Source: Streptantibioticus cattleyicolor NRRL 8057 = DSM 46488 (GTDB lineage: Bacteria; Actinomycetota; Actinomycetes; Streptomycetales; Streptomycetaceae). From it: a DNA stretch of 64,000 nucleotides. Shown here in pieces: positions 1 to 64,000 of this stretch. The notes under the pieces were generated by a model. The model was not told the origin of the DNA. It ran no database searches and saw only the letters and a list, made by a program, of their open reading frames with translations. Each line of letters opens with the position of its first letter. Within the stretch, counting starts at the first letter, position 1. The translations under genes and the position numbers were made by a program. The stretch spans positions 434,001-498,000 of the forward strand of contig NC_017585.1 in NCBI RefSeq assembly GCF_000240165.1. The letters run 5' to 3'.

Positions 1-498
1 GGCGGCACGGTCACCGCGGGCAACTCCTGCCCGGTCAACGACGGTGCCGCCATGGTGGTGGTGACCAGTGTGGCGGCGGCCCGGCGGCTCGGGCACCGCC
101 GCGGGCTGGGCTTCGTCGACGCGGCCGGCGCCGGGGTCGACCCCGGTATGCTCGGCATCGGCCCGGTGGCGGCCACCCGGCGGCTGCGGGCCCGCAACCC
201 CGCTCTCGACCCGCGGGCGGTGCACCGGGTGGAGTTCAACGAGGCGTTCGCGGCACAGGTGTTGGCCTCCCTCGACGCCCTGGGCATCGATCCAGAACAC
301 GTCAACCTCGACGGCGGCGCGCTGGCCCTCGGCCATCCGTACGGCGCCTCCGGGGCGGTGCTGGTCACCCGGCTGTACAGCCAGCTGGTCCGGGAGCGGG
401 CGGACGGGGTGCCGCCGTGCGGTGCCCGCGCGCTGGCCATGATGGGCATCGCCGGGGGGCTGGGGATCAGCGCGCTCTTCGAATCGCTGGCCTGGTGA
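1..498 (+). CDS. Thiolase (acetyl-CoA acetyltransferase family), 3' part
   Basis: Frame 1 is open from the first base, so the start and the nucleophilic N-terminal Cys lie outside the window. The visible 165 residues carry thiolase C-terminal signatures: TAGNSCPVNDGAAM, NEAFAAQ and GGALALGHPYGASG, which includes the active-site His of GHP. The usual CxGGGxG motif that supplies the second catalytic Cys reads GIAGGLG, so Gly stands where Cys is expected. Known thiolases condense or cleave acyl-CoAs; with the acid/base Cys missing this copy may be catalytically altered, as in SCP2-like thiolases. Family assignment is secure, activity is not. Confidence 0.9.
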   Translation, partial: GGTVTAGNSCPVNDGAAMVVVTSVAAARRLGHRRGLGFVDAAGAGVDPGMLGIGPVAATRRLRARNPALDPRAVHRVEFNEAFAAQVLASLDALGIDPEHVNLDGGALALGHPYGASGAVLVTRLYSQLVRERADGVPPCGARALAMMGIAGGLGISALFESLAW

Positions 499-633
499 CC
501 CGGGCGACCGTGCCCGGTTCACCCACGCAGGGCACCGCGAGGGCCGCCTGGCCGCAGCCTGCCTGCGCGAACCCCGAACACCTGCTCCGATGGGGTCCGT
601 AACCCTCGTTACCGACCCAGGAGAGCCCATTCC

Positions 634-1707
634 ATGCACGCCGCCCCTCCGGCCGGCTCCTCCGGCCGGCCGCCGGACCAGCATCGCCCGCACCCGTCCC
701 CGCCGCCACACCGCCGCCTCCGCCGCTGCCTGACGGCGGCCACCGCCTTGCTGCTGCCCGCCCTGCTGGCCGCGGCGGGGTCGCCGCCGGGCCCGGCCGC
801 CTTCCGGCACCCGGCGCGCTACCCGATGCGGGTGAGCGCCTGGGTGGCCAACAGCGGCTCGTCCACGGTCTCGGTCTACGACACCCGGCTGGAGCGCCGC
901 ATCGGCACCGTCCAGGTGGGCCACGGGCCGACCGGGGTGGGCGCCGCCCCGGACGGCGACGCGGTCTACGTGGCCAACGGCCGCTCGGACACCGTCTCGT
1001 TCGTCGGCACCGCCTCCCGGCTGGCCACGGCCACCGTACCCGTGCAGCGGCGGCCCTTCGCGGCGATGCCGACCCGGGACGGGCGCCACGTGCTGGCGGC
1101 CAACTTCGGCTCGGACACCGTCTCGATCATCAGTGTCCGGGCCCGCCAGGTGATCGCCACCGTGCCGGTGGGGCCGCTGCCGCACAGCATCACCACCATC
1201 CCGGACGGCCGGGCCTACGTCACCGACAACGGCGGCAGCGCGGTGACCGTGCTCGGTCCGGACGGCCACGTGATCCGGATCATCCCGGTGGGCGACTTCC
1301 CCAGCGGGATCAGCTCCTCGCCCTCCGGCGACCGGGTCTACGTCTCCAACACCGGTTCCGGCACGGTGTCGGTGATCGACACCCGTTCCGACACCGTGGT
1401 GGCCGTCCTGCCGGCCGGGCGGGCGCCGCTGGGCAACGCCGTCGCGCCGGACGGCACCCGGCTGTATGTCGCCGACTCGGCCCGGGACCTGCTGCTGATC
1501 ATCGACATCCCGGCCCACCGCGTCGTCGCCGAGGTGCCGGTCGGTGTCCAGCCGCAGGACGTCGCCGTCACCCCGGACGGCCGCCGGGTCTGGGTGACCA
1601 ACGAGGGTTCCGACACCGTCTCGGTGGTCGACCCCTTCGTCCCCCGGGTGCGCGTCACCCTGCCGACCGGACACGAACCGGAGGGCATCGCCATCACCCC
1701 GCGCTGA
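634..1707 (+). CDS. Secreted YVTN/YncE-like beta-propeller repeat protein
   Basis: A 357-residue protein. The ATG at 634 follows a GGAG 10 bases upstream. The N-terminus has an Arg-rich stretch, then a hydrophobic Ala/Leu segment (about residues 30-48), which looks like a long signal peptide or lipoprotein-less export signal. The rest is made of about seven 42-45 residue repeats with the YVTN-type pattern (VYVANxxSDTVSVI, then xRRVxxTVPVGxxPxGVAxxPDG), which fold as blades of a beta-propeller. No catalytic motif is visible. Such proteins are usually extracytoplasmic and of unknown ligand. It stands alone and is followed by a strong hairpin terminator. Confidence 0.85.
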   Translation: MHAAPPAGSSGRPPDQHRPHPSPPPHRRLRRCLTAATALLLPALLAAAGSPPGPAAFRHPARYPMRVSAWVANSGSSTVSVYDTRLERRIGTVQVGHGPTGVGAAPDGDAVYVANGRSDTVSFVGTASRLATATVPVQRRPFAAMPTRDGRHVLAANFGSDTVSIISVRARQVIATVPVGPLPHSITTIPDGRAYVTDNGGSAVTVLGPDGHVIRIIPVGDFPSGISSSPSGDRVYVSNTGSGTVSVIDTRSDTVVAVLPAGRAPLGNAVAPDGTRLYVADSARDLLLIIDIPAHRVVAEVPVGVQPQDVAVTPDGRRVWVTNEGSDTVSVVDPFVPRVRVTLPTGHEPEGIAITPR

Positions 1708-1785
1708 CCGGCGGGGCCGACGCGCTCGGCATCACTTCGGCAATCCGGCCCGGGGCACCGGCGGCCATCCGTACCGGCGGCCGGA

Positions 1786-1818
1786 GGCGGCCCGGCGCAC
1801 GCGTGTCGCCGGGCCGCC
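1786..1818. terminator. Intrinsic terminator-like hairpin after the propeller gene
   Basis: Perfect 12-bp stem (GGCGGCCCGGCG pairs with its complement) around a 9-base loop, about 80 bases downstream of the propeller stop codon. There is no U-tract, as is common in Streptomyces. Confidence 0.6.
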
Positions 1819-1989
1819 GGGCACGCCGGTGGCATCGCCGCCTCCCCGTCCTCGGCTCCCCCGCGGGCGGGGACGGCGTGGCGTCGCGCGGTGGCGTGGG
1901 GGCCGACCGGGCCGCCGTGCGAGGCCGTTGACGGCCCCGTGGGGCCAACGGACCGCTTCCCGGCGACGGTTCACCCGACGGCGGGCCGG

Positions 1990-2126
1990 GCCCCGACGCC
2001 AAGTGTCCAATATGTTGGCACCCCTTGAGGGTGGTGGGCAAGCTAGTCTTGGCCAATGTCCAACAGGCCGCACACTGGGCCAGCGTGGGGCCGGAGGGGC
2101 CCGTACCGACCTGGGGAGCGTGAGGT
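1990..2126 (+). promoter_or_regulatory. Putative promoter/operator region of the XRE operon
   Basis: The 419-base gap 1708-2126 has no gene. Its last 140 bases are the least GC-rich. TGTCCAA occurs twice in the same orientation (2004-2010 and 2057-2063). The first copy is part of the imperfect palindrome CCAATATGTTGG (2007-2018), and TTGGCCAA lies at 2049-2056. Such half-sites would suit binding by the XRE protein encoded just downstream. No clear -35/-10 pair could be assigned. Confidence 0.35.
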
Positions 2127-2642
2127 ATGCCGGCAGACGACGGCCGAGCCGGTGGCAGGTCACTGGCCGAGCGCTTGAACGCGCTGTTCGCCACGGTCCG
2201 CTGGACCGACGGCAACGGACGGCAGCGGGAGTACTCGACGGCCCAGGTGGCCAAGGCGGTCACCGCCGACCCGTCCCATCCGGCGACGCTCTCCCGCAGC
2301 TACCTGGCGATGCTGCGCAACGGCTCGCACACCAACCCGACGCTCAGCGTCCTGGAAGGGCTCGCCAAGTTCTTCGACGACCACCGCGCCCCGGGCACCG
2401 CCCCGATCACCGTGCAGTCGCTGGTCACCCGGCCCGACCCGGAGGACGAGTTGTTACGCCAGCGGCTCGCCAGCAGCCAGGTCCGTACCATCGCCATGCG
2501 GGCGGGGGCCATGACCCCGGCCATGCGCGAACAGTTGCTGAAGATGATCGAGATATTCGACCAGCCCGACGCCGAACCGCCCGGCCACCCGTACCCCGCC
2601 GCCCCCGAGCCCGGCCAGTCCGACGCCCGCCCCGAGGCGTGA
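2127..2642 (+). CDS. XRE-family (helix-turn-helix) regulator with a TTA codon
   Basis: 171 residues; ATG preceded by GGGGAG and GAGG. The N-terminal half (residues about 12-90) matches the Streptomyces HTH proteins that partner ImmA/IrrE peptidases: LAERLNALF, then YSTAQVAKAV, YLAMLRNGSHTNPTLSVLEGLAKFF as helix-turn-helix and following helices. The C-terminal part is helical and then Pro-rich. Codon 110 (2454-2456) is TTA, which in streptomycetes needs the bldA tRNA, so translation is probably restricted to late growth. The gene heads a four-gene operon and is followed after 11 bases by the peptidase likely to cleave or control it. Confidence 0.85.
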   Translation: MPADDGRAGGRSLAERLNALFATVRWTDGNGRQREYSTAQVAKAVTADPSHPATLSRSYLAMLRNGSHTNPTLSVLEGLAKFFDDHRAPGTAPITVQSLVTRPDPEDELLRQRLASSQVRTIAMRAGAMTPAMREQLLKMIEIFDQPDAEPPGHPYPAAPEPGQSDARPEA

Positions 2643-2653
2643 GGAAGGCCGCA

Positions 2654-3172
2654 GTGCCCGTACGCGAACGCGAACTGCGCCGCTACTGCAAGCGCCTGCT
2701 GCGCCGGCTCGACATCCAACCGCCGCTGCGGGTGGACGAGTTGTGCCGCAAACTCGGCGAGCAGCGCGGCAAGCCCATCCGCCTGGTGCCGTGGGCGCTG
2801 CCGATCCCCGGCCCGTTCGGACTGTGGATGTCCCGGCCGGACATCGAGTGCATCTTCTACCAGCGGGAGACCACCCGGGTCCACCAGGACCACATCATCC
2901 TGCACGAGATCGGGCACATCCTCGCCGACCACCAGGACGACGGCGGCAGCTCCGACCTGCCGGACCTCGGCCCGGACTACCCCGGCGACCTGGTCACCCG
3001 CGGCTTGCGGCGCACCTGCTACACCGAGGACTACGAGCACGAGGCCGAGCTGGTGGCCACCATCATCCAGGAATGGGCCACCGTCATCGACTACACCACC
3101 CCCCGTGAGCCCGAGGACTCCTCGCTCAGCCCGCTGCGTTCGGCGCTCCACCCGCGCTGGGGGTGGACGTAA
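2654..3172 (+). CDS. ImmA/IrrE-family metallopeptidase
   Basis: 172 residues from the GTG at 2654, which has GGAAGG 7 bases upstream; longer in-frame extensions run through non-coding DNA. The zinc-binding motif HEIGH is at residues 84-88, with the family's downstream acidic region (YEHEAELVATIIQ), which probably supplies the third ligand. ImmA/IrrE proteins cleave or modulate XRE repressors on a signal, so the adjacent XRE regulator is the likely partner. The 3' end overlaps the next start by 10 bases, indicating translational coupling. The inducing signal is not evident. Confidence 0.85.
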   Translation: MPVRERELRRYCKRLLRRLDIQPPLRVDELCRKLGEQRGKPIRLVPWALPIPGPFGLWMSRPDIECIFYQRETTRVHQDHIILHEIGHILADHQDDGGSSDLPDLGPDYPGDLVTRGLRRTCYTEDYEHEAELVATIIQEWATVIDYTTPREPEDSSLSPLRSALHPRWGWT

Positions 3173-4320
3173 TCTTCCAGGAACCGGTCACCCTGATGCT
3201 GATCATCGGGTCGGTCTGGAAGCTGGTCGACCTGGCGCGCGCGCCGCACGACCGGCTGCTGCGGACCCTGGTGGCCTGTCTGCTGATGCTCACCGCCGGG
3301 GAACTGCTCAGCTACCCGCAGGCCAGCCACGCGGTCGACGAGGTCACCGCGGTCGGCGTCGGCAAGGTGGCGTTCAACGCCGTCTACATGGCCGGGCTGT
3401 GCGCGCTGATCCTGTTCTTCCACTCCTGCATGCGCGGGGAACGGGCCCGGTACCGGCGGCAGTTCCGGTTCAACACCGCGCTGCTCGCCGGGGTGGTGGC
3501 GGTGCTGACCGCCGCCGTCGTCGTCACCCCGGCGCCGCTGCGCGGCCACACGCTGAGCACCCCGCACATGGCGCGGCCCTCCATCGCCTGCTTCTACCTG
3601 GTCGGCAACGCCTACTTCCTCTACGCCTACGTCACCTCGGCGCTGTGCGCGGTGCGGTACGCGCGGCTGGCCAGCCGCCATCTCGCGCTGGGCCTGTGGA
3701 CGGCGGCGCTCGGCCTGTTCGGGCTGGCGGTCACCTCGGTCGGGCGGATGGTGTGGGTCTTCCTGCGGATCGACCGGCCCGGCTCGCACCAGGCGTTCAA
3801 CACCGTCAACTGGTCGGTCGCCGACTGGTCGATGGGGGTGGTGCTGGTCGGGATCAGCTACTCCGCCGGGGTGCAGCTGTGCACGCATCTGCGTTCCACC
3901 CTGCACCACCGCCGGATGTACGAGGAGCTGACCCCGCTGTGGACGGCGCTGGCCGCCGCCTACCCCGAGCTGGTCCTCAAGCGCGAACCGGTCGGCTCCC
4001 GCTTCCGGCTGCGCCGCACCCACGAGCGCTTCTACCGGCGGCTCATCGAGTGCCGGGACGCGCTGGTACGGCTCAGCCCCTATCTGACCCGGGTCGCCCC
4101 CGGCGCCGACCTCGCCCGGGGCCCCGCCGACCAGCTCGCGCGGTACATCTCCGAGGCGCTGCGCCTCAAGCCGGCCACCGAGGACCCCGACACCGCGTAC
4201 TCCGCCGCCCCCGTCGCCTTCCCCGCCCGCAACGACGTGGAGGCCGACGCCCGGGAACTCATCGCCATCTCCCTCGCCTACGCGAAAGGCAACCGTGAGC
4301 AAGCTGCTGATCCTCGCTGA
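3163..4320 (+). CDS. MAB_1171c-family (DUF6545-type) multi-spanning membrane protein
   Basis: 385 residues from GTG 3163, overlapping the peptidase gene. About seven hydrophobic segments fill residues 5-250 (for example LMLIIGSVWKLVDL, ALILFF, LLAGVVAVLTAAVVV, WSMGVVLVGISYSAG). A soluble Arg-rich domain follows (residues about 255-385) with the conserved-looking LTPLWTALAAAYPEL segment. This arrangement fits the actinobacterial family annotated as putative transporters of MAB_1171c type, which recurs beside XRE plus ImmA/IrrE genes. Transport is not proven for the family. It may act as the membrane sensor or output of the XRE/peptidase pair. Confidence 0.75.
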   Translation: MDVIFQEPVTLMLIIGSVWKLVDLARAPHDRLLRTLVACLLMLTAGELLSYPQASHAVDEVTAVGVGKVAFNAVYMAGLCALILFFHSCMRGERARYRRQFRFNTALLAGVVAVLTAAVVVTPAPLRGHTLSTPHMARPSIACFYLVGNAYFLYAYVTSALCAVRYARLASRHLALGLWTAALGLFGLAVTSVGRMVWVFLRIDRPGSHQAFNTVNWSVADWSMGVVLVGISYSAGVQLCTHLRSTLHHRRMYEELTPLWTALAAAYPELVLKREPVGSRFRLRRTHERFYRRLIECRDALVRLSPYLTRVAPGADLARGPADQLARYISEALRLKPATEDPDTAYSAAPVAFPARNDVEADARELIAISLAYAKGNREQAADPR

Positions 4321-5479
4321 CCGGATCGTCACCGGCCCCGCGTCCCATGTCACCGGTGACGGCGCCGTTCTGCTGGACGGCGAGGTGATCGCCGCCGTCG
4401 GCCCGGCCGCGTCGCTGGAGCCGTCGGTGGACCGGGCGGTGCCCCGGCTGCGGTGTCCGGGGGCGACGGTGCTGCCGGGGCTGATCGACTGCCATGTGCA
4501 CCTGGCGTTCGACGCCGGACCCGACCCGGTGCGCGCGGTGGCCGAGGCCGACCCGGACGAGCTGGCCGCCGCGATGGCCGACCGCGCCCGGCAGTTGGTG
4601 GCCTCCGGGGTCACCACGGTCCGCGACCTCGGCGACCGGGACGCGATGACGGTGGCGTTGCGTGCCGCCGTGGACTCCGGACGGACGCCCGGGCCGCGAA
4701 TCCTGGCCGCCACCGCCCCGCTGACCTCACCCGGCGGCCACTGCGGTTTCCTCGGCGGCGAGGTCGGCGGCGACGAGGAGATCCGGACCCGGATCGCGGA
4801 GAACGCCAAGGCCGGCGCCGACCTGATCAAGGTGATGGCCTCCGGCGGCGCCCTCACCCCGGGCGGCCCGCGCATGTGGCAGTCCCAGTTCACCCGCGCC
4901 CAACTGCGGCTGATCGTCGAGGAGGCCGCCGCCCACGGGCTGGACGTCGCCGCCCACGCGCACGGCACCGACGCCATCGCCGACTGCGTGGCCGCCGGGG
5001 TCCGTACCCTCGAACACTGCTCCTGGCGCACCGCCGAGGGCATGGTGTACGACCCGGAGGTCACCCGGCGCATCGTCGCCGAGGACATCGCGGTGTGCCG
5101 TTGTGTCTCCGGGGACTGGCGGCTCTTCCTGGAGCAGCTCGGCCCGGAGCGGGCGGAGGCGATGTCGGTGATCATCCGGAGCATGCGCGAGGCCGGTGTG
5201 CGCTTCATCGCCGGCACCGACGCCGGGGTGCCGGGGGCGCGGTTCGGGGACTACGTGGGGATGCTGGAGTTCTTCGTCTCGCTGGGCTTCTCCCCCGCCG
5301 AGGTCGTCGACATGGCCACCACCCATGCCGCGCACGCCCTGCGGCTGTCCGACACCGGCGTGCTGGCCCCGGGCAAGCGGGCCGACCTCCTCGTGGTGGC
5401 CGGGGACCCGCTGGCCGGCCTGGACGCCCTGCGCCGCGTCGAGCACGTCTTCGCGGCGGGGCGGCGCGTCACCGGGTGA
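4295..5479 (+). CDS. Metal-dependent amidohydrolase
   Basis: 394 residues; GTG 4295 lies inside the 3' end of the membrane-protein gene (26-base overlap). Amidohydrolase superfamily hallmarks are in order: DCHVHL metal ligands near residue 67, the likely carboxylated Lys in LIKVMASGGA, metal His in HAHG, EHCSW, and the catalytic Asp in AGTDAG. It resembles the Xaa-Pro dipeptidase/imidazolonepropionase-like group acting on cyclic amides or dipeptides. No signal peptide, so cytosolic. Substrate unknown; its place in the bldA-marked operon suggests processing of a small peptide-like or lactone-like compound. Confidence 0.85.
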   Translation: MSKLLILADRIVTGPASHVTGDGAVLLDGEVIAAVGPAASLEPSVDRAVPRLRCPGATVLPGLIDCHVHLAFDAGPDPVRAVAEADPDELAAAMADRARQLVASGVTTVRDLGDRDAMTVALRAAVDSGRTPGPRILAATAPLTSPGGHCGFLGGEVGGDEEIRTRIAENAKAGADLIKVMASGGALTPGGPRMWQSQFTRAQLRLIVEEAAAHGLDVAAHAHGTDAIADCVAAGVRTLEHCSWRTAEGMVYDPEVTRRIVAEDIAVCRCVSGDWRLFLEQLGPERAEAMSVIIRSMREAGVRFIAGTDAGVPGARFGDYVGMLEFFVSLGFSPAEVVDMATTHAAHALRLSDTGVLAPGKRADLLVVAGDPLAGLDALRRVEHVFAAGRRVTG

Positions 5480-6221
5480 GGTCGCCGGGGTCGTCGGGCG
5501 GGTCGGCGAGCAGCCCGGGGCCGTTGTTGCGGACGTCGTTGACCGCGGTGGAGACCGGGCGGACGGTGACGCGGCCGGCCGCCGGGGTGGCCAGCAGCGC
5601 CCGCGACCGTTCGGGGTCCTGGCGGCCGGGGTCGAGCCAGGCGTCGTAGTCGGCGGGGCCGATGGCCAGCGGCATGCGCGGGTGGATACGGCCGGCCGCG
5701 TCCTTCGCCTCGGTGGTGATCACGGTGCAGGTGGTCAGCCACGCGCCGGGGTCGTCCGGGGCCGCGGCGGGGTCGCGCCAGAACTCGTAGAGCCCGGCCA
5801 TGGCCATGACCGACCCGTCCTCGGGGGTGATGTACCAGGGTTGTCTGCGTGCCTTCCGGCCGCCGTCGGCGGGGACGGCCCGCCATTCGTAGAAGCCGTC
5901 GGCAGGCAGCAGGCAGCGGCGCCTGGCGAAGGGCCGCCGGAAGGCCGGCTTGGTGTGCACCGTCTCCATCCGCGCGTTGATCATCTTCGCGCCGGACCCG
6001 GGGTCCTTCGCCCAGGAGGGCACCAGCCCCCAGCGCAGCGGGCGCAGCTGCCGCGTCACCTCACCGGTTGTGGTGTCCGCCCGCTCCAGCACCGCCCACA
6101 CCAGGTCGGTGGGGGCCACGTTCCAGCTGGGCGCCACCGCGTCCTCGGGGTTCCACCGGGTGACCCGGAACGCCTCGGCCAGCTCGTCGGGGCGGCGGGT
6201 GGAGACATAACGGCCGCACAT
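5469..6221 (-). CDS. SOS response-associated peptidase (SRAP/YedK/HMCES family)
   Basis: 250 residues. The protein starts MCGRY, so after Met removal Cys2 is the N-terminal catalytic residue that forms a thiazolidine crosslink with abasic sites in single-stranded DNA. Other family motifs: WGLVPSWAKD, MINARMET, CLLPADGFYEW (with the conserved Glu) and the closing His region RMPLAIGP. It protects stalled replication from strand breakage. The 3' end overlaps the convergent amidohydrolase by 11 bases, so the two transcripts are antisense at their ends. Confidence 0.92.
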   Translation of the reverse strand: MCGRYVSTRRPDELAEAFRVTRWNPEDAVAPSWNVAPTDLVWAVLERADTTTGEVTRQLRPLRWGLVPSWAKDPGSGAKMINARMETVHTKPAFRRPFARRRCLLPADGFYEWRAVPADGGRKARRQPWYITPEDGSVMAMAGLYEFWRDPAAAPDDPGAWLTTCTVITTEAKDAAGRIHPRMPLAIGPADYDAWLDPGRQDPERSRALLATPAAGRVTVRPVSTAVNDVRNNGPGLLADPPDDPGDLTR

Positions 6222-6247
6222 GCCTCCACCCTGCCACCGGCCGCCGG

Positions 6248-7264
6248 CTACCGCCTGCCGTACGTCTCGGCCATGGCCGTGAAGACCGCCTTCGGCGCCC
6301 AGTCGGTCCCCGGGCGCGCGCCGTCCCGTTCGTCGGCCGGGAGGAACCTGACCACGCCGAAGGAGCCGAGGTCGAGGTCGTGGCGGGGGTCGGCGGAGGA
6401 GGTCAGCCCGTAGCCGGCGAAGGTGAACCAGAACGCGGCGTCCCAGCCGGCCCTCTCATAGGCGGCGAGCACCTCGTGGAAGTACCGCACCTGTTCCCGC
6501 TCGTCGCGTACGAGGCCGGCGGGCAGGCGGTCGTCGGCGTCGGTGGCGAGGAGGACGTCCCAGCCGTTGCCGCCGCGGTCCCCGGCGCCCCGGTAGGTGG
6601 CGCAGCCGAACTCGGTGGCGGCCACCGGTTTGCCGTGCGCCGGGTAGCGGTCGAGCACCTCGGGGAAGCGGTCGGCGTTGCGCCGGTCCCGGTAGGCGTC
6701 GACGGCGACGATGTCGAACGGCGTCCAGTCGGCCTCCTCCCACGGCCCGGAGGCGTAGGTGACCGGGCCGCCGAAGCGCTCGCGGGCGGTGGCGGCGGCC
6801 TCGGCGAGGAAGGGGTTGAGCAGCCGGGGCAGTTCCTCGCGCAGCGCGCGCACCCCCGGGGTCTGCTCGGTGATCGCCGCGACGCGGTCGTAGACGGTGT
6901 CGCCCGGCACGAACCCCTTGGCGAACAGGGTGGATTCGCAGCCGAGGACGAGCACCACCCGTGCGCCGCCGGCCCGTAGCTCCTCGGCCCGTTCGGCGCA
7001 CCGCGCGTACAGCGGCAGCATCTCCGCGCGGGTCAGCTCGCACGGGAACGGCGAGAACCACACCTGGAGCCGTTCGGCCGCCGCGTACCGCGCCGCCACG
7101 GTCAGCCGTTCCAGGTCGCCGCCGGTGATCCGCACCGCCGTGCAGCGCAGTTCGCGGGCGATGACGGCCATCTCCCGCGCCACGGTGGCGGGGTCGAAGT
7201 CGGTGCGGGTGTTCCTGCCGCCCGGGAAGAAGCCGGTGTCGTAGGTGATGCCCTTGGTACGCAT
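6248..7264 (-). CDS. TIM-barrel glycoside-hydrolase-like protein (often labelled abortive infection protein)
   Basis: 338 residues from ATG 7264, which has AAAGG upstream; the upstream extension is not coding-like. The N-terminus (KGITYDTGFFPGG) and later segments (AVRITGGD, VWFSPFP, IVAVDAYRD, PVAATEFGC, AAFWFTFAGY) have the alternating strand/helix pattern and acidic strand ends of a cellulase-like TIM barrel. Homologues in streptomycetes carry the legacy label abortive phage infection protein without, to my knowledge, a shown mechanism. No signal peptide. Function unknown. Confidence 0.7.
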   Translation of the reverse strand: MRTKGITYDTGFFPGGRNTRTDFDPATVAREMAVIARELRCTAVRITGGDLERLTVAARYAAAERLQVWFSPFPCELTRAEMLPLYARCAERAEELRAGGARVVLVLGCESTLFAKGFVPGDTVYDRVAAITEQTPGVRALREELPRLLNPFLAEAAATARERFGGPVTYASGPWEEADWTPFDIVAVDAYRDRRNADRFPEVLDRYPAHGKPVAATEFGCATYRGAGDRGGNGWDVLLATDADDRLPAGLVRDEREQVRYFHEVLAAYERAGWDAAFWFTFAGYGLTSSADPRHDLDLGSFGVVRFLPADERDGARPGTDWAPKAVFTAMAETYGRR

Positions 7265-7692
7265 GGTGATCGCCTTTCGGTGCCCCGTGGTCGGTCGGGG
7301 CGGCCCCGTTCGTGGTGTCCTCAGCATCGCGTGGCGGGGTGCGCGGGCGGCAGTGTCATCGCTCCGGTGCCGGGCGGTACGAATGTCACGGCCGGTGTGG
7401 TGACAGCGGTGCGGTGTCTTAGGTCGTGTCGTCGAAAGATCGCCGGCCGCCCGGAGGGCGGAGCCCGATCATCTGGCCCCGCAGGGCGAGCCGAGCTGAG
7501 GCGGAGGTTGGGGGTCGGTCCGAGGGACGAGGGCCGGGCCCCGGCCGTAGCCGAAGCGAGGCGGAGCCCGACCGCGTAGGCCGACGACCGACAACGCCGC
7601 GAGCACGCTCCCCCTTCAGCTTCGCCTGGGCGGTGCCCCCTTGGACGCCGCGGGGCAGGCGAGATGTTGACGACAGGTCCTACGCTTGCGCC
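7265..7692. repeat. 428-base intergenic region with short direct repeats
   Basis: No gene is supported here. The 12-mer GGCGGAGCCCGA occurs twice in direct orientation (7457-7468 and 7560-7571), with further degenerate copies rich in GAGG, GGCGGAG and CCGAGC between. The stretch separates two divergent genes and must hold both promoters. Its purine-rich repetition is unlike the flanking coding DNA and may be a small dispersed intergenic element. Confidence 0.4.
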
Positions 7693-8880
7693 GTGCTGAC
7701 GTGGCGTGGACTCCTGCGGGTGGCCGGTGATCCGGCGCTCGCGGTCCTGATCGGGGTCGGCGGTTCGCTGGCCGGGGTGCTGTACCGGCCGGCGGGCTGG
7801 GCGCCGTTCGACGCCTGGGCCTGCGGGCTCACCTGGCTGACGGCGCTGCCGCTGGCGGTGCGGCGGCCGGCTCCGGCCGCCGTGCTGGTGACCTCGTGCG
7901 CGGCGTACGCGGCGTACCTGTCGCTGGGTTACGTGCCGTCGCTCAACTGGTGGGCGATGGTGGTCGCGTTGGTGAACGTGGCCGCGTGGCGTCCGTCGCG
8001 GATCGCGGTGCCGGCCGCCGCGCTGACGGTGGCCACGTTGCTCTACAGCGGGGTGGTCGGGCGCCTGCCGCTGCTGCTGAGCTGCATGCAGGCGCTGCTG
8101 ATCGCGCCGGTGGCGTATCTCATCGGGCGCGCGGGGCGCCGGGCCGCCGAACGCAACGTGCGCCTGCGCGTCCTCGCCCGTCAGCTCGCCGAGGAGCAGC
8201 AGGCCCGGGAGCAGCGCGCGGTGATGGACGAACGGGTGCGCATCGCCCGCGAACTCCACGACGTGGTGGCCCACCACATGTCGGTGATCTCCGTCCAGGC
8301 GGGCCTCGCCGAGTACATCTTCGACTCGGCGCCGGAGACCGCGCGTACCGCCGTCGGCTCCATCGGGACGGCGAGCCGGGAGGCCCTGTCGGATCTGCGG
8401 CGGCTGCTGACCGTGCTCCGCGACGACCGCGACGAACGGGACGCGGGCCGAACGGACGCCGGCCACGCCGACGTCCCGCGCGCCATGCCCGAGCTGCGCA
8501 ACGTGGGCGAACTGGCCGAACGCATCGGCATGACCGGCGTCACCGTCACCGTCGAAACCCTCGGCCGCCCCCGCCAGCTCGCCCCCGGCCTCGAACTGTG
8601 CGCCTACCGCGTCGTCCAGGAGGCGCTGACCAACGTCGTCAAACACGCCGGACCCGCACGGGCGGAGGTCGTCGTCCACTACCGCCCCGAGGAACTGCGC
8701 ATCACCGTGCGCGACGACGGCGGGCGGGGCCACCCCGTCCTGTCCGCCACCGGCACCGGGCACGGACTGATCAACATGCGCGAACGCGCCCGCGTCTGCG
8801 GCGGCACGCTCTCCGCCGGCGCGCGGCCGGGCGGCGGGTACGAGGTGGTGCTCACCCTGCCGCTGTCCTCGGGCGCCTGA
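7693..8880 (+). CDS. NarL-type two-component sensor histidine kinase (orphan)
   Basis: 395 residues from GTG 7693. About five hydrophobic segments fill residues 10-155 as the membrane sensor part. HisKA_3 follows with the phospho-His in VRIARELHDVVAHHMSVIS (near residue 190). The HATPase domain shows N-box LTNVVKHAG, DDGGRG (G1) and GTGHGLINMRERA (G2), ending VVLTLPLS. This type normally pairs with a LuxR-type response regulator encoded directly downstream, but none is present within several kilobases. Signal unknown. Confidence 0.88.
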   Translation: MLTWRGLLRVAGDPALAVLIGVGGSLAGVLYRPAGWAPFDAWACGLTWLTALPLAVRRPAPAAVLVTSCAAYAAYLSLGYVPSLNWWAMVVALVNVAAWRPSRIAVPAAALTVATLLYSGVVGRLPLLLSCMQALLIAPVAYLIGRAGRRAAERNVRLRVLARQLAEEQQAREQRAVMDERVRIARELHDVVAHHMSVISVQAGLAEYIFDSAPETARTAVGSIGTASREALSDLRRLLTVLRDDRDERDAGRTDAGHADVPRAMPELRNVGELAERIGMTGVTVTVETLGRPRQLAPGLELCAYRVVQEALTNVVKHAGPARAEVVVHYRPEELRITVRDDGGRGHPVLSATGTGHGLINMRERARVCGGTLSAGARPGGGYEVVLTLPLSSGA

Positions 8881-9004
8881 GACCGTGCCCGTCCGGGCGG
8901 ACACGGCGAGGCGCCCCCTCACGCCCCCCGACGCGAAGCGGCGCCTTCTGACGCTGTGTGCCGTTGCGGCCCTGGTCCGGCGGTCCCCCGATCCGTCGGC
9001 CGCG

Positions 9005-9184
9005 TCAACGGCTGGAATCCTCCGGTGCCTCCGGCGACGGGGTGAGGGAACGCCTCACCAGCCGGGCCGCCAGCCCGGTCCAGTCCGGCTCCTCGACGAA
9101 GTCGGCTTCCAGGCCCTCCTCGCCCTCGCGCAGGAAGGCGACCATCCTGTCGTGCGGCGACGAACGAGCGGTGGTCAGTTGCAT
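9005..9184 (-). CDS. Small acidic protein downstream of the ECF sigma factor
   Basis: 59 residues from ATG 9184, with AGGGGA 7-8 bases upstream. The sequence is acidic in the middle (LREGEEGLEADFVEEPDW) and has no membrane segment or recognisable domain. It lies 170 bases downstream of the sigma-factor gene on the same strand, so it could be co-transcribed and act as its partner or target. I do not recognise a family. Confidence 0.6.
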   Translation of the reverse strand: MQLTTARSSPHDRMVAFLREGEEGLEADFVEEPDWTGLAARLVRRSLTPSPEAPEDSSR

Positions 9185-9354
9185 GGCGAATCCCCTGTCA
9201 TGGTGGCTGCTTACTGCTCCGGGACGGCCGGACCCCGGACGGGGACGTGGAGTGTTCCCGCCCGGGGGCGTTGGGTCCCGTCCCGGGCCCACGGGCCACG
9301 CCGCACGTGGTGACCGTGAGCCCTAGACGTCAGCCAACGACCTTTCCGCCCGCT

Positions 9355-9906
9355 TCAGGAGATCCGGCGGGCCTTCTCCACGGCCCGGCGCAGTTCGCGG
9401 GAGACGGTGGGCGCCGACATGCCCAGCGCCTCGGCGATCTCGAAGCCCTTCAGATCCCACACCACGTGCAACTCCCAGATCCGGAACCGCCGTTCGTCGC
9501 CGATGGCGGCCTCCACCTCGGCCAGCAGGTCCAGGTAGCGCGCCGCCGCGGTGGTGGGGTCGGGGTCCCGTGGCCGGGGCGGCCAGGGCTCCGCGCCCTC
9601 CGGGAAGTCGTCGGTCGGCAGCTCCGCCGCCCTCCGCCTGCGCCGGAACTCCGAACGCACCCTGTTCCGTGCCACCGTCACCGCGAAGACGATCGGCGGA
9701 CGCCGGAACGCCCGTCCGGCCAGCACCTCCTTGAACATGGCCACCGCGACGTCCTGGGTGATCTCCTCGGCCAGGTGGTGGTCCCGGGACATCCGGGCCA
9801 CCGCCCGCAGTACCCTCGGGTACACCTGCTTGAGCAGATCGCCGAGGTACGCCTCCTGTTGCGATGTCAGGACCGGCCTGGGCGGATCACCGCCGTGTCG
9901 AGTCAT
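9355..9906 (-). CDS. ECF-type sigma-70 family RNA polymerase sigma factor
   Basis: 183 residues; GTG/ATG start at 9906 (MTRHGGD). Region 2 is recognisable at residues about 20-85 (LLKQVYPRVLRAVARM, AEEITQDVAVAMFKE, VFAVTVARNRVRSEFRRRRR). Region 4 is at about 125-180 (LHVVWDLKGFEIAEALGMSAPTVSRELRRAVEKARR), with the helix-turn-helix contacting the -35 element. A Pro/Asp-rich linker joins them. No anti-sigma gene with a zinc or membrane domain lies beside it; only the 59-residue protein follows. Regulon unknown. Confidence 0.85.
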   Translation of the reverse strand: MTRHGGDPPRPVLTSQQEAYLGDLLKQVYPRVLRAVARMSRDHHLAEEITQDVAVAMFKEVLAGRAFRRPPIVFAVTVARNRVRSEFRRRRRAAELPTDDFPEGAEPWPPRPRDPDPTTAAARYLDLLAEVEAAIGDERRFRIWELHVVWDLKGFEIAEALGMSAPTVSRELRRAVEKARRIS

Positions 9907-10038
9907 CGGCGCATGGTCCTTTCGGTTCGGGGGCCAACTCCCGCGCGTGCGGGGACATCACGTGGGACGCGCGGCGCCGGGATTTCTTTCATCCGGCGGC
10001 GCCGAAAGTTTCCCCGGCCCCGCTGCGTCCCAGCGGGC

Positions 10039-10173
10039 ATGAACACCCGTATCGCGCTCGTCCTGGCGCTCTCCGTCCTGCTGGGCCGCCTCGCCTACCG
10101 GCGCCCCGCCGTCGGCACGGCCGTCACCGTGGCCGCCACCGCCGCCGCCGTCCTGCTCACCGTCGTCCGCTGA
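10039..10173 (+). CDS. Small hydrophobic membrane protein
   Basis: 44 residues with two hydrophobic stretches (IALVLALSVLLG and VTVAATAAAVLLTVV) around a short basic loop RLAYRRP. ATG 10039 has only a weak AGCGGG upstream. The end overlaps the convergent TetR gene by 17 bases. It could be a two-helix hairpin membrane peptide; function unknown and coding status is moderate. Confidence 0.45.
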   Translation: MNTRIALVLALSVLLGRLAYRRPAVGTAVTVAATAAAVLLTVVR

Positions 10174-10741
10174 CCTCCGGGCCGTCGCCCATCAACGTCC
10201 GCAGTGCCGCGGTCAGTTCGGTCACGTCGACGGGGTCCTCGTCGCGCAGGGCGCGCAGTAGGGCCCCGTCGAGCAGGAGAGCGGTCGCGGTGGCGGCGGC
10301 GGGGGTGGTGTGGGCGCGCAGGACGCGGACCAGGCCGTCGAACCACAGGTGGGCGAGGGGACGCAGTTCGGGGCGGCGGGCGGCGGCGGTGTACAGCTCG
10401 GCCTCGATCAGCGCGCGCGGCCGGTCCTCGGCGTAGCGGGCGGCCAGTGCGGCGAGGGCGGCCGGGACGTCGTCGCTGTCGCGCAGCGCCGTCGCCCAGG
10501 CGCGCAGTTCCTCGGTCCAGCGGGCGGCGGCGTGCTCCAGCGCGGCCCGGCTGAGGTCGGCCAGGTCCGTGAAGTAGTACGTGGTCGCGCCCAGCGGCAC
10601 CCCGGCGCGGGCGGCGACCAGGCGGTGGCTGAGCCCGTGGATGCCGGTATCGGGGATGAGCGCGCAGGCGGCCTCCACGATGGCCCGGCGCCGACCCTCC
10701 GGATCGCGGCGGCGGCCCCGTGGCGCGTCGCGGCCGGTCAA
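10157..10741 (-). CDS. TetR-family repressor of the SMR efflux gene
   Basis: 194 residues if translation starts at the TTG at 10741, which overlaps the SMR stop codon as TTGA and gives tight coupling. N-terminal HTH: AIVEAACALIPDTGIHGLSHRLVAARAGVPLGATTYYF (helices 1-4). A TetR_C-like helical domain follows, including LIEAELYTAAARRPELRPLA. As second gene of a unit with a small multidrug pump it probably represses that unit through the palindrome at 11083-11110. The start codon is the main uncertainty. Confidence 0.82.
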   Translation of the reverse strand: MTGRDAPRGRRRDPEGRRRAIVEAACALIPDTGIHGLSHRLVAARAGVPLGATTYYFTDLADLSRAALEHAAARWTEELRAWATALRDSDDVPAALAALAARYAEDRPRALIEAELYTAAARRPELRPLAHLWFDGLVRVLRAHTTPAAATATALLLDGALLRALRDEDPVDVTELTAALRTLMGDGPEVSGRR

Positions 10742-11061
10742 TGGGCACCGCCCAGGTTGAGCACCACGACCCCGGCGATCACCAGCGCCACGCCGAGCAC
10801 CTTCGCCGCGGTGAGCGGTTCGTGCAGGAACAACGCGCCGATCAGCACGATCAGCGTGGTGCCGAGCCCGGACCACATCGCGTATCCGACACCGACGTGC
10901 AGCCCGCGGCCGATGGCCCGCGCCAGGGCGAGGAACGCCACGGCGTAGCACGCCAGACAGGCCGCGGTGGGCCACAGCCGGGTGAAGCCGGCGGTGGCCT
11001 TCAACAGGCTGGTGCCGGCCACCTCGGTGATGATCGCCAGGAGCAGGAACAGATAGGCCAC
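10738..11061 (-). CDS. Small multidrug resistance (SMR/EmrE-SugE type) efflux protein
   Basis: 107 residues, the standard SMR length, from GTG 11061 with GGGAGGG 9-11 bases upstream. Four transmembrane helices: YLFLLLAIITEVAGTSLLKA with the essential Glu14 in TM1, then ACYAVAFLALARAI, VGYAMWSGLGTTLIVLIGALF and LGVALVIAGVVVLNL. The family exports lipophilic cations in exchange for protons as dimers, and GYAMWSG is a family signature. Coupled to the downstream TetR gene. Confidence 0.92.
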   Translation of the reverse strand: MAYLFLLLAIITEVAGTSLLKATAGFTRLWPTAACLACYAVAFLALARAIGRGLHVGVGYAMWSGLGTTLIVLIGALFLHEPLTAAKVLGVALVIAGVVVLNLGGAH

Positions 11062-11082
11062 GGAACCGCCCTCCCACCGACA

Positions 11083-11110
11083 TGTACAGCCGTACTAGTA
11101 CGACCGTACA
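11083..11110. promoter_or_regulatory. 28-bp palindromic operator between SMR and sigJ
   Basis: TGTACA..TGTACA-like inverted repeat, centred on GTACTAGTAC, with 24 of 28 positions symmetric. It lies 22 bases upstream of the SMR start and 50 upstream of sigJ, where a TetR dimer would block both divergent promoters. Confidence 0.7.
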
Positions 11111-11160
11111 ACAAGGGGGCCGGGGCTCCGGGGCCCGCCGTACCCGGTAGCGTCCAGCCC

Positions 11161-12036
11161 GTGACCGCACTCGAACTCTTCCAGGAGCACCGGCCGATGC
11201 TGTTCGGCATCGCCTACCGGATGCTGGGCAGCGCCGCGGACGCGGAGGACGTCGTCCAGGACGCGTGGCTGCGGTGGCACGGCGTGGACGCGGACTCGGT
11301 CGCCGAGCCGCGCGCCTACCTCGCCCGGACGGTGACCAACTTGTCCATCAACAAGCTGCGTTCGGCCGCCGCGCGGCGTGAGGCGTACGTCGGTCCGTGG
11401 CTCCCCGAGCCGTTGGTGGAGGCGGCCGGAGCGGCGGACGCGGACGGCGGGGTGGAACGGGCCGAGGACGTCTCGCTGGCGATGCTGGTCGTGCTGGAGA
11501 CGCTGTCGCCGCTGGAGCGGGCGGTGTTCGTGCTGCGCGAGGTCTTCGGCTTCTCGCACCGGGAGATCGCCGAGGCCACCGACCGCAGCGAGGCCGCGGT
11601 ACGCCAGGTGGCGACCCGGGCCCGCGACCACGTCCGGGCCCGGCGTCCCCGTTACGACGCCCCGGCCGCGCTGCGCCGCCGGCTCACCGACGACTTCCTC
11701 GCCGCGTGCGCCGGCGGCGACCTCAACCAGGTGCTGGCGCTGCTCGCGCCGGACGTCACCGCGTGGAGCGACGGCGGCGGCAAGGTGCGTGCCGCGCTGC
11801 GTCCGGTGCACGGCGCCGACAAGGTGGCCCGCTGGATCCTGGGCGTCATGGCGACCTCGATCCCCGACTTCGGCGCGCACCGGGTCGACGTCAACGGCCG
11901 CCCTGGTCTGCTGATCACCTCCGGTGGCGTGCCGGACACGGTGTGCTGTGCCGAGTTCGCCGAGGACGGCACCGTCACCGCGCTGCACCTGGTGCGCAAC
12001 CCCCACAAGCTGCGCCGCGCTCAGCCGCCGTTGTGA
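11161..12036 (+). CDS. sigJ: SigJ-type (ECF41) RNA polymerase sigma factor with SnoaL-like C-terminal domain
   Basis: 291 residues from GTG 11161. Region 2 (FQEHRPMLFGIAYRMLGSAADAEDVVQDAWLRW) and region 4 (LSPLERAVFVLREVFGFSHREIAEATDRSEAAVRQVATRARDHV) are clear. A 110-residue C-terminal extension of the SnoaL/NTF2 fold includes DFLAACAGGDLNQVLALLAPDV and ends in the NPHKL motif typical of ECF41 factors, whose extension modulates sigma activity. ECF41 genes usually adjoin a carboxymuconolactone decarboxylase or oxidoreductase; here the neighbour is an SMR pump instead. Confidence 0.9.
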   Translation: MTALELFQEHRPMLFGIAYRMLGSAADAEDVVQDAWLRWHGVDADSVAEPRAYLARTVTNLSINKLRSAAARREAYVGPWLPEPLVEAAGAADADGGVERAEDVSLAMLVVLETLSPLERAVFVLREVFGFSHREIAEATDRSEAAVRQVATRARDHVRARRPRYDAPAALRRRLTDDFLAACAGGDLNQVLALLAPDVTAWSDGGGKVRAALRPVHGADKVARWILGVMATSIPDFGAHRVDVNGRPGLLITSGGVPDTVCCAEFAEDGTVTALHLVRNPHKLRRAQPPL

Positions 12037-12782
12037 CGCGTGGCGACCCGGGTGCGGCGGGTGAACGCGGTGAGCGCGACGACGGCGAGGACCGCCAGCC
12101 AGACGAGGCTGTGCAGCAGCGGGACGGGCGCCGGGTGGTGCGTGAAGCCGGCCTGGAGGCTGGTCTGGAGCGAGCCGTAGCTGGGCAGCAGGCCGAGCAC
12201 GGGGTTGTCGGCGGTGGTGCTGGCGACGGGGTTCTGCGGGGCCAGGTCGATGATGCTGATCATGATGATGGCGACCATGCCCTCCACCTCGCCGGGGAGG
12301 AAGAGGGCGAGGAAGAGCCCCATCACCCCGTAGACGAGCGAGACCGCCAGCACCGCCAGCCACAGCAGCCACGGCTGCTCCGGCGACCAGTACAGCAGCA
12401 TCCAGGCGGTGGCGTACGCGCTCACCAGCACCGCCGCGGCCAGCAGCGCGGCCAGCTTGGCGGCGAGCAGCGCCCGGCGCGGGTACCCGGCGGCGGCCAG
12501 CCGCCGGTCGAAGGCGCCGGTGCGGCGGGCCGCGCCGAACATCAGGAAGCCCACCAGCAGCGACACCGCGTTGAGCGAACCGCTGATCATGGTGATCTTG
12601 TCGCCGCCGGCGTGGACGAACGTCCCGGTGGCCCGCAGCAGGAACGGGAACGGCCGCCGCGTGGTGAGCTTCTCCGCCACGGTGATCCACAGCGGGACGA
12701 AGACGACCAGCAGCACCGCGGCCAGCCGGTTCCGGGTCAGCGCCAGCAGCGCGTACCCGCAGGCCACCCGGTAGGCGCTCAC
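12021..12782 (-). CDS. ABC-2 type transporter permease
   Basis: 253 residues with six hydrophobic segments (for example LAAVLLVVFVPLWITV, LNAVSLLVGFLMFG, LLAALLAAAVLVSAYATAWMLLY, WLAVLAVSLVYGVMGLFLALF, MVAIIMISII, LVWLAVLAVVALTAF). It is coupled to the upstream ATPase gene by a 4-base overlap and convergent with sigJ (16-base overlap). With one ATPase it would form a drug or lipid exporter of ABC-2 type. Substrate unknown. Confidence 0.85.
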   Translation of the reverse strand: MSAYRVACGYALLALTRNRLAAVLLVVFVPLWITVAEKLTTRRPFPFLLRATGTFVHAGGDKITMISGSLNAVSLLVGFLMFGAARRTGAFDRRLAAAGYPRRALLAAKLAALLAAAVLVSAYATAWMLLYWSPEQPWLLWLAVLAVSLVYGVMGLFLALFLPGEVEGMVAIIMISIIDLAPQNPVASTTADNPVLGLLPSYGSLQTSLQAGFTHHPAPVPLLHSLVWLAVLAVVALTAFTRRTRVATRHNGG

Positions 12783-13417
12783 GCCGCCGCCCCGCGGGCC
12801 GGTGCCAGCACGCCGTCCCGCAGCCGGTACAGCGCGTCGAGGCGTTCGGTGTCGTAGGCGAGGTGGGAGACGACCACCACGGTGCGGCCGGCCCGCCGCA
12901 GCCCGGCGGCGACCTCCCAGAAGCGCAGGTAGGTCTCCCAGTCGAAGCCCTGGTACGGCTCGTCGAGCAGCACCACGTCCGGGTCGTGCATCAGGGCGAG
13001 CACCAGGTTGAGTTTCTGCCGGGTGCCTCCGCTGAGCACCTTGACCGGTTCGTCGCGGTAGGCGGTCAGCCCCAGCACGGCGACCAGCTCGTCGGCCCGG
13101 TCGAGCCGGTCCAGCCGGTAGGCGATCTGGAACAGCCGCAGATGCTGACGTGGCGTCAACTCCTCGTCCAGCACGGGCTGTTGCGGGCAGTAGCCGAGCG
13201 TGCCGCGGATGCTTACGGTGCCGCCGTCCGGCCGCAGGTCGCCGCTGAGGACACGGAGCAGTGTCGTCTTGCCCGCGCCGTTCTCCCCGACCACCCCGAC
13301 GACCTGCCCGGGCGGGGCCTGGAGGCTGACGCCGCGCAGTACCCGCCGGGCGCCGTACGCCTTGCGCACCGCCGTCACCCGCAGGCTCGGCACGGCGCCG
13401 GACCGCCCGGCGGTCAC
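12779..13417 (-). CDS. ABC transporter ATP-binding protein
   Basis: 212 residues from GTG 13417, one base after the stress-protein stop codon. Walker A GENGAGKTT, Q-loop region CPQQP, signature LSGGTRQK (Thr replaces the usual Gln in LSGGQ), Walker B VVLLDEP and the switch His in VVSH are all present, so it should hydrolyse ATP. It partners the permease encoded next (4-base overlap). The three-gene arrangement stress protein/ATPase/permease suggests co-expression. Confidence 0.9.
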   Translation of the reverse strand: MTAGRSGAVPSLRVTAVRKAYGARRVLRGVSLQAPPGQVVGVVGENGAGKTTLLRVLSGDLRPDGGTVSIRGTLGYCPQQPVLDEELTPRQHLRLFQIAYRLDRLDRADELVAVLGLTAYRDEPVKVLSGGTRQKLNLVLALMHDPDVVLLDEPYQGFDWETYLRFWEVAAGLRRAGRTVVVVSHLAYDTERLDALYRLRDGVLAPARGAAA

Positions 13418-13418
13418 G

Positions 13419-13925
13419 TCACGTCCCCGCCGCTCCCCGGCCGGTCGGGACCCCGGCGCGCCGCAGCGCCGCCCTGGCCTGCTCGGCGTGGCCACCGCGG
13501 GCGATCACGTCGTAGCGGGAGGCGACCAGGGCCTGGGTGGAGGAGAAGTCACGGCGGCCACCGGTCGCGGCGTGGCCGACGAATCCGAAGACCGCGCCCC
13601 ACAACGCGCCGATCAGCAGACCGCCCAGGATCAGCCCGAGCCACGCCGGGCCCCGGGTGAACAGGGAGACCAGCAACCCCATGAACAGGCCGAACCACGC
13701 ACCGCTCGCGGCACCGGCGGCGGCTGCCTTGCCCCGGGTCAGCCGTCCCGTCACCCGTTCCACCAGCCGCAGGTCGGACCCGACGATGTCCAGGTGTTCC
13801 ACCGGGAACTGGTCGTCGGAGAGGCGGTCCACCGCGGCCTGCGCCTCCTGGTAGGTGTCGTAGCTCGCCACCGTGTTCCACGCCGCGCTGATCGGGTCGA
13901 CCGGGGTTGGATCGAACTGGGTCAT
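13419..13925 (-). CDS. General stress protein (YflT/GS17M domain) with glycine-rich membrane hairpin
   Basis: 168 residues from ATG 13925, with GGGAGGA upstream. The N-terminal half resembles the heat-induced YflT/general stress 17M domain (VASYDTYQEAQAAVDRLSD and PVEHLDIVGSDLRLVERVTGRLTRGKAAAAGAASGAWFG). The centre has two glycine-zipper hydrophobic helices (FGLFMGLLVSLF and LGLILGGLLIGALWGAVFGFVG). The C-terminus (YDVIARGGHAEQARAALRRAG) is the family's second half. Function is unproven; family members are stress-induced. Confidence 0.85.
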   Translation of the reverse strand: MTQFDPTPVDPISAAWNTVASYDTYQEAQAAVDRLSDDQFPVEHLDIVGSDLRLVERVTGRLTRGKAAAAGAASGAWFGLFMGLLVSLFTRGPAWLGLILGGLLIGALWGAVFGFVGHAATGGRRDFSSTQALVASRYDVIARGGHAEQARAALRRAGVPTGRGAAGT

Positions 13926-14050
13926 GGCGTCCTCCCGATTCCGGTTGCACAGGTCGCCTGCCCGGCGGGACGGCCGGTACGCCACCGTGTCGGGCCCGCG
14001 GCCGGGCGGCCCCGTCCCGGCGGTACGGGGCCGTCCGGCGGCACCGGCCC

Positions 14051-14081
14051 GCCCGTCCGCGCTTGGGGGGCGCGGACGGGC
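14051..14081 (-). terminator. Hairpin terminator of the small secreted protein gene
   Basis: Perfect 12-bp stem GCCCGTCCGCGC with a 7-base G-rich (C-rich on the transcript) loop, 13 bases beyond the stop codon at 14094. Confidence 0.65.
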
Positions 14082-14093
14082 TGCCCGGACGGC

Positions 14094-14441
14094 TCAGCCG
14101 ACCTTGATGGCGTGGACGTACACGAGCGGGTACCAGGTGCTGCTGTACAGGAAGTCCTTCCCCGGCTCGACCGTGGCGGTGAGGGAGGAAGGGGCGCAGT
14201 CGGTGGACAGGTAGACCTTCACCGGCTTGTCGGTGTGGTTGACGAACCCCTGCGGACCGCCCCAGGTGGTGCCCCAGTCGTGGTAGCAGTAGCCGTCCTG
14301 CGGGTTGGTGATCCGGCTGAGGCCGCCCTTGATGAACTCCACGTTCCCGGTGGCCGCCTGGGCGGCGCCGGAGGTGGCGAACAGGGCGGCGGCGGAGAGC
14401 GCGGCGACCGCCGGAGCGGCGATGCGGGCCTTGATGCGCAT
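14094..14441 (-). CDS. Small secreted protein of unknown function
   Basis: 115 residues from ATG 14441 with GGGGGAAA upstream. A classical Sec signal peptide (MRIKARIAAPAVAALSAAAL) is followed by a likely cleavage at AAQA. The mature part of about 85 residues is rich in aromatic residues and Gly (GYCYHDWGTTWGGPQGF, FLYSSTWYPLVYVHAIKV) and has two Cys that could form a disulfide. Probably a beta-rich extracellular protein; no family recognised. It has its own terminator. Confidence 0.75.
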   Translation of the reverse strand: MRIKARIAAPAVAALSAAALFATSGAAQAATGNVEFIKGGLSRITNPQDGYCYHDWGTTWGGPQGFVNHTDKPVKVYLSTDCAPSSLTATVEPGKDFLYSSTWYPLVYVHAIKVG

Positions 14442-14636
14442 GATGGTGTTTCCCCCTTGGAAACGCGGTCGGTCGTGGTCGGCGGAGGCGCCGTGGCCGT
14501 CGGCGCGCGGCGGCGTCCGCACCGGGCGACGCTATGGGCGCGTGTTATCCCCGTGTTATCCGGTAGGGGGCGGTAAGGCCGCTGGGGCGGAGCGGCGAGA
14601 ATGGTGGCCGTTGTCCGTCCGCCATGGGGGTTCGTC

Positions 14637-15371
14637 ATGCTCGGTCGTGTCGCCGGTGCCGTGGTGCCGTTCTGCGGGCGGCTGACGGTGACGGCCGACG
14701 CGGGCGCCGTGGTGCCGCCGGGCGCCATCGTGGTCGCCAACCACACCTCGCTGGCGGATCCAGCGGTGGTGCTGGCCGCGTTGCACCGGCTGGGGGTGCG
14801 GCCGGTGGTGCTGGCCGCCGCCGGGCTGTGGCGGGTGCCGGTGCTGGGGCGGGTGTTGGCACGGGAGGGCCACGTGCCGGTGCACCGGGACGACCCTCGG
14901 GCGGGGTGGGCGCTGCCGGCGGCGCGGGCGGCGCTGGACGCGGGGCGGCCGGTGCTGATCTATCCGGAGGGCGGTCTGCCGCGCCGCCGGGACGCCGCCG
15001 AGGCGCCGCCCCGCCCGTTCCGCGCCGGCCTGTTCCACCTCGCGCGCACCACCGGCGCCCCGGTCGTCCCGCTCGGGCAGGCCGGTGCCCGCCGGCTGCT
15101 GTCGGGCGGCCCGGCCGGACAGGTCGCCAGGGCGCTGTCCGCCCCGCTGCGCCGCCCCGCGCTCCACGTCCACCTCGGCGCCCCGCTGCGGCTGACCGGC
15201 CCCCGGCCCGACGCCCTGGCCCAGGCCCACCACGCCGTCACCGCCGCCTGGCGCACCGCCGCACGGCACCTCGGCGAACCGGTCCCCGAACCGTCAGGGC
15301 TCACAGACTCTGCGGAGGCAGCCGCACCACCTGGACGAAGAACTCGTCGATCTGGCGGACGGCGGAGATGA
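14637..15371 (+). CDS. 1-acyl-glycerol-3-phosphate acyltransferase-like (PlsC family)
   Basis: About 244 residues from ATG 14637 (GGGGG upstream); an in-frame ATG at 14601 is the alternative. PlsC motifs: catalytic NHTSLADP (HX4D), then VPVHRDDP and the glycerophosphate motif YPEGGLPRR (usually FPEGTRS), then VPLG. It would transfer an acyl chain from acyl-CoA or ACP to lysophosphatidate or a related acceptor at the membrane. The last 71 bases overlap the convergent response regulator, and the C-terminal tail is Arg-rich and probably not conserved. Confidence 0.82.
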   Translation: MLGRVAGAVVPFCGRLTVTADAGAVVPPGAIVVANHTSLADPAVVLAALHRLGVRPVVLAAAGLWRVPVLGRVLAREGHVPVHRDDPRAGWALPAARAALDAGRPVLIYPEGGLPRRRDAAEAPPRPFRAGLFHLARTTGAPVVPLGQAGARRLLSGGPAGQVARALSAPLRRPALHVHLGAPLRLTGPRPDALAQAHHAVTAAWRTAARHLGEPVPEPSGLTDSAEAAAPPGRRTRRSGGRRR

Positions 15372-15747
15372 ACTGCTCCAGGTCCACCGGCTTGGTGACG
15401 TAGGCGTTGGCGTGCAGCTTGTAGCTGCGCAGGATGTCCTCCTCGGCGGCGGAGGTGGTCAGGACGACGACCGGGATGTGGGACAGCTCGGGGTCGGACT
15501 TGATCTGCTCCAGCACCTGGCGGCCGTCGTACTTGGGCAGGTTGAGGTCGAGCAGGATCAGGTCGGGGCGGGGCGCGCCGGCGTGGGCGCCGCGCCGGTA
15601 GAGGAAGTCGAGCGCCTCCTCGCCGTCCCGGGCGACGTGCAGCGTGTTGCCGATCTTGTTGTCCTCGAACGCCTCGCGGGTCATCAGCTCGTCCCCGGGG
15701 TCGTCCTCGACGAGCAGGACGTCGATGGGGCGGGCGGGCGTGGTCAT
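15301..15747 (-). CDS. Single-domain response regulator (Rcp1/CheY-like)
   Basis: 148 residues from ATG 15747, whose ATGA overlaps the kinase stop. Receiver signatures: acidic pair VEDDPGDELM, phospho-Asp in LILLDLNLPKYDG, Thr in VVLTTS, Lys in YVTKPVD. Of the Rcp1 type, usually linked to CHASE3/phytochrome-like kinases, with a slightly extended loop (YRRGAHAGAPRP). No output domain, so it relays phosphate or acts by protein contact, probably with the SpoIIE phosphatase of the same operon. Confidence 0.92.
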   Translation of the reverse strand: MTTPARPIDVLLVEDDPGDELMTREAFEDNKIGNTLHVARDGEEALDFLYRRGAHAGAPRPDLILLDLNLPKYDGRQVLEQIKSDPELSHIPVVVLTTSAAEEDILRSYKLHANAYVTKPVDLEQFISAVRQIDEFFVQVVRLPPQSL

Positions 15748-17642
15748 GCGGGGTTTCCTTTCACGGCGGGCACGTCGGCGGACGGGGCGTCCTCGGGCGG
15801 AGCGTCCTCGGGCGGCGTTTCGGCGGGCAGGGTGAGGCAGAAGCGCGCCCCCGTGCCGTATCCGGTGTCGATCCAGATCCGTCCGCCGTGGTGCTCGACG
15901 ATCTTCTTGCACAGCGCCAGGCCGATGCCGGTACCGCTGTAGCTGTCGCGGCCGTGCAGCCGCTGGAAGATGACGAAGACCTTCTCGGCGAACTCGGTGG
16001 GCACGCCGATGCCGTTGTCGCTGACGGCAAGCAGCCAGTCACCGTCCCGTCGTTCGCAGGTGAGGCGGACCAGCGGCGGCTCGTCGGGGCGGCGGAACTT
16101 GACGGCGTTGCCCAGCAGGTTCTGCCACAGCATCACCATCAGCATCGGGTCGCCGATGATCTCCGGCAGCCGCTCGGGACGTTCGATCCGGGCGCCGGAC
16201 TCCTCGATCGAGGCACCGAGGTTGGCCACCGCCTTGTCCAGCGCCGCGTCCAGGGCGACCGGCACGCTGGCGTCGTTGAGCCTCCCGACCCGGGAGAACG
16301 TCAGCAGGTCGTTGATGAGCACCTGCATGCGCTTGGCGCCGTCCACCGCGAAGTCCAGGTACTGCTTGCCGCGTTCGTCGAAGCTGTCGCCGTAGCGCTT
16401 CTCCAGCAGCTGGCAGAACGAGGCGACCTTGCGCAGCGGTTCCTGGAGGTCGTGCGAGGCGACGTAGGCGAACTGCTCCAACTCGGCATTGGAGCGGCGC
16501 AGTTCGACGGCCTGGGCGTCGAGGTCGGCGGTCTGTTCCACCAGGAGCCGGTGGGCGGAGCGTACGGTGCCCAGTTCGGTGACGATGCGGCGGCGCATGC
16601 CTTCGACGTCCCGGGCGACGGCACGCAGGTCGGCCGGGCCGTGGGCGGTGATGCGGTGCTCGAAGTCGCCGCCGGCCACACGGTAGGAGGCGGTACGCAG
16701 CCGGTCCAGCGGGCGGGTGACCAGCTGCCGGATGAGCACCGCCAGGACGACCCCGGTGATCAGGAAGGCGGCCACCAGTCCGCCGAGCACCCAGTCGCGT
16801 TCGGTGCGGGCTTCGGCCAACTCTCGCTGGGCGCGGGAGCGTTCCTCGGCCAGGTGGGTGTTCTGGGCGCGGAAGAGGGCGCGCAGGTGGTCGAACCTGG
16901 CCTTGCCGCCCTCGACCAGTGTCTTGTCCGGGGGGCGGGGGACGCCGGGGGTCACCGCCTTGATCATGGGTTCGGCGTAGTGGCCGCGCCAGTCGGCGGT
17001 GGCCCGCTCCACCGCGTCCAGGTCGGCGCGGAGCACCGGGCGGTCGCCGACCAGGCCGCGCAGCGTGGCGGCGAGCTGCGCCTCGCCGCGCCGGCCGTCG
17101 GAGTAGGGCTGGAGGAACTGCGGGTCGGCGGCGATGGCGTAGCCGCGGGCGCCGGTCTCCTGGTTGAGCACGGCCGCCTGGAGCTGGAAGGCGGCGCCCT
17201 GTGCGGGTTGTATCCGCTGGAGCAACTGGTCCGAGACGCGGGCGGTATGGGCGAGCACCTGGCCCCCCACCACACTGCCCGCCACGACGAGCAGCGTCAT
17301 CAGCGCGAGCGCCAGCAGGAACCAGCCCTGCACCGTCATGGCGCGGAAGCCGCGGACGAGGTGCGGGTCGTCGGGCACGGGACGCGGGTCGTCGGCCACG
17401 GGCCGGGTGTCGTCGGATACGGGCGGGGTGTCGCCGGGCACGGGCGGGGTGTCGCCGGGCGTGGGACGCGGGACGTCGGCCACGGGCGGGGTGTCGTCGG
17501 CCACGGACCGGGTGCCGTCGGGCACGGGCCGGGTGCCGTCGGGCGTGGGACGCGGGACGTCGGGCACGGGCCGGGTGTCGCCGGGCGCGGGACGCGGGTC
17601 GTCGGGCACCGGGCGGGCGTCGTCGGGCACGGATCGGGTCAT
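15744..17642 (-). CDS. CHASE3-HAMP sensor histidine kinase with N-terminal heptapeptide repeats
   Basis: 632 residues, overlapping both neighbours by 4 bases (ATGA). Residues 2-92 are 13 heptapeptide repeats of the type [TP]RP[VT]PDD. TM1 is at about 107-127, then a CHASE3-like extracytoplasmic helical domain (NQETGARGYAIAADPQFLQPY), TM2 (LGGLVAAFLITGVVLAVLI), HAMP, HisKA with SHDLQEPLRKV (phospho-His), and HATPase with LLGNAVKFRRP, DNGIGVP and GTGIGLALCKKIVEHHGG. The Pro-rich head is cytosolic and unusual for the family; translation could instead start at Met100 just before TM1. It probably phosphorylates the downstream Rcp1-type regulator. Confidence 0.9.
   Translation of the reverse strand: MTRSVPDDARPVPDDPRPAPGDTRPVPDVPRPTPDGTRPVPDGTRSVADDTPPVADVPRPTPGDTPPVPGDTPPVSDDTRPVADDPRPVPDDPHLVRGFRAMTVQGWFLLALALMTLLVVAGSVVGGQVLAHTARVSDQLLQRIQPAQGAAFQLQAAVLNQETGARGYAIAADPQFLQPYSDGRRGEAQLAATLRGLVGDRPVLRADLDAVERATADWRGHYAEPMIKAVTPGVPRPPDKTLVEGGKARFDHLRALFRAQNTHLAEERSRAQRELAEARTERDWVLGGLVAAFLITGVVLAVLIRQLVTRPLDRLRTASYRVAGGDFEHRITAHGPADLRAVARDVEGMRRRIVTELGTVRSAHRLLVEQTADLDAQAVELRRSNAELEQFAYVASHDLQEPLRKVASFCQLLEKRYGDSFDERGKQYLDFAVDGAKRMQVLINDLLTFSRVGRLNDASVPVALDAALDKAVANLGASIEESGARIERPERLPEIIGDPMLMVMLWQNLLGNAVKFRRPDEPPLVRLTCERRDGDWLLAVSDNGIGVPTEFAEKVFVIFQRLHGRDSYSGTGIGLALCKKIVEHHGGRIWIDTGYGTGARFCLTLPAETPPEDAPPEDAPSADVPAVKGNPA
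17367..17639 (-). repeat. 13 tandem 21-bp repeats encoding a heptapeptide array
   Basis: Degenerate 21-bp direct repeats in the 5' end of the kinase gene, encoding thirteen uninterrupted 7-residue units (consensus TRPVPDD). Perfect 7-residue periodicity with base changes between units argues for coding selection and recent expansion rather than chance. Confidence 0.8.
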
Positions 17643-18973
17643 GCTCCGGTCTCCTCCTTCCGCCGGTCGCTCCAGCGCAGATGCAGTACGGCCACGTCGT
17701 CGGCGAGTCCGCCGTATTCCTCGGCGAGTTCCTCGGCGCGGGCGATGAGCCGGTCGACGAACGGCTCGGCGGGCAGCCCGGTGAGCGTACCGGCCAGCCG
17801 CAGCAGCCCCTCCTCTCCGAGCCGTTGCCCGTCCGGCCCGGAGCGGCCCTCGAAGAGGCCGTCGGTGAAGACCACCAGCCCGGCGCCGTGCGGCAGTTCA
17901 AGCTCCTGCACCGGCCAGTGCGCCCGGCCCGGCACGATACCCAGGGCCGGACCGCCGGGCACCTCGACCCAGCGCACCCCGTCCGCCTCCCGCCACAGCA
18001 CCCCGTGGTGGCCGGCGCGTACCAGCCGGACCCGGCGCCGGTCGGGCGGCAGCACGGCGCTGGTGAGGGTGGCGAAGATCTCCGCCCCCGCCCGCTCGGC
18101 CACCAGGATCTCCTCCAGCAGCCGGAGCTGGCGCTGGGTGGGTGCCCCGCTGAGCACCAGGGTACGCCAGGCGATCCGCAGGGCGACGCCGAGCGCCGCC
18201 TCGTCCGGGCCGTGGCCGGAGACGTCGCCCACCAACGCGTGGACGGTGCCGTCCGGTTGCTGCACCACGTCGTGGAAGTCGCCGCCGAGCAGCGCCTGGC
18301 TGCGGCCGGGGCGGTAGCGGGCCACCACTTCGACGCTGTCGTCACCGTTGAGCAGCGGGGTGGGCAGCAGTCCGCGCTCCAGCCGGGCGTTCTCCTGGGC
18401 GCGCAGTTTGCCGGCCTGGAGTTCGGCGGCGGCCTTCTCGGTCTGCTTGCGCTGGATCGCGTAGCGGACGGCGCGGCCGAACAGCTCCGGTTCGACGCGC
18501 CCCTTGACCAGGTAGTCCTGGGCGCCGGCGGCCACCGCGGCGAGCCCGGTGCGTTCCTCGGCGAGGCCGGTGAGCACCACCACCGCCACGCCCTCGGCGC
18601 ACTCCTGGACGGCCGCGAGCGCCTCGAGGCCGGAGGCGTCCGGCAGGTGCAGGTCGAGCAGCACGCAGTCGGGCACGGTACGGGCCAGTTCCGCGCGGGC
18701 CTGCGCCACCGAGCGTACCCAGGTCAGCCGCATCCCCATGCCGGGTGTGACGTCGGCCACCAGTTCCTCGACGAGCAGCGCGTCGGCGGCGTCGTCCTCG
18801 ATGAGCAGGACCCGGGGCTCCGTCCGTCCCGGCGCCAGGTCGTCGGACGTAGCGTGTTCCACCGCGCCGCCGCGCGGCGCCGGGACCGGACCGCCGCCCC
18901 CCGTCACCCGGTCACCTCGGGACGAGGCGCCGACGGAGCTGAACTCGCCCGGAAGTACGGGTTCCGGCATCAT
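17639..18973 (-). CDS. Response-regulator/SpoIIE PP2C-type phosphatase
   Basis: 444 residues from ATG 18973, with GAGG 8 bases upstream; GTG 19018 would add 15 residues. A receiver domain sits at about 55-175 (LLIEDDAADALLVEEL, phospho-Asp in VLLDLHLPDASG, Lys in DYLVKG). A short coiled coil follows, then the SpoIIE/RsbU domain with metal-binding Asp residues in GGDFHD, GDVSGHG, FTDGLFEG and LADDVAVL. Such proteins dephosphorylate anti-anti-sigma factors to release sigma factors of the SigB/SigF type. First gene of the coupled phosphatase/kinase/regulator operon. Confidence 0.9.
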   Translation of the reverse strand: MMPEPVLPGEFSSVGASSRGDRVTGGGGPVPAPRGGAVEHATSDDLAPGRTEPRVLLIEDDAADALLVEELVADVTPGMGMRLTWVRSVAQARAELARTVPDCVLLDLHLPDASGLEALAAVQECAEGVAVVVLTGLAEERTGLAAVAAGAQDYLVKGRVEPELFGRAVRYAIQRKQTEKAAAELQAGKLRAQENARLERGLLPTPLLNGDDSVEVVARYRPGRSQALLGGDFHDVVQQPDGTVHALVGDVSGHGPDEAALGVALRIAWRTLVLSGAPTQRQLRLLEEILVAERAGAEIFATLTSAVLPPDRRRVRLVRAGHHGVLWREADGVRWVEVPGGPALGIVPGRAHWPVQELELPHGAGLVVFTDGLFEGRSGPDGQRLGEEGLLRLAGTLTGLPAEPFVDRLIARAEELAEEYGGLADDVAVLHLRWSDRRKEETGA

Positions 18974-19116
18974 CACCCAATCCTCTGTCCCCGGCGTTTC
19001 CTTGAGTCCTTCCACCACCGGGAGCCGACAGCGGAAGAATATCGACCGGGCCGGGCGGACACCGAACGTGTGGTTCCGTTACCCACGCTGACGCGCAGCG
19101 GCCCCCACGCCGCGGC

Positions 19117-20252
19117 TCACCGCCTACCGCGCCACCCCGCGACGGCGGCGGTGGCCAGCGCCGACGCCACCAGACCGGCACTGAGCCAGGGCACCGAACG
19201 GTAACCGGACCCGGCACCGAGGGCGGCGCCCGCCAGCGCCGGACCGACGGCGGCGCCCACGTTGAGCGCCGCGGTGGCGAACGAGCCGCCCAGCGACGGC
19301 GCTTCACCGGCCGCGTACAGCGCGCGCGTGACGAGGGTCGATCCCACGGCGAACGACAGCGCGCCCTGGACGAGGACGAGCGGCACGGTCGCGGCCGTAC
19401 TGCCGACGGCGAGCGCGAGGAGCGCCCAGCCGGCGCAGAGCCCCGCCCCACCGGGCGCCAGCAGCCGCAGCGGACGTCGGTCGGAGAACCGGCCAGCGAT
19501 CGTCACCCCGGCGAACGATCCCAGCCCGAAGAGCGCCAGCAGCGCCGGCACCCACCCGCCCGCACCCCGCCGGCCTCGGTGACCAGCGGCGCCAGATACG
19601 TGAACGTGGCGAACGTCCCGGCGTTGACGAGCGCGGCGAGCAGCAGGAGCACCAGCAGCGCGGGGCGGCGCAGCGCCCGCAACTCGTCCCGCGCGCGGGC
19701 GGCCGGGGCGCCGCCGGCCACCGGTGCCGACGGCACCGAACGCGCCACGGCGGCCACGGCCGGCAGCGAGAGCGCCGCCACCGCCCAGAACGCCGAACGC
19801 CACCCCAGCGCGGCCCCGGCCGGCACCCCGGCCACGCACGCCAGCGTGATGCCGCCGAGCAGCACCGAGGTGGCCCGCCCGGTCGCGTCCGGCGGCACCA
19901 TGGCGACGGCGGCGGCCAGGCCGACGGCGAGGAAGCCGGCGTCGGCCGGCGCGGCGACGAAGCGGGTGGCCAGCAGTACCCCGAAGCTCGTGGTGAGCGC
20001 GCCGGCGACGTGCGCCGCCACGAACACCGCGAGGAAGCCCAGCAGCGCGCGCCGCCTGGGCCGGCGCAGGGCGGCCACCGCCATCAGCGGCGCCCCGACG
20101 ATCATCCCCACCGCGAAGGCGGAGGTCAGCGCACCGGCGGCGGGAGAGACCCCCAGGTCACCGGCGATCCCCGGCACCAGGCCGGACAGCATGAACTCGG
20201 ACGTGCCCTGGGCGAACACGGCAAGCCCCAGGACGTAGACGGCGAACGGCAT
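19117..20252 (-). pseudogene. Chloramphenicol-efflux-type MFS transporter, frameshifted
   Basis: Starting at ATG 20252, the protein MPFAVYVLGLAVFAQGTSEF continues with Cmx/CmrA/CmlR-like MFS sequence (DLGVSPAAGALTSAFAVGMI, antiporter-type motif, LACVAGVPAG) through TM7 (FATFTYLAPLVTEAGG). The frame is then lost near 19551-19575 in a run of G triplets (GGGTGGGTGCC on the coding strand). TM8-12 continue in another frame (GWVPALLALFGLGSFAGVTI to AVAGWRGRR, stop at 19117). One inserted or deleted base explains it. Either a decayed efflux gene or a sequencing error; both halves keep full family similarity, which favours a very recent event or an error. Confidence 0.75.
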
Positions 20253-20626
20253 GACGGACTCCACGGCCACGGTCGAGGACGGCAGCACGACGCCGCACCG
20301 CGAAAGGCGGCGGCAACGGCTCAGGGGTGCTGCGCGAACGGAAGGAACGGTCCTGCGACGGTGGTTCGGCGGCGGCCGGACATGCCTCAGCGGGGCGCGG
20401 CCCTCAGCGGCGGCGGCCCTTCAGCGTGACGAAGGCGTCAACCGGAAAGCCACCGAACGACCGGTGGCCGGCGTCTTGACGCCTCGGGAGCGGACATGGC
20501 GCCCACCCTGAAGAACGCGCGAACCCGTGGTCCAGCGCTTTTCCCGGCCGCGCCGACGGCCCGGACGGCCTGGACGGTCGGATGCGGGCGGATGCGGTCG
20601 CGTACGGTCGCGCGGGAACACCGCGG
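20253..20626. other. Intergenic stretch without recognised features
   Basis: 374 bases between the efflux gene and the small acidic ORF. Open frames here are short, Arg-rich and lack ribosome binding sites. I see no convincing gene, RNA or strong hairpin. Confidence 0.4.
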
Positions 20627-20746
20627 TCACGCCCAGCCGTACATCTCGTCGTCGTCCAGCCAGGCGGGACGCTCGCCGTCGTCGTGGACGGGTTCGTCGC
20701 CGCTCTCTTCGGGGAACTCGTCGGGGTCCATGCCCTCATGGTGCAT
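20627..20746 (-). CDS. Possible very small acidic protein
   Basis: 39 residues from ATG 20746 (34 from ATG 20731). The sequence is highly acidic and reads like real protein: MDPDEFPEESGDEP, then PAWLDDDEMYGWA. A GAGGG precedes the internal ATG but only by 2 bases, so translation initiation is uncertain. It lies upstream of nothing obvious on its strand. Included because composition differs from random high-GC frames. Confidence 0.33.
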   Translation of the reverse strand: MHHEGMDPDEFPEESGDEPVHDDGERPAWLDDDEMYGWA

Positions 20747-20809
20747 CGGAGCACGGCCCGGCGCAGCAACCATCGCCGGGTCTCCCGGTGAACTTTCGCC
20801 GACGGGCGG

Positions 20810-21448
20810 TCAGAAGGCGGCGATCGAGGCCGGAGCGCGTTCGGCGCGGCCGAGGGCACGCAGCACGGCGGTGGGGCCGTGACGGTGTACCGCGAGCCGG
20901 GAGAGGAGCGCGATCACGGTGTCCACGGCGCCGGCCGGCAGCGGCGGGGTGGGGACGCCGACGCTGACGGCCAGGTCGTCGGCGTGCACGGCCAGTTCCA
21001 TCATGCGGGTGGTCAGCATGTCGTCGAGGCCGAGCGACCAGGCGCCCCACAGCGGGATGCGCACCGCCCGGTCGTCCGCGCGCGGCAGAGCGGTCTGCAG
21101 GGTGTCGACCGCCCGGGCGGTGCGGTCGGCGAGCGCCACGGGCCCGTCGGCGGCGGCCCGTTCCCCCTCGTTGCGGATGCGGACGTTGGCCTCCTCGTCG
21201 AGGGCGGCCCCGATCCACCGCACCCGGCGGTAGTGCTCCAGCAGCGGGACGGTCTCCTCCCGGGGTTCGGGGGCCGCGAGCGCGTCGGGCAGGACGAGTA
21301 CCTGGTAGGCGAGGTGGCCCGCGAGTCCGGCCACCCGGAAGCCGGGCAGCGCGCTGGGCCCGTGCCACGCCCCGGCGACCGCCGGCTCGCGCAGCAGCGC
21401 CACGGCCGACCGGGCCAGCGCCAGGAAGTCCGTTCTCACCTCGGCCAT
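20810..21448 (-). CDS. Maleylpyruvate isomerase N-terminal/DinB-like family protein
   Basis: 212 residues from ATG 21448 (GGAAAGG upstream). Four-helix DinB/MDMPI features: FLALARSAVALLREPAVAGAWHGPSALPGFRVAGLAGHL with the first metal-ligand His, then a central helix pair, and MELAVHADDLAVSVG with the next His. These proteins bind a divalent metal and some act with mycothiol as thiol-dependent enzymes in actinobacteria. Substrate unknown. It stands between the small acidic ORF and the AraC gene, all on the minus strand. Confidence 0.8.
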   Translation of the reverse strand: MAEVRTDFLALARSAVALLREPAVAGAWHGPSALPGFRVAGLAGHLAYQVLVLPDALAAPEPREETVPLLEHYRRVRWIGAALDEEANVRIRNEGERAAADGPVALADRTARAVDTLQTALPRADDRAVRIPLWGAWSLGLDDMLTTRMMELAVHADDLAVSVGVPTPPLPAGAVDTVIALLSRLAVHRHGPTAVLRALGRAERAPASIAAF

Positions 21449-21542
21449 CTCGACCGCCTTTCCGGCTGGGGGACGCCGCCTCGACGCATCATCGCACCGC
21501 CGGCCCGGGCGGGCACCCGTCCGGCTCGAACCTGACATACCG

Positions 21543-22289
21543 TCAGTTCAGCCGCTGATGCGCGCCCGGGGTGTATCCGAAGGAGCGGCGGAAGACGTCG
21601 ATGAAGGCACTGGTGGAGGCCCAGCCGCAACGGTGGGCGACGGTGGTGACCGGGGCGCCGTCGGCGAGCATCCGCAGCGCGTGGTAGAGGCGCGACTGGG
21701 TGCGCCACTGCGGGAAGGTCATGCCGAGTTCGGCGCGGAACAGCCTGCTGAGGGTGCGTTCCCCGGTGCCCGCGGTCCGGGCGAGGTGGGCCAGGGTGTG
21801 CCGGGCCGCCGGGTCCCGGTGGACCAGCGCGCACACGGCCGCCAGCCGGGGGTCGGCGGGGGCGGGCAGGTGCATCGGCCGCTGCGGGCAGGGACGCAAC
21901 TGGTCGCGCAGGACGGCGCGGAGCCGATGGCGTTCCGGGGTGTCGTCGCCGGGCGCGGCAGTGTAGGCACGGATCAGTTCGCGCAGCAGCGGGGAGACGG
22001 CGAGCACCGTGGGAGCGTCGAGGCCCGGCGGGTTGTCGTCGGCGGGCAGGCCGACGAAGTGGAGTTCGAGGTGGCCGTGGGCCCGGTGGGCGTGGACGGT
22101 GCAGGCGGGCACCCAGATCGCCCGGGTGCCGGGGGCGAACCAGGTGCCGGCGTCGGTGGTGACCGCGAGCACACCGGAGCCCGCGTAGACGATCTGGTGG
22201 TCGTCGTGGTGGTGGGCGTCGATGCGTTCTCCGGGGGCCAGCGTGCGGACGCGGGTGGGGGCGTGCGGCTGGTGGCGGATTTCCGGCAT
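21543..22289 (-). CDS. AraC-family regulator with N-terminal cupin domain
   Basis: 248 residues from ATG 22289. An N-terminal cupin (residues about 15-90; IDAHHHDDHQIVYAGSGVLAV and HLELHFVGL) precedes two C-terminal helix-turn-helix units (TLAHLARTAGTGERTLSRLFRAELGMTFPQWRTQSRLYHALRML and TVAHRCGWASTSAFIDVFRRSFGYTPGAHQ). Divergent from the MFS pump starting 55 bases away, which it very likely controls. The same frame stays open far upstream, but that part is antisense to the pump gene. Confidence 0.88.
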   Translation of the reverse strand: MPEIRHQPHAPTRVRTLAPGERIDAHHHDDHQIVYAGSGVLAVTTDAGTWFAPGTRAIWVPACTVHAHRAHGHLELHFVGLPADDNPPGLDAPTVLAVSPLLRELIRAYTAAPGDDTPERHRLRAVLRDQLRPCPQRPMHLPAPADPRLAAVCALVHRDPAARHTLAHLARTAGTGERTLSRLFRAELGMTFPQWRTQSRLYHALRMLADGAPVTTVAHRCGWASTSAFIDVFRRSFGYTPGAHQRLN

Positions 22290-22343
22290 GGGTCGGCAAC
22301 TTATCGGAAGCGCGACGTCCGGTGGTACCGCGACGATCGGGGC

Positions 22344-23561
22344 ATGCCGAGGAATCCGGGGGCCCGGCGGGGCGGGCCCGTGACGCTGTTGTCCGTGGGC
22401 CACGCCTGCGTCGACGTGTATCAGGGGACGGTGGCCGCGCTGGTGCCGTTCTTCGTCGCCGAGCGCGGCTGGGGGTACGCCGCCGCCTCCGGGGTGGTGC
22501 TGGCGGCCTCGTTGCTGTCGTCGGTGGTGCAGCCGTCGTTCGGGGCGCTCACCGACCGGTGGGCGCTGCCGTGGCTGCTGCCGGTGAGCACGCTGGCGGC
22601 GGGGGCCGGGATCGCGCTGAGCGGGGTGTGCGGTTCGTACCGGCTCACGCTGGCCGCGGTCGCGCTGTCGGGGATCGGGGTGGCCGCGTACCACCCGGAG
22701 GCGGCGCGGGTGGCGCGGGTCGCCGGGCGGGGCGGTCACACCGCGATGGGGTGGTTCTCGCTGGGCGGCAACCTCGGTTTCGCGACGGCGCCGTTGCTGG
22801 TGTGGGCGGTGGTGGCGGTGGACGGGCTGCGGGGTTCGCCGTTGCTGGCGGTGCCGGCGGTGGCCGGTGCGGTGGCGAGCGGGGTCGCGCTGCGCGGGAC
22901 GCGGCGGGTGGCGGCCGAGACCGCGGGCGGGTCCGCGCGGGTGGCGGACGGCCGGGACGACTGGGGTTCGTTCGCGAGACTGTCGGGGGCGGTGGTCTGC
23001 CGTTCCGTGGTGTTCCTGGGGTTGTCCACCTTCATCTCGCTCTACGTGCGCCAGCGCACCGGCGGCGGCGCGGTGGCCGGCACCGCCGCGCTCTTCGTGC
23101 TCTACCTCGGCGGTGCGGTGGGCACGGTGGCGGGTGGCCGGCTGGCCGCGCGGTTCCGGCGGGTGACGGTGGTGCGGTGGGCGTACGCGCTCACGGTGCC
23201 GGCGGTGGCCGGTGTGGTCCTCGTGCCGGGTCCGGCGCTGTACGTGTTCGTGGCGCTGACGTCGGCCGGGCTGTACGTGCCGTTCTCGCTCCACGTCACG
23301 CTGGGCCAGGACTACCTGCCGCGGCGGATGGGCACCGCGAGCGGGGTGACGCTGGGGCTGACGGTGAGCGTCGGCGGCATCGCCAGTCCGGTGCTGGGCG
23401 CGGTGGCGGACGCCACGTCGCTGCGGACGGCGCTCGTCCCGCTGATCGCGCTGCCCGTGATCGGCTGGCTGTTGCTGCGTACCCTGCGCGAGCCCGAGCC
23501 GCCACGAGCCGCCGAAGGGCCGGCGACCACGGCGCGTTCCGGCACCGCGACGGCCCGTTGA
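22344..23561 (+). CDS. MFS transporter, fosmidomycin-resistance (Fsr) type
   Basis: 405 residues from ATG 22344; GTG 22380 is the alternative start just before TM1. Twelve hydrophobic segments; the N-terminus (LLSVGHACVDVYQGTVAALVPFFVAERGWGYAAAS) is characteristic of Fsr pumps, with SFGALTDRWALPWLLP as the loop 2-3 motif and AAYHPEAARVA as the Fsr hallmark. It exports a small drug-like compound by proton antiport. Divergent AraC regulator upstream; TsaD follows 96 bases later. Confidence 0.88.
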   Translation: MPRNPGARRGGPVTLLSVGHACVDVYQGTVAALVPFFVAERGWGYAAASGVVLAASLLSSVVQPSFGALTDRWALPWLLPVSTLAAGAGIALSGVCGSYRLTLAAVALSGIGVAAYHPEAARVARVAGRGGHTAMGWFSLGGNLGFATAPLLVWAVVAVDGLRGSPLLAVPAVAGAVASGVALRGTRRVAAETAGGSARVADGRDDWGSFARLSGAVVCRSVVFLGLSTFISLYVRQRTGGGAVAGTAALFVLYLGGAVGTVAGGRLAARFRRVTVVRWAYALTVPAVAGVVLVPGPALYVFVALTSAGLYVPFSLHVTLGQDYLPRRMGTASGVTLGLTVSVGGIASPVLGAVADATSLRTALVPLIALPVIGWLLLRTLREPEPPRAAEGPATTARSGTATAR

Positions 23562-23591
23562 GCGGGGCCGGTGACAACACCGGAAGCCACT

Positions 23592-23606
23592 TGCACATAT
23601 AGTGCA
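23592..23606 (+). promoter_or_regulatory. AT-rich palindrome upstream of tsaD
   Basis: TGCAC-ATATA-GTGCA inverted repeat, overlapped by TTGCA(C) and followed by TTGCAA at 23609-23614. This is the most AT-rich short stretch of the neighbourhood and sits 52 bases before the tsaD start, which fits an operator or promoter element. Confidence 0.4.
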
Positions 23607-23657
23607 GTTGCAAATAGAAGGCAACAAGTGAGCGCACCCGCCGACGGGAGGCGAGAC

Positions 23658-24716
23658 ATGACCGGATCACCCGTGGTCCTGGGCATCGAGTCGTCGTGCG
23701 ACGAGACGGGGGCCGGTCTGGTGCGTGACGGGCGGTTGCTGGGGCACGCCGTGGCGTCGAGCCTGGACGAACACGCCCGCTACGGCGGGGTGGTGCCCGA
23801 GATCGCCGCCCGGGCGCATGTGCGCGCGGTGGGCCCGGTGGTGCGCCGGGCGCTGGACGAGGCCGGGCTGCGGCTGCGCGACGTCGGGGCGGTCGCCGTC
23901 ACCACCGGCCCTGGGCTGGCCGGCGCGCTGCACATCGGGGTGGCGGCGGCCAAGGGTTACGCGTACACGCTGGGCGTTCCGCTGTACGGGGTGCACCACC
24001 TGGCCGGGCACGCCGCCGCCGACACGCTGGTGCACGGTCCGCTGCCGCAACCTTGTGTCGTCCTGCTCGTCTCCGGCGGCCACACCTCGCTGCTGCTCGT
24101 CCGCGACCTCGCCCGTGACCGGGTGGAACACCTCGGGGACACCCTCGACGACGCCGCCGGGGAGTGCTTCGACAAGGTCGCCCGGGTGCTGGGGTTGCCG
24201 TATCCGGGCGGTCCGGCGGTCGACCGGGTGGCCCGGGACGGCGACCCGCACGCCGTCCCCCTCCCCCGGCCGCTGACCGGGCCGCGCGACGACCCGTACG
24301 CCTTCTCCTTCTCCGGGCTGAAGACGGCGGCGGCCCGGTGCGCGGAGGCGGGCGGCCGTCAAGTCGCCGACGTGGCCGCCTCGTTGCGGGAGGCCGTCGC
24401 CGACGTGCTGACCCGCAAGGCCGTCGCCGCCTGCCTCGACCACGAGGTGGGCACCCTGGTGGTGGTCGGCGGCGTCGCGGCCAACTCACGGGTGCGCGAA
24501 CTGGCCGGGCAGCGGTGCGCCACGGCCGGGATCACCCTGCGGATTCCGCCGCCGGGGCTGTGCACGGACAACGGCGCCATGATCGCCGCCGTCGGTGACC
24601 TGCTGGTCCGCGCCGGGGCACGGCCGGCCCCCTGGCCGGTCTCGGTCGACCCGTCGGCACCGCTGGAGTTCGCGGCGCTCCACCCGGTACCGTCCGGCGG
24701 CGCACTCGCGGCGTGA
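23658..24716 (+). CDS. tsaD: tRNA N6-adenosine threonylcarbamoyltransferase (TsaD family)
   Basis: 352 residues from ATG 23658 with GGGAGGCGAG upstream. Family motifs: [31 protein letters not shown], the metal-binding HHLAGH near residue 114, [47 protein letters not shown] and CTDNGAMIA. TsaD transfers threonylcarbamoyl to A37 of ANN-decoding tRNAs together with TsaB and TsaE. The partner genes are not nearby, unlike the usual tsaB-rimI-tsaD operon, so this is probably a relocated or second copy. Confidence 0.9.
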
Positions 24717-24772
24717 GCGGTACAGCCGTCCGGAGCCCCGCGCGTCCCGTCGCTCGCGTAGCCTGGCGTGCC

Positions 24773-25696
24773 ATGCGTCCGACTCATCGCGTCGAGGCCG
24801 ACATCCGGGCACTTTCCGGCCCGTCCCGCGCCGCCGCGCTGGACAGGCTGGTGGCCGAGTTGCGGTCCCCGGACCCGGTGGCGCGGGACGAGGGGGCGTA
24901 CGTGCGGGCCCGGCGGTGGGTGCCGGAGCTGGACGCGGCGGAGCGCCGGTGGCTCGGTGACCGGATGGCCGGCCACTTCCGCGATCCGGCGGTCCAGGCG
25001 CGGACGTTCGCGCCGTTGGTGCTGGCCCGTCTCGTCGAGGCGGGCGAGTGGCGGCCGGGGTGGTGGGACGCCTTCGCGCGCTGGTATCCGGCTGAGACCG
25101 ATCTGCGCGGTCACGACCGGGAACTCGGCCGGCTGCACGCCGTGGCCCACGGCGCCGACCTGCTGGCGGCGCTCTCCACGCGCCCGGACCAGGACCCGGT
25201 GCCGCTGGCGGCGCTCGCGACCGACCGGATGCTGGCGCTCACCGACCACCTCTTCGACGCCCAGGAGGACGACCGCCTCGCCCACGCCCTCGCCCGGGTG
25301 CTGTGCTCTCCCGCGCTCACCGTGGAGGCGTCCACGCGGTGGCTGGATCCGGTGGCCGCGGCGTTCCGTACCGGTGAGCCCGGTCCGGTGCCGCCCCGTA
25401 CACCGCGTAGCGCCACGTCACCGCAGGGCGGCGGCGCGGGTGCGGAAGGCGGCGCGGTAGCTGTGCGGGGTGGTGCCGGTGACGCGTTTGAAGCGTTCCC
25501 GGAAGGCTGTCGGGGAGCCGAAGCCGGCTTGGCCCGCGATGCGTTCGATCGGGTGGTCGGTGTTCTCCAGCAGGTACTGTGCGCGGCGGACGCGGGCGCG
25601 CAGCAGCCATTGCAGCGGGGTGGTGCCGGTCTGCTCGCGGAAGCGGCGGCTGAAGGTGCGTTCGCTCATCCGGCAGCGCGCCGCCATCTGACGTAG
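24773..25696 (+). CDS. DUF2785 protein with replaced C-terminus
   Basis: 307 residues from ATG 24773. Residues 1-210 are convincing DUF2785 sequence (helical; WWDAFARWYPAETDLRGHDRELGRLHAVAHGADLLAAL, LTDHLFDAQEDDRLAHALARVL). After the GEPGPVPP segment near 25390 the sequence becomes Gly/Ala-rich and merely mirrors the opposite-strand AraC gene, which it overlaps by 279 bases. The family's usual C-terminal helices are absent. I infer a truncated gene whose frame reads on by chance until 25696; the protein may be non-functional. Confidence 0.6.
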   Translation: MRPTHRVEADIRALSGPSRAAALDRLVAELRSPDPVARDEGAYVRARRWVPELDAAERRWLGDRMAGHFRDPAVQARTFAPLVLARLVEAGEWRPGWWDAFARWYPAETDLRGHDRELGRLHAVAHGADLLAALSTRPDQDPVPLAALATDRMLALTDHLFDAQEDDRLAHALARVLCSPALTVEASTRWLDPVAAAFRTGEPGPVPPRTPRSATSPQGGGAGAEGGAVAVRGGAGDAFEAFPEGCRGAEAGLARDAFDRVVGVLQQVLCAADAGAQQPLQRGGAGLLAEAAAEGAFAHPAARRHLT

Positions 25697-26461
25697 CGTC
25701 AGCTCCTGGGCGAGATGGTCCTCGATCCAGGCGAGCACCGGTTCCAGTTCCGAGCCGCGCGGCACCGGTGGCTGGGTGTGGACGATGAACTGCGCCTGCC
25801 CGCCCTCCCGTTCCAGCGGCATCACCGACAGACGGGCCGCGTCCGCCGCCACCACCGAGCCGAAGTCGCGGCGGATCATGTACAGGCACAGGTCGAGTCC
25901 GGCCGAGGCCCCGGCGGAGGTCAGCAGCCGCCCGTTGTCGACGTAGAGCACATCGGGGCGCACCTCGATCTCGGGGTGGGCGGCGGCGAGCGGACCGGCG
26001 GCCAGCCAGTGCGTGGTGGCCGCCAGCCCGTCCAGCAACCCGGTGGCGGCGAGCACGAACGCGCCGGCGCAGATCGAGGCGATCCGCGCACCCCGGGCGG
26101 CGGCGTCCCGCAACGCGTCCAGCGCCGCGGCCGGCGGCGGCCCGGCCTCCTCCGAACAGCCGGGCACGATGATCGTGTCGGCGTCGGCCAGCGCCTCCAG
26201 CCCCCACGGCACCCGCAGCGTGAACGCCTCGCTGCGCACCTCCGGCGTCACCCCGCACGCCCGCACCCGGTAGGGCCGCCGGCCGTCCGGCAGCCGGACG
26301 CGGCCGAAGACCTCGATCGGCGTGGCGAGGTCGAACGGGACGACCCGGTCGAGGGCGAGCACCGCCACCGTGTGCAGAGCGCCGACGGCCGACGGGTTCC
26401 CGCCGGGCGGGAACCCGTCGGTGGACCACGCGACGGGCTGGGACATCGGAGGTGAGGACAT
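25418..26461 (-). CDS. GlxA-type AraC regulator with DJ-1/PfpI-like domain
   Basis: 347 residues from ATG 26461; ATG 26446 or GTG 26368 are alternatives. The DJ-1/PfpI-like domain (about residues 30-215: VAVLALDRVVPFDLATPIEVFGR, IIVPGC, SICAGAFVLAATGLLDG, RLLTSAGASAGLDLCLYMI) precedes an AraC HTH pair (ELTLRQMAARCRMSERTFSRRFREQTGTTPLQWLLRARV and IERIAGQAGFGSPTAFRERFKRVTGTTPHSYR). A perfect 16-bp-arm palindrome lies in codons 14-24 of this start, which may mean translation begins downstream and the palindrome is an operator. Divergent from a DUF2269 membrane protein. Confidence 0.87.
   Translation of the reverse strand: MSSPPMSQPVAWSTDGFPPGGNPSAVGALHTVAVLALDRVVPFDLATPIEVFGRVRLPDGRRPYRVRACGVTPEVRSEAFTLRVPWGLEALADADTIIVPGCSEEAGPPPAAALDALRDAAARGARIASICAGAFVLAATGLLDGLAATTHWLAAGPLAAAHPEIEVRPDVLYVDNGRLLTSAGASAGLDLCLYMIRRDFGSVVAADAARLSVMPLEREGGQAQFIVHTQPPVPRGSELEPVLAWIEDHLAQELTLRQMAARCRMSERTFSRRFREQTGTTPLQWLLRARVRRAQYLLENTDHPIERIAGQAGFGSPTAFRERFKRVTGTTPHSYRAAFRTRAAALR
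26389..26421. promoter_or_regulatory. 33-nt perfect palindrome (candidate operator)
   Basis: Arms of 16 bp (containing GACGGGTTCCCGCC) around a single central G. A related half-site GGCGGGAATCCGTCGGT lies about 100 bases away at about 26505-26521. The position at the 5' end of the AraC gene suits autoregulation, though it can also form an RNA hairpin. Confidence 0.5.
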
Positions 26462-26611
26462 GGCGTCCAGCATGGGCGGAAAGGGCGGCGCCGGCCACGG
26501 GCGTGGCGGGAATCCGTCGGTAATTGTCGTTCCGGCCCATGGGGCGGGGCGCGGCCGGGTTTCTAGCGTGTGCGGCGGCAGGTCCGGAGAGCGACGAAGG
26601 AGAGACCGCCG

Positions 26612-26725
26612 ATGTTCGCCCATGTCCCGCTGTATGTCCGCCTCGACGGTGCCGAGCGGCGCGAAGGGTCCGGCCCGGGCGCGGCGCCGGTGGAGTGCCC
26701 GGCCGGCGCGGTGCGGGAAGGGTGA
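26612..26725 (+). CDS. Small ORF with strong RBS ahead of the DUF2269 gene
   Basis: 37 codons (MFAHVPLYVRLDGAERREG, then a Gly/Ala/Pro-rich tail with one Cys). AAGGAG ends about 9 bases before the ATG, one of the better ribosome binding sites in the area. The stop codon lies 7 bases before the start of the DUF2269 gene, so it could be a coupled leader peptide or a small partner. No family recognised. Confidence 0.45.
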   Translation: MFAHVPLYVRLDGAERREGSGPGAAPVECPAGAVREG

Positions 26726-26732
26726 CGCGGCG

Positions 26733-27206
26733 ATGACCAAGTTCCTTCTCGCCGTTCACGTGCTGGCGGCCATCCTCGCCGTCGGCCCGGTTGCGGTGGC
26801 GGCCAGCATGTTCCCCGCGCTGGCGCGGCGCGCCGCGGAGCCCGACGCGGCCGGCGGGGCGCCGGCCGGGGCACGGATCACGCACCGCGTCTGCCAGGTG
26901 TACGCCCTCGCCGGGGCCGCCGTGCCGTTGTTCGGCTTCGCCACCGCGAGCATGCTCCGCGTGATGGGCAGCCCCTGGCTGATCGCCTCCATCGCGCTGA
27001 CCGCCGTGGCCGCCCTGGTGCTCGGCTTCATGGTGCTGCCCGGGCAGGAAAGGGTGCTGGCCACGCTGTCGGAGCAGGGCGGAGCGGCCTCGCTCGACCG
27101 CTCCGCCACCGCTCGGCTGTCCATGGTCACCGGGGTGTTCAACCTGCTGTGGGCCGTCGTCACCGTGCTGATGATCGTGCGGCCGGGGTCGACCACCGGG
27201 GTGTGA
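26733..27206 (+). CDS. DUF2269-like integral membrane protein
   Basis: 157 residues from ATG 26733; GGAAGGG upstream. Four hydrophobic helices: FLLAVHVLAAILAVGPVAVAASMF, VYALAGAAVPLFGFATASM, PWLIASIALTAVAALVLGFMVLP and SMVTGVFNLLWAVVTVLMIV. The N-terminal KFLLAVHVLAAI/GPVAVAASMFP pattern fits the DUF2269 family of predicted membrane proteins. Function unknown. Divergent from the GlxA-type AraC regulator, its likely controller. Confidence 0.75.
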   Translation: MTKFLLAVHVLAAILAVGPVAVAASMFPALARRAAEPDAAGGAPAGARITHRVCQVYALAGAAVPLFGFATASMLRVMGSPWLIASIALTAVAALVLGFMVLPGQERVLATLSEQGGAASLDRSATARLSMVTGVFNLLWAVVTVLMIVRPGSTTGV

Positions 27207-27228
27207 GGGCCCGGGAGCCGGCCGCGCG

Positions 27229-27441
27229 TCAGACCGGGACGTGCCCGGTGTGCGACAGCGCCAGCAGGATCGCCGGCAGCGCGCCGACGAGCCCGGTGAG
27301 CGCGCTGATGGTGACGGGGACCCGCCGGGTGGGGCGCACCGCCTTGGCGAGGTGGCCGACGAGCAGGAAGTAGGCCAGGGTGACCACGACCCCGGCGGTC
27401 AGCCACAGGGCGGTCGAGGACGTACTGGTTGGGGTAGACAT
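27229..27441 (-). CDS. Small two-helix membrane protein
   Basis: 70 residues from ATG 27441 with AAGGAG 9 bases upstream. Two transmembrane helices (ALWLTAGVVVTLAYFLLVGHLA and ISALTGLVGALPAILLALSHT) joined by a basic loop KAVRPTRRVP. Convergent with the DUF2269 gene, 22 bases apart. No family assigned. Confidence 0.65.
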   Translation of the reverse strand: MSTPTSTSSTALWLTAGVVVTLAYFLLVGHLAKAVRPTRRVPVTISALTGLVGALPAILLALSHTGHVPV

Positions 27442-27623
27442 GACGATGCTCGCTCCTTGGTTACCGTGCCCGGTTCGGATGTGCGGCGCGCGGCGCGAGA
27501 TGGCATCCGTCCGCAGCCCTTGGTAGGGAGGGCGCGAATCGGCTCGGCGCAGCCCGACGTGGCAATGACGGTAGCCCAAGGTGCCCGCTGTAGGCCAGAG
27601 TTGGCGGCGGGCACGAATGCGAG

Positions 27624-27657
27624 CAGGGGTCCCGGGATACCAGCCCGGGAAGCCCTG
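27624..27657. promoter_or_regulatory. Hairpin in the SARP upstream region
   Basis: TCCCGGG/CCCGGGA stem with an outer CAGGG/CCCTG stem separated by a small bulge, 7-base loop. It lies within the 365-base gap 27442-27806 that otherwise has no gene; it could be a terminator or attenuator ahead of the SARP gene. Confidence 0.4.
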
Positions 27658-27734
27658 CCCGAGGCGCAAGCCGAACCGGGCGTGGTCACGGAAGCGCTGT
27701 CGCTCTATGCTGCCAGGCGGGGATAAGCGCCCGA

Positions 27735-27761
27735 TGAACGAAGTTGAACGACCGATGAACA
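27735..27761 (+). promoter_or_regulatory. Three TGAAC direct repeats at helical spacing (possible SARP boxes)
   Basis: TGAACG, TGAACG and TGAACA start at 27735, 27745 and 27756, that is 10 and 11 bp apart, the phasing of known SARP-binding direct repeats. They end about 45 bases before the SARP gene itself, suggesting autoregulation. A matching -10 box is not clear. Confidence 0.45.
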
Positions 27762-27806
27762 CGGTGTCGGCCGCCGGAACGGACCCCGGCGGCACGAAGG
27801 GGGACC

Positions 27807-30734
27807 ATGAGCGAGGTGACCGGGGTCCGCGCCATCGAGGCGACCCGGACCCGGCTGCGGTTCGCGCTGCTCGGCCCGGTGCGTGTGTGGCACGGTGACC
27901 AACCGCTGCCCGCCGGCTCGCCGCAGCAACGCGCCGTCCTCGCCGCGCTGTTGGTCAACCACGGCCGCCCCATGACCGCTGACGACCTGATCGACGCGGT
28001 GTGGGGCGACGATCAACCCAGTCAGGTGCTGGCGGCGGTGCGCACCTACGCGGCCCGGCTACGCAAGATCGTCGGTCCCGGGACACTGGTCTCCGAGGCA
28101 GGCGGCTACGTGCTGCGGGTACCGCCGGAGGCGCTGGACCTCACGCACGCCGAGAGGCACGCCCTGGAGGCCGAACGGGCGTCGGCCGCCGGCGACCACA
28201 CCCGCGCCCGCCAACTGCTCACGGACGCGCTGGACCTGTGGGACGGGGAGGCGCTCACCGGGGTGCCCGGCCCGTTCGCGGAGACCCAGCGGACCCGGCT
28301 GGCCGAATGGCGGCTCACCCTGCTGGAACGCAGGCTGGAGGCGGACCTGGAGCGCGGGGCGCACGCCGAGGCGGCCTCCGAACTGACCGCGCTCACCGCC
28401 GACCATCCGCTGCGGGAACGGCTGCGCGCCCTGCTGATGCTGGCGCTCTACCGGGACGGCCGGCAGGCCGAGGCGCTGGCGGTCTACACCGACACCCGCC
28501 GCCTGCTCACCGATGAGCTGGGCGTCGAACCCGGTTCCCAGCTCAGGGAGATCCAGCAACGCATCCTGCGGTCCGACCCGGAGCTGCTGCGCGAGGAACC
28601 CGCCTCCGCCACGCCGCCCGTCCCGGCCCCCGCCGCGCCCGTGGTCCCCGCGCAACTCCCGCGCCCGATCCCGCACTTCCACGGACGCGAGGCCGAGATC
28701 CACCGCCTCACCGCGCTGCTCACCGCCTCCGACGAGCACGGCGTCCCGGTGCACGTGATCACCGGGCCGCCCGGGGCGGGCAAGTCGGCGCTCGCCTGCG
28801 TGGTGGCCCACGAGGTCGCGGAGGCCTACCCGGACGGGCAGCTCCACCTCGATCTGCGGGGTTCCGGGGGATCTCCGCTGGAACCGGCGCGGGCCCTGGA
28901 GGCGTTGTTGTGGGGTCTGGGGGCCGGCCCCGAGGGGCTGCCCGCGGACGCGGCGCTGCGGGCGGCGCTGCTGCGTACGGTGCTGGCCGGGCGGCGGGTG
29001 CTGATCGTGCTGGACGACGCCGAGGACGCCGAGCAGGTGCGGCCGTTGCTGCCCGGCACCCGGGGATGCGCGGTGCTGGTGACCGCCCGTGGCCGGCTGC
29101 CGGAGCTGTCCGGGGTGGACCGCACCGAACTGGGGCCGCTGGACCCCGACTCGGCGCTGCGGCTGCTGGCGGCGCCGGCCGGACCGTTCCGGACACAGGA
29201 GGAGAGAGCGGCGGCCGAGGAGATCGCCGTCGCCTGCGGTTTCCACCCGCTGGCGCTGGAGATCGCGGGCTCGCTGCTGGCCGCCCGCCCCGGCCGGCCG
29301 GTGGTCCGGCTCGCCGACGCACTGCGCGACGGTGACCGACGGCTGGCCCGACTGCGGCACGGGCGGCGGTCGTTGGAGGCCGTACTCGGCGAGCACTACC
29401 GGCGGCTCCCCCCCGACCAGGCGCACGCCCTCCGCCTGCTCGCCCTGGCGCCGCCCGGGTCCGTCCTCTCCCTCGACGCGGCGGCAGCCCTGCTCGACAC
29501 CGGTCCCTCGACGGCGGAACACACCCTCGACGCCCTCACCGACCTCCACCACCTGCGTCCGGTCGGCACCCGGGGGTACGAACTCCCCGTGCCGCTCGGC
29601 GACTTCGCCAGGTTCCGCGCGGCCGACGCGGAGAGCCCCGCCGACCGGCGCGCCGCGCGCTCGCGGCTGCTCGGCTTCCACCTCGCGCTGGCCACGGCCG
29701 CGTACGCCGTGGAAAATCCGGGCGACCCGCTGCCGCGCCACCTCGCCACCCCCGGCCACCCGGCACCGCACCTGGCCACCCGCGAGGAGGCCCGCCAACG
29801 GGTCGACGACGAGCTGGCGTTGTTGTGGGCCACGGTGGAGCGGACCGTCGCGGAGGACGACCCGGACGGGACGACGCTGCGCCGCGCGGTGGACGCGCTG
29901 CTGGCCGCCGGGGCGCCGGAGCGGGGTGCCACCGCGTGGCAGGCGGAGCGGGTGCTGCGGGCGGTGGTGGCGGCGTCGGCGGCACGGCACGAGCCGGCCG
30001 CGGAGGGCAGGGCGCGGTTGCTGCTGGGCCATCTGCTGGCGGACGCCGGGCGGTTCGGGGCGGCGTGGGAGGAGGCCGTCCGTTCCCACCGGCTCGGGGC
30101 GGCCCACGGTGACCGGTGGTGCGCGGGGTACGCCGCCGTGCTGCGGGGCCGGCTCCGCGATCCGGAGGGCGCCGCGCTGCTGCGTTCGGCGTCCGATGTC
30201 TTCCGTGCCGAAGGCGACGCCTACGGTGAGGCGGCGGCCCTCGGCATCCTGGCCCGGACCGGCGATCCTGGCCCGGAGTCGGTCGAACGGGCGCGGCGGG
30301 CGGTGGAGTTGTACGCCCGCGAGGGGGCCGGCGCCCGCGCCGCCGACGGCCACTACGCGCTCGGCGTGGTGTTGTGCCGGACCGGCGCCGACGACGAGGC
30401 GCTGCCGGAGCTGGAGCGCGCCGCCGACCTCTTCCGGCAGGGGGTACGGCCGCTCGGCGCGGCCATGGCGTCGCTGCGTATCGCCCGGGTGCACCGCGCC
30501 GCCGGCCGGTCCGGTGCCTGCGTCGAGGCGGCGGGGCGTGGTGTGTCGCTGCTGCGGGCGCTCGGCCACGATTACCGCACGGCGTACGGGCTCGGCGTCC
30601 TCGGTGACGCGCTCGCCGGGGACGGCCGGCTCGACCGGGCCCGCGACTGCCACCTGGAGGCCCGGGCGCTCGCCGCCGCGCTGGAGGCCCCGGCGGCGGA
30701 ACGCGTCCTGGCGCTCACCGGGGCCGCGGCGTAG
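27807..30734 (+). CDS. AfsR/SARP-family transcriptional activator (OmpR-type HTH, BTAD, NB-ARC, TPR)
   Basis: 975 residues from ATG 27807 (AAGGGGG upstream). Order: winged-helix DNA-binding domain at about 15-100 (LRFALLGPVRVWHGDQPLPAGSPQQRAVLAALLVNHGRPM, YVLRVPPEALD), bacterial transcriptional activation domain at about 105-250 (ALTGVPGPFAETQRTRLAEWRL, LMLALYRDGRQAEALAVYTDTRRLL), a Pro-rich linker, NB-ARC ATPase with Walker A GPPGAGKSALA and Walker B VLIVLDDAED, then TPR-like helices to the end. SARPs activate antibiotic clusters; the acyl-carrier cassette at 31.5-37.1 kb is the obvious local target. Confidence 0.92.
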   Translation: MSEVTGVRAIEATRTRLRFALLGPVRVWHGDQPLPAGSPQQRAVLAALLVNHGRPMTADDLIDAVWGDDQPSQVLAAVRTYAARLRKIVGPGTLVSEAGGYVLRVPPEALDLTHAERHALEAERASAAGDHTRARQLLTDALDLWDGEALTGVPGPFAETQRTRLAEWRLTLLERRLEADLERGAHAEAASELTALTADHPLRERLRALLMLALYRDGRQAEALAVYTDTRRLLTDELGVEPGSQLREIQQRILRSDPELLREEPASATPPVPAPAAPVVPAQLPRPIPHFHGREAEIHRLTALLTASDEHGVPVHVITGPPGAGKSALACVVAHEVAEAYPDGQLHLDLRGSGGSPLEPARALEALLWGLGAGPEGLPADAALRAALLRTVLAGRRVLIVLDDAEDAEQVRPLLPGTRGCAVLVTARGRLPELSGVDRTELGPLDPDSALRLLAAPAGPFRTQEERAAAEEIAVACGFHPLALEIAGSLLAARPGRPVVRLADALRDGDRRLARLRHGRRSLEAVLGEHYRRLPPDQAHALRLLALAPPGSVLSLDAAAALLDTGPSTAEHTLDALTDLHHLRPVGTRGYELPVPLGDFARFRAADAESPADRRAARSRLLGFHLALATAAYAVENPGDPLPRHLATPGHPAPHLATREEARQRVDDELALLWATVERTVAEDDPDGTTLRRAVDALLAAGAPERGATAWQAERVLRAVVAASAARHEPAAEGRARLLLGHLLADAGRFGAAWEEAVRSHRLGAAHGDRWCAGYAAVLRGRLRDPEGAALLRSASDVFRAEGDAYGEAAALGILARTGDPGPESVERARRAVELYAREGAGARAADGHYALGVVLCRTGADDEALPELERAADLFRQGVRPLGAAMASLRIARVHRAAGRSGACVEAAGRGVSLLRALGHDYRTAYGLGVLGDALAGDGRLDRARDCHLEARALAAALEAPAAERVLALTGAAA

Positions 30735-30746
30735 GCGCTGTCGTGG

Positions 30747-30793
30747 CGGACGCACCACGGGCCATGGTGGGCGCCACCATGGCCCGGGCGTCC
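30747..30793. terminator. Bidirectional terminator between SARP and the small secreted protein
   Basis: Perfect 12-bp inner stem (GGGCCATGGTGG and complement, 3-base loop at 30771-30773) within a GGACGC/GCGTCC outer stem. It sits between the convergent stop codons at 30734 and 30838. Confidence 0.7.
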
Positions 30794-30837
30794 GTCGGCC
30801 GGGGCCCGCACACACCGGCCGACCGGCTTGGACGGTT

Positions 30838-31140
30838 TCAGAGGACGAGGCTCAGGCCCAGCAGGCCGCCACGGTACCCGCCGTATCCGTAGCCGTAGTC
30901 GCCGTAGTTCCAGTAGGCGTACTCGTAGTCGTCGCAGTAGCAGTCGTCCCAGCGGTGGTGGCGGTGGTGCCACGGGCCGGGTTCGTAGGCGCGGGTCTGG
31001 ACGGTGACCGAGCGGGTGGCGGACGCCTGGTGGGCCGTGGTGGCGGCACCCGCGGTGCCCGCGCCGGCCACGACCGCACCGGCCGCCAGGACGGTGGTCG
31101 CGATGCCGGCGGCCACTCGGTGCATCGGACGGAATCGCAT
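30838..31140 (-). CDS. Small secreted His/Tyr/Gly-rich protein
   Basis: 100 residues from ATG 31140 with GGAGGT 5-6 bases upstream. Signal peptide residues 1-32 (VAAGIATTVLAAGAVVAGAGTAGAA). The mature part contains a dense possible metal- or heme-binding stretch (WHHRHHRWDDCYCDDYEYAY) and then a Tyr/Gly repeat (YGDYGYGYGGYRGG). No family recognised; the low-complexity tail resembles adhesive or structural peptides. Divergent from the acyl-carrier operon. Confidence 0.7.
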   Translation of the reverse strand: MRFRPMHRVAAGIATTVLAAGAVVAGAGTAGAATTAHQASATRSVTVQTRAYEPGPWHHRHHRWDDCYCDDYEYAYWNYGDYGYGYGGYRGGLLGLSLVL

Positions 31141-31532
31141 GGGTTACCTCCGTTGGTGTGCCCTGCGGGCGGCGGGGTGTTCCGTCGCCCTCACCCCTGC
31201 TTACGCCGAAGGGGCCGTCCTCCCCTCACCCGGAATCCGACGGCGCGTCAGAACCACTGGGGTTCCTGGCTACGTGTGGTGAGCCCGGACCCTCGGGTGG
31301 TGCGGAAGAGCGCGGTGTCCGGCCGGTCGCTTCGCGCGCCGCCCTTTCGGGGGAGTTGTCACCCGCGTTCCGCATGTCAGATTTGATGGGCAACGAGGCA
31401 TCTTCTGTCCGGGGGGGGCGGGGTCTTCCGCTGCGTTTCCGCTCCTCTTCCGCGGCTGCCGGTGGCCGGTGCTGTCGGGAACACCGACGAGCAGGCCGCT
31501 CGCAGGAGCGTCGCAACTGGAGGTGACACCAC
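31141..31532. promoter_or_regulatory. Divergent upstream region of the acyl-carrier operon
   Basis: 392 bases without a gene between two divergent genes. A possible plus-strand promoter is TTGTCA at 31356-31361 with CAGATT 16 bases downstream. A run of eight G (about 31411-31418) and long 5' leader precede the ACP ribosome binding site GGAGGTGA. Confidence 0.35.
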
Positions 31533-31793
31533 ATGACCGATCAGCGCACGCCGTACGACGTGTTGCTCACCGTGCTGGCGGAGAAGTTCGAGGTCGATCC
31601 CGGCCGTCTCGAACCCGACACCACGGTGGAGAACCTGGACCTGGACTCCATCACCCTGGTGGAACTCGTCGTCGTCCTCTCCGACGAACTCGGTGCGGAG
31701 ATCGACGAGAACACACTCACCGGAGACCTCACGCTGCGCGAGGTGGCCGGGGTCCTCGAGGACGCCACCGGCGCGCGGCGGGGCGGCCGGTGA
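31533..31793 (+). CDS. Acyl carrier protein
   Basis: 86 residues; ribosome binding site GGAGGTGA 7 bases before ATG 31533. The phosphopantetheine attachment site is Ser39 in LDLDSITLVEL, in a four-helix ACP fold (VLLTVLAEKFEVDPGRLEPDTTVENL, LVVVLSDELGAEIDENTLTGDLTLREVAGVL). It would carry the acyl chain loaded by the FAAL at 33064. First gene of a coupled six-function operon; stop overlaps the ketosynthase start as GTGA. Confidence 0.92.
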   Translation: MTDQRTPYDVLLTVLAEKFEVDPGRLEPDTTVENLDLDSITLVELVVVLSDELGAEIDENTLTGDLTLREVAGVLEDATGARRGGR

Positions 31794-33019
31794 CCGCCGG
31801 CCCCGCCGAGGTCGTGGTCACCGGCGTCGGGCTGGTGACCCCCGCCGGGATCGGCCGGGAAGCCACCTGGGAGGGGGTCTGCGCGGGCCGCCCGACCGCC
31901 CGCCGCGACCCCGAACTCGACGGCCTGGACGTGGACTTCGCCTGCCGGGTGCCCGGATACCAGCCACGCGAACACACCCCGGGCGGCCGGCCCTGGCAGT
32001 ACGACCGCTACACCCAGTTCGCGCTGACGGCCGTGACGGAAGCGGTGGCCGACGCCCGGCTGGACCCGGCGCGCTGGAACGGCGACCGGGTGGCCGTCGT
32101 CTTCGGCACCGCCGCCGGCGGCACCGCCTCCCAGCTGGAACAGCACCGCACCCTCCTCGCCGACGGGCCGGGCCGGGTCTCGCCGATGCTGCTGCCGAAG
32201 TACCTGCCCAACATGGCCTGCGGGCACATCGCCATCCGCCTCGGCGCGCGCGGGCCGTCGCTGAGCACCTCCACCGCGTGTGCCTCCGGGGCCACCGCGA
32301 TCGGCACCGCCTGGCAGTTGCTGCGCAGCGGTGCCTGCGACATCGCGGTGGCCGGCTCCGCCGAGGCGTCGGTGCTGCCGCTCTGGGTGGCCGGCTTCAA
32401 CCGGATGGGCGCGCTCTCCCGGCGGCGGGCGGATCCGGCGACGGCCTCACGCCCGTTCGACGTGGACCGGGACGGTTTCGTGATGGGCGAGGGGGCCGGC
32501 GCGGTGGTGCTGGAACGCGCCGAGGACGCGCGGGCCAGGGGGTGCCCCGGGCGCGCGGTGCTGGCGGGGTACGGCGCCGCCACCGACGCCGTCCACGCGG
32601 TGGCGCCCGATCCGGACGGGCGCGGGGTGACCGGTGCGATGCGGGCCGCGCTGGCCGCCGCGCACACCCCGTTCGAGGCGGTGGACCACATCAACGCGCA
32701 CGGCACCGGCACACCCCTCAACGACGCCGCGGAGGCCGCGGTGATCCGCCGGCTCTTCGGCCACCGGCCCACCGTGACCTCGGTCAAGGGGGCGCTGGGC
32801 CATCTGCTGGGGGCGGCCGGGGCGGTGGAGGCGGCGCTCACCGCGCTCACCGTCGAGCGCGGCATCGTCCCGCCGGTGGTCAACCTGCGCCGCCAGGACC
32901 CGGATCTGGAGATCAACGCCGTCACCGGCGACTGTCGCAAACAGCGGATCGACGTCGCCATCAGCAACTCGTTCGGCTTCGGCGGACACAACACGGTGCT
33001 GGTCTTCCGCGCCCGCTGA
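31790..33019 (+). CDS. Beta-ketoacyl-ACP synthase II-type (KAS/FabF family)
   Basis: 409 residues from GTG 31790. The full catalytic triad is present: Cys164 in TACASG, His304 in HGTGTPLND, His338 in GALGHLLGAAG. GEGAGAVVLE and the C-terminal NSFGFGGHN are also seen. It should catalyse decarboxylative Claisen condensation of an ACP-bound chain with malonyl-ACP. A single KAS without a chain-length-factor partner or dedicated ketoreductase in the operon suggests one or a few elongations or use of primary-metabolism reductases. Confidence 0.93.
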   Translation: MTAGPAEVVVTGVGLVTPAGIGREATWEGVCAGRPTARRDPELDGLDVDFACRVPGYQPREHTPGGRPWQYDRYTQFALTAVTEAVADARLDPARWNGDRVAVVFGTAAGGTASQLEQHRTLLADGPGRVSPMLLPKYLPNMACGHIAIRLGARGPSLSTSTACASGATAIGTAWQLLRSGACDIAVAGSAEASVLPLWVAGFNRMGALSRRRADPATASRPFDVDRDGFVMGEGAGAVVLERAEDARARGCPGRAVLAGYGAATDAVHAVAPDPDGRGVTGAMRAALAAAHTPFEAVDHINAHGTGTPLNDAAEAAVIRRLFGHRPTVTSVKGALGHLLGAAGAVEAALTALTVERGIVPPVVNLRRQDPDLEINAVTGDCRKQRIDVAISNSFGFGGHNTVLVFRAR

Positions 33020-33063
33020 CCCCCGCCCGCTGCCGAACGCGACCAGGAGAGGCTGTTTCCGCC

Positions 33064-34746
33064 ATGAACATCGTCGCGGGCCTGCGCACCTGGGCCGCCG
33101 ATCCCTCCTCCGAGCGTTGTCTGACGTTCCTCACCGGCGGTGAGGGCAGCGTCCGGGTGACCTTCGGCGAGCTGGACCGGCAGGCGCTGACGATCGCGCG
33201 ATGGCTGTCCGCGCTGGGCCGCTGCGACCGGCCGGTGGCGCTGTTGTATCCGGCCGGGCTCGACTTCACCGCCGCGTTCCTCGGCTGTCTGTACGCCCGG
33301 GTGCTCGCCGTGCCGCTGCCGATGCCGCGGGCGGGCCGTCCGACGAAGGCACTGCGGGCGCTGATGCGGGACGCCGGGGTGGAGCTGATCCTCACCGACC
33401 AGTCCCAACTGGCCCCGCTCACCGTGGAGTTCCCCGAGGTGCCGGTGCGGGTCGCCGGGCTCGCCGCCCCGGTGGCGGACGGCACGGAGGAGTGGACGCC
33501 GCCGTTGCTGCGCCCGGACACGGTGGCCTACCTCCAGTACACCTCCGGCTCCACCAACGATCCGCGCGGGGTGGAGATCACCCACGGCGCGCTGGAACAC
33601 AACCTGACGACGATCCGTACGCTGACCGGTCCGGCGTTCCCGCGGCGGCTGGCCGGCTGGCTGCCGCACCACCACGACATGGGGCTGGTGGGGCTGCAAC
33701 TGCACGCCCTGCACGCCGGGGCCGACCTGGTCCTCACCTCGCCGTCGTCGTTCGTGGCCCGGCCGGTGCGCTGGTGGCGGATGGTCAGCCGGTACCGGGC
33801 GCAGCTGACGGTGGCCCCCGACTTCGGTTACGCCTGGAGCAGCCGGGTCGCCGAAGCGGACCTGGCCGGGCTGGACCTGTCGTGTCTGCGGTACGCGTTC
33901 ACCGGGGCCGAACCCGTCCGGGCGGACACCTTGGCGGCGTTCGAGCGGCGTTTCGTCCCGGTGGGCTTCGACCCCGCGGCGTGGGTGCCGTGTTACGGCA
34001 TGGCGGAGGCGACCTTGCTGGTGACCGGGGTGCGGCCGGGTGAGGGGGCCACGGTGCGCCGCTTCCACACCGGTCATCTGGAGCGCCACCGGGCCGTGCC
34101 GGACGCCGGCGGCACCCCGCTGGTCTCCTGCGGCCGGCCGGCCGGTCTCGAAGTGCGGGTGGTGCAGCCGCATTCGGGGCGGGAGTTGCCGGAGGGCGAG
34201 GTCGGCGAGATCCGGGTGGCCGGGCCCAGCGTGGCCCGTGGTTACCACGGCCGGGTCAGGGAGAGCAGGCAGACCTTCCGGGCCGGTGACGGCCGCTGGC
34301 TGCGCACCGGGGACCTGGGGTTCCGGCTGGACGGCGAGTTGTATGTGACCGGGCGGCTGAAGGACACCCTGATCGTCAACGGCCGCAACCTGTATCCGCA
34401 GGACCTGGAGCACGCCGCCGCCGAGGCGCACGCGGCGGCCGGGCAGGGCGCCGCGTTCGCCGTCACCCCGCCCGGCGGGCGGGAACACGTGGTGCTGGTG
34501 CAGGAGGTGCGGCGGGGACACGCGGCGCAGGCGGCGGAGGTCTCCGACCGGGTGCTGGACGCCCTCACCGCCGCCTTCGGGATCCCGCTCAGCCTGGTGG
34601 TGGTCGAGCAGGGCGGGGTGGCCCGTACCACCAGCGGCAAGGTGCGGCGGCGGCACATGCGCGATCTGCTGCTCGCCGGTGAACTCGCGCCGTTGCACGC
34701 CGCGTTGCAGCCGGCGGTGGCCAAGCTGACCGGGGTCCCCTCGTGA
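33064..34746 (+). CDS. Fatty acyl-AMP ligase (FAAL; adenylate-forming enzyme)
   Basis: 560 residues from ATG 33064 with AGGAGAGG upstream. Adenylation motifs: P-loop-like YTSGSTNDPRGVEITHG, GWLPHHHDMGLVG (typical of FAALs), CYGMAEATLLVTG, GEIRVAGPSVARGYHG, LRTGDLGF, GRLKDTLIVNGRNLYPQDLE and TSGKVRR with the catalytic Lys. The HHHDMGL and NGRNLYPQDLE signatures mark the FAAL branch, which makes acyl-AMP and passes it to an ACP rather than CoA. It would charge one of the two ACPs of the operon with a free fatty acid. Confidence 0.93.
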   Translation: MNIVAGLRTWAADPSSERCLTFLTGGEGSVRVTFGELDRQALTIARWLSALGRCDRPVALLYPAGLDFTAAFLGCLYARVLAVPLPMPRAGRPTKALRALMRDAGVELILTDQSQLAPLTVEFPEVPVRVAGLAAPVADGTEEWTPPLLRPDTVAYLQYTSGSTNDPRGVEITHGALEHNLTTIRTLTGPAFPRRLAGWLPHHHDMGLVGLQLHALHAGADLVLTSPSSFVARPVRWWRMVSRYRAQLTVAPDFGYAWSSRVAEADLAGLDLSCLRYAFTGAEPVRADTLAAFERRFVPVGFDPAAWVPCYGMAEATLLVTGVRPGEGATVRRFHTGHLERHRAVPDAGGTPLVSCGRPAGLEVRVVQPHSGRELPEGEVGEIRVAGPSVARGYHGRVRESRQTFRAGDGRWLRTGDLGFRLDGELYVTGRLKDTLIVNGRNLYPQDLEHAAAEAHAAAGQGAAFAVTPPGGREHVVLVQEVRRGHAAQAAEVSDRVLDALTAAFGIPLSLVVVEQGGVARTTSGKVRRRHMRDLLLAGELAPLHAALQPAVAKLTGVPS

Positions 34747-36326
34747 GCGCGGTGACCGGGCTGCGGGCCCGCTTCGCCCATCCGCTCGCCCTCGCCCTGG
34801 ACGAGCGGGACGCCTTCCCGGAACGGGCCTGCCGGGACCTGGAGGAATGGGGGATGCACCACTACTACGTCCCGGCCCACCTCGGCGGGCGGCTCACCTC
34901 GTGCCCGGAGTTCCTGGGGCTGATCCGGGTCGTCGCGGCGCACGACCTGACGGTGGCGATCGCGCACTGCAAGACGTTCCTGGGCGCGGTGGCCACCTGG
35001 GTGGCCGGCACCCCGGAGCAGTCGCGGTGGCTGGCGGGGCAGATCCTGGCCGGCACCCCGGTCGCGCTGGGGCTGACCGAACGCGGCCACGGCAGCGACC
35101 TGCTCGCCGGGGAGACGACCGCCCGGCCGGTGCCCGGCGGCTACCGGCTGGACGGCGAGAAGTGGCTGATCAACAACGCCACCCGGGCCCCGCTGATGTC
35201 CGTACTGGCCCGCACCGTGCCGGACGGCGGCCCCCGGGGCTTCGACGTCCTGCTGGCCGACCGGCGGACCATGGCCGAGGGCGACTACCGCCTGCTGCCC
35301 AAGGAGTACACCCACGGCATCAGGGGCGCCGACATCAGCGGCATCCGCTTCCGGGGTGCCTTCGTCCCGGACCACCACCGGGTCGGCCCGCCCGGTTCGG
35401 GTCTGGAGACGGTGCTCAAAGGGCTCTTCCTCACCCGGATCCTGTGCACCGCGCTCTCCTTGGGGGCGGCGGAGCACGCGCTGCGCATCGCCGCCCGGCG
35501 CGAGGCGCACACCGCCGCGCGCCGCCGGATCCTCGCCGACGCCTACGCCGACCTGCTCGGCGCCGAGGTGCTGGCACTGCTGGGCGCCCGCGCGATCCAT
35601 CTGCTGCCGGGCGAACTGTCGCTGCTCAGCGCCGCGGTGAAGTACACCGTGCCGACCTGGGTCAACGAGGCGCTCGACGCGCTGGCGCGCTACCTCGGGC
35701 CGGACGCGGGCGACCCGATGTTCCGCAAGGTGCGCCGGGACGCGGCGCTCGTCGGGCTCTTCGACGGCAGCACAGTGGTCAACCTGGCCGCGATCGCCAA
35801 CCAGTTCGCCGTGCTGGCCGGCGGCCGGCGGGGCGCCCGTCCGCTGCCGGAGGCGCTGGCCGACGTGCGGTCCGCCCCGCCGCCGGGGTGGGACGCGCAA
35901 CGCATCACGTTGCTGTCGCCGCGCGGGCTGTCGCTGCTGAACGGGCTGCCGGACCGGGTGGCGCTGCTGCCCCCCGGTGACTGCGCCCTGCTGGGCCGGC
36001 GGCTGGCCGCGCTGACCGCCGTCGTCCGCGCCGGGCTGACCCCGCCCGGGCCGCGTCCGTCGGCCGCCCACTTCGACGCGGCGGCGCGGCTCGCCTGCTG
36101 TGTCGCCGGGGCGGCGGCGATCGAGGTGTGGCTGGCCAACCGCCGCCACGCCACGGGTCCGTTGTGGCACCAGGGCACCTGGCTGGCGGCGGTGCTGACC
36201 CGGGTGCTGACCCGGCTCGGCGAGCGGCCGTCGGGCGACCCGGGACGCGACCGGCTGCTGTGTACGGTGGTGGCCGAACGCGTCCGGGCCGGCGCCCCGC
36301 TCTCCCTCGTCGAGGACCCGCGGTGA
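34743..36326 (+). CDS. Acyl-CoA/acyl-ACP dehydrogenase-like flavoprotein
   Basis: 527 residues from GTG 34743 (4-base overlap with the FAAL gene). ACAD fold: N-terminal helices (FPERACRDLEEWGMHHYYVPAHLGG), FAD-binding strands (ALGLTERGHGSDL, GEKWLINNATRAPLM), C-terminal helices (TRILCTALSLGAAEHALRIA). At the site of the usual catalytic Glu (YEGT) it reads LFDGST, so Asp may be the base. About 140 residues longer than standard ACADs. It probably introduces a double bond into the carrier-bound chain, as ACAD-like enzymes do for lipopeptide tails. Confidence 0.87.
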   Translation: MSAVTGLRARFAHPLALALDERDAFPERACRDLEEWGMHHYYVPAHLGGRLTSCPEFLGLIRVVAAHDLTVAIAHCKTFLGAVATWVAGTPEQSRWLAGQILAGTPVALGLTERGHGSDLLAGETTARPVPGGYRLDGEKWLINNATRAPLMSVLARTVPDGGPRGFDVLLADRRTMAEGDYRLLPKEYTHGIRGADISGIRFRGAFVPDHHRVGPPGSGLETVLKGLFLTRILCTALSLGAAEHALRIAARREAHTAARRRILADAYADLLGAEVLALLGARAIHLLPGELSLLSAAVKYTVPTWVNEALDALARYLGPDAGDPMFRKVRRDAALVGLFDGSTVVNLAAIANQFAVLAGGRRGARPLPEALADVRSAPPPGWDAQRITLLSPRGLSLLNGLPDRVALLPPGDCALLGRRLAALTAVVRAGLTPPGPRPSAAHFDAAARLACCVAGAAAIEVWLANRRHATGPLWHQGTWLAAVLTRVLTRLGERPSGDPGRDRLLCTVVAERVRAGAPLSLVEDPR

Positions 36327-37141
36327 ACCCGGCCCACGCCGCGCTGCGGGAGGCCGTGCGCTTCGCCGCCGCCCGGCGGCTGTACGGGACGGTGATCCTG
36401 GAACTGCCGCACGTCCGGGCCACCCTCGCCGGGGCCTTCGCCGATCTGCTCGCCGCCGACGCCGCGCCCGACCCGGCGACTGCGTACCGGCTGCGCACCG
36501 GGGCGTTGCGCGAGCTGGCCGTGGTGATGGGCGCCCGCGGCTACCTGCGCGGCGGCACCCACGCCGCGTTCGGCGCCACCATGTGGACGCTGCTGGGCAC
36601 TCCCCCGCCGCCGGACGATCCGGCCGGCTTCGACGCCGGGCTGCTCCAGGCGGCCCGGCACGCGCTGATCCGGTGGCGGGCCGCCCGGCGCCTGGGCCAA
36701 GGCGACTTCCGTGCCGACGGCCACTGGATCAGGGCCGTCCTGCTGCGGGTGGCCGGCCACCGCTCCGGCGCCGTCCGCCCGCTGCCCGACCCGCTCACCG
36801 AGGCGCTGGTCACCGTACTCACCCACCCCACCACCGGCGGCCCGGAACCCTGCGGGCCACCGCCGACCCGACAGGAGGCCCCCATGTCCGAAGCGGACAT
36901 CCGGCAATGGCTGACCGGACGGATCGCCGGCCACCTCGGCATCGCCCCCGAAGAGATCGACCCCGGCGTCAAACTCCGCACCTACGGCCTCGACTCGCTC
37001 GACGCCATGACCCTGTGCGTGGACATCGAGGAGGAGTACGGCCTGACCGTCGAGCCCACGCTGGTGTGGGACCACCCGACCGTGGAATCCATCGCCGGTC
37101 GGCTGGCGTCCCTGCTGGCGACGGCTTCGACGGGGCCCTGA
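36323..37141 (+). CDS. Half-length ACAD-like domain fused to an acyl carrier protein
   Basis: 272 residues from GTG 36323 (overlaps previous stop as GTGA). Residues 1-165 resemble only the C-terminal helical bundle of acyl-CoA dehydrogenases (ALREAVRFAAARRLYGTVILELPHVRATLAGAFADLLAADA). Residues 188-272 are a PKS/NRPS-type carrier domain with Ser225 in YGLDSLDAM. There is no stop between them. A strong internal AGGAGG and in-frame ATG at 36884 would also yield the free 85-residue ACP, so two products are likely. The half ACAD may form a heteromer with the preceding 527-residue enzyme. Confidence 0.8.
   Translation: MNPAHAALREAVRFAAARRLYGTVILELPHVRATLAGAFADLLAADAAPDPATAYRLRTGALRELAVVMGARGYLRGGTHAAFGATMWTLLGTPPPPDDPAGFDAGLLQAARHALIRWRAARRLGQGDFRADGHWIRAVLLRVAGHRSGAVRPLPDPLTEALVTVLTHPTTGGPEPCGPPPTRQEAPMSEADIRQWLTGRIAGHLGIAPEEIDPGVKLRTYGLDSLDAMTLCVDIEEEYGLTVEPTLVWDHPTVESIAGRLASLLATASTGP
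36873..36886 (+). promoter_or_regulatory. Internal ribosome binding site for the second ACP
   Basis: AGGAGG at 36873-36878, 5 bases before the in-frame ATG at 36884, exactly where the linker of the fused ORF meets the carrier domain. Indicates independent translation of an 85-residue ACP. Confidence 0.7.
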
Positions 37142-37201
37142 ACCCGGACGGCCACGGGTGGTGCCGGGGGCGCACGGTCCGGGGGGTGCGTCGGACACGG
37201 C

Positions 37202-37864
37202 TCACCGCCGCGCCCTCAGCCCCTCGACGATCAGGTTCAGACCGAACTCGAAGAGCCGGGTGAAGTCCGTGCTGGTGAGCGCGGGCAGCCCGGCCGCAAG
37301 GTGCGCGTACGTCCCGCCCGCCACCGCGTCGGCGAGGAGGCCCGGGTCGGCCGGGCCGTCGTTTTCCCCCTGGAGGGCGGCCTGCTCCTCCAGGGTGTGG
37401 CCCACGGTGAAGTTGGCCAGGGTGTAGAGCGCCCGCGCCGCGTCGTCGTCGGGGAAGCCGGCCGCGCGCATGACGCCGACGACCGTGTCGGCGAAGCCCA
37501 GCATGTTCGCCCCCGTCGAGTGCGTACCGGCGAACACCCGCGCTCCGTCACGGCGGGAGAGCAGGGCCGCGCGCATCGCGCGGGCCAGGGCGGTCAGCCG
37601 CTCGCTCCAGTCGCCGCCGCACGTCCCGGCGGCGGCGTCCACGACGCCGTCCATCATGCGCTCGGCCATCGCCGCCAGCAGGTCCTGCTTGGTCGCGAAG
37701 TAGCGGTACAGCGCACCGGCCTGCACGTCCATCGCGTCGGCGAGCCGCCTCATGGTCAACGCGTCCAGCCCCGACCGGTCCAGCAGGTCGAGGGCTGTCC
37801 GCACGGTGCGCTCGCGGTCGATGCGCGCGGGCCGGCCGCGGGCCGGGCTTGACGGGGAACTCAT
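37202..37864 (-). CDS. TetR-family repressor (tetracycline-repressor-like C-domain)
   Basis: 220 residues from ATG 37864. HTH at residues about 15-60 (RTVRTALDLLDRSGLDALTMRRLADAMDVQAGALYRYFATKQDLLAAM) is close to the TetR(class A-H)-type DNA-binding head, and the C-terminal half (LYTLANFTVGHTLEEQAAL) fits TetR_C. Divergent from the FAD monooxygenase, with twin TGAACNNNGTTCA operators in the 66-base gap, so it most likely represses itself and that gene until a ligand binds. Confidence 0.9.
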   Translation of the reverse strand: MSSPSSPARGRPARIDRERTVRTALDLLDRSGLDALTMRRLADAMDVQAGALYRYFATKQDLLAAMAERMMDGVVDAAAGTCGGDWSERLTALARAMRAALLSRRDGARVFAGTHSTGANMLGFADTVVGVMRAAGFPDDDAARALYTLANFTVGHTLEEQAALQGENDGPADPGLLADAVAGGTYAHLAAGLPALTSTDFTRLFEFGLNLIVEGLRARR

Positions 37865-37879
37865 GGCGTCCCACTATAC

Positions 37880-37907
37880 TGAACACTGTTCACGTGAACG
37901 TTGTTCA
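37880..37907. promoter_or_regulatory. Twin TGAACNNNGTTCA operators (TetR type)
   Basis: Two 13-bp palindromes, TGAACACTGTTCA (37880-37892) and TGAACGTTGTTCA (37895-37907), separated by CG, with a perfect GTTCACGTGAAC at the junction. A TATACT box (37875-37880) touches the first. Position and symmetry fit cooperative binding of two TetR dimers. Confidence 0.8.
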
Positions 37908-37930
37908 CTAATAAGGGGAGGCCGACTCCG

Positions 37931-39439
37931 ATGGACGTCGATGTGATCGTCGTGGGCGCGGGACCGACCGGGCTGATGCTCGCGTGCGAGCTGGCCCTGG
38001 CCGGTGTGCGGACCCGGATCCTGGAGCGCCGTACCGAGCCGCGGCGGGACTCGCGGGCGCTCACCCTGCATCCGCGCAGCCTGGAGCTGATGGATCAACG
38101 CGGGCTGCTGGACCGGTTCCTGGCGCTCGGCCGGACCGTGCCCGGCTGGCACTTCGCCCAGCTCCCCACCCGTCTGGACTTCTCCGCGCTGGACTCCCGG
38201 CACGGCTACACCCTCTTCCTCGCCCAGGCCCGCACCGAGGCGCTGCTCGCCGAGCGGGCCCGCGAACTGGGGGCGCAGATCCGGTACGGGCACGAGGTCG
38301 TCGCCGTGAGCCAGGACGGCGACGGGGTCGAGGCGCGGGTACGGGGCCCCCGGGGCGACGAGACGTTCCGCGCCCGGTTCGCGGTCGGGTGCGACGGCGG
38401 ACGCAGCCGGATACGGGAGGCCGCCGGGATCGGCTTCCCGGGCACCGACGAGACACTCACCGGTGTGCTCGGCGACGTCGCCGTCATCGACGACGACCCG
38501 GCGGTCCTCGATGCGGCCCGGGCCCGTGGCGTTCTGGTCGCGCCGCTGGAGGACGGTCTGACCAGGCTGGTCTACGTGGACCCGGAACGGATGCGGGTGC
38601 CGGCCCGTGAGCCGGTGACCCTGGAGGAGTTCCGCGCGTCCCTGATCCGGATCTGCGGCTTCGACTGCGGTGTCGGCGAGCCCCGTTGGCTCTCCCGCTT
38701 CGGCAACGCCACCCGCCTCGCGGAGCGTTACCGCTCCGGCCGGATCCTGCTGGCCGGCGACGCGGCCCACATCCACTTCCCCGCGGCGGGCCAAGGGCTC
38801 AACACCGGCCTCCAGGACGCCATGAACCTCGGCTGGAAGCTGGCCGCCGCCGTCCACGGCTGGTCGCCGCCCGGCCTGCTGGACAGCTACGACGAGGAAC
38901 GCAACCCGGTCGGCCGGGCGGTCACCGGGAACACCGAGGTGCAGACGCTCCTCGCGGAGCTGACGCTCGTCCCCCAGTACCAACGCCCCGGTGCGGCACT
39001 CCGCGAACTCTTCGACGAACTCCTGCGCGTCGAAGAGGTCAACCGCGAACTCGCCGCCCAGGTCTCCGCGCTCGGCACCGCCTACCCGCCGACGAACCCC
39101 GGGGCCGACCCGCTGGTGGGACGGCGGATGCCCGACATCGGTTTCACCACCACCGCGTCGGAGGCGACACGGGTCTACGAGCTGCTGCCCCAGGGCCGGT
39201 TCGTCCACCTCGACCTCGCCGGCGACCCTCGACTCGGGGCGGTCGTCACAGGCTGGGGCCCACGCGTCACCGCCGTCACCGTCACCGAACGGGACGACCA
39301 CACGGACCTGGAGGGGGTGCGCGAAGTCCTCGTACGCCCCGACGGCCACATCGCCTGGGCCACCCGCACCGCCGACCTCGCCACGCGCCGCGACGAGCGG
39401 CACAACGCCCTCACCGCCTGGGCCGGGACGCCCTCCTGA
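37931..39439 (+). CDS. FAD-dependent aromatic monooxygenase (PheA/TfdB/PgaE type)
   Basis: 502 residues from ATG 37931, with GGGGAGG 9 bases upstream. Rossmann GxGxxG in DVDVIVVGAGPTGLMLACELALAG, the DG motif in AVGCDGGRSRIREAAGI, and the GD motif in RILLAGDAAHIHFPAAGQGLNTGLQDAMNLGWKLA define class A flavin monooxygenases, with a C-terminal thioredoxin-like domain. It hydroxylates phenolic or polyketide substrates using NAD(P)H and oxygen; some relatives inactivate antibiotics such as rifamycins or tetracyclines. Its tight TetR control favours detoxification of an inducing compound. Confidence 0.9.
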   Translation: MDVDVIVVGAGPTGLMLACELALAGVRTRILERRTEPRRDSRALTLHPRSLELMDQRGLLDRFLALGRTVPGWHFAQLPTRLDFSALDSRHGYTLFLAQARTEALLAERARELGAQIRYGHEVVAVSQDGDGVEARVRGPRGDETFRARFAVGCDGGRSRIREAAGIGFPGTDETLTGVLGDVAVIDDDPAVLDAARARGVLVAPLEDGLTRLVYVDPERMRVPAREPVTLEEFRASLIRICGFDCGVGEPRWLSRFGNATRLAERYRSGRILLAGDAAHIHFPAAGQGLNTGLQDAMNLGWKLAAAVHGWSPPGLLDSYDEERNPVGRAVTGNTEVQTLLAELTLVPQYQRPGAALRELFDELLRVEEVNRELAAQVSALGTAYPPTNPGADPLVGRRMPDIGFTTTASEATRVYELLPQGRFVHLDLAGDPRLGAVVTGWGPRVTAVTVTERDDHTDLEGVREVLVRPDGHIAWATRTADLATRRDERHNALTAWAGTPS

Positions 39440-39464
39440 CAGCCGAACCCCCGCGAACGCGACC

Positions 39465-39498
39465 GGGCCCCGGCACGCGCCGACGCGTACCGGGGCCT
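39465..39498. terminator. Bidirectional terminator hairpin
   Basis: GGCCCCGG/CCGGGGCC stem, one mismatch, then ACGCG/CGCGT and a 4-base loop, between the convergent stops at 39439 and 39515. Confidence 0.65.
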
Positions 39499-39514
39499 GG
39501 CCGATGTCAACCGG

Positions 39515-41434
39515 TCAGGACACGCGTGTCAGCTTCGCGCCGAACGACGGCTCGGCGAGGTCCTTCTGCAACACCACGGGAACCCTCACCTCACCCATGC
39601 CGCCACCCGCCGTCAACTCGCCGACCCGCGTACCGGCCTTCGCCGTGTGCGGGAGGGCCTTGCCCCCGGTGGTGAGCTTCAGCTCGACCTTGAGACCGGG
39701 CCAGCCGACCACCGTCAGATCCTTGGCCGCCACCACCGGGGTCGTCCCGCCCAGGCCGTCGTCGACGTGGCCGACGACCTCGCCCTTCTTCACAACGGTG
39801 CTGGTGGTCAGCGCCTGGCCCACGGCCAGGACGAGCTGCTTGCTGTAGTCGGTGGCGGTGTCGATGATCGGGCTCCTGTGCTGCCCGAAGACCGCGCCGA
39901 TGATCAGCTGCGTGGAGTCGCCGACCGTCTTCTCCGCGGCGAAGAGCAGGTTGCCACCGGCAATGGTCGTGGAACCGGTCTTGATACCGACGACGCCGTA
40001 CATCGGGACGAGCTTGTTGAAGTTGCGCTGCGTCTTCTGGTACTCGACGCCGCTGCCCGTCCCGGACGCGGTCGTGGAGTCGTACTGGGTCGCCCTGGAC
40101 ATCTCCCGGAAGACCGGGTCCTGCATCGCCTTCTTGCCCAGCTTCACCTGGTCCTCGGCCGTGCTGACGGTGCTCTCCACCAGGCCGCTGGCGTCGGTGT
40201 AGGTGGTGTTCGCCATGCCGAGCTCCTTGGCGGTGTCGTTCATCTTCTTGATGAACGCCTCCTCGGTGCCCGCGTCCCAACGGGCCAGCAACCGCGCGAC
40301 GTTGTTCGCGGACGGCAGCATGACCGCCTCCAGGGCCTCCAACTCGGAGATCTTCTGCCCCTTGTGGACCTCGACCACCGACTCCTTCTCCTTGAGGCCG
40401 TTGGTGAAGTCGTCCTCGGCCTTCTGGTCGACGTCGATCAGCGGCCCGTTCTCCCCCTTCTTCAGCGGGTGGTCGCGCAGGACGATGTACGTCGTCATCA
40501 CCTTGGCCACACTGCCGATGGGCAGCGGCTTCATCTCACCGTACGAACCGACCCGGCCGAGCCCGTCGACGTCCACGATCGCCTGACCCTCGGTGGGCCA
40601 GGGCAACGACGGCGTGGCGCCCTCGAAGACGGAGGAGGACTTGCCGTCGATCGCCAGCTTCGGAGCAGGCAACGGGCGCATCGCCTGCACAACCACGAAG
40701 ACGATCCCGAGGAGCACCACCAGCGGCGCCCAGATCTTCACCCGGCGAACCGCCGTGCGCACCGGGGTCACCGGCGGCGGAGTGTTCGTCAGCTGGGCGA
40801 GCAGGTCCAGCGGGGTCTGGGGTTCCGCCGGAGTCTCGGCCGGAGGAGCTGCCGCCGGCCGCGGAGGAGCCGCCGGTGTCGCCTCGGGCCTGGCCTGCGG
40901 CGTGGGTGCCTTGAACGGCGTGGGCGGCTTCGGCGCCGGGGCGTCGTCCGTCTTCAGCGGGACGAACGTGCTGGTGCGCGCGGGCTCGGAGTCGGAGGCC
41001 GCGTTCGTGTTCGCGTTCGCGTTCGCGTTCGCGGGAGCCTTGATCAGCTCGGTGTGCTGGTCGGCGGGGCCGGCCTTGCCGTCGCCGTCGCCGTCGCCGC
41101 CGTCCTCGGCCTCGGTGCCCCGGGCCGCGGGCTTGCCCTCACCGTCTGCACCGGCTCCCCAGGAGGCAGCCCTGGGCCGGGAGTTGGCCTCGTCCTCGGA
41201 GACCTTGCCGTTGTCGGCGGCGCCGGGCTTGGCGGAAGCCTGATCGGCCTTGTCGGCGGCACCGGCCGCGCCGTCTCGCATCGCCAGCCTCGGATCGGGA
41301 CGCCCGCCGTTCCCGCCCTGTCGGGCCGCCTCGTTATCCCCGGTTCCCGAACCGGCATCGGCACCGGTACCCGCGTCCGAAGCCGACCGCCGGCCGCTCC
41401 GCTGCTCCGACATGTCGGGGGACTCGCCCGCCAC
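39515..41434 (-). CDS. D-alanyl-D-alanine carboxypeptidase with long cytosolic disordered N-terminus
   Basis: 639 residues from GTG 41434, with GAGGAGG 6 bases upstream. Residues 1-260 are low-complexity and charged (Asp/Ala/Asn repeats, Pro-rich end), then one membrane segment (IWAPLVVLLGIVFVVVQAM) anchors an extracytoplasmic penicillin-binding domain. Catalytic motifs: SxxK in PIGSVAKVMTTY, SxN in LPSANNVARLLARW and KTGST. It trims pentapeptide stems of peptidoglycan. The large cytosolic Asp/Pro/Ala-rich head, typical of some streptomycete members, may be a kinase target or scaffold. Confidence 0.9.
   Translation of the reverse strand: MAGESPDMSEQRSGRRSASDAGTGADAGSGTGDNEAARQGGNGGRPDPRLAMRDGAAGAADKADQASAKPGAADNGKVSEDEANSRPRAASWGAGADGEGKPAARGTEAEDGGDGDGDGKAGPADQHTELIKAPANANANANTNAASDSEPARTSTFVPLKTDDAPAPKPPTPFKAPTPQARPEATPAAPPRPAAAPPAETPAEPQTPLDLLAQLTNTPPPVTPVRTAVRRVKIWAPLVVLLGIVFVVVQAMRPLPAPKLAIDGKSSSVFEGATPSLPWPTEGQAIVDVDGLGRVGSYGEMKPLPIGSVAKVMTTYIVLRDHPLKKGENGPLIDVDQKAEDDFTNGLKEKESVVEVHKGQKISELEALEAVMLPSANNVARLLARWDAGTEEAFIKKMNDTAKELGMANTTYTDASGLVESTVSTAEDQVKLGKKAMQDPVFREMSRATQYDSTTASGTGSGVEYQKTQRNFNKLVPMYGVVGIKTGSTTIAGGNLLFAAEKTVGDSTQLIIGAVFGQHRSPIIDTATDYSKQLVLAVGQALTTSTVVKKGEVVGHVDDGLGGTTPVVAAKDLTVVGWPGLKVELKLTTGGKALPHTAKAGTRVGELTAGGGMGEVRVPVVLQKDLAEPSFGAKLTRVS
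41001..41030 (-). repeat. Hexanucleotide tandem repeat (GCGTTC)n in the carboxypeptidase gene
   Basis: Five copies, one with a single change, encoding alternating Asn-Ala (NANANANTNA). A neighbouring GCCGTC repeat at about 41079-41100 encodes Asp-Gly repeats. Both are in phase with the frame and are likely sites of length variation. Confidence 0.75.
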
Positions 41435-41703
41435 CGATGCCTCCTCAGAATTCCCTCGCCGCAAACCCAGAGCCTCCGGACGCCAACGCGCCCCAGGGCC
41501 CGGACCTTCACTCACCGTCCACCAGCATCCTCTGTGATCGGCGCGCGATCGCGCACCCGCCCCCACAGAGGGCTTGGCCTGGGCTCACCCACGTATAGAC
41601 GAGACGACATACCTGTCGGTTCCCACGGAGCCACCACGCGCTCCCGGCAGGCCGATGCGAGAGGGCGTGGTCGACGAGGAGCCGTCTGCCCGCCCCGTTG
41701 GAG

Positions 41704-42564
41704 CTATTCGGCCCAGGCACGCTCCAGATGGGTGCGGAAGGCGGCGGGCTCTCGCCCGATCAGCTCGGCCAGGGTCGGGTCGACAGCGGTGAACTCGCCA
41801 TTGCGCGCCGCGGCGAAGATGCTCAGCATCAGGTCGGCGATCGGGGCCGGGGTGCCGTGCGCCAGGATCTGCTCGCGGAAGGCGTCGTCGGGGACGACGG
41901 TGCGGGTGAAGGGCCGTCCGGTGGCCTGGGACGCGATCTCGGCGACGGTGTCGAAGTCGAGCGCCGCCGGGCCGGTGAGCGGCGGGGTGGGCCCCTCGAA
42001 GCGGGCCTCCTCGGCGAGGATCACCGCGGTGGCCTCGGCGAGGTCGTCGTGGCCGGTCCAGGCGACGGGGCCGTCGGCGGGGAGGGCGATGTCGCCGGTG
42101 TGGCGGGCGGACTCCAGGAACTGCAGGGCGCTGGAGGCGTAGAAGCCGTTGCGCAGGGCCGTCCAGGGCAGGCCGGTGGCGCGCAGCAGGTCCTCGGTCC
42201 GGGCGTGGTCGCGGCATGCCTGGAAGCGGGCGTCGTGGGCGGCGCCCATCTGGCTGGTGTAGAGGATGCGGCCGACGCCGGCCCGCACGGCGGCGTCGAT
42301 GGCGGCGCGGTGGCCGCTGACGCACTCCGGGCCCGTGCGGTCGAGGGAGACGAGGAGCAGTTGCTCGGCGCCCTCGAAGGAGTGCGCGAGCGAGGCGGGG
42401 TCGTCGAAGCTGCCCTGCCGGACGCGGACGCCGCGGTCGGCGAGGTCTTGAGCCTTGCGGGGGTCGCGGACGCTGACGCCGACGCGGTCGGCGGGGACGC
42501 GCTCCAGGAGACGCTCGACGGTGCGGCGGCCGAGCTTTCCGGTGACTCCGGTCACGATGATCAT
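41704..42564 (-). CDS. NmrA-like/SDR atypical NAD(P)-binding oxidoreductase
   Basis: 286 residues from ATG 42564 (GGGAGAA upstream). Nucleotide-binding GVTGKLGRRTVERLL at the N-terminus (IIVTGVTGKLG), then LLLVSLDRTGPE, YTSQMGAAHDARFQACRDHARTEDLLRATGLPWTALRNGFY and GHDDLAEATAVILAEE match the QorB/NmrA-like atypical SDR group, which senses or reduces quinones with NADPH. It is divergent from a TetR regulator across a perfect palindrome and is probably its target. Confidence 0.88.
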   Translation of the reverse strand: MIIVTGVTGKLGRRTVERLLERVPADRVGVSVRDPRKAQDLADRGVRVRQGSFDDPASLAHSFEGAEQLLLVSLDRTGPECVSGHRAAIDAAVRAGVGRILYTSQMGAAHDARFQACRDHARTEDLLRATGLPWTALRNGFYASSALQFLESARHTGDIALPADGPVAWTGHDDLAEATAVILAEEARFEGPTPPLTGPAALDFDTVAEIASQATGRPFTRTVVPDDAFREQILAHGTPAPIADLMLSIFAAARNGEFTAVDPTLAELIGREPAAFRTHLERAWAE

Positions 42565-42609
42565 GGGGTTCTCCCGCCAATGTTTCCGATGGAATCAATC
42601 TAACGGTAA

Positions 42610-42626
42610 CACTGGAAATTCCAGTG
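42610..42626. promoter_or_regulatory. 17-bp palindrome between NmrA-like and TetR genes
   Basis: CACTGGAAATTCCAGTG, perfect except for the unpaired centre, extended by GGT...ACC flanks. It lies 28 bases before the TetR start and 46 from the NmrA-like start; a likely autorepressor operator. Confidence 0.75.
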
Positions 42627-42653
42627 GAACCAGATCTTCGGTACCATCGGTTC

Positions 42654-43382
42654 ATGGCTACGCGCGACTCCACCGACAGCCCTCGGCGCCGCATCGTCGA
42701 GGCGGCCGTCGAGCTACTGGAGAACGGCGGCCCCGACGCGGTGAGCACCCGCGCGGTCGCCGCCGCGGCCGGAATGCAGCCGCCGGCGATCTACCGCCTC
42801 TTCGGCGACAAGGAGGGGCTCCTCGAGGCCGTCGCCGAGCACGGCTACGCGCGGTTCCTGGAGAAGAAGCGCGAACAGCTCGACCCCGCCCCGCAGGACC
42901 CGGTGGAGGAGTTGCGCCGCGGCTGGGACATGGTGGTCGAGTTCGGGGTCTCCCGCCCCGAGTTGTTCGCGGTGATGAACCGGGCCACCGGCCGGGGATC
43001 GGACGCGGCGCACCGCGCGGGCCTGGAGATCCTCCATGGGCGGGTGCGTCGGCTGGCGGCCGGGGGGTGGCTGCGGGTCGACGAGGAGCTGGCCGCCCAG
43101 ATCATCCAGGCAACCGGCCAGGGCGCTGTCACCACCTGGCACTCCACCCCCGCGGACCGCCGCGATCCGGCGCTGCTGACCGTCCTGCGCGAGTCCATGG
43201 TCGCGGCCGTCACCCGCGCCGAGCCGGCGGTCCCCGCCGCGGAGTCCGGCCCCGCCGCGGCGGCCCGCGCCCTGCGCGCCGCCCTCCCCGACGACGCCGA
43301 TGTCCTGAGCGACGCCGAGCAACGCCTGCTGCGTGAGTGGCTCACGCGCCTGGCGGCCGACGGTGGCAGGCCGCCTACCTGA
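42654..43382 (+). CDS. TetR-family regulator
   Basis: 242 residues from ATG 42654. N-terminal HTH (RRRIVEAAVELLENGGPDAVSTRAVAAAAGMQPPAIYRLFGDKEGLLEAVAEHGYARFL) is canonical. The ligand domain includes ELFAVMNRATGRGSDAAHRAGLEILHGRVRRLAAGG. The protein ends in an Ala-rich tail with SDAEQRLLREWLTRLAADGG. It likely represses the divergent NmrA-like oxidoreductase and itself. Confidence 0.9.
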   Translation: MATRDSTDSPRRRIVEAAVELLENGGPDAVSTRAVAAAAGMQPPAIYRLFGDKEGLLEAVAEHGYARFLEKKREQLDPAPQDPVEELRRGWDMVVEFGVSRPELFAVMNRATGRGSDAAHRAGLEILHGRVRRLAAGGWLRVDEELAAQIIQATGQGAVTTWHSTPADRRDPALLTVLRESMVAAVTRAEPAVPAAESGPAAAARALRAALPDDADVLSDAEQRLLREWLTRLAADGGRPPT

Positions 43383-43440
43383 TCACGCTCGGCCCTGGCC
43401 GCGGTCGGTCTCACTCCGGCGGGCCGGGCCGGGGCCCCGG

Positions 43441-43570
43441 CTGCCCCCCGTCCTCGGCATGTCTGCCGGCCGGAGCACGGTCTTGCGCCTGGTGGACGCG
43501 CTTCCCGAGCCGGACATGGCCGCGCCGCGGGCGGTCGGTGTCGACGAGTACGCGACCCGGGTGGGCCGAG
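43441..43570 (+). mobile_element. ISL3-family transposase fragment
   Basis: About 43 codons (LGMSAGRSTVLRLVDALPEP, then RAVGVDEYATRVGR) match the region of ISL3 transposases just before and into the first catalytic DDE segment (normally VDEYA followed by RKGRxYGT). Nothing of the rest of the transposase remains and the frame degenerates on both sides. A relic of an old insertion between the TetR and SDR genes. Confidence 0.6.
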
Positions 43571-43645
43571 GCGGTAGCGGCGACCGCGCCGGGGCCGGGC
43601 GGGACGAGCCCGGCCGTCAGGTGCCCTGGGGCAGCCGGGTCGGCG

Positions 43646-44647
43646 CTACGCCTTGAGGAGTCGTTCGCTCAGTTCCCACAGCCGCTGTGCGGACCGCGGG
43701 TCGATCGAGTGCGGCACGACGTTCTGCGAGCGGATCAGCTCGGCACCTTGGACGTCGGGATCCGGGGCCTCGTCCAGTGGTGAGACGTCATTGTCTTTCA
43801 GGTAGACGCCGCCGATCGTGTCGAGCAGCGGGCTGGTGGCCGCGAACACGATGGTCGCGGCCCCCTGCTGTGGCGTCTTCTTCCCGCTCCCGGGGTCGAT
43901 GACCGGTCGGCCGGACTCGTCGACCAGCCCCATGGCCAGGTTCATGGCCCGCACCTGTTCCGCGGGCATGGAGTTGCCCAGATGGGTGCCCACAACGATG
44001 CCGGGGTGCGCCGCGTAGCCGCGGATCCCGTGGCCGGCCCACCGGCGGTCCAGTTCGACGGCGAAGAGCACGTTGGCGGTCTTGGACTGCGCATAGGCCA
44101 GGTGGCCGTCGTAGCCGGTGGCGAAGTGCGGGTCCTCCCAGCGGATGTCGCAGATGCGCGTCGCGCCGGAGGTGGTATTGACGACCCGGGCGCCGTGCGC
44201 GGCCCGCAGGGCGGACAGCAGACCCAGGGTCAGCTGGAAGTGTCCGAGGTGGTTGGTCGCGAACTGCACCTCGTAGCCGCGCGCGTCCAGCACCAGCTCG
44301 GCGGGGGCCATGATGCCCGCGTTGTTGAGCAGCACGTGGAGCGGACGACCGGAGTCCAGGTAGCGTGCGGCGAAAGCGTCGATCGAGGGCGGGTCCAGGA
44401 GGTCCAGCCGGCTCACCTCGACGCCCTCGATCCCGGCCAGCGCGGACGTCGCGCCGTCGGGGTTGCGCGAGCCGACGACGACCGAGGCGCCGGCCTCGGC
44501 CAGCGCACGAGTGGCCTGCAGACCGAGTCCGACGTGACCACCGGTGATCACGACATTCCTACCGGACAGGTCGATGCCGGCGAGGACCTCGTCAGCCGTC
44601 GATGCGGCGGTGAAACCGGACCCGATGGGGTGCTGCTTGTGTGTCAT
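43646..44647 (-). CDS. Short-chain dehydrogenase/reductase (WW-oxidoreductase/retinol-dehydrogenase-like)
   Basis: 333 residues from ATG 44647. Classical SDR features: cofactor loop TGGHVGLGLQATRALAEAGASVVVGSR, NNAGIMAP, catalytic Ser in VVNTTSGA and YAQSK (Tyr and Lys), then AAHPGIVVGTHLG. The length and the NHLGHFQLTLGLL segment fit the 300-residue SDR group resembling retinol dehydrogenases. Divergent from the AraC gene at 44735, its likely regulator. Confidence 0.9.
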   Translation of the reverse strand: MTHKQHPIGSGFTAASTADEVLAGIDLSGRNVVITGGHVGLGLQATRALAEAGASVVVGSRNPDGATSALAGIEGVEVSRLDLLDPPSIDAFAARYLDSGRPLHVLLNNAGIMAPAELVLDARGYEVQFATNHLGHFQLTLGLLSALRAAHGARVVNTTSGATRICDIRWEDPHFATGYDGHLAYAQSKTANVLFAVELDRRWAGHGIRGYAAHPGIVVGTHLGNSMPAEQVRAMNLAMGLVDESGRPVIDPGSGKKTPQQGAATIVFAATSPLLDTIGGVYLKDNDVSPLDEAPDPDVQGAELIRSQNVVPHSIDPRSAQRLWELSERLLKA

Positions 44648-44686
44648 GCCGCCCAGTCTGAACCCGCCGACCGGCACTCTGAATAA

Positions 44687-44720
44687 TTGACAGTGCGGAT
44701 TTCCTTCGCGAGAGTACGAG
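44687..44720 (+). promoter_or_regulatory. Possible promoter of the AraC gene
   Basis: TTGACA at 44687-44692 is a perfect -35 hexamer just upstream of the chosen AraC start; a GAGAGT/AGTACG-type -10 follows about 17 bases later. If used, the in-frame TTG at 44687 cannot be the start codon. Confidence 0.4.
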
Positions 44721-44734
44721 TTGTGGCGCAGGTC

Positions 44735-45643
44735 GTGAACGATCAACTCTCCGAGGTGTTCGACCTCGTCAAGATCCGCGGTCTGGTGTCGGGCGGGTTC
44801 GCGTCCAGGGGTCCCTGGGTCGCGCGCGCCCCCATCGAGGACCCACTGAAACTCATCGCGATGGTGTCCGGCCGCTCCCGGCTGACCACCGACGGCGTCG
44901 ACGAGCCGATCGAGCTCGAACCGGGCGACGTCGCCATCCTGAACAACCGGTCATGGATCGAGCAGGAGGGCGGCACCGGGGGCGGAGCCCGCACCGAGAT
45001 CCTGCCCCAGGAGGACTTCGCGCGGCTTGCCGACGCCGACCGCGGCACCGACGACGTCGTCATCGGGATCGCCGTCGATCTCAACGCCGCCGGTCGGTCG
45101 CTGCTGTCGCAGGCACTCCCGGCGTTGGGACACGTCCGGGCATCGGCCGCCACCGCGACCAACCTGCGAGGCAATCTCGACCGGCTCTTCGACGAGGTGA
45201 CCGGAGACCGGATCGGCTCCGCCTTCGCCGTGGGGCAGTACGGCCAACTCCTGTTGCTCGACGTGCTACGCGCCTACGTCGACCAGTGCGAACTGCCCCC
45301 TGGATGGCTGCGGTTGCTGACCGACGAACGGCTGCGCCCGGCGCTCAGCCTGATGCACACCGAACCCGCGGGGCGCTGGGGCTTGCGGGAACTCGCCAAC
45401 GCCGCGGGGATGTCCCGCACATCGTTCGCGGTACGCTTCCGCACCCTGGCCGGCCAGCCGCCGCTGACCTACCTCAACCGTTGGCGGATGCTTCTGGCGC
45501 AGCGCGCACTGCGTGACGGGGATGTCCAGATCGGCTCACTCGCCGTCGAGCTGGGCTATGCGTCGGAGAGCGCGTTCAGCACCGCGTTCAAAAGGGAGTT
45601 GGGGGAGTCACCACTGCGCTACCGGCAGCGGCACCGGCAGTAG
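44735..45643 (+). CDS. AraC-family regulator with cupin_6 domain
   Basis: 302 residues from GTG 44735; GTG 44723 or 44693 are alternatives. The N-terminal cupin_6 domain begins QLSEVFDLVKIRGLVSGGF and contains LIAMVSGRSRLTTDGVDEPIELEPGDVAILN. The C-terminal HTH pair is GRWGLRELANAAGMSRTSFAVRFRTLAGQPPLTYLNRWRM and QIGSLAVELGYASESAFSTAFKRELGESPLRYR. This class commonly lies divergent from a small oxidoreductase that it controls, here the SDR at 43646-44647. Ends 1 base before the convergent phosphatase gene. Confidence 0.88.
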   Translation: MNDQLSEVFDLVKIRGLVSGGFASRGPWVARAPIEDPLKLIAMVSGRSRLTTDGVDEPIELEPGDVAILNNRSWIEQEGGTGGGARTEILPQEDFARLADADRGTDDVVIGIAVDLNAAGRSLLSQALPALGHVRASAATATNLRGNLDRLFDEVTGDRIGSAFAVGQYGQLLLLDVLRAYVDQCELPPGWLRLLTDERLRPALSLMHTEPAGRWGLRELANAAGMSRTSFAVRFRTLAGQPPLTYLNRWRMLLAQRALRDGDVQIGSLAVELGYASESAFSTAFKRELGESPLRYRQRHRQ

Positions 45644-45644
45644 T

Positions 45645-48107
45645 TCAGGCCACCCGGATGCCGACGATGCAGGTGTCGTCGTCCGTGTCCGACCTGCTGT
45701 AGGTGAGCAGGCGGTCCAGCTGCTGATCCAGCGTCTTGGGCGCGGCGCGGGCCGTGCTCAGCAGGTAGGCCAGGGACTCCTCGACCGACCGGTCCCGCCG
45801 CTCGATCAGCCCGTCGGTGTACATCAGCAGTGTGTCCTCCAAGGCGAGCTGCACCTCGGCCTCCTCGTAGCCGGCTTCGGGGACCGCGCCCAGCAGCAGG
45901 CCCTGGACCAGTGGCAGCGGCGCCGCCTCCGAGCCGCGGACCAGGACGGGCGGAAGGTGGCCGGCCCGGGCCCAGCGCAGGGCGCGCCGGTCCGGGTCGT
46001 ACAGGGCGCACACCGCGGTGGCGGTGACCGCGCCGGTCAGGTGGTGCGCCACGATGTTCAGCCACGACAGCAACTGGCCCGGTCCGGCCCCCGTCACGGC
46101 CAGGCCGCGCAGCGCGTTGCGCAGGACGACCATGCTCGTGGCGGCCTCGATGCCGTGGCCCGCGACGTCACCGACGCACAGCAGCACCAACCCGGACGGC
46201 AGCACCATGGTGTCGTACCAGTCGCCGCCCACCAGATACTCGGTCTCGGCCGGCCGGTACCGTACGGCGACCTCCAGGCCCGGCACCGTCTGGGGCGCCT
46301 GTTCGGGAGGCATGATCGCGTGCTGCAACTGCAGTGTCAGCCGGTTGCGTTCGGTCGCCTGCTGCTCGGTGTGGGCGAGCTGGTCCCGGGTGGCGGCGAG
46401 CGCGACCTCCGTCCAGTGCTGGGCGGATATGTCCTGGTAGGCGCCCCGCACGGCGAAGAGCCGGTCGTCGGTGTCGAGAACGGGCTCGGCGACCACCCGG
46501 ATGTGCCGGGTCACGCCGTCGGGGCGCTGGAGCCGGAAGGCCGCGGAGGCCGAACGGCGGTGGTGGAACACCGTGCGCAGGAACCGGCGGAGGGAGTCCG
46601 CGTCGTCCGGGTGGGCGTGCGTGGGCAGTTCCTCCAGGGGGACGGGCGTGCCAACCGGGGAGTGGCCGTAGAGGTGGAACAGCTGATCGTTCCAGGTGAT
46701 CTCGCCGGTGAGCAGGTTCTCCTCGAAGCCGCCGATGCGGCCCAGGCGCTGGGCGTGCTGGAGCAGGCTGGCCAGCCGTGCCGTCTCGTCCTCGATACGC
46801 CAGATCAGCAGCACGTTGTTGCCGTGCCGGCTGATGCTGATGTCCGCGACCGCCGCCAGGGCCACCTGGTCGACCAACGAGGTCAGTTGCATCCGGCTCG
46901 CCCGGAACGGCTCACCGGTGGCGTACACCCGCTCCACCCGCTGGAACAGTTCGCTCTTGCCCGCGGTCAGGGGGTACGCCTCCAGCAGGAGCGCGCCGTT
47001 GACCACCGCGCGCGGCCGGCCGGCCGGGTCCAGGAAGCGGGTGTTGACGTGCTGGATGCGGAAGTCGGCCAGTTGCCCCGAGTCGTCCACGTACGGCACC
47101 AGGACGAGGGCGGGGTCGTGCAGCCCGTCGGCCAGGTCCATCAGCTCGGCGGTGTCCGGCAGGACGCGCGGTTCCTGGCCGGGGCCCTGGTGGAAGGCGT
47201 CCCTGCCCAGGGTGTGCGCACACAGCTCGGCCAGGGCCTCCACCTGCCGGACGACCTGCGGCGGTTGCGGCTCCAGCGGCCTGGGCCAGGCGATCTCCAG
47301 GACCCCGTGGATGCGGCCTCCCGCGTCGGCGGGCACCGCGACCCTGCCCCCGTCCGGGTACACGTCCCGGCCGATGGTGGGCAGCCCCGTCTCGGCCAGG
47401 GACGCGAACCACTGGCCGGTGCGCTCGGTCAGGCCCCGGCGGGCCACCGTGGTCACCCCCGGAGGGACGTAACGCCACCGGGTGGCCTCCGCGGGGGAGA
47501 AACCGGCGCTGCCGGCCAGGGTCAGCGAACCGTCGGCGCCCGCGGCCCACACGGCCACGGCCGCCGCGCCCAGCGGACGCAGCGCGTGCTCCAGCAGGGA
47601 GTCGGCGACGGCCTGGGTGTCGTCCGCCGCCAGGGCCCCGCTCTCGGCCGCCCGCAGCCGCAGGGCGGCGGTGTCGCGCTCGGCGCTGCCCGCGGCGGAG
47701 GACAGGAAGGCGTCGGTGACCTCCGCCACCCGGTCGCGGGCGGCCTGGTTGATGACCTCCACCGCGAACTCCAGCGGCGTCACCCCGGCCTGCTCGGCCA
47801 GCTCGGTCAGTTGCCGGGCGGCCTGCGCCGGACCGCATCCCAGCCGCTCGACCAGGATGCCCTTGGCCAGCTCGATCAGGGCCCGGCCCTCCGCCTCCGC
47901 CTGCGCGGCGCGCACTTCGCGCCGGAGCCGCTCCACCGTGGCGGCCAGCCTGCCGACCGGGGAGGAGGGGGAGACACCCGCTGGATCCAGCGGCTCCGTG
48001 ACACCCGCCGGGCCGGCCGGCTCCAGGGCGCCGGCGGCTGTCCGCGCGGCGTGCTCCGGGCGCGGTTCGACGGCGTCCGGCTCACGCGGCTGCTCGGTGA
48101 TGCTCAC
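45645..48107 (-). CDS. ANTAR-GAF-PAS SpoIIE-type PP2C phosphatase
   Basis: 820 residues from GTG 48107, with AGGAGC upstream. Order: disordered head, an ANTAR RNA-binding-like domain at about 60-125 (VERLRREVRAAQAEAEGRALIELAKGILVERLGCGPAQAARQL), GAF (about 150-310), PAS regions (about 320-560), and the SpoIIE phosphatase domain with metal ligands in VGGDWYDTM, VGDVAGHGIEA, MYTDGLIERR and DDDTCIVG. It probably resets an anti-anti-sigma factor under stress, and ANTAR suggests transcript antitermination or dimerisation. Downstream of, and likely co-transcribed with, the multi-HAMP hybrid kinase. Confidence 0.9.
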   Translation of the reverse strand: MSITEQPREPDAVEPRPEHAARTAAGALEPAGPAGVTEPLDPAGVSPSSPVGRLAATVERLRREVRAAQAEAEGRALIELAKGILVERLGCGPAQAARQLTELAEQAGVTPLEFAVEVINQAARDRVAEVTDAFLSSAAGSAERDTAALRLRAAESGALAADDTQAVADSLLEHALRPLGAAAVAVWAAGADGSLTLAGSAGFSPAEATRWRYVPPGVTTVARRGLTERTGQWFASLAETGLPTIGRDVYPDGGRVAVPADAGGRIHGVLEIAWPRPLEPQPPQVVRQVEALAELCAHTLGRDAFHQGPGQEPRVLPDTAELMDLADGLHDPALVLVPYVDDSGQLADFRIQHVNTRFLDPAGRPRAVVNGALLLEAYPLTAGKSELFQRVERVYATGEPFRASRMQLTSLVDQVALAAVADISISRHGNNVLLIWRIEDETARLASLLQHAQRLGRIGGFEENLLTGEITWNDQLFHLYGHSPVGTPVPLEELPTHAHPDDADSLRRFLRTVFHHRRSASAAFRLQRPDGVTRHIRVVAEPVLDTDDRLFAVRGAYQDISAQHWTEVALAATRDQLAHTEQQATERNRLTLQLQHAIMPPEQAPQTVPGLEVAVRYRPAETEYLVGGDWYDTMVLPSGLVLLCVGDVAGHGIEAATSMVVLRNALRGLAVTGAGPGQLLSWLNIVAHHLTGAVTATAVCALYDPDRRALRWARAGHLPPVLVRGSEAAPLPLVQGLLLGAVPEAGYEEAEVQLALEDTLLMYTDGLIERRDRSVEESLAYLLSTARAAPKTLDQQLDRLLTYSRSDTDDDTCIVGIRVA

Positions 48108-48144
48108 GCTACGAATGCTCCTAGGCCGAAGGGCGCTCGCGCGC

Positions 48145-52423
<4,279 letters not shown>

Positions 52424-52781
52424 ACCCACCCTCGCCCCGCTCCCCAGGAGCCCTCGCACGGCGAGGGCTCGTCCGCCCCGCCGGGCCCCGCGGGCCCGTG
52501 ACGCAGTTGTGCGTCTCCGCATGTCACGGATGCGCACGATGAGAAAAATACGAGGCAGGCTACCCCAACCGGGTGGCGCGGGACAAAGATCGCGGCACCC
52601 GGCGGTCCCCCGAGGAACCGCAGCGGCAGCCGCGTCCGCCGGCAGTCGACGAGCACAGCTTCCGCGGTGGTGGCGTCCTGGCCTGGCCGGGCGGGTGCGC
52701 ACGCATGGTCACCGGTGGCGCGGGGAAAGGGAGAACAACGGGTGCGGGCTGCCCGCCGTCCGTGCCGGGGAGGCGCCGATC
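52424..52781. other. Divergent intergenic region between the hybrid kinase and glgX
   Basis: 358 bases holding the promoters of two divergent genes. The piece around 52535-52560 (GATGAGAAAAATACGAGG) is unusually A-rich for this genome and may be promoter DNA of the kinase. No gene or clear hairpin seen. Confidence 0.4.
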
Positions 52782-54923
<2,142 letters not shown>

Positions 54924-54925
54924 CC

Positions 54926-56905
54926 TCAGCTCACGTGGACGTGCGGCCGGCGTCGCGGGTCCGGCTCGGCGCGGCGCAGCACCTCGCGGGTGACCGTGGC
55001 CACTTCGCCGTCCCCGAAGACCAGGAAGCGCAGCAGACGGCCCACCGGCCCGCCCTCGGTCCAGCTGAAGTACACATGCGGCACCTCGCCGGTGAGGTCT
55101 CGTAGCTCCAGCAGGATCGCCGCGATGGTGTTGGGGATCGTCGGGCCCTGCACCCGCAGGCGGGCCGCTCCGTCCCCCTCGGTGGCGTGGACGGTGACGT
55201 CCGCCGTGAAGTCCGACGAATCCCGCACCGACACTTCGAGGAGAAGGGGCGGCCCGCCGACGGGGACTTGAGCCGGCGCCTGCGGCATGAACCCCGGGGA
55301 GTTCCCGTGCTGTTCGGCTGGCTGATGAGCGATCAGCTGGAGCGGGCCCTCCGCGGCGGCCCGCCGCACCACACGCCGCGCCCGCGGATCCAGACGGACG
55401 TCCCCGACCCGCAGTTCGAACGCCCGGTGCACCCGCGAGCCGAAGGAGGTGACCAGGATGGCCACGGTGAAGATCGCCGCGATCTTGATGCCGTCGGGCC
55501 GTTCGACCACGTTGGCCACCAGGGTGTAGCCGAAGACCGTGGTGATCGAAGCGAAGCCGACGGTCGCCCACCGGTGGCCTCGGCGGTGCACCGCGACCGT
55601 GGAGGCGAAGGATGCCGACAGCATCAGCACCAGCATGCCGGTCGCGTAAGCGCCGCTCTGCCTGTCGACGTCCGCGTGGAACCACAGGGTGATGAGGACG
55701 GCCGCTGCCATCAACACGAGCACCAACGGGCGTACGGCCCGTGTCCATTCCGGCGCCATGCCGTAGCGCGGGAGGTACCGCGGGACGAGGTTCAGCAGGC
55801 CGGCGAGTGCGGAGGCTCCGGCGAACCACAAGATGGCGATGGTCGAGACGTCGTACACCGTGCCACCCGCCTGCCCGAGGTACTGGTGCGCCAGGTAGGC
55901 CAGGGCGCGGCCGTTGGCCGGTCCGCCGCTTTTGAAGGCGTTCTGCGGGATGAGGATCGTCGTCGTCACGCTGGACAGCAGGAGCAGGCAGCTCATGGTG
56001 ACGGCGGCCGTGGTGAGCAGTCGGCGTGTCCCGCGGATGCGGCCCTCGGGCCTTTGGTACGTGTCCGACGGGTCGCCCTGGACCTGGGGCATCACCGCGA
56101 CGCCCGTCTCGAAGCCGGACATGCCCAGGGCGAGCTTCGGGAACACCAGCAGCGCCACGCCTGCCATGGCCCACGGGGAACTGTGCGCCGCCGTCATCGC
56201 CTCCGTCCAGTCACGGATCCGCACCGGATGACCGACGACGTGCCACACCGCCACGGCGAGCACGACGACATTGACGGCGAGGTAGGCGCCCACCAGCACC
56301 ACCGCGATGCCGATGGCCTCACGGAAGCCCTTCAGGAAGACAGCCGCGAGTATGCCGATCAGAACGAGCGTGATGGACAGGTTGGCGCTGTGCGACCAGT
56401 GCGGGGCGAACGGGTTCTCCACCACGTGCGCGGCGGCGTCCGCGGCCGAGAGCGTGATGGTGATCATGAAGTCGGTCGCGGCGAACGCGAGCAGCACCAG
56501 CACGAAGATCTTCCCGGGCCACCACGGCAGCAGCCGCTCCAGCATGGCGATCGAGCCCTCGCCGTGCGGACTCTCGCGCGTCACCCGCCGGTAGACCGGC
56601 AGCGCACCGAACAACGTCAACGCGATCAGCACCACGGTGGCGAGCGGAGACAGCAGGCCGGCCGCGAGCGCGGCGATACCGGGCTGGTAGCCGAGCGTGG
56701 AGAAGTAGTCGACACCGGTCAGGCACATCACCCGCCACCACCGGTGCCCCTCCTGCTCGGGACGGGGCCTACGGTGTGGACCCGGGTGCCGGGCCGCCTG
56801 CTCACTCAGGCCCTGCAGAAGCCAGGCCCGCCACCGGCCCGGCGCGCCGGCCGCCTCGGGTGCGCGGGATCTGCTGCCGGCGTCAGCCTCCTCCACGTCG
56901 GTCAT
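54926..56905 (-). CDS. APC-superfamily permease
   Basis: 659 residues from ATG 56905 with AAGGGG upstream. About twelve transmembrane helices fill residues 55-500, beginning [43 protein letters not shown] sits in the broken TM1 typical of APC carriers. A cytosolic C-terminal domain of about 150 residues ([26 protein letters not shown], then a strand-rich part) follows. Related to uncharacterised actinobacterial amino-acid or K+-type permeases; substrate not deducible. Convergent with glgX. Confidence 0.82.
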
Positions 56906-57084
56906 GCGACCCCTTCCGCAGTCGATGGTCCCTGGTCACGCCGATCCGCAACCGGCAACGCCACCCGTCCCCTTGACCTCATGGACGGCACTCGGCACGG
57001 CCACCGATACCCCGCCACGGGTCGCGCAATCAGGGCACGGCTCAGAACCGATCAGCGCGCGTCAGCGGCATCGTGTTCTCCAGC

Positions 57085-57330
57085 TCATCGAGTCCGCTCG
57101 TGTCCGACCACGTGGGTCCCCGCAGCCACCAGCACCTCAGCGGTCGGCAAGGACAGCAGGGTGGCGAGTGCGCTCAACTCCTCCTCGGTGGGCCGGACGG
57201 GACCCGTCGCACCGTCCTCCCCGAAAGCCTTGATCCGCGGCGTCCGGATGCCGGTCCGGGCGGCAACCGCCTCGGCCGACAGGCCCCTTCGGCTCATGGC
57301 CCTTTGAAGTAGCCCCGCAAGCGCGTCCAT
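57085..57330 (-). CDS. Small XRE-like helix-turn-helix protein
   Basis: 81 residues from ATG 57330 with AGGAGGCGACG directly upstream. Helices LAGLLQRAMSRRGLSAEAVAARTGIRTPRIKAFGE look like a Cro/CI-type HTH, followed by PTEEELSALATLLSLPTAEVLVAAG. Probably a compact DNA-binding regulator. It precedes the APC permease gene on the same strand (179-base gap) and is divergent from the PRC-barrel operon. Confidence 0.75.
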   Translation of the reverse strand: MDALAGLLQRAMSRRGLSAEAVAARTGIRTPRIKAFGEDGATGPVRPTEEELSALATLLSLPTAEVLVAAGTHVVGHERTR

Positions 57331-57554
57331 CGTCGCCTCCTGCTCTCGACTTGTGAGCGCTCGCCTACCCACCGTGCACGAACCGACACGTCCCGAGCGC
57401 GGCGGCGCACGCGCTACCCCGCACGGCCCCTCCAGGAGAAATCCACCCGCCACCCACCCAGAGCATGCGAGCTCGTACCCCGGGTAAGCGCATAGCCGAA
57501 GGACCGCCGGACGAAGCGACGGCCATGGTGAAGGCGGTATCGAGGAGGTCGGCG

Positions 57555-57701
57555 ATGGAATGGTGGGGTTGGGTGGTCTTCCTCGTCGCGGTGGCGGGCG
57601 TGCTCACCGCAACAGCACTGACGGTTCAGGCCAGACGCCGCAGCGGCACGGTGATCGCCATCCGTTCGGGCCGTGTCTCCGGCCGGGAGGGTCCGCGGTG
57701 A
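57555..57701 (+). CDS. Small single-pass membrane protein
   Basis: 48 residues from ATG 57555 with GAGGAGG 7 bases upstream. One transmembrane helix (WWGWVVFLVAVAGVLTATALTV) and a basic cytosolic tail. Stop overlaps the start of the first PRC-barrel gene as GTGA, so it is the head of that coupled operon. Function unknown; it may tether or recruit the PRC-barrel proteins. Confidence 0.7.
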   Translation: MEWWGWVVFLVAVAGVLTATALTVQARRRSGTVIAIRSGRVSGREGPR

Positions 57702-58300
57702 ACGCCTACATGCTCGCCTCGGAGCTGACCAAACGGGTGGTCGTGACGTTGAGCGGCGAGGCGGTCGCCCAGGTCAGGGACACCGTTTTCGACGCACGGG
57801 CCGGCCGGATCACCGGCTTCACCCTGAGCGGGCGCGGGCTGCTGGCCGGCCCTCTCAAGGCGAGCCTGCCCTTCTGCGAAGTGCACGCCGTAGGACCGTC
57901 CGCCGTGATGATCCCCGGTGAAGCGGCCCTGGAGAAGCGGGAGGCGGTCATCGGTGCCGGAGAAGCCGAACGCGGTCAGGTCATCGGCGCGCCCGTCCTC
58001 ACCGACCAGGGGACGGAGATCGGCACGATCCAGGATGTCGTGGTCGAGGCCGGTCGCAGCGGACGCGTGATCGGCTTCGAGATCGCCGCCAACGAGAACC
58101 TGGATCGCGAGCAGCGCAAGGCGTTCATCCCCCGAGGAGAGACGCTGGCCGTCTCCGGGCGCGCACTCGTCGTCCCCGCGCACGCCCGTCACTTCCTCGC
58201 CGACGACCTGCCCAGCTTCAGCGCCCAGGTCGAAGCCTTCCGCGCCCACCGCGCACAGCCGTACGCGGACACGGCCACCGCGGAAGGAGGCCAGGCATGA
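57698..58300 (+). CDS. PRC-barrel domain protein (two repeats)
   Basis: 200 residues from GTG 57698. Two PRC-barrel-like units: SELTKRVVVTLSGEAVAQVRDTVFDARAGRITGFTLSGRG and GAPVLTDQGTEIGTIQDVVVEAGRSGRVIGFEIAAN, with a helical C-terminus. PRC barrels are small beta domains that mediate protein or RNA contacts in photosynthesis, RNA processing and stress. Stop and next start overlap as ATGA. Confidence 0.85.
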   Translation: MNAYMLASELTKRVVVTLSGEAVAQVRDTVFDARAGRITGFTLSGRGLLAGPLKASLPFCEVHAVGPSAVMIPGEAALEKREAVIGAGEAERGQVIGAPVLTDQGTEIGTIQDVVVEAGRSGRVIGFEIAANENLDREQRKAFIPRGETLAVSGRALVVPAHARHFLADDLPSFSAQVEAFRAHRAQPYADTATAEGGQA

Positions 58301-58749
58301 TGCTGTTCACCCAGGCCCAGGGGCTTCCCGTGATCACCGCCGACGAGGCCGAACCACTTGGCCGGGTGGAAAGCCTGACCATCGACGCGCACACCAGGAG
58401 CATCGCCTGCCTGCGCCTGTCCCAAGCCCCGAAGCACGCCGCGGCCATCGCCTGGGACGCCGTCGAAGCCGTGGGGCCCGACGCCGTCATCGTGCGCTCC
58501 CGCACCGCCACCGATCCCGGCCAGAACACCTTCCCCACCCACCACGAGGCCCTCGGCCGGCGCGTCCTGACCGAAGACGGCACCAGTCACGGCACCGTCA
58601 AGGACATCGCCTTCGACAACACCACCGGACAACTCCGCACCCTGTACACAGCTCTCGGCGACATCCGCGGAGACCGACTGCTCGGCCTTGGTTCCTACGC
58701 CGTGGTCGTACGCGCCGACCCTTCTTTGACGAAGTCCCCGCAGCCGTAA
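58297..58749 (+). CDS. PRC-barrel domain protein (second, paralogous)
   Basis: 150 residues from ATG 58297. Two PRC-like halves: GLPVITADEAEPLGRVESLTIDAHTRSIACLRLSQ and ALGRRVLTEDGTSHGTVKDIAFDNTTGQLRTLYT. Paralogue of the preceding protein and coupled to it. Role unknown. The operon ends here; the M-box leader begins about 170 bases on. Confidence 0.82.
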   Translation: MMLFTQAQGLPVITADEAEPLGRVESLTIDAHTRSIACLRLSQAPKHAAAIAWDAVEAVGPDAVIVRSRTATDPGQNTFPTHHEALGRRVLTEDGTSHGTVKDIAFDNTTGQLRTLYTALGDIRGDRLLGLGSYAVVVRADPSLTKSPQP

Positions 58750-58868
58750 CGCAATCGGTGCCGCGGGTCGGCAGGCGGTCGGACGGGGCCCAGGTACGAG
58801 CGGCGCCCCGGGCGGGTTTCGCGGCTGCCGCCACCGGGCTCCGGCAGTGTCAAGAGTCCGCCATGGAG

Positions 58869-58899
58869 TTGCGTCGACGCGCAAGTGTCGGGCTACACT
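58869..58899 (+). promoter_or_regulatory. Candidate promoter of the M-box leader
   Basis: TTGCGT (58869-58874) and TACACT (58894-58899) form a SigA/HrdB-like pair with a rather long 19-base spacer. Transcription would begin shortly before the riboswitch P1 helix. Confidence 0.4.
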
Positions 58900-58918
58900 C
58901 GTGGAGGTTTGAAGAGGC

Positions 58919-59080
58919 ACCTCGTTCGGTGAGGCGTCTGCACGGACACAGGCCACTGACCCCACGACGTCGAGAGACGCCCAGGGTCAGGACAGGTCTC
59001 CCCGGCCTAAGGGGTGACCCCAAGTGGCTTCCCCGGTACGGGGATCACGCCGTGGAGTGCCAAAGCTCTGACGAGTTGGG
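58919..59080 (+). promoter_or_regulatory. M-box (ykoK) Mg2+ riboswitch
   Basis: The leader matches the M-box aptamer in order: CTCGTTCGGTGAGGC at 58921, GGACACAGGCCACTGACCC, GAGAGACGCCCAGGGTCAG, a CCTAAGG-type element, and the hallmark AGTGCCAAAGCTCTGACGAG at 59056-59075. The P1 helix closes by CTCGT (58921-58925) with ACGAG (59071-59075). M-box RNAs fold in high Mg2+ and switch off Mg2+ transporters. It lies upstream of an Nramp-type transporter rather than the commoner MgtE/CorA. Confidence 0.85.
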
Positions 59081-59173
59081 GTGAGCCGGCCGCGTTGATG
59101 CGGGACCGGCCGCTCCTTGCCGAGTCGATGACGACGCGCACGGTCGCGTCCCGGCCGGAAGGAGGCGACAGAC

Positions 59174-59248
59174 ATGGATTGCAGTAGCAGTCCGGGCCAT
59201 CATCGGCCCCATCCCCGCTTGTCCTCGCATTCTTCCGGCACGCGGTAA
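59174..59248 (+). CDS. Short leader ORF between the M-box and the transporter
   Basis: 24 codons (MDCSSSPGHHRPHPRLSSHS, then SGTR) with a very strong GGAAGGAGG ribosome binding site 6-7 bases upstream. Rich in Ser, His, Pro and Arg; proline codons are reminiscent of Mg2+-sensing leader peptides such as MgtL. The distance to the transporter start (160 bases, containing G/C-rich hairpins such as CTGCGC...GCGCAG) fits an attenuation or Rho-access expression platform. Confidence 0.5.
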   Translation: MDCSSSPGHHRPHPRLSSHSSGTR

Positions 59249-59408
59249 CCATCCTCCCTGCGCGGCCCCTCGCCGGCCCCGCGACCCCTGTGTGCGCACC
59301 CGCACGGCCCTTGTGCCGCCGCGGGCCGCCGTCCTGCGCCTCCGCGCAGGGGGGATGGCTGCTGCGTGCCCCCTGTCCGCCCCCTCCCGGGGGTACGGGA
59401 GGTACGCC

Positions 59409-61055
59409 ATGACCCACACCACCACGGCCACCCCGGTGGAAACCCCCCGCGCCACGGCGGTACTCGACGACGCGCACGTCGGCGACATCCGCGGAGCACT
59501 GGGCACCATCCGCCTCGACGACACCGCACCGCGCACCGGCCTGACCGCGAAACTCAAGACGCTGCTGGCGATCGTCGGCCCCGGACTGATCGTGATGGTC
59601 GGCGACAACGACGCCGGCGCGTTCGCCACCTACGGCCAGGCCGGCCAGAACTACGGCACCCACCTGCTGTGGACACTGCTGCTGCTGATCCCCGTGCTCT
59701 ACGTCAACCAGGAGATGGTCCTGCGCCTCGGCGCGGTCACCGGCGTCGGCCACGCCCGGCTGATCCTGGAACGCTTCGGGAAGTTCTGGGGCGCCTTCAG
59801 CGTCATCGACCTGTTCCTGCTCAACGCCCTGACCCTGGTGACCGAGTTCATCGGGATCACCCTGGCCGCCGGATACCTCGGGCTGCCCAAGGTGGCCGCG
59901 GTGGTCCTGGCCGCCGCCATCATCATCGCCTCGGCCTTCACCGGCTCCTTCCAGCGTTTCGAGCGGGTGGCCATCGCACTGTGCGCGGCCTCGCTGCTGC
60001 TGGTGCCGATCTACTTCATGGCCCACCCGGCCACCTCCACGATGGTCCACGACTTCGTGGTCCCCGGCATGCCGGGCGGCTCCGGCCAGCTGGCCACGGT
60101 GATGCTGCTGATCATCGGCATCGTGGGCACCACGGTGGCACCCTGGCAGCTGTTCTTCCAGCAGTCCTACGTCATCGACAAGCGCATCACACCGCGCTTC
60201 ATGAAGTACGAGAAGGCCGACCTGTGGATCGGCATCGCCGTGGTGGTGATCGGCGCCGCGGCCATGATGGGCTTCACCGCCGCCACCTTCGCCGGCACCG
60301 GCGGCCAGGGCCACTTCACCGACGCCGCCGGCATCGCCCACGGACTGGCCGCCCACGCCGGCAAACTGGCCGGAGTCCTCTTCGCCATCGCACTGCTGGA
60401 CGCCTCCATCATCGGCGCCTTCGCCGTCTCCCTGTCCACCGCCTACGCCATCGGAGACGTCCTGGGCCTGAAGCACTCCTTGCACCGCGGTGTCGGCGGC
60501 GCCAAGGGCTTCTACACCGTCTACGCCGCACTCGTGGCCGCCGCCGCCACGATCGTGCTGATCCCCGGCTCCCCGCTCGGCCTGCTCACCGAAGGCGTCC
60601 AGACCCTCGCCGGCGTCCTGCTGCCGTCCGCCTCGGTCTTCCTGCTCCTGCTCTGCAACGACAAAGCGGTCCTGGGCCCGTGGGCCAACGGCCCGAAGAC
60701 CAACGCCTTCACCTCCGCGGTCGTCGGCGTCCTGGTCACCTTGTCGGTCATCCTCACCGCCGCCGTCCTCTTCCCCGACATCTCCGCGAACACCATCCTC
60801 GACATCATGGCTGCCTGCGGAATCGCCGGCGTACTGGCCGCGGGGTACGCCTTCACCCGCCGCCGCACCGGCACCAAGGAGGACCCGATCGACCGCACCG
60901 GCCGGGACACCTGGCGGATGCCGCCCCTGCACACCCTGACCCGGCCCACCATGTCCACCGGCTACAAGCTCGGCATGGGTGCCCTGCGGACCTACCTGCT
61001 CATAGCGATGGTCCTGGTGATCTTCAAGATCGTCCAGGTCGCGCTCAGCCACTGA
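59409..61055 (+). CDS. Nramp-related Mg2+ transporter (NRMT-like)
   Basis: 548 residues from ATG 59409 with GGGAGG upstream. About eleven membrane helices after a 50-residue cytosolic head. Helix 1 reads GDNDAGA (residues 65-71), where Mn/Fe Nramps have DPGN: Asp68 is kept, Asn becomes Ala. Helix 6 reads APWQ (244-247) in place of MPHN, so the transition-metal-selective Met is Ala. These changes are those described for Nramp-related magnesium transporters. With the M-box upstream, Mg2+ uptake under low Mg2+ is the natural reading. Confidence 0.9.
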   Translation: MTHTTTATPVETPRATAVLDDAHVGDIRGALGTIRLDDTAPRTGLTAKLKTLLAIVGPGLIVMVGDNDAGAFATYGQAGQNYGTHLLWTLLLLIPVLYVNQEMVLRLGAVTGVGHARLILERFGKFWGAFSVIDLFLLNALTLVTEFIGITLAAGYLGLPKVAAVVLAAAIIIASAFTGSFQRFERVAIALCAASLLLVPIYFMAHPATSTMVHDFVVPGMPGGSGQLATVMLLIIGIVGTTVAPWQLFFQQSYVIDKRITPRFMKYEKADLWIGIAVVVIGAAAMMGFTAATFAGTGGQGHFTDAAGIAHGLAAHAGKLAGVLFAIALLDASIIGAFAVSLSTAYAIGDVLGLKHSLHRGVGGAKGFYTVYAALVAAAATIVLIPGSPLGLLTEGVQTLAGVLLPSASVFLLLLCNDKAVLGPWANGPKTNAFTSAVVGVLVTLSVILTAAVLFPDISANTILDIMAACGIAGVLAAGYAFTRRRTGTKEDPIDRTGRDTWRMPPLHTLTRPTMSTGYKLGMGALRTYLLIAMVLVIFKIVQVALSH

Positions 61056-61141
61056 GCCCCCGTACGGCGCCGGCACGCCTGCCCGCCGGTCGCCGTCGGC
61101 CCCCTGCCCGGCAACCCCTTCACACGGAAGGAGAAGCCGTC

Positions 61142-61399
61142 ATGCCCGTCACCAGGCACCTCGCCGCCGTGCCCACCCTGAGACTCACCCTCCACGACGG
61201 CGCCGAACGCTCGTACCTGCTCGACGACCCTCTCACCGTGCCGACCGCGGCCGTTCCACCCCAGGCCGTCTATGAACCGCGAGTCCACATCGCCTATCTC
61301 CTGGCCCGGCAGGGCCACCACGCGGACTGGCTGGCGCGCTTCACCGACCTGCCGTACTCGGCCGCGCACCGCATCACCCAGGCCGCGACACCCCCGTAG
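61142..61399 (+). CDS. Small conserved-looking protein downstream of the Mg2+ transporter
   Basis: 85 residues from ATG 61142 with GGAAGGAG upstream. Contains TLRLTLHDGAERSYLLDDPLTVPTAAV and HIAYLLARQGHHADWLARFTDLPYSAAHRIT; the second half looks like a small helical (perhaps DNA-binding) domain. Same strand, 86 bases after the transporter, so likely in its M-box-controlled transcript. No family assigned. Confidence 0.65.
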   Translation: MPVTRHLAAVPTLRLTLHDGAERSYLLDDPLTVPTAAVPPQAVYEPRVHIAYLLARQGHHADWLARFTDLPYSAAHRITQAATPP

Positions 61400-61498
61400 C
61401 CCGGACACCCGACGGACCTGACCGACCGGCCACACCACCGTGCGCCAACGCACTCCTCCCAACCTCCCCGACAACGCGCCTTCCGGAGGTGACCTGTC

Positions 61499-61753
61499 AT
61501 GGCACTCTTCCCGGCTCTGCACACCACATCCACCACCCCACGGGAGCACCGCTCCCTGCGCGCCCTCCTCTCTGGCGCCATCCGCCGTATCGCCGACAGC
61601 CCCTTGGACAGCCCTGTCCTGGCGGCCCTCCCCGCTCACCAGACCGTAGACCGGTCCGAACGCGCCCGTCGCAGGCCGCATGCCCAGTGGCAGCGGGTAA
61701 CGGACCGCGAGGGCAAGCCTCGTTTGATCGCCACCTGGCATGCGGGCGGGTGA
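61499..61753 (+). CDS. Small basic protein of unknown function
   Basis: 84 residues from ATG 61499 with a near-perfect GGAGGTGA ribosome binding site. Helical N-terminal half (REHRSLRALLSGAIRRIAD), Arg-rich middle, and WQRVTDREGKPRLIATWHAGG at the end, which resembles a short beta hairpin. Third gene after the Mg2+ riboswitch; no family recognised. Confidence 0.6.
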   Translation: MALFPALHTTSTTPREHRSLRALLSGAIRRIADSPLDSPVLAALPAHQTVDRSERARRRPHAQWQRVTDREGKPRLIATWHAGG

Positions 61754-61955
61754 GCGGCACCAGTCGTTGCCGCCGGTGATCGGCTCCGGGCCGGGAGTTG
61801 TTGGTCCTTGACGACCGCGGTACCCGGCACCGGCCCGGCCCGGTCGTTTGCGGGGCCCGTCACTCCGTCGACGAAGGCGTGACGGCCCGCCCACGGTGGC
61901 TCGGAGGCACATGCTCCACCGCCCGGCCACTGACCTGGTTTCCATCGTGCGGTCC

Positions 61956-61989
61956 GCCTCCACCGGTGAAGCGCATTACCGGTGGAGGC
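61956..61989. terminator. Hairpin terminator
   Basis: Perfect 12-bp stem GCCTCCACCGGT with a 10-base loop, 6 bases beyond the stop of the minus-strand gene at 61995 and also downstream of the plus-strand gene ending at 61753. Confidence 0.7.
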
Positions 61990-61994
61990 GCTGA

Positions 61995-62255
61995 TCACGA
62001 CGACTGCGCCGCCGATTCACTGACCAAATCGTCGACCACCGCGACATCCACGTCGGCATCCCGCGCCAAGTCCTCGCGCGAGACGCCCGCCAGCGAAGCA
62101 GCGATCACCGCACGCCGCAGATCTTCCACACGAGCCACCAGACCGATCTCCGCGGCCTCTGCCGAGGCCGCGGCCAACGCTGCGCCCTGCTCGACCAACC
62201 GGTCCGCTGCTTCACGCACCGCACGGCGCGCATCCGCCATCCGCTTGTCGTTCAC
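61995..62255 (-). CDS. Small helical protein of unknown function
   Basis: 86 residues from GTG 62255 with GGGAGG 6-7 bases upstream. Sequence is Ala/Glu/Asp-rich and helical (MADARRAVREAADRLVEQGAALAAASAEAAEIGLVARVEDLRRAVIAASLAG), ending in REDLARDADVDVAVVDDLV, which could be a short HTH-like segment. It resembles the small helical proteins of streptomycetes lacking names. Confidence 0.62.
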   Translation of the reverse strand: MNDKRMADARRAVREAADRLVEQGAALAAASAEAAEIGLVARVEDLRRAVIAASLAGVSREDLARDADVDVAVVDDLVSESAAQSS

Positions 62256-62568
62256 TGTGGCCTCCCGAGGAATGTGCCAGTGCTCAGCTGGCCGGGCCAT
62301 ACCCACGGGGGCTCGAAACAGCTCGGCTTCTGACCATCGGCCACGGCTAGGATCGCAGGCTTGGCGAGTCGCAGCAGGGAGACCACGCGGCAGCAGGTCC
62401 GAGCAGCTGAGCGGTTACGGCGAAATCAAAGGGCTACGGCGAAATCAAACGGCCATATAGCGCCGATTTCGCCGGCGAAGCGAGGGGGCGTCCGCCCGAG
62501 CGGATGCCCTTCTGTCGGCGGATGCGGGCGTTGACGGGGGCCTGGCCGACGAGGGAGTTTCGGGCGAG
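62256..62568. other. Gene-free stretch with repeats and possible IS debris
   Basis: 313 bases. TACGGCGAAATCAAA occurs at 62416-62430 and 62435-62449 (19-bp period), and the inverted core GATTTCGCC lies at 62465-62473. On the minus strand at about 62480-62545 the reading RRQKGIRSGGRP resembles the C-terminal KRKGxxGGRP region of IS5-type transposases, but the frame breaks at once. No intact gene. Confidence 0.4.
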
Positions 62569-63054
62569 TCACGTGTCGAGTTGCGCGCGGATGAGCATGT
62601 CGAGTCGCCGCCAGGCAGGGGACGAGGCGTTGACGGTGCCCTGGATGAGGGCGGGGATCTCGGATGCGGCGTCCAGCTTGGGCAGTTCGTCGGGACCATA
62701 GCGTGCTCGGGTCGCTTCGGCGATCCGGCGGGCGATGTCGTTGATGCGGGGGTCGTCGGCGCCGAGGTCGTGCGCGTGGTCGTAATCGAGGAAGAGGCGC
62801 CGCGGCGCGGGGGCGGCCAGGGTCTCGTTCTGGTCGTGAAACAGTGTGCTCGCCTGGTCCGGGTGGGTGGCGAACACAAGGATCCACAGGTCGCGTTGCA
62901 GGTCCACCCAACGAGGGGTGAATCCCCAGCGCGCCAGGTGCTTCAGATGGGTGACGACCTCGGTGGGCAACGGTGCCAGCTGCCCGTCGGCGAGCTGGTG
63001 CAGGCGTCCTTGGGTTGCCCGCAGGTCGAAGTATCTTCGATCAGGTGCCGCCAC
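62569..63054 (-). CDS. Uncharacterised protein, coupled to the DUF5946 gene
   Basis: 161 residues from GTG 63054, which overlaps the preceding gene by 14 bases. Contains RYFDLRATQGRLHQLADGQLAPLPTEVVTHLKHLARWGFTPRWVDLQRDLWILVFATH, a Phe/Asp-rich middle (RRLFLDYDHAHDLG) and a helical C-terminus. No signal peptide or known motif. The tight overlap implies joint function with the upstream DUF5946 protein. Confidence 0.65.
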   Translation of the reverse strand: MAAPDRRYFDLRATQGRLHQLADGQLAPLPTEVVTHLKHLARWGFTPRWVDLQRDLWILVFATHPDQASTLFHDQNETLAAPAPRRLFLDYDHAHDLGADDPRINDIARRIAEATRARYGPDELPKLDAASEIPALIQGTVNASSPAWRRLDMLIRAQLDT

Positions 63055-63496
63055 TCCACGCGGCGACCGTTGCGGCGGCCCAAGCCTCGACGCGTTCCGT
63101 GAACTCCGCGGAGGGGAACGTCCCGTCGACGGCGACGTCTTGGATCGTGACGGAGAAATGAGATCGGGGCGCGTCCCGGTGCGGTGGCGCCGCGTCCGGG
63201 GTGACTCGGGAAGGATTGCCCTTCACACGGTGGGAGTTGCCGCGACGAGCTTGACCAACGAGCTGGTTCACTTGGTCGAGGCCGCCGTCGATGTACGCGC
63301 GCAGGAGTGCCCAAGCCATCGCGCCGTCGTCGGTGGGTAGCCGGCTGGGGTGTTGGAGCAGGAAGCAAGCGACCGAGACACCGTGCAGCGGACCCCACGG
63401 GGCCTGCCGCGAATGGTCCAATGCGAGCAAGGCGTGGAACAACTCGTCACAGGACCGCGGGTTCATCGGCGCACCGCACTCCGCGCAAGGTTCCAT
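63041..63496 (-). CDS. DUF5946-like protein with N-terminal Cys motif
   Basis: 151 residues from ATG 63496 with AAGGAG upstream. The N-terminal CAECGAPMNPRSCDELFHALLALDH, containing CxxC plus a third Cys and a His, may bind zinc. It is followed by APWGPLHGVSVACFLLQHPSRLP, which I associate with the DUF5946 family of streptomycetes. The second half is a strand-rich domain (HFSVTIQDVAVDG) and a terminal amphipathic helix. Function unknown. Confidence 0.72.
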   Translation of the reverse strand: MEPCAECGAPMNPRSCDELFHALLALDHSRQAPWGPLHGVSVACFLLQHPSRLPTDDGAMAWALLRAYIDGGLDQVNQLVGQARRGNSHRVKGNPSRVTPDAAPPHRDAPRSHFSVTIQDVAVDGTFPSAEFTERVEAWAAATVAAWSGGT

Positions 63497-63524
63497 GCCT
63501 TCTCCTTGGTCCTCGAAGCACAGC

Positions 63525-63755
63525 CTAGTACTCCAGCCGAGACGTGATCTTGCCGGTGGGGCCGGCGCGGAGACGGGTGCGGCCACCGGTTCTTGCGCGG
63601 CAGGTCAAGCTGGTCTGCGTGGGGATCGCGTGGAGCGGGATGAATCCGACGGTCGCGGAGAGCGCGGAGGAACACGCGGCGCGGACGGCCCATCGGGGTG
63701 GGGGCGGAACCTCGACGACCCGATCCCCTGGGCGGTGGGGGGTGACTTCGGACAT
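63525..63755 (-). pseudogene. Probable remnant of a membrane-protein gene joined to IS-end-like DNA
   Basis: An open frame of 76 codons from ATG 63755 (AGGAG upstream). Residues 1-45 (ending WAVRAACSSALSATVGFIPLHAI) look like the start of a membrane protein of the type found widely in streptomycetes; after that the sequence is Arg/Thr-rich and unlike protein. The final DNA (CTAGTACTCCAGCCGAGACG, 63525-63545) resembles an insertion-sequence terminus, so the original gene was probably truncated by an IS that has since decayed. Confidence 0.4.
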
Positions 63756-63812
63756 GGCCCTGTTCTCCTGGTGCGGCGGATGGCTGATTCCGAGCGGGTA
63801 CCGTCTCCCCCG

Positions 63813-64000
63813 CTACCTGGACAGCAGGGTGAAGAACTCGCGGGGGCGGTGTTCGCGTTCATCGCGTTCGGTGATCACGCCGGAATCGCGGGCGGCGGCG
63901 AACGCCGCCTTCAGGGCCTCCGCGGACTCGAACCGGCCGGTTGTCACGACCGCTTCGCCGTCGGCCGTGACCCAGCATTCGGCCGTCAGGCAGGCCGGCC
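63813..64000 (-). CDS. Uncharacterised protein, 3' part (runs off the window)
   Basis: The last 61 residues are visible; the first complete codon begins at 63998. Sequence AECWVTADGEAVVTTGRFESAEALKAAFAAARDSGVITERDEREHRPREFFTLLSR has strand-helix character and normal codon bias. The start lies outside the window. No family assigned. Confidence 0.6.
   Translation of the reverse strand, partial: PACLTAECWVTADGEAVVTTGRFESAEALKAAFAAARDSGVITERDEREHRPREFFTLLSR

Follow-up and report, generated by a model that had tools for sequence, protein, structure and literature searches.

An apparently free-standing FAAL-ACAD operon with an ACP-ketosynthase pair and a half-length second ACAD on the megaplasmid of Streptantibioticus cattleyicolor

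The rotihibin cassette of Streptomyces scabies, RthH-RthI-RthJ-RthK, consists of a FAAL (fatty acyl-AMP ligase), two ACADs and an ACP (PMC8552735). Friulimicin and laspartomycin have one ACAD and one double bond, taromycin and malacidin two ACADs and two double bonds, the second ACAD of the latter two being assigned the 4,5 double bond; the same 2021 review states that no mechanistic studies had been reported for lipopeptide ACAD enzymes (PMC9113097). In mycobacterial alpha2beta2 ACADs the alpha subunit holds the catalytic Glu, the substrate site and the isoalloxazine, and the beta subunit contacts the ADP-ribose of FAD (PMC11153573). The structural basis of acyl transfer by FAALs to holo-ACP, and of their rejection of CoA, has been described (PMC8460268).

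The megaplasmid of the soil bacterium Streptantibioticus cattleyicolor possesses a related gene set. In the stretch analysed here (64,000 nucleotides, the window), positions 31533-37141 hold, all in one direction, ACP1, a ketosynthase (KAS), a FAAL, a long ACAD, a half ACAD and ACP2. The features are as follows:

27807..30734, plus strand: AfsR-like SARP regulator (BTAD, NB-ARC), 975 aa; Pfam BTAD 152 bits, and NB-ARC
31533..31793, plus strand: ACP1, 86 aa; PP-binding 44 bits (Pfam)
31790..33019, plus strand: KAS, ketosynthase of FabF/KAS II type, 409 aa; Cys/His/His motifs intact
33064..34746, plus strand: FAAL, fatty acyl-AMP ligase, 560 aa; NCBIfam FAAL models
34743..36326, plus strand: long ACAD (ACAD1, proposed alpha subunit), 527 aa
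36323..37141, plus strand: single ORF with the half ACAD and ACP2
36323..36883, plus strand: half ACAD (proposed minimal beta subunit), 187 aa; C-terminal helical domain of ACAD2
36873..36878, plus strand: AGGAGG, ribosome-binding-site-like, inside the half-ACAD reading frame (sequence)
36884..37141, plus strand: ACP2, in frame with the half ACAD; PP-binding 60 bits (Pfam)
37202..37864, minus strand: TetR-family repressor, convergent with the operon (Pfam/NCBIfam)
37931-39439, plus strand: FMO (Pfam/NCBIfam)

Order and coordinates of the six functions agree with the preliminary description of this DNA, which had called all of them translationally coupled. Overlaps of 4 nt exist at three junctions (ACP1/KAS, FAAL/ACAD and ACAD/half ACAD), but a 44-nt gap separates KAS and FAAL, and coupling throughout is therefore slightly too strong a statement. 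Every ORF of the operon has a good codon-position composition score and homologues. Pfam matches are ketoacyl-synt, AMP-binding, Acyl-CoA_dh_M and one PP-binding domain per ACP, a content that bears out the idea of enzymes that activate and desaturate a carrier-bound chain, with a ketosynthase beside them. The operon had also been called self-contained, which its domain content does not support: Pfam and NCBIfam scans found genes within it neither for malonyl transfer, ketoreduction or dehydration nor for product release, and the enzymes that a fatty acid synthase would need to be self-contained (malonyl transferase, KR, DH, ER and an initiation ketosynthase) are not present.

The SARP upstream reaches 850 bits with the NCBIfam AfsR model, under its cut-off of 1430, and is AfsR-like rather than an AfsR equivalog. 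Between it and the operon lies a small minus-strand ORF that has no Pfam match. The TetR gene together with the FMO gene probably bounds the operon on the other side. An SDR gene is located about 6.5 kb downstream of the operon on the opposite strand. Genes for AfsA, a thioesterase or a KAS III are absent among the neighbours scanned.

By gene order and content, FAAL-ACAD-ACAD-ACP2 is a widespread lipo-initiation cassette, in which ACAD2 is here represented only by its C-terminal domain. An ACP similar to ACP2 occurs in 103 of 114 relative loci. An NRPS condensation (C) domain or a type I KS is found downstream in 84 of 108 other loci, within the relatives' DNA examined and with six of the 115 sources omitted as under the score limit; this usual setting in NRPS/PKS clusters, rotihibin included (PMC8552735), likewise speaks against a self-contained operon. 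Profiles made from the genome's own domains detected neither a C domain nor a type I KS in the 64-kb window, which confirms that no NRPS or PKS is adjacent and leaves this cassette lacking the neighbouring acceptor.

The second component is ACP1-KAS, by sequence comparison a pair in its own right. The KAS has TACAS at 162, HGTGT at 304 and GHLLG at 337, so that the Cys/His/His triad is intact as previously noted. Together with its FabF-family sequence (NF005589 431 bits, above the cut-off of 387; TIGR03150 441.5, under the cut-off of 493.75) this is the make-up of a FabF/KAS II enzyme. The serines of the two ACPs lie in the motifs LDLDSITL and YGLDSLDA. Of 33 KAS loci, counting that of the window, 27 have an ACP gene immediately upstream of the KAS, and the best KAS relatives, 69-70% identical, sit in ACP-KAS pairs of other clusters. 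These pairs belong to FAS-like clusters in which genes for KAS III, an acyltransferase, a KR or a 2-oxoacid dehydrogenase are also found. ACP1 is proposed as the extender carrier of the KAS. The nearest KAS relatives (locus L161 type) are accompanied by KAS III genes, which the window operon lacks, and extension of the FAAL-loaded chain by this KAS therefore stays putative; it could also work with the primary FAS or be an acyltransferase.

Among the FAAL-ACAD relative loci the pair is missing: 0 of 114 contain a KAS of at least 45% identity over 300 residues, and none has an ACP1 match. A search for the same block in 394 genomes of the class gave at best about 50% at E 1e-95; other searches reached 52%, with partial matches up to 56%. 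The preliminary description had asked whether the same block is part of known lipopeptide or polyketide clusters. The FAAL-ACAD-ACAD-ACP part is, in the proportion given above; the complete block with ACP1-KAS was not found in any of the 114. On these sequences the operon is a chimera of two known modules, the lipo-initiation cassette and the ACP1-KAS pair, and appears to be a rearranged, free-standing form of the gene set with which lipopeptide or polyketide antibiotics are usually begun.

The FAAL is closer to FAALs than to acyl-CoA ligases, with 319-357 bits for NCBIfam FAAL models, 311 for PRK07768, which is named as a CoA ligase, and 147 for the next CoA-ligase model, every match staying under its curated cut-off. 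Its top solved relatives are 7r7f and 3kxw (deposited as PKS/NRPS, which we take to be FAAL domains), followed by FadD23, the FAAL 3pbk, FadD32 and FadD28. Family membership suggests a preference for ACP over CoA.

The half ACAD matches the ACAD2 profile with 80.0 bits and the ACAD1 profile with 40.9, and remains without a match in the Pfam scan. It keeps the RRLYG loop (36374-36388) and the residues R18, Y21, P29, L65, G70 and G78, invariant in 35 aligned ACAD2 C-terminal parts; the N-terminal domain, the FAD-barrel domain and the catalytic residue are missing. Its AF2 model has a pLDDT of 91.6. Foldseek alone gives weak matches (best E 0.048, ferritins from rank 39). Because the best VIA-align Z of 13.2 is a level that helical bundles can approach by chance, the fold is assigned from the profile match and from the 50 structure entries listed, which we take, partly by title, to be of the ACAD superfamily; 4l1f, among the matches listed, is titled after its flavoprotein partner. 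Profile and model together identify the half ACAD as the probable C-terminal domain of a partner ACAD2. Short ACAD2s of 243-372 aa recur beside NRPS/PKS genes (L034, L041, L043, L046, L175). The AGGAGG lies 5 nt before the in-frame ATG of ACP2 at 36884, inside the half-ACAD ORF, and ACP2 may therefore be made free, fused, or both. ACP2 is proposed as the carrier loaded by the FAAL and as substrate carrier of the ACADs.

In ACAD1, Asp341 of an FDG motif (codon 35763-35765) occupies the catalytic-base position, and the conserved C-domain loop (R.LYG....LP) is deleted near residue 252. The N- and C-terminal Pfam ACAD domains narrowly miss their cut-offs, at 21.5 of 22.9 bits and 21.2 of 22.4 bits respectively. 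The AF2 model (mean pLDDT 90.9) finds ACADs with Foldseek. In the tree its placement is weakly supported (0.60) and its branch is long (0.89).

All 119 ACAD1-type matches, which come from 115 sources, have Asp at the catalytic position. The loop Arg is retained by every one of 105 ACAD2s, and the catalytic position of the full-length ones is His in 89 of 96 and acidic in three. None of these 96 has an acidic residue at the Thr column of FQITR, which we take to be that of the alternative LCAD/IVD base; six columns ahead of FQITR, 89 of the 96 retain a Glu. Loop retention was counted over the 106 loci with both genes, L032, where a fragment had been selected, being left out (and L056 in addition for the loop Arg). 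ACAD1 keeps the loop in 87, none of which has an eroded or truncated ACAD2; in these 87 the ACAD2 has the G-N/S/G-D motif in 78 and the Lys in all. The loop is lost in 19, and in 14 of the 19 ACAD2 is truncated or its flavin motifs are gone. Five loop-lost rows (L259, L260, L271, L273, L274) run against this rule, their ACAD2 being full length with catalytic-site motifs; the ACAD2 of L274 is the one whose own loop lacks LY. Gene calls in the relatives were made by codon-position score, with uncertain starts and some over-extended ACAD1 rows, and the counts used profile domains.

With near-duplicates removed, loop loss is seen in all 13 eroded cases and in 5 of the 72 non-eroded ones, the classes having been drawn after the alignment was viewed. 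Loop loss in ACAD1 occurs in 6 of 6 ACAD2-erosion clades, matched by 1 of 20,000 random placements (eroded set taken from the 106-locus count, L032 treated as full). The tree and random-placement set of 88 excludes 22 near-duplicates and nine rows of other type without ACAD2 (L275, L279, L280 and L281, two each; L282). Short against full ACAD2s give loop loss in 9/9 and 10/76 (Fisher 2.2e-7), with L232 (AYG) counted as lost here and, reclassified by eye, as kept in the 106-locus and random-placement counts. In all six lineages whose ACAD2 flavin domain is eroded or missing, the loop lost by ACAD1 is the conserved loop that ACAD2 retains.

From this co-degeneration we infer a heteromer of ACAD1 and ACAD2 with a split FAD site. 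The division found in heterotetrameric ACADs, one subunit with the catalytic acid and a partner without it, is present across the relatives in the catalytic-position counts above, and the half ACAD has no catalytic-acid region. Both subunits of ChsE4-ChsE5 and of ChsE1-ChsE2 are presumably full-length ACADs. The long ACAD and the half ACAD of the preliminary description are thus both there; as two desaturases they are less well described than as one heteromeric enzyme. With one kind of active site, such a heteromer would make one double bond.

On balance we lean towards reading the operon as a variant of the actinobacterial lipo-initiation cassette that stands alone, has borrowed a chain-extension pair, contains a heteromeric ACAD and serves an acceptor elsewhere. 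The FAAL, going by its family, would convert a free fatty acid to acyl-AMP and load ACP2. ACAD1 and the half ACAD would then act as a single acyl-ACP dehydrogenase. Substrate pocket, flavin barrel and Asp341 would all come from ACAD1; with its R-x-LYG loop and helical domain, the half ACAD would reach across the interface to complete the FAD site. The double bond would probably be 2,3, and no diene would arise. The KAS may condense malonyl-ACP1 with the chain in its acyl or enoyl form, relying on primary metabolism for malonyl transfer and for reduction, if any. The product would be a mono-unsaturated, perhaps two-carbon-longer (3-oxo) acyl-ACP, to be passed to an acceptor encoded elsewhere. 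Searches of the open-licence literature, mostly not directed at the organism, yielded no product of the locus, a weak negative.

A reading that differs from this one only in the fate of the product has the operon supply a tail in trans to an NRPS or PKS encoded at another genomic site; we consider it a strong contender, if somewhat short of even. The frequent acceptors downstream of the relatives' cassettes are in its favour, as is the supply of candidates (31 Condensation and 65 ketoacyl-synt matches in the genome). Yet of the genome's 31 C-domain matches, 26 were placed in the tree, the rest being fragments or of low score, and not one of these 26 falls inside either acceptor clade of the relatives. 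Three attach to these clades as long-branched sisters: C2:3436 kb with a support of 0.958, and C1:1776 kb together with C2:3818 kb with 0.942; C1:1776 kb is on the same replicon as the operon. Among the own type I KS (50 rows of 65 matches, two rows entering twice from overlapping stretches), C2:56 kb is nearest to the acceptor KS clade (0.869). Its PKS, with KS, AT, carrier domains and a thioesterase, adjoins a gene for an AMP-binding, DIP2-like ligase and therefore seems self-supplied. The NRPS at C1:550-560 kb is not favoured; the nearest plasmid NRPS lies about 80 kb from the operon, and its C domains group away from the acceptor clades. No clear in-trans acceptor emerges from the 26 C domains and 50 KS rows.

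More doubtful is a free or small lipid, in which a 3-oxo(-enoyl)-ACP would be released or passed to a non-modular enzyme such as a butenolide synthase of AfsA type, a KAS III or a reductase. The added ACP1-KAS would yield a 3-oxoacyl-ACP, and for AFC-BC11 an assembly by FAAL and KAS III that does without C domains is known (PMC12186527). AfsA-family genes exist in the genome, but their nine matches all lie away from the operon, and the scanned neighbours contain no gene for AfsA, a thioesterase or a KAS III. A possible parallel is L055 of Streptomyces harbinensis: ACP-FAAL-ACAD-ACAD stands near SARP genes, the 21 kb examined contain neither a C domain nor a type I KS, and genes for an alpha/beta hydrolase, a methyltransferase and an FMO-like protein follow; L055, however, has no KAS like that of the window, and its second ACAD is full with an acidic catalytic position.

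It is unlikely that the operon is an orphan relic, a decaying cassette that has lost its NRPS or PKS with the half ACAD as first casualty. The acceptor-free window, the long branch of ACAD1 and the run-together of half ACAD and ACP2 would fit decay, but all ORFs are intact with catalytic motifs, short ACAD2s recur in NRPS/PKS loci, and the half ACAD retains the residues invariant among its relatives. That the two ACADs are independent desaturases, the assumption made for taromycin and malacidin, is very improbable here: published ACAD numbers match double-bond numbers (PMC9113097), and full-length ACAD2s may be active because they keep flavin motifs and the conserved His, but the half ACAD alone cannot be a second desaturase because it has no flavin domain, no substrate domain and no base.

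A more speculative reading, less likely than not, is that the second ACAD of such pairs is a cofactor-completing subunit, seen here in a minimal form of about 187 residues that comprises just the C-terminal helical domain with the R-x-LYG loop and is possibly tethered to ACP2, and that with ACP1-KAS it makes up an acceptor-free machine for a mono-unsaturated, chain-extended acyl-ACP destined for a lipid product. If so, a minimal beta subunit with reciprocal loop loss in alpha would be a new ACAD architecture, and the stripped-down second dehydrogenase suggests how two-gene ACADs share one cofactor site. ACAD pairs occur in several lipopeptides and, by the loci examined, in many FAAL-started NRPS/PKS clusters. 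The reciprocal loss makes it testable whether they are one enzyme with a shared FAD site and how the state of ACAD2 (absent, full, half) relates to double-bond number; if it predicts it, tail unsaturation could be read from sequence. The operon is a compact, NRPS-free enzyme set for reconstitution.

Compared with rotihibin, the operon has the same FAAL-ACAD-ACAD-ACP order, and desaturation of the rotihibin tail is attributed to the ACADs; in contrast to rotihibin, whose ACP flanks the pentamodular NRPS RthA, it has no NRPS, an extra ACP1-KAS and a second ACAD reduced to the C-terminal domain (PMC8552735). As in taromycin (Tar5/Tar6), malacidin (MlcH/MlcI), friulimicin (LipB) and laspartomycin (Orf22), ACAD genes lie between FAAL and ACP; taromycin and malacidin combine two ACADs with a diene, whereas one double bond is proposed here, and the split-site reading is our own, not that of the review (PMC9113097). 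The FAS-like clusters L161, L164 and L168, from the same family, share a KAS 62-70% identical with an ACP directly upstream, but have KAS III, acyltransferase, KR or 2-oxoacid dehydrogenase genes (L168 by sequence only) in place of the FAAL-ACAD cassette. Jamaicamide JamA and stand-alone FAALs likewise load an ACP, with desaturation on the carrier and then extension, a sequence of events putative here; jamaicamide has a desaturase and its own PKS/NRPS machinery, the window a flavin ACAD pair and no modules nearby (PMC11837247). AFC-BC11 of Burkholderia also has a FAAL, a carrier protein and a ketosynthase-type enzyme without C domains, but its chemistry is different, with an A domain and, for release, an enzyme resembling KAS III (PMC12186527). 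As in ChsE4-ChsE5 and ChsE1-ChsE2, one subunit would be catalytic and its partner would complete the FAD site; unlike these enzymes, which act on CoA esters, the carrier here would be an ACP and the beta subunit the C-terminal domain only (PMC11153573).

The operon lies on a megaplasmid of 1,812,548 bases, in a genome of 8.1 Mb and two contigs. The long ACAD is 99.8% identical along the entire protein to plasmid pSCAT of S. cattleyicolor NRRL 8057, which assigns the locus to the megaplasmid of this species or of a closely related strain. The operon's six functions are co-directional between 31533 and 37141, and their identity, order and position in the preliminary description are sound:

31533-31793, same direction as the other five functions: acyl carrier protein ACP1
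31790-33019, same direction as the other operon genes: ketosynthase KAS
33064-34746, same direction as the other operon genes: fatty acyl-AMP ligase FAAL
34743-36326, same direction as the other operon genes: ACAD1, the long ACAD
36323-37141, same direction as the other operon genes: half ACAD and ACP2 in a single ORF

Three junctions possess 4-nt overlaps, KAS and FAAL are separated by a 44-nt gap, and the half-ACAD reading frame contains a separate AGGAGG and ATG (36884) for ACP2. The upstream neighbour is an AfsR-like SARP, scoring under the AfsR cut-off; on the downstream side there are a TetR gene convergent with the operon and, on the plus strand, a gene for a monooxygenase. A profile search of the 64-kb window detected neither an NRPS condensation (C) domain nor a type I ketosynthase (KS), the sole match of the two profiles being the KAS itself, so the statement that no NRPS or PKS is adjacent also stands. 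No lipid acceptor is apparent among the farther neighbours scanned (AraC-type regulators, a DUF2269 protein, a D-Ala-D-Ala carboxypeptidase, an NmrA-like protein, TetR and SDR genes). Elsewhere in the window, a second TsaD-like gene (23673-24716, plus strand; 388.5 bits vs. a TsaD cut-off of 296.1) is a putative plasmid-borne copy of the tRNA t6A enzyme; the other copy is found on the second contig (C2:3910385, 421.6 bits). An M-box (magnesium) riboswitch (58914-59087, plus strand, 131.8 bits) precedes an Nramp-family transporter gene (59409-61055, plus strand), which hints that this protein carries magnesium.

FAAL, ACAD1, ACAD2 (the second ACAD, here represented by the half ACAD) and ACP2 form a common lipo-initiation module, present in 46 loci in one scan. 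Of 394 genomes from the family, 104 have ACAD matches, S. cattleyicolor among them; this tally also takes in weaker and second-ACAD matches. Among 108 module loci (window excluded, duplicates between collections kept), a C domain lies downstream of ACAD1 in 46 and a type I KS in a further 38; in 20 the fetched DNA contains neither, and for 16 of these it extends <6 kb downstream; a further four carry a C domain elsewhere in the stretch. In Streptomyces harbinensis (L055, 6654-17994), an ACP-FAAL-ACAD-ACAD set flanked on both sides by SARP genes is followed by an alpha/beta hydrolase, a methyltransferase and an FMO-like gene; its second ACAD retains Asp (FDGA) at the catalytic position. C domains and type I KS are absent from this 21-kb stretch, so such sets can exist without nearby modules.

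Relatives of the ACP1-KAS pair with 69-70% identity occur in five genomes from the family; in 27 of 33 KAS loci the gene directly upstream of the KAS encodes an ACP. Of two such clusters scanned, one (L161) contains KAS III, E1 and E2 parts of a 2-oxoacid dehydrogenase and a NAD_binding_4 reductase, the other (L164) an acyltransferase, an acyl-CoA-oxidase-like gene, two KAS III and an SDR. A biotin-type cluster on the megaplasmid, ~6 kb upstream of the window (L183 2396-8265, C1:422396-428265), has its own ACP-KAS pair, which may supply a pimeloyl-ACP route, besides an aminotransferase class I/II (BioF-like), a P450, a radical SAM/BATS (BioB-like) and an AAA_26 protein (BioD-like). None of 114 FAAL-ACAD-ACAD-ACP loci holds a KAS of at least 45% identity or an ACP1 match, and three scans yielded full-length ACAD1s of at most 52% identity; the combined block is thus unique in the searched data. 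The operon is a chimera in which a known lipo-initiation cassette is joined to an ACP-KAS pair that is likewise known. The earlier interpretation is half right, its "self-contained" synthase being abandoned: the module part recurs in clusters with a C domain or type I KS downstream (84/108), the block with ACP1-KAS does not (0/114).

The most informative part of the operon is the half ACAD. It has no match in Pfam and none by sequence in the PDB, and scores 80.0 bits against a profile built from 41 full-length ACAD2s, compared with 40.9 against an ACAD1 profile. In the ACAD2 profile alignment it covers columns 261-304, 334-362 and 495-554, which make up the C-terminal helical region; nothing in it corresponds to the N-terminal or flavin-barrel parts. 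Its AlphaFold2 model (mean pLDDT 91.6) aligns to the C-terminal domains of the 50 structural matches listed, all of which we assign, in part by title, to the ACAD superfamily. The best listed match is 3owa (Z 13.2, rmsd 2.4, 161 residues), and residues 262-386 of MCAD (1egd) align to half-ACAD residues 1-105. Having neither flavin nor substrate domain, the half ACAD by itself cannot be an active dehydrogenase. Short ACAD2s also occur in L046 (243 aa), L043 (283), L041 (287), L034 (359) and L175 (372), all five with NRPS or PKS domains.

Loss of the conserved R-x-L-Y loop in ACAD1 accompanies loss of the flavin site in ACAD2. ACAD1 retains its loop in 87 of 106 loci having both genes, and in these ACAD2 possesses His (84) or Asp (3) at the catalytic-acid position and the Lys of the flavin-domain motif (87). 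The loop is lost in the other 19, 14 of which have an ACAD2 that is truncated or has lost its flavin motifs. With near-duplicates removed for a clade test (88 rows), ACAD1 lacks the loop in 13/13 rows with such an eroded ACAD2 and in 5/72 with a non-eroded one, and retains it in 3/3 without ACAD2. ACAD2 erosion is distributed over six distinct clades, all nested within ACAD1 loop-loss clades, a result reached in 1 of 20,000 random placements. In the window the loop is wholly deleted from ACAD1 and retained as RRLYG in the half ACAD. Exceptions are five loop-lost loci with intact ACAD2, and none of the opposite kind. Four of the five (L259, L260, L271, L273) form one ACAD1 clade, with the loop rewritten to ERIIQ or similar and a full-length, motif-bearing ACAD2.

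In ACADs, the arginine of the R-x-x-F-G motif touches the FAD of the adjacent subunit. The ACAD1 loop would serve the ACAD2 flavin and the ACAD2 loop that of ACAD1; once the ACAD2 site is lost, the ACAD1 loop would be free to decay and the ACAD2 loop would still be needed, which matches the observed pattern. The half ACAD and this comparative pattern point to a split-site heteromeric acyl-ACP dehydrogenase.

In an alignment to 3pfd, Asp replaces the canonical catalytic Glu in ACAD1, and the same holds for 119 of 119 profile matches. At the catalytic-acid position full-length ACAD2s have His (89/96) or Asp (3/96), and the R-x-L-Y loop of ACAD2s, short ones included, keeps Arg in 105 of 105 (Leu 104, Tyr 104). 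No acidic residue (0/96) occurs at the column that we take, by our own placement, to correspond to the alternative base of LCAD and IVD. In those enzymes the catalytic base is described as sitting on another helix (PMC11153573). Judged from these residues, full-length ACAD2 may still be active via the conserved His, which could be a different base, perhaps for a second double bond.

In a C-domain tree of 26 of the genome's 31 condensation matches and the first C domains of relative loci, none of the 26 falls within the relatives' two acceptor clades; three, all long-branched, attach beside these clades: C2:3436 kb (0.958), and C1:1776 kb with C2:3818 kb (0.942). The genome's own KS nearest to the relatives' KS clade is at C2:56 kb (0.869); its PKS, having an AMP-binding ligase gene of its own adjacent and a thioesterase, seems to be self-supplied. 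AfsA-type genes are present elsewhere in the genome.

In mycobacterial alpha2beta2 ACADs the isoalloxazine, catalytic Glu and substrate are all described in the alpha subunit, and the ADP-ribose part of FAD is contacted by the beta subunit (PMC11153573). In full ACAD pairs, sites of two kinds would be expected, consistent with the taromycin and malacidin products, which are reported as dienes (PMC9113097); half pairs are predicted to have one kind. The rotihibin cluster presents the same gene order, FAAL-ACAD-ACAD-ACP, ahead of its NRPS; with two ACADs, rotihibin is depicted with a single double bond, accompanied by minor products lighter by 2 Da (PMC8552735).
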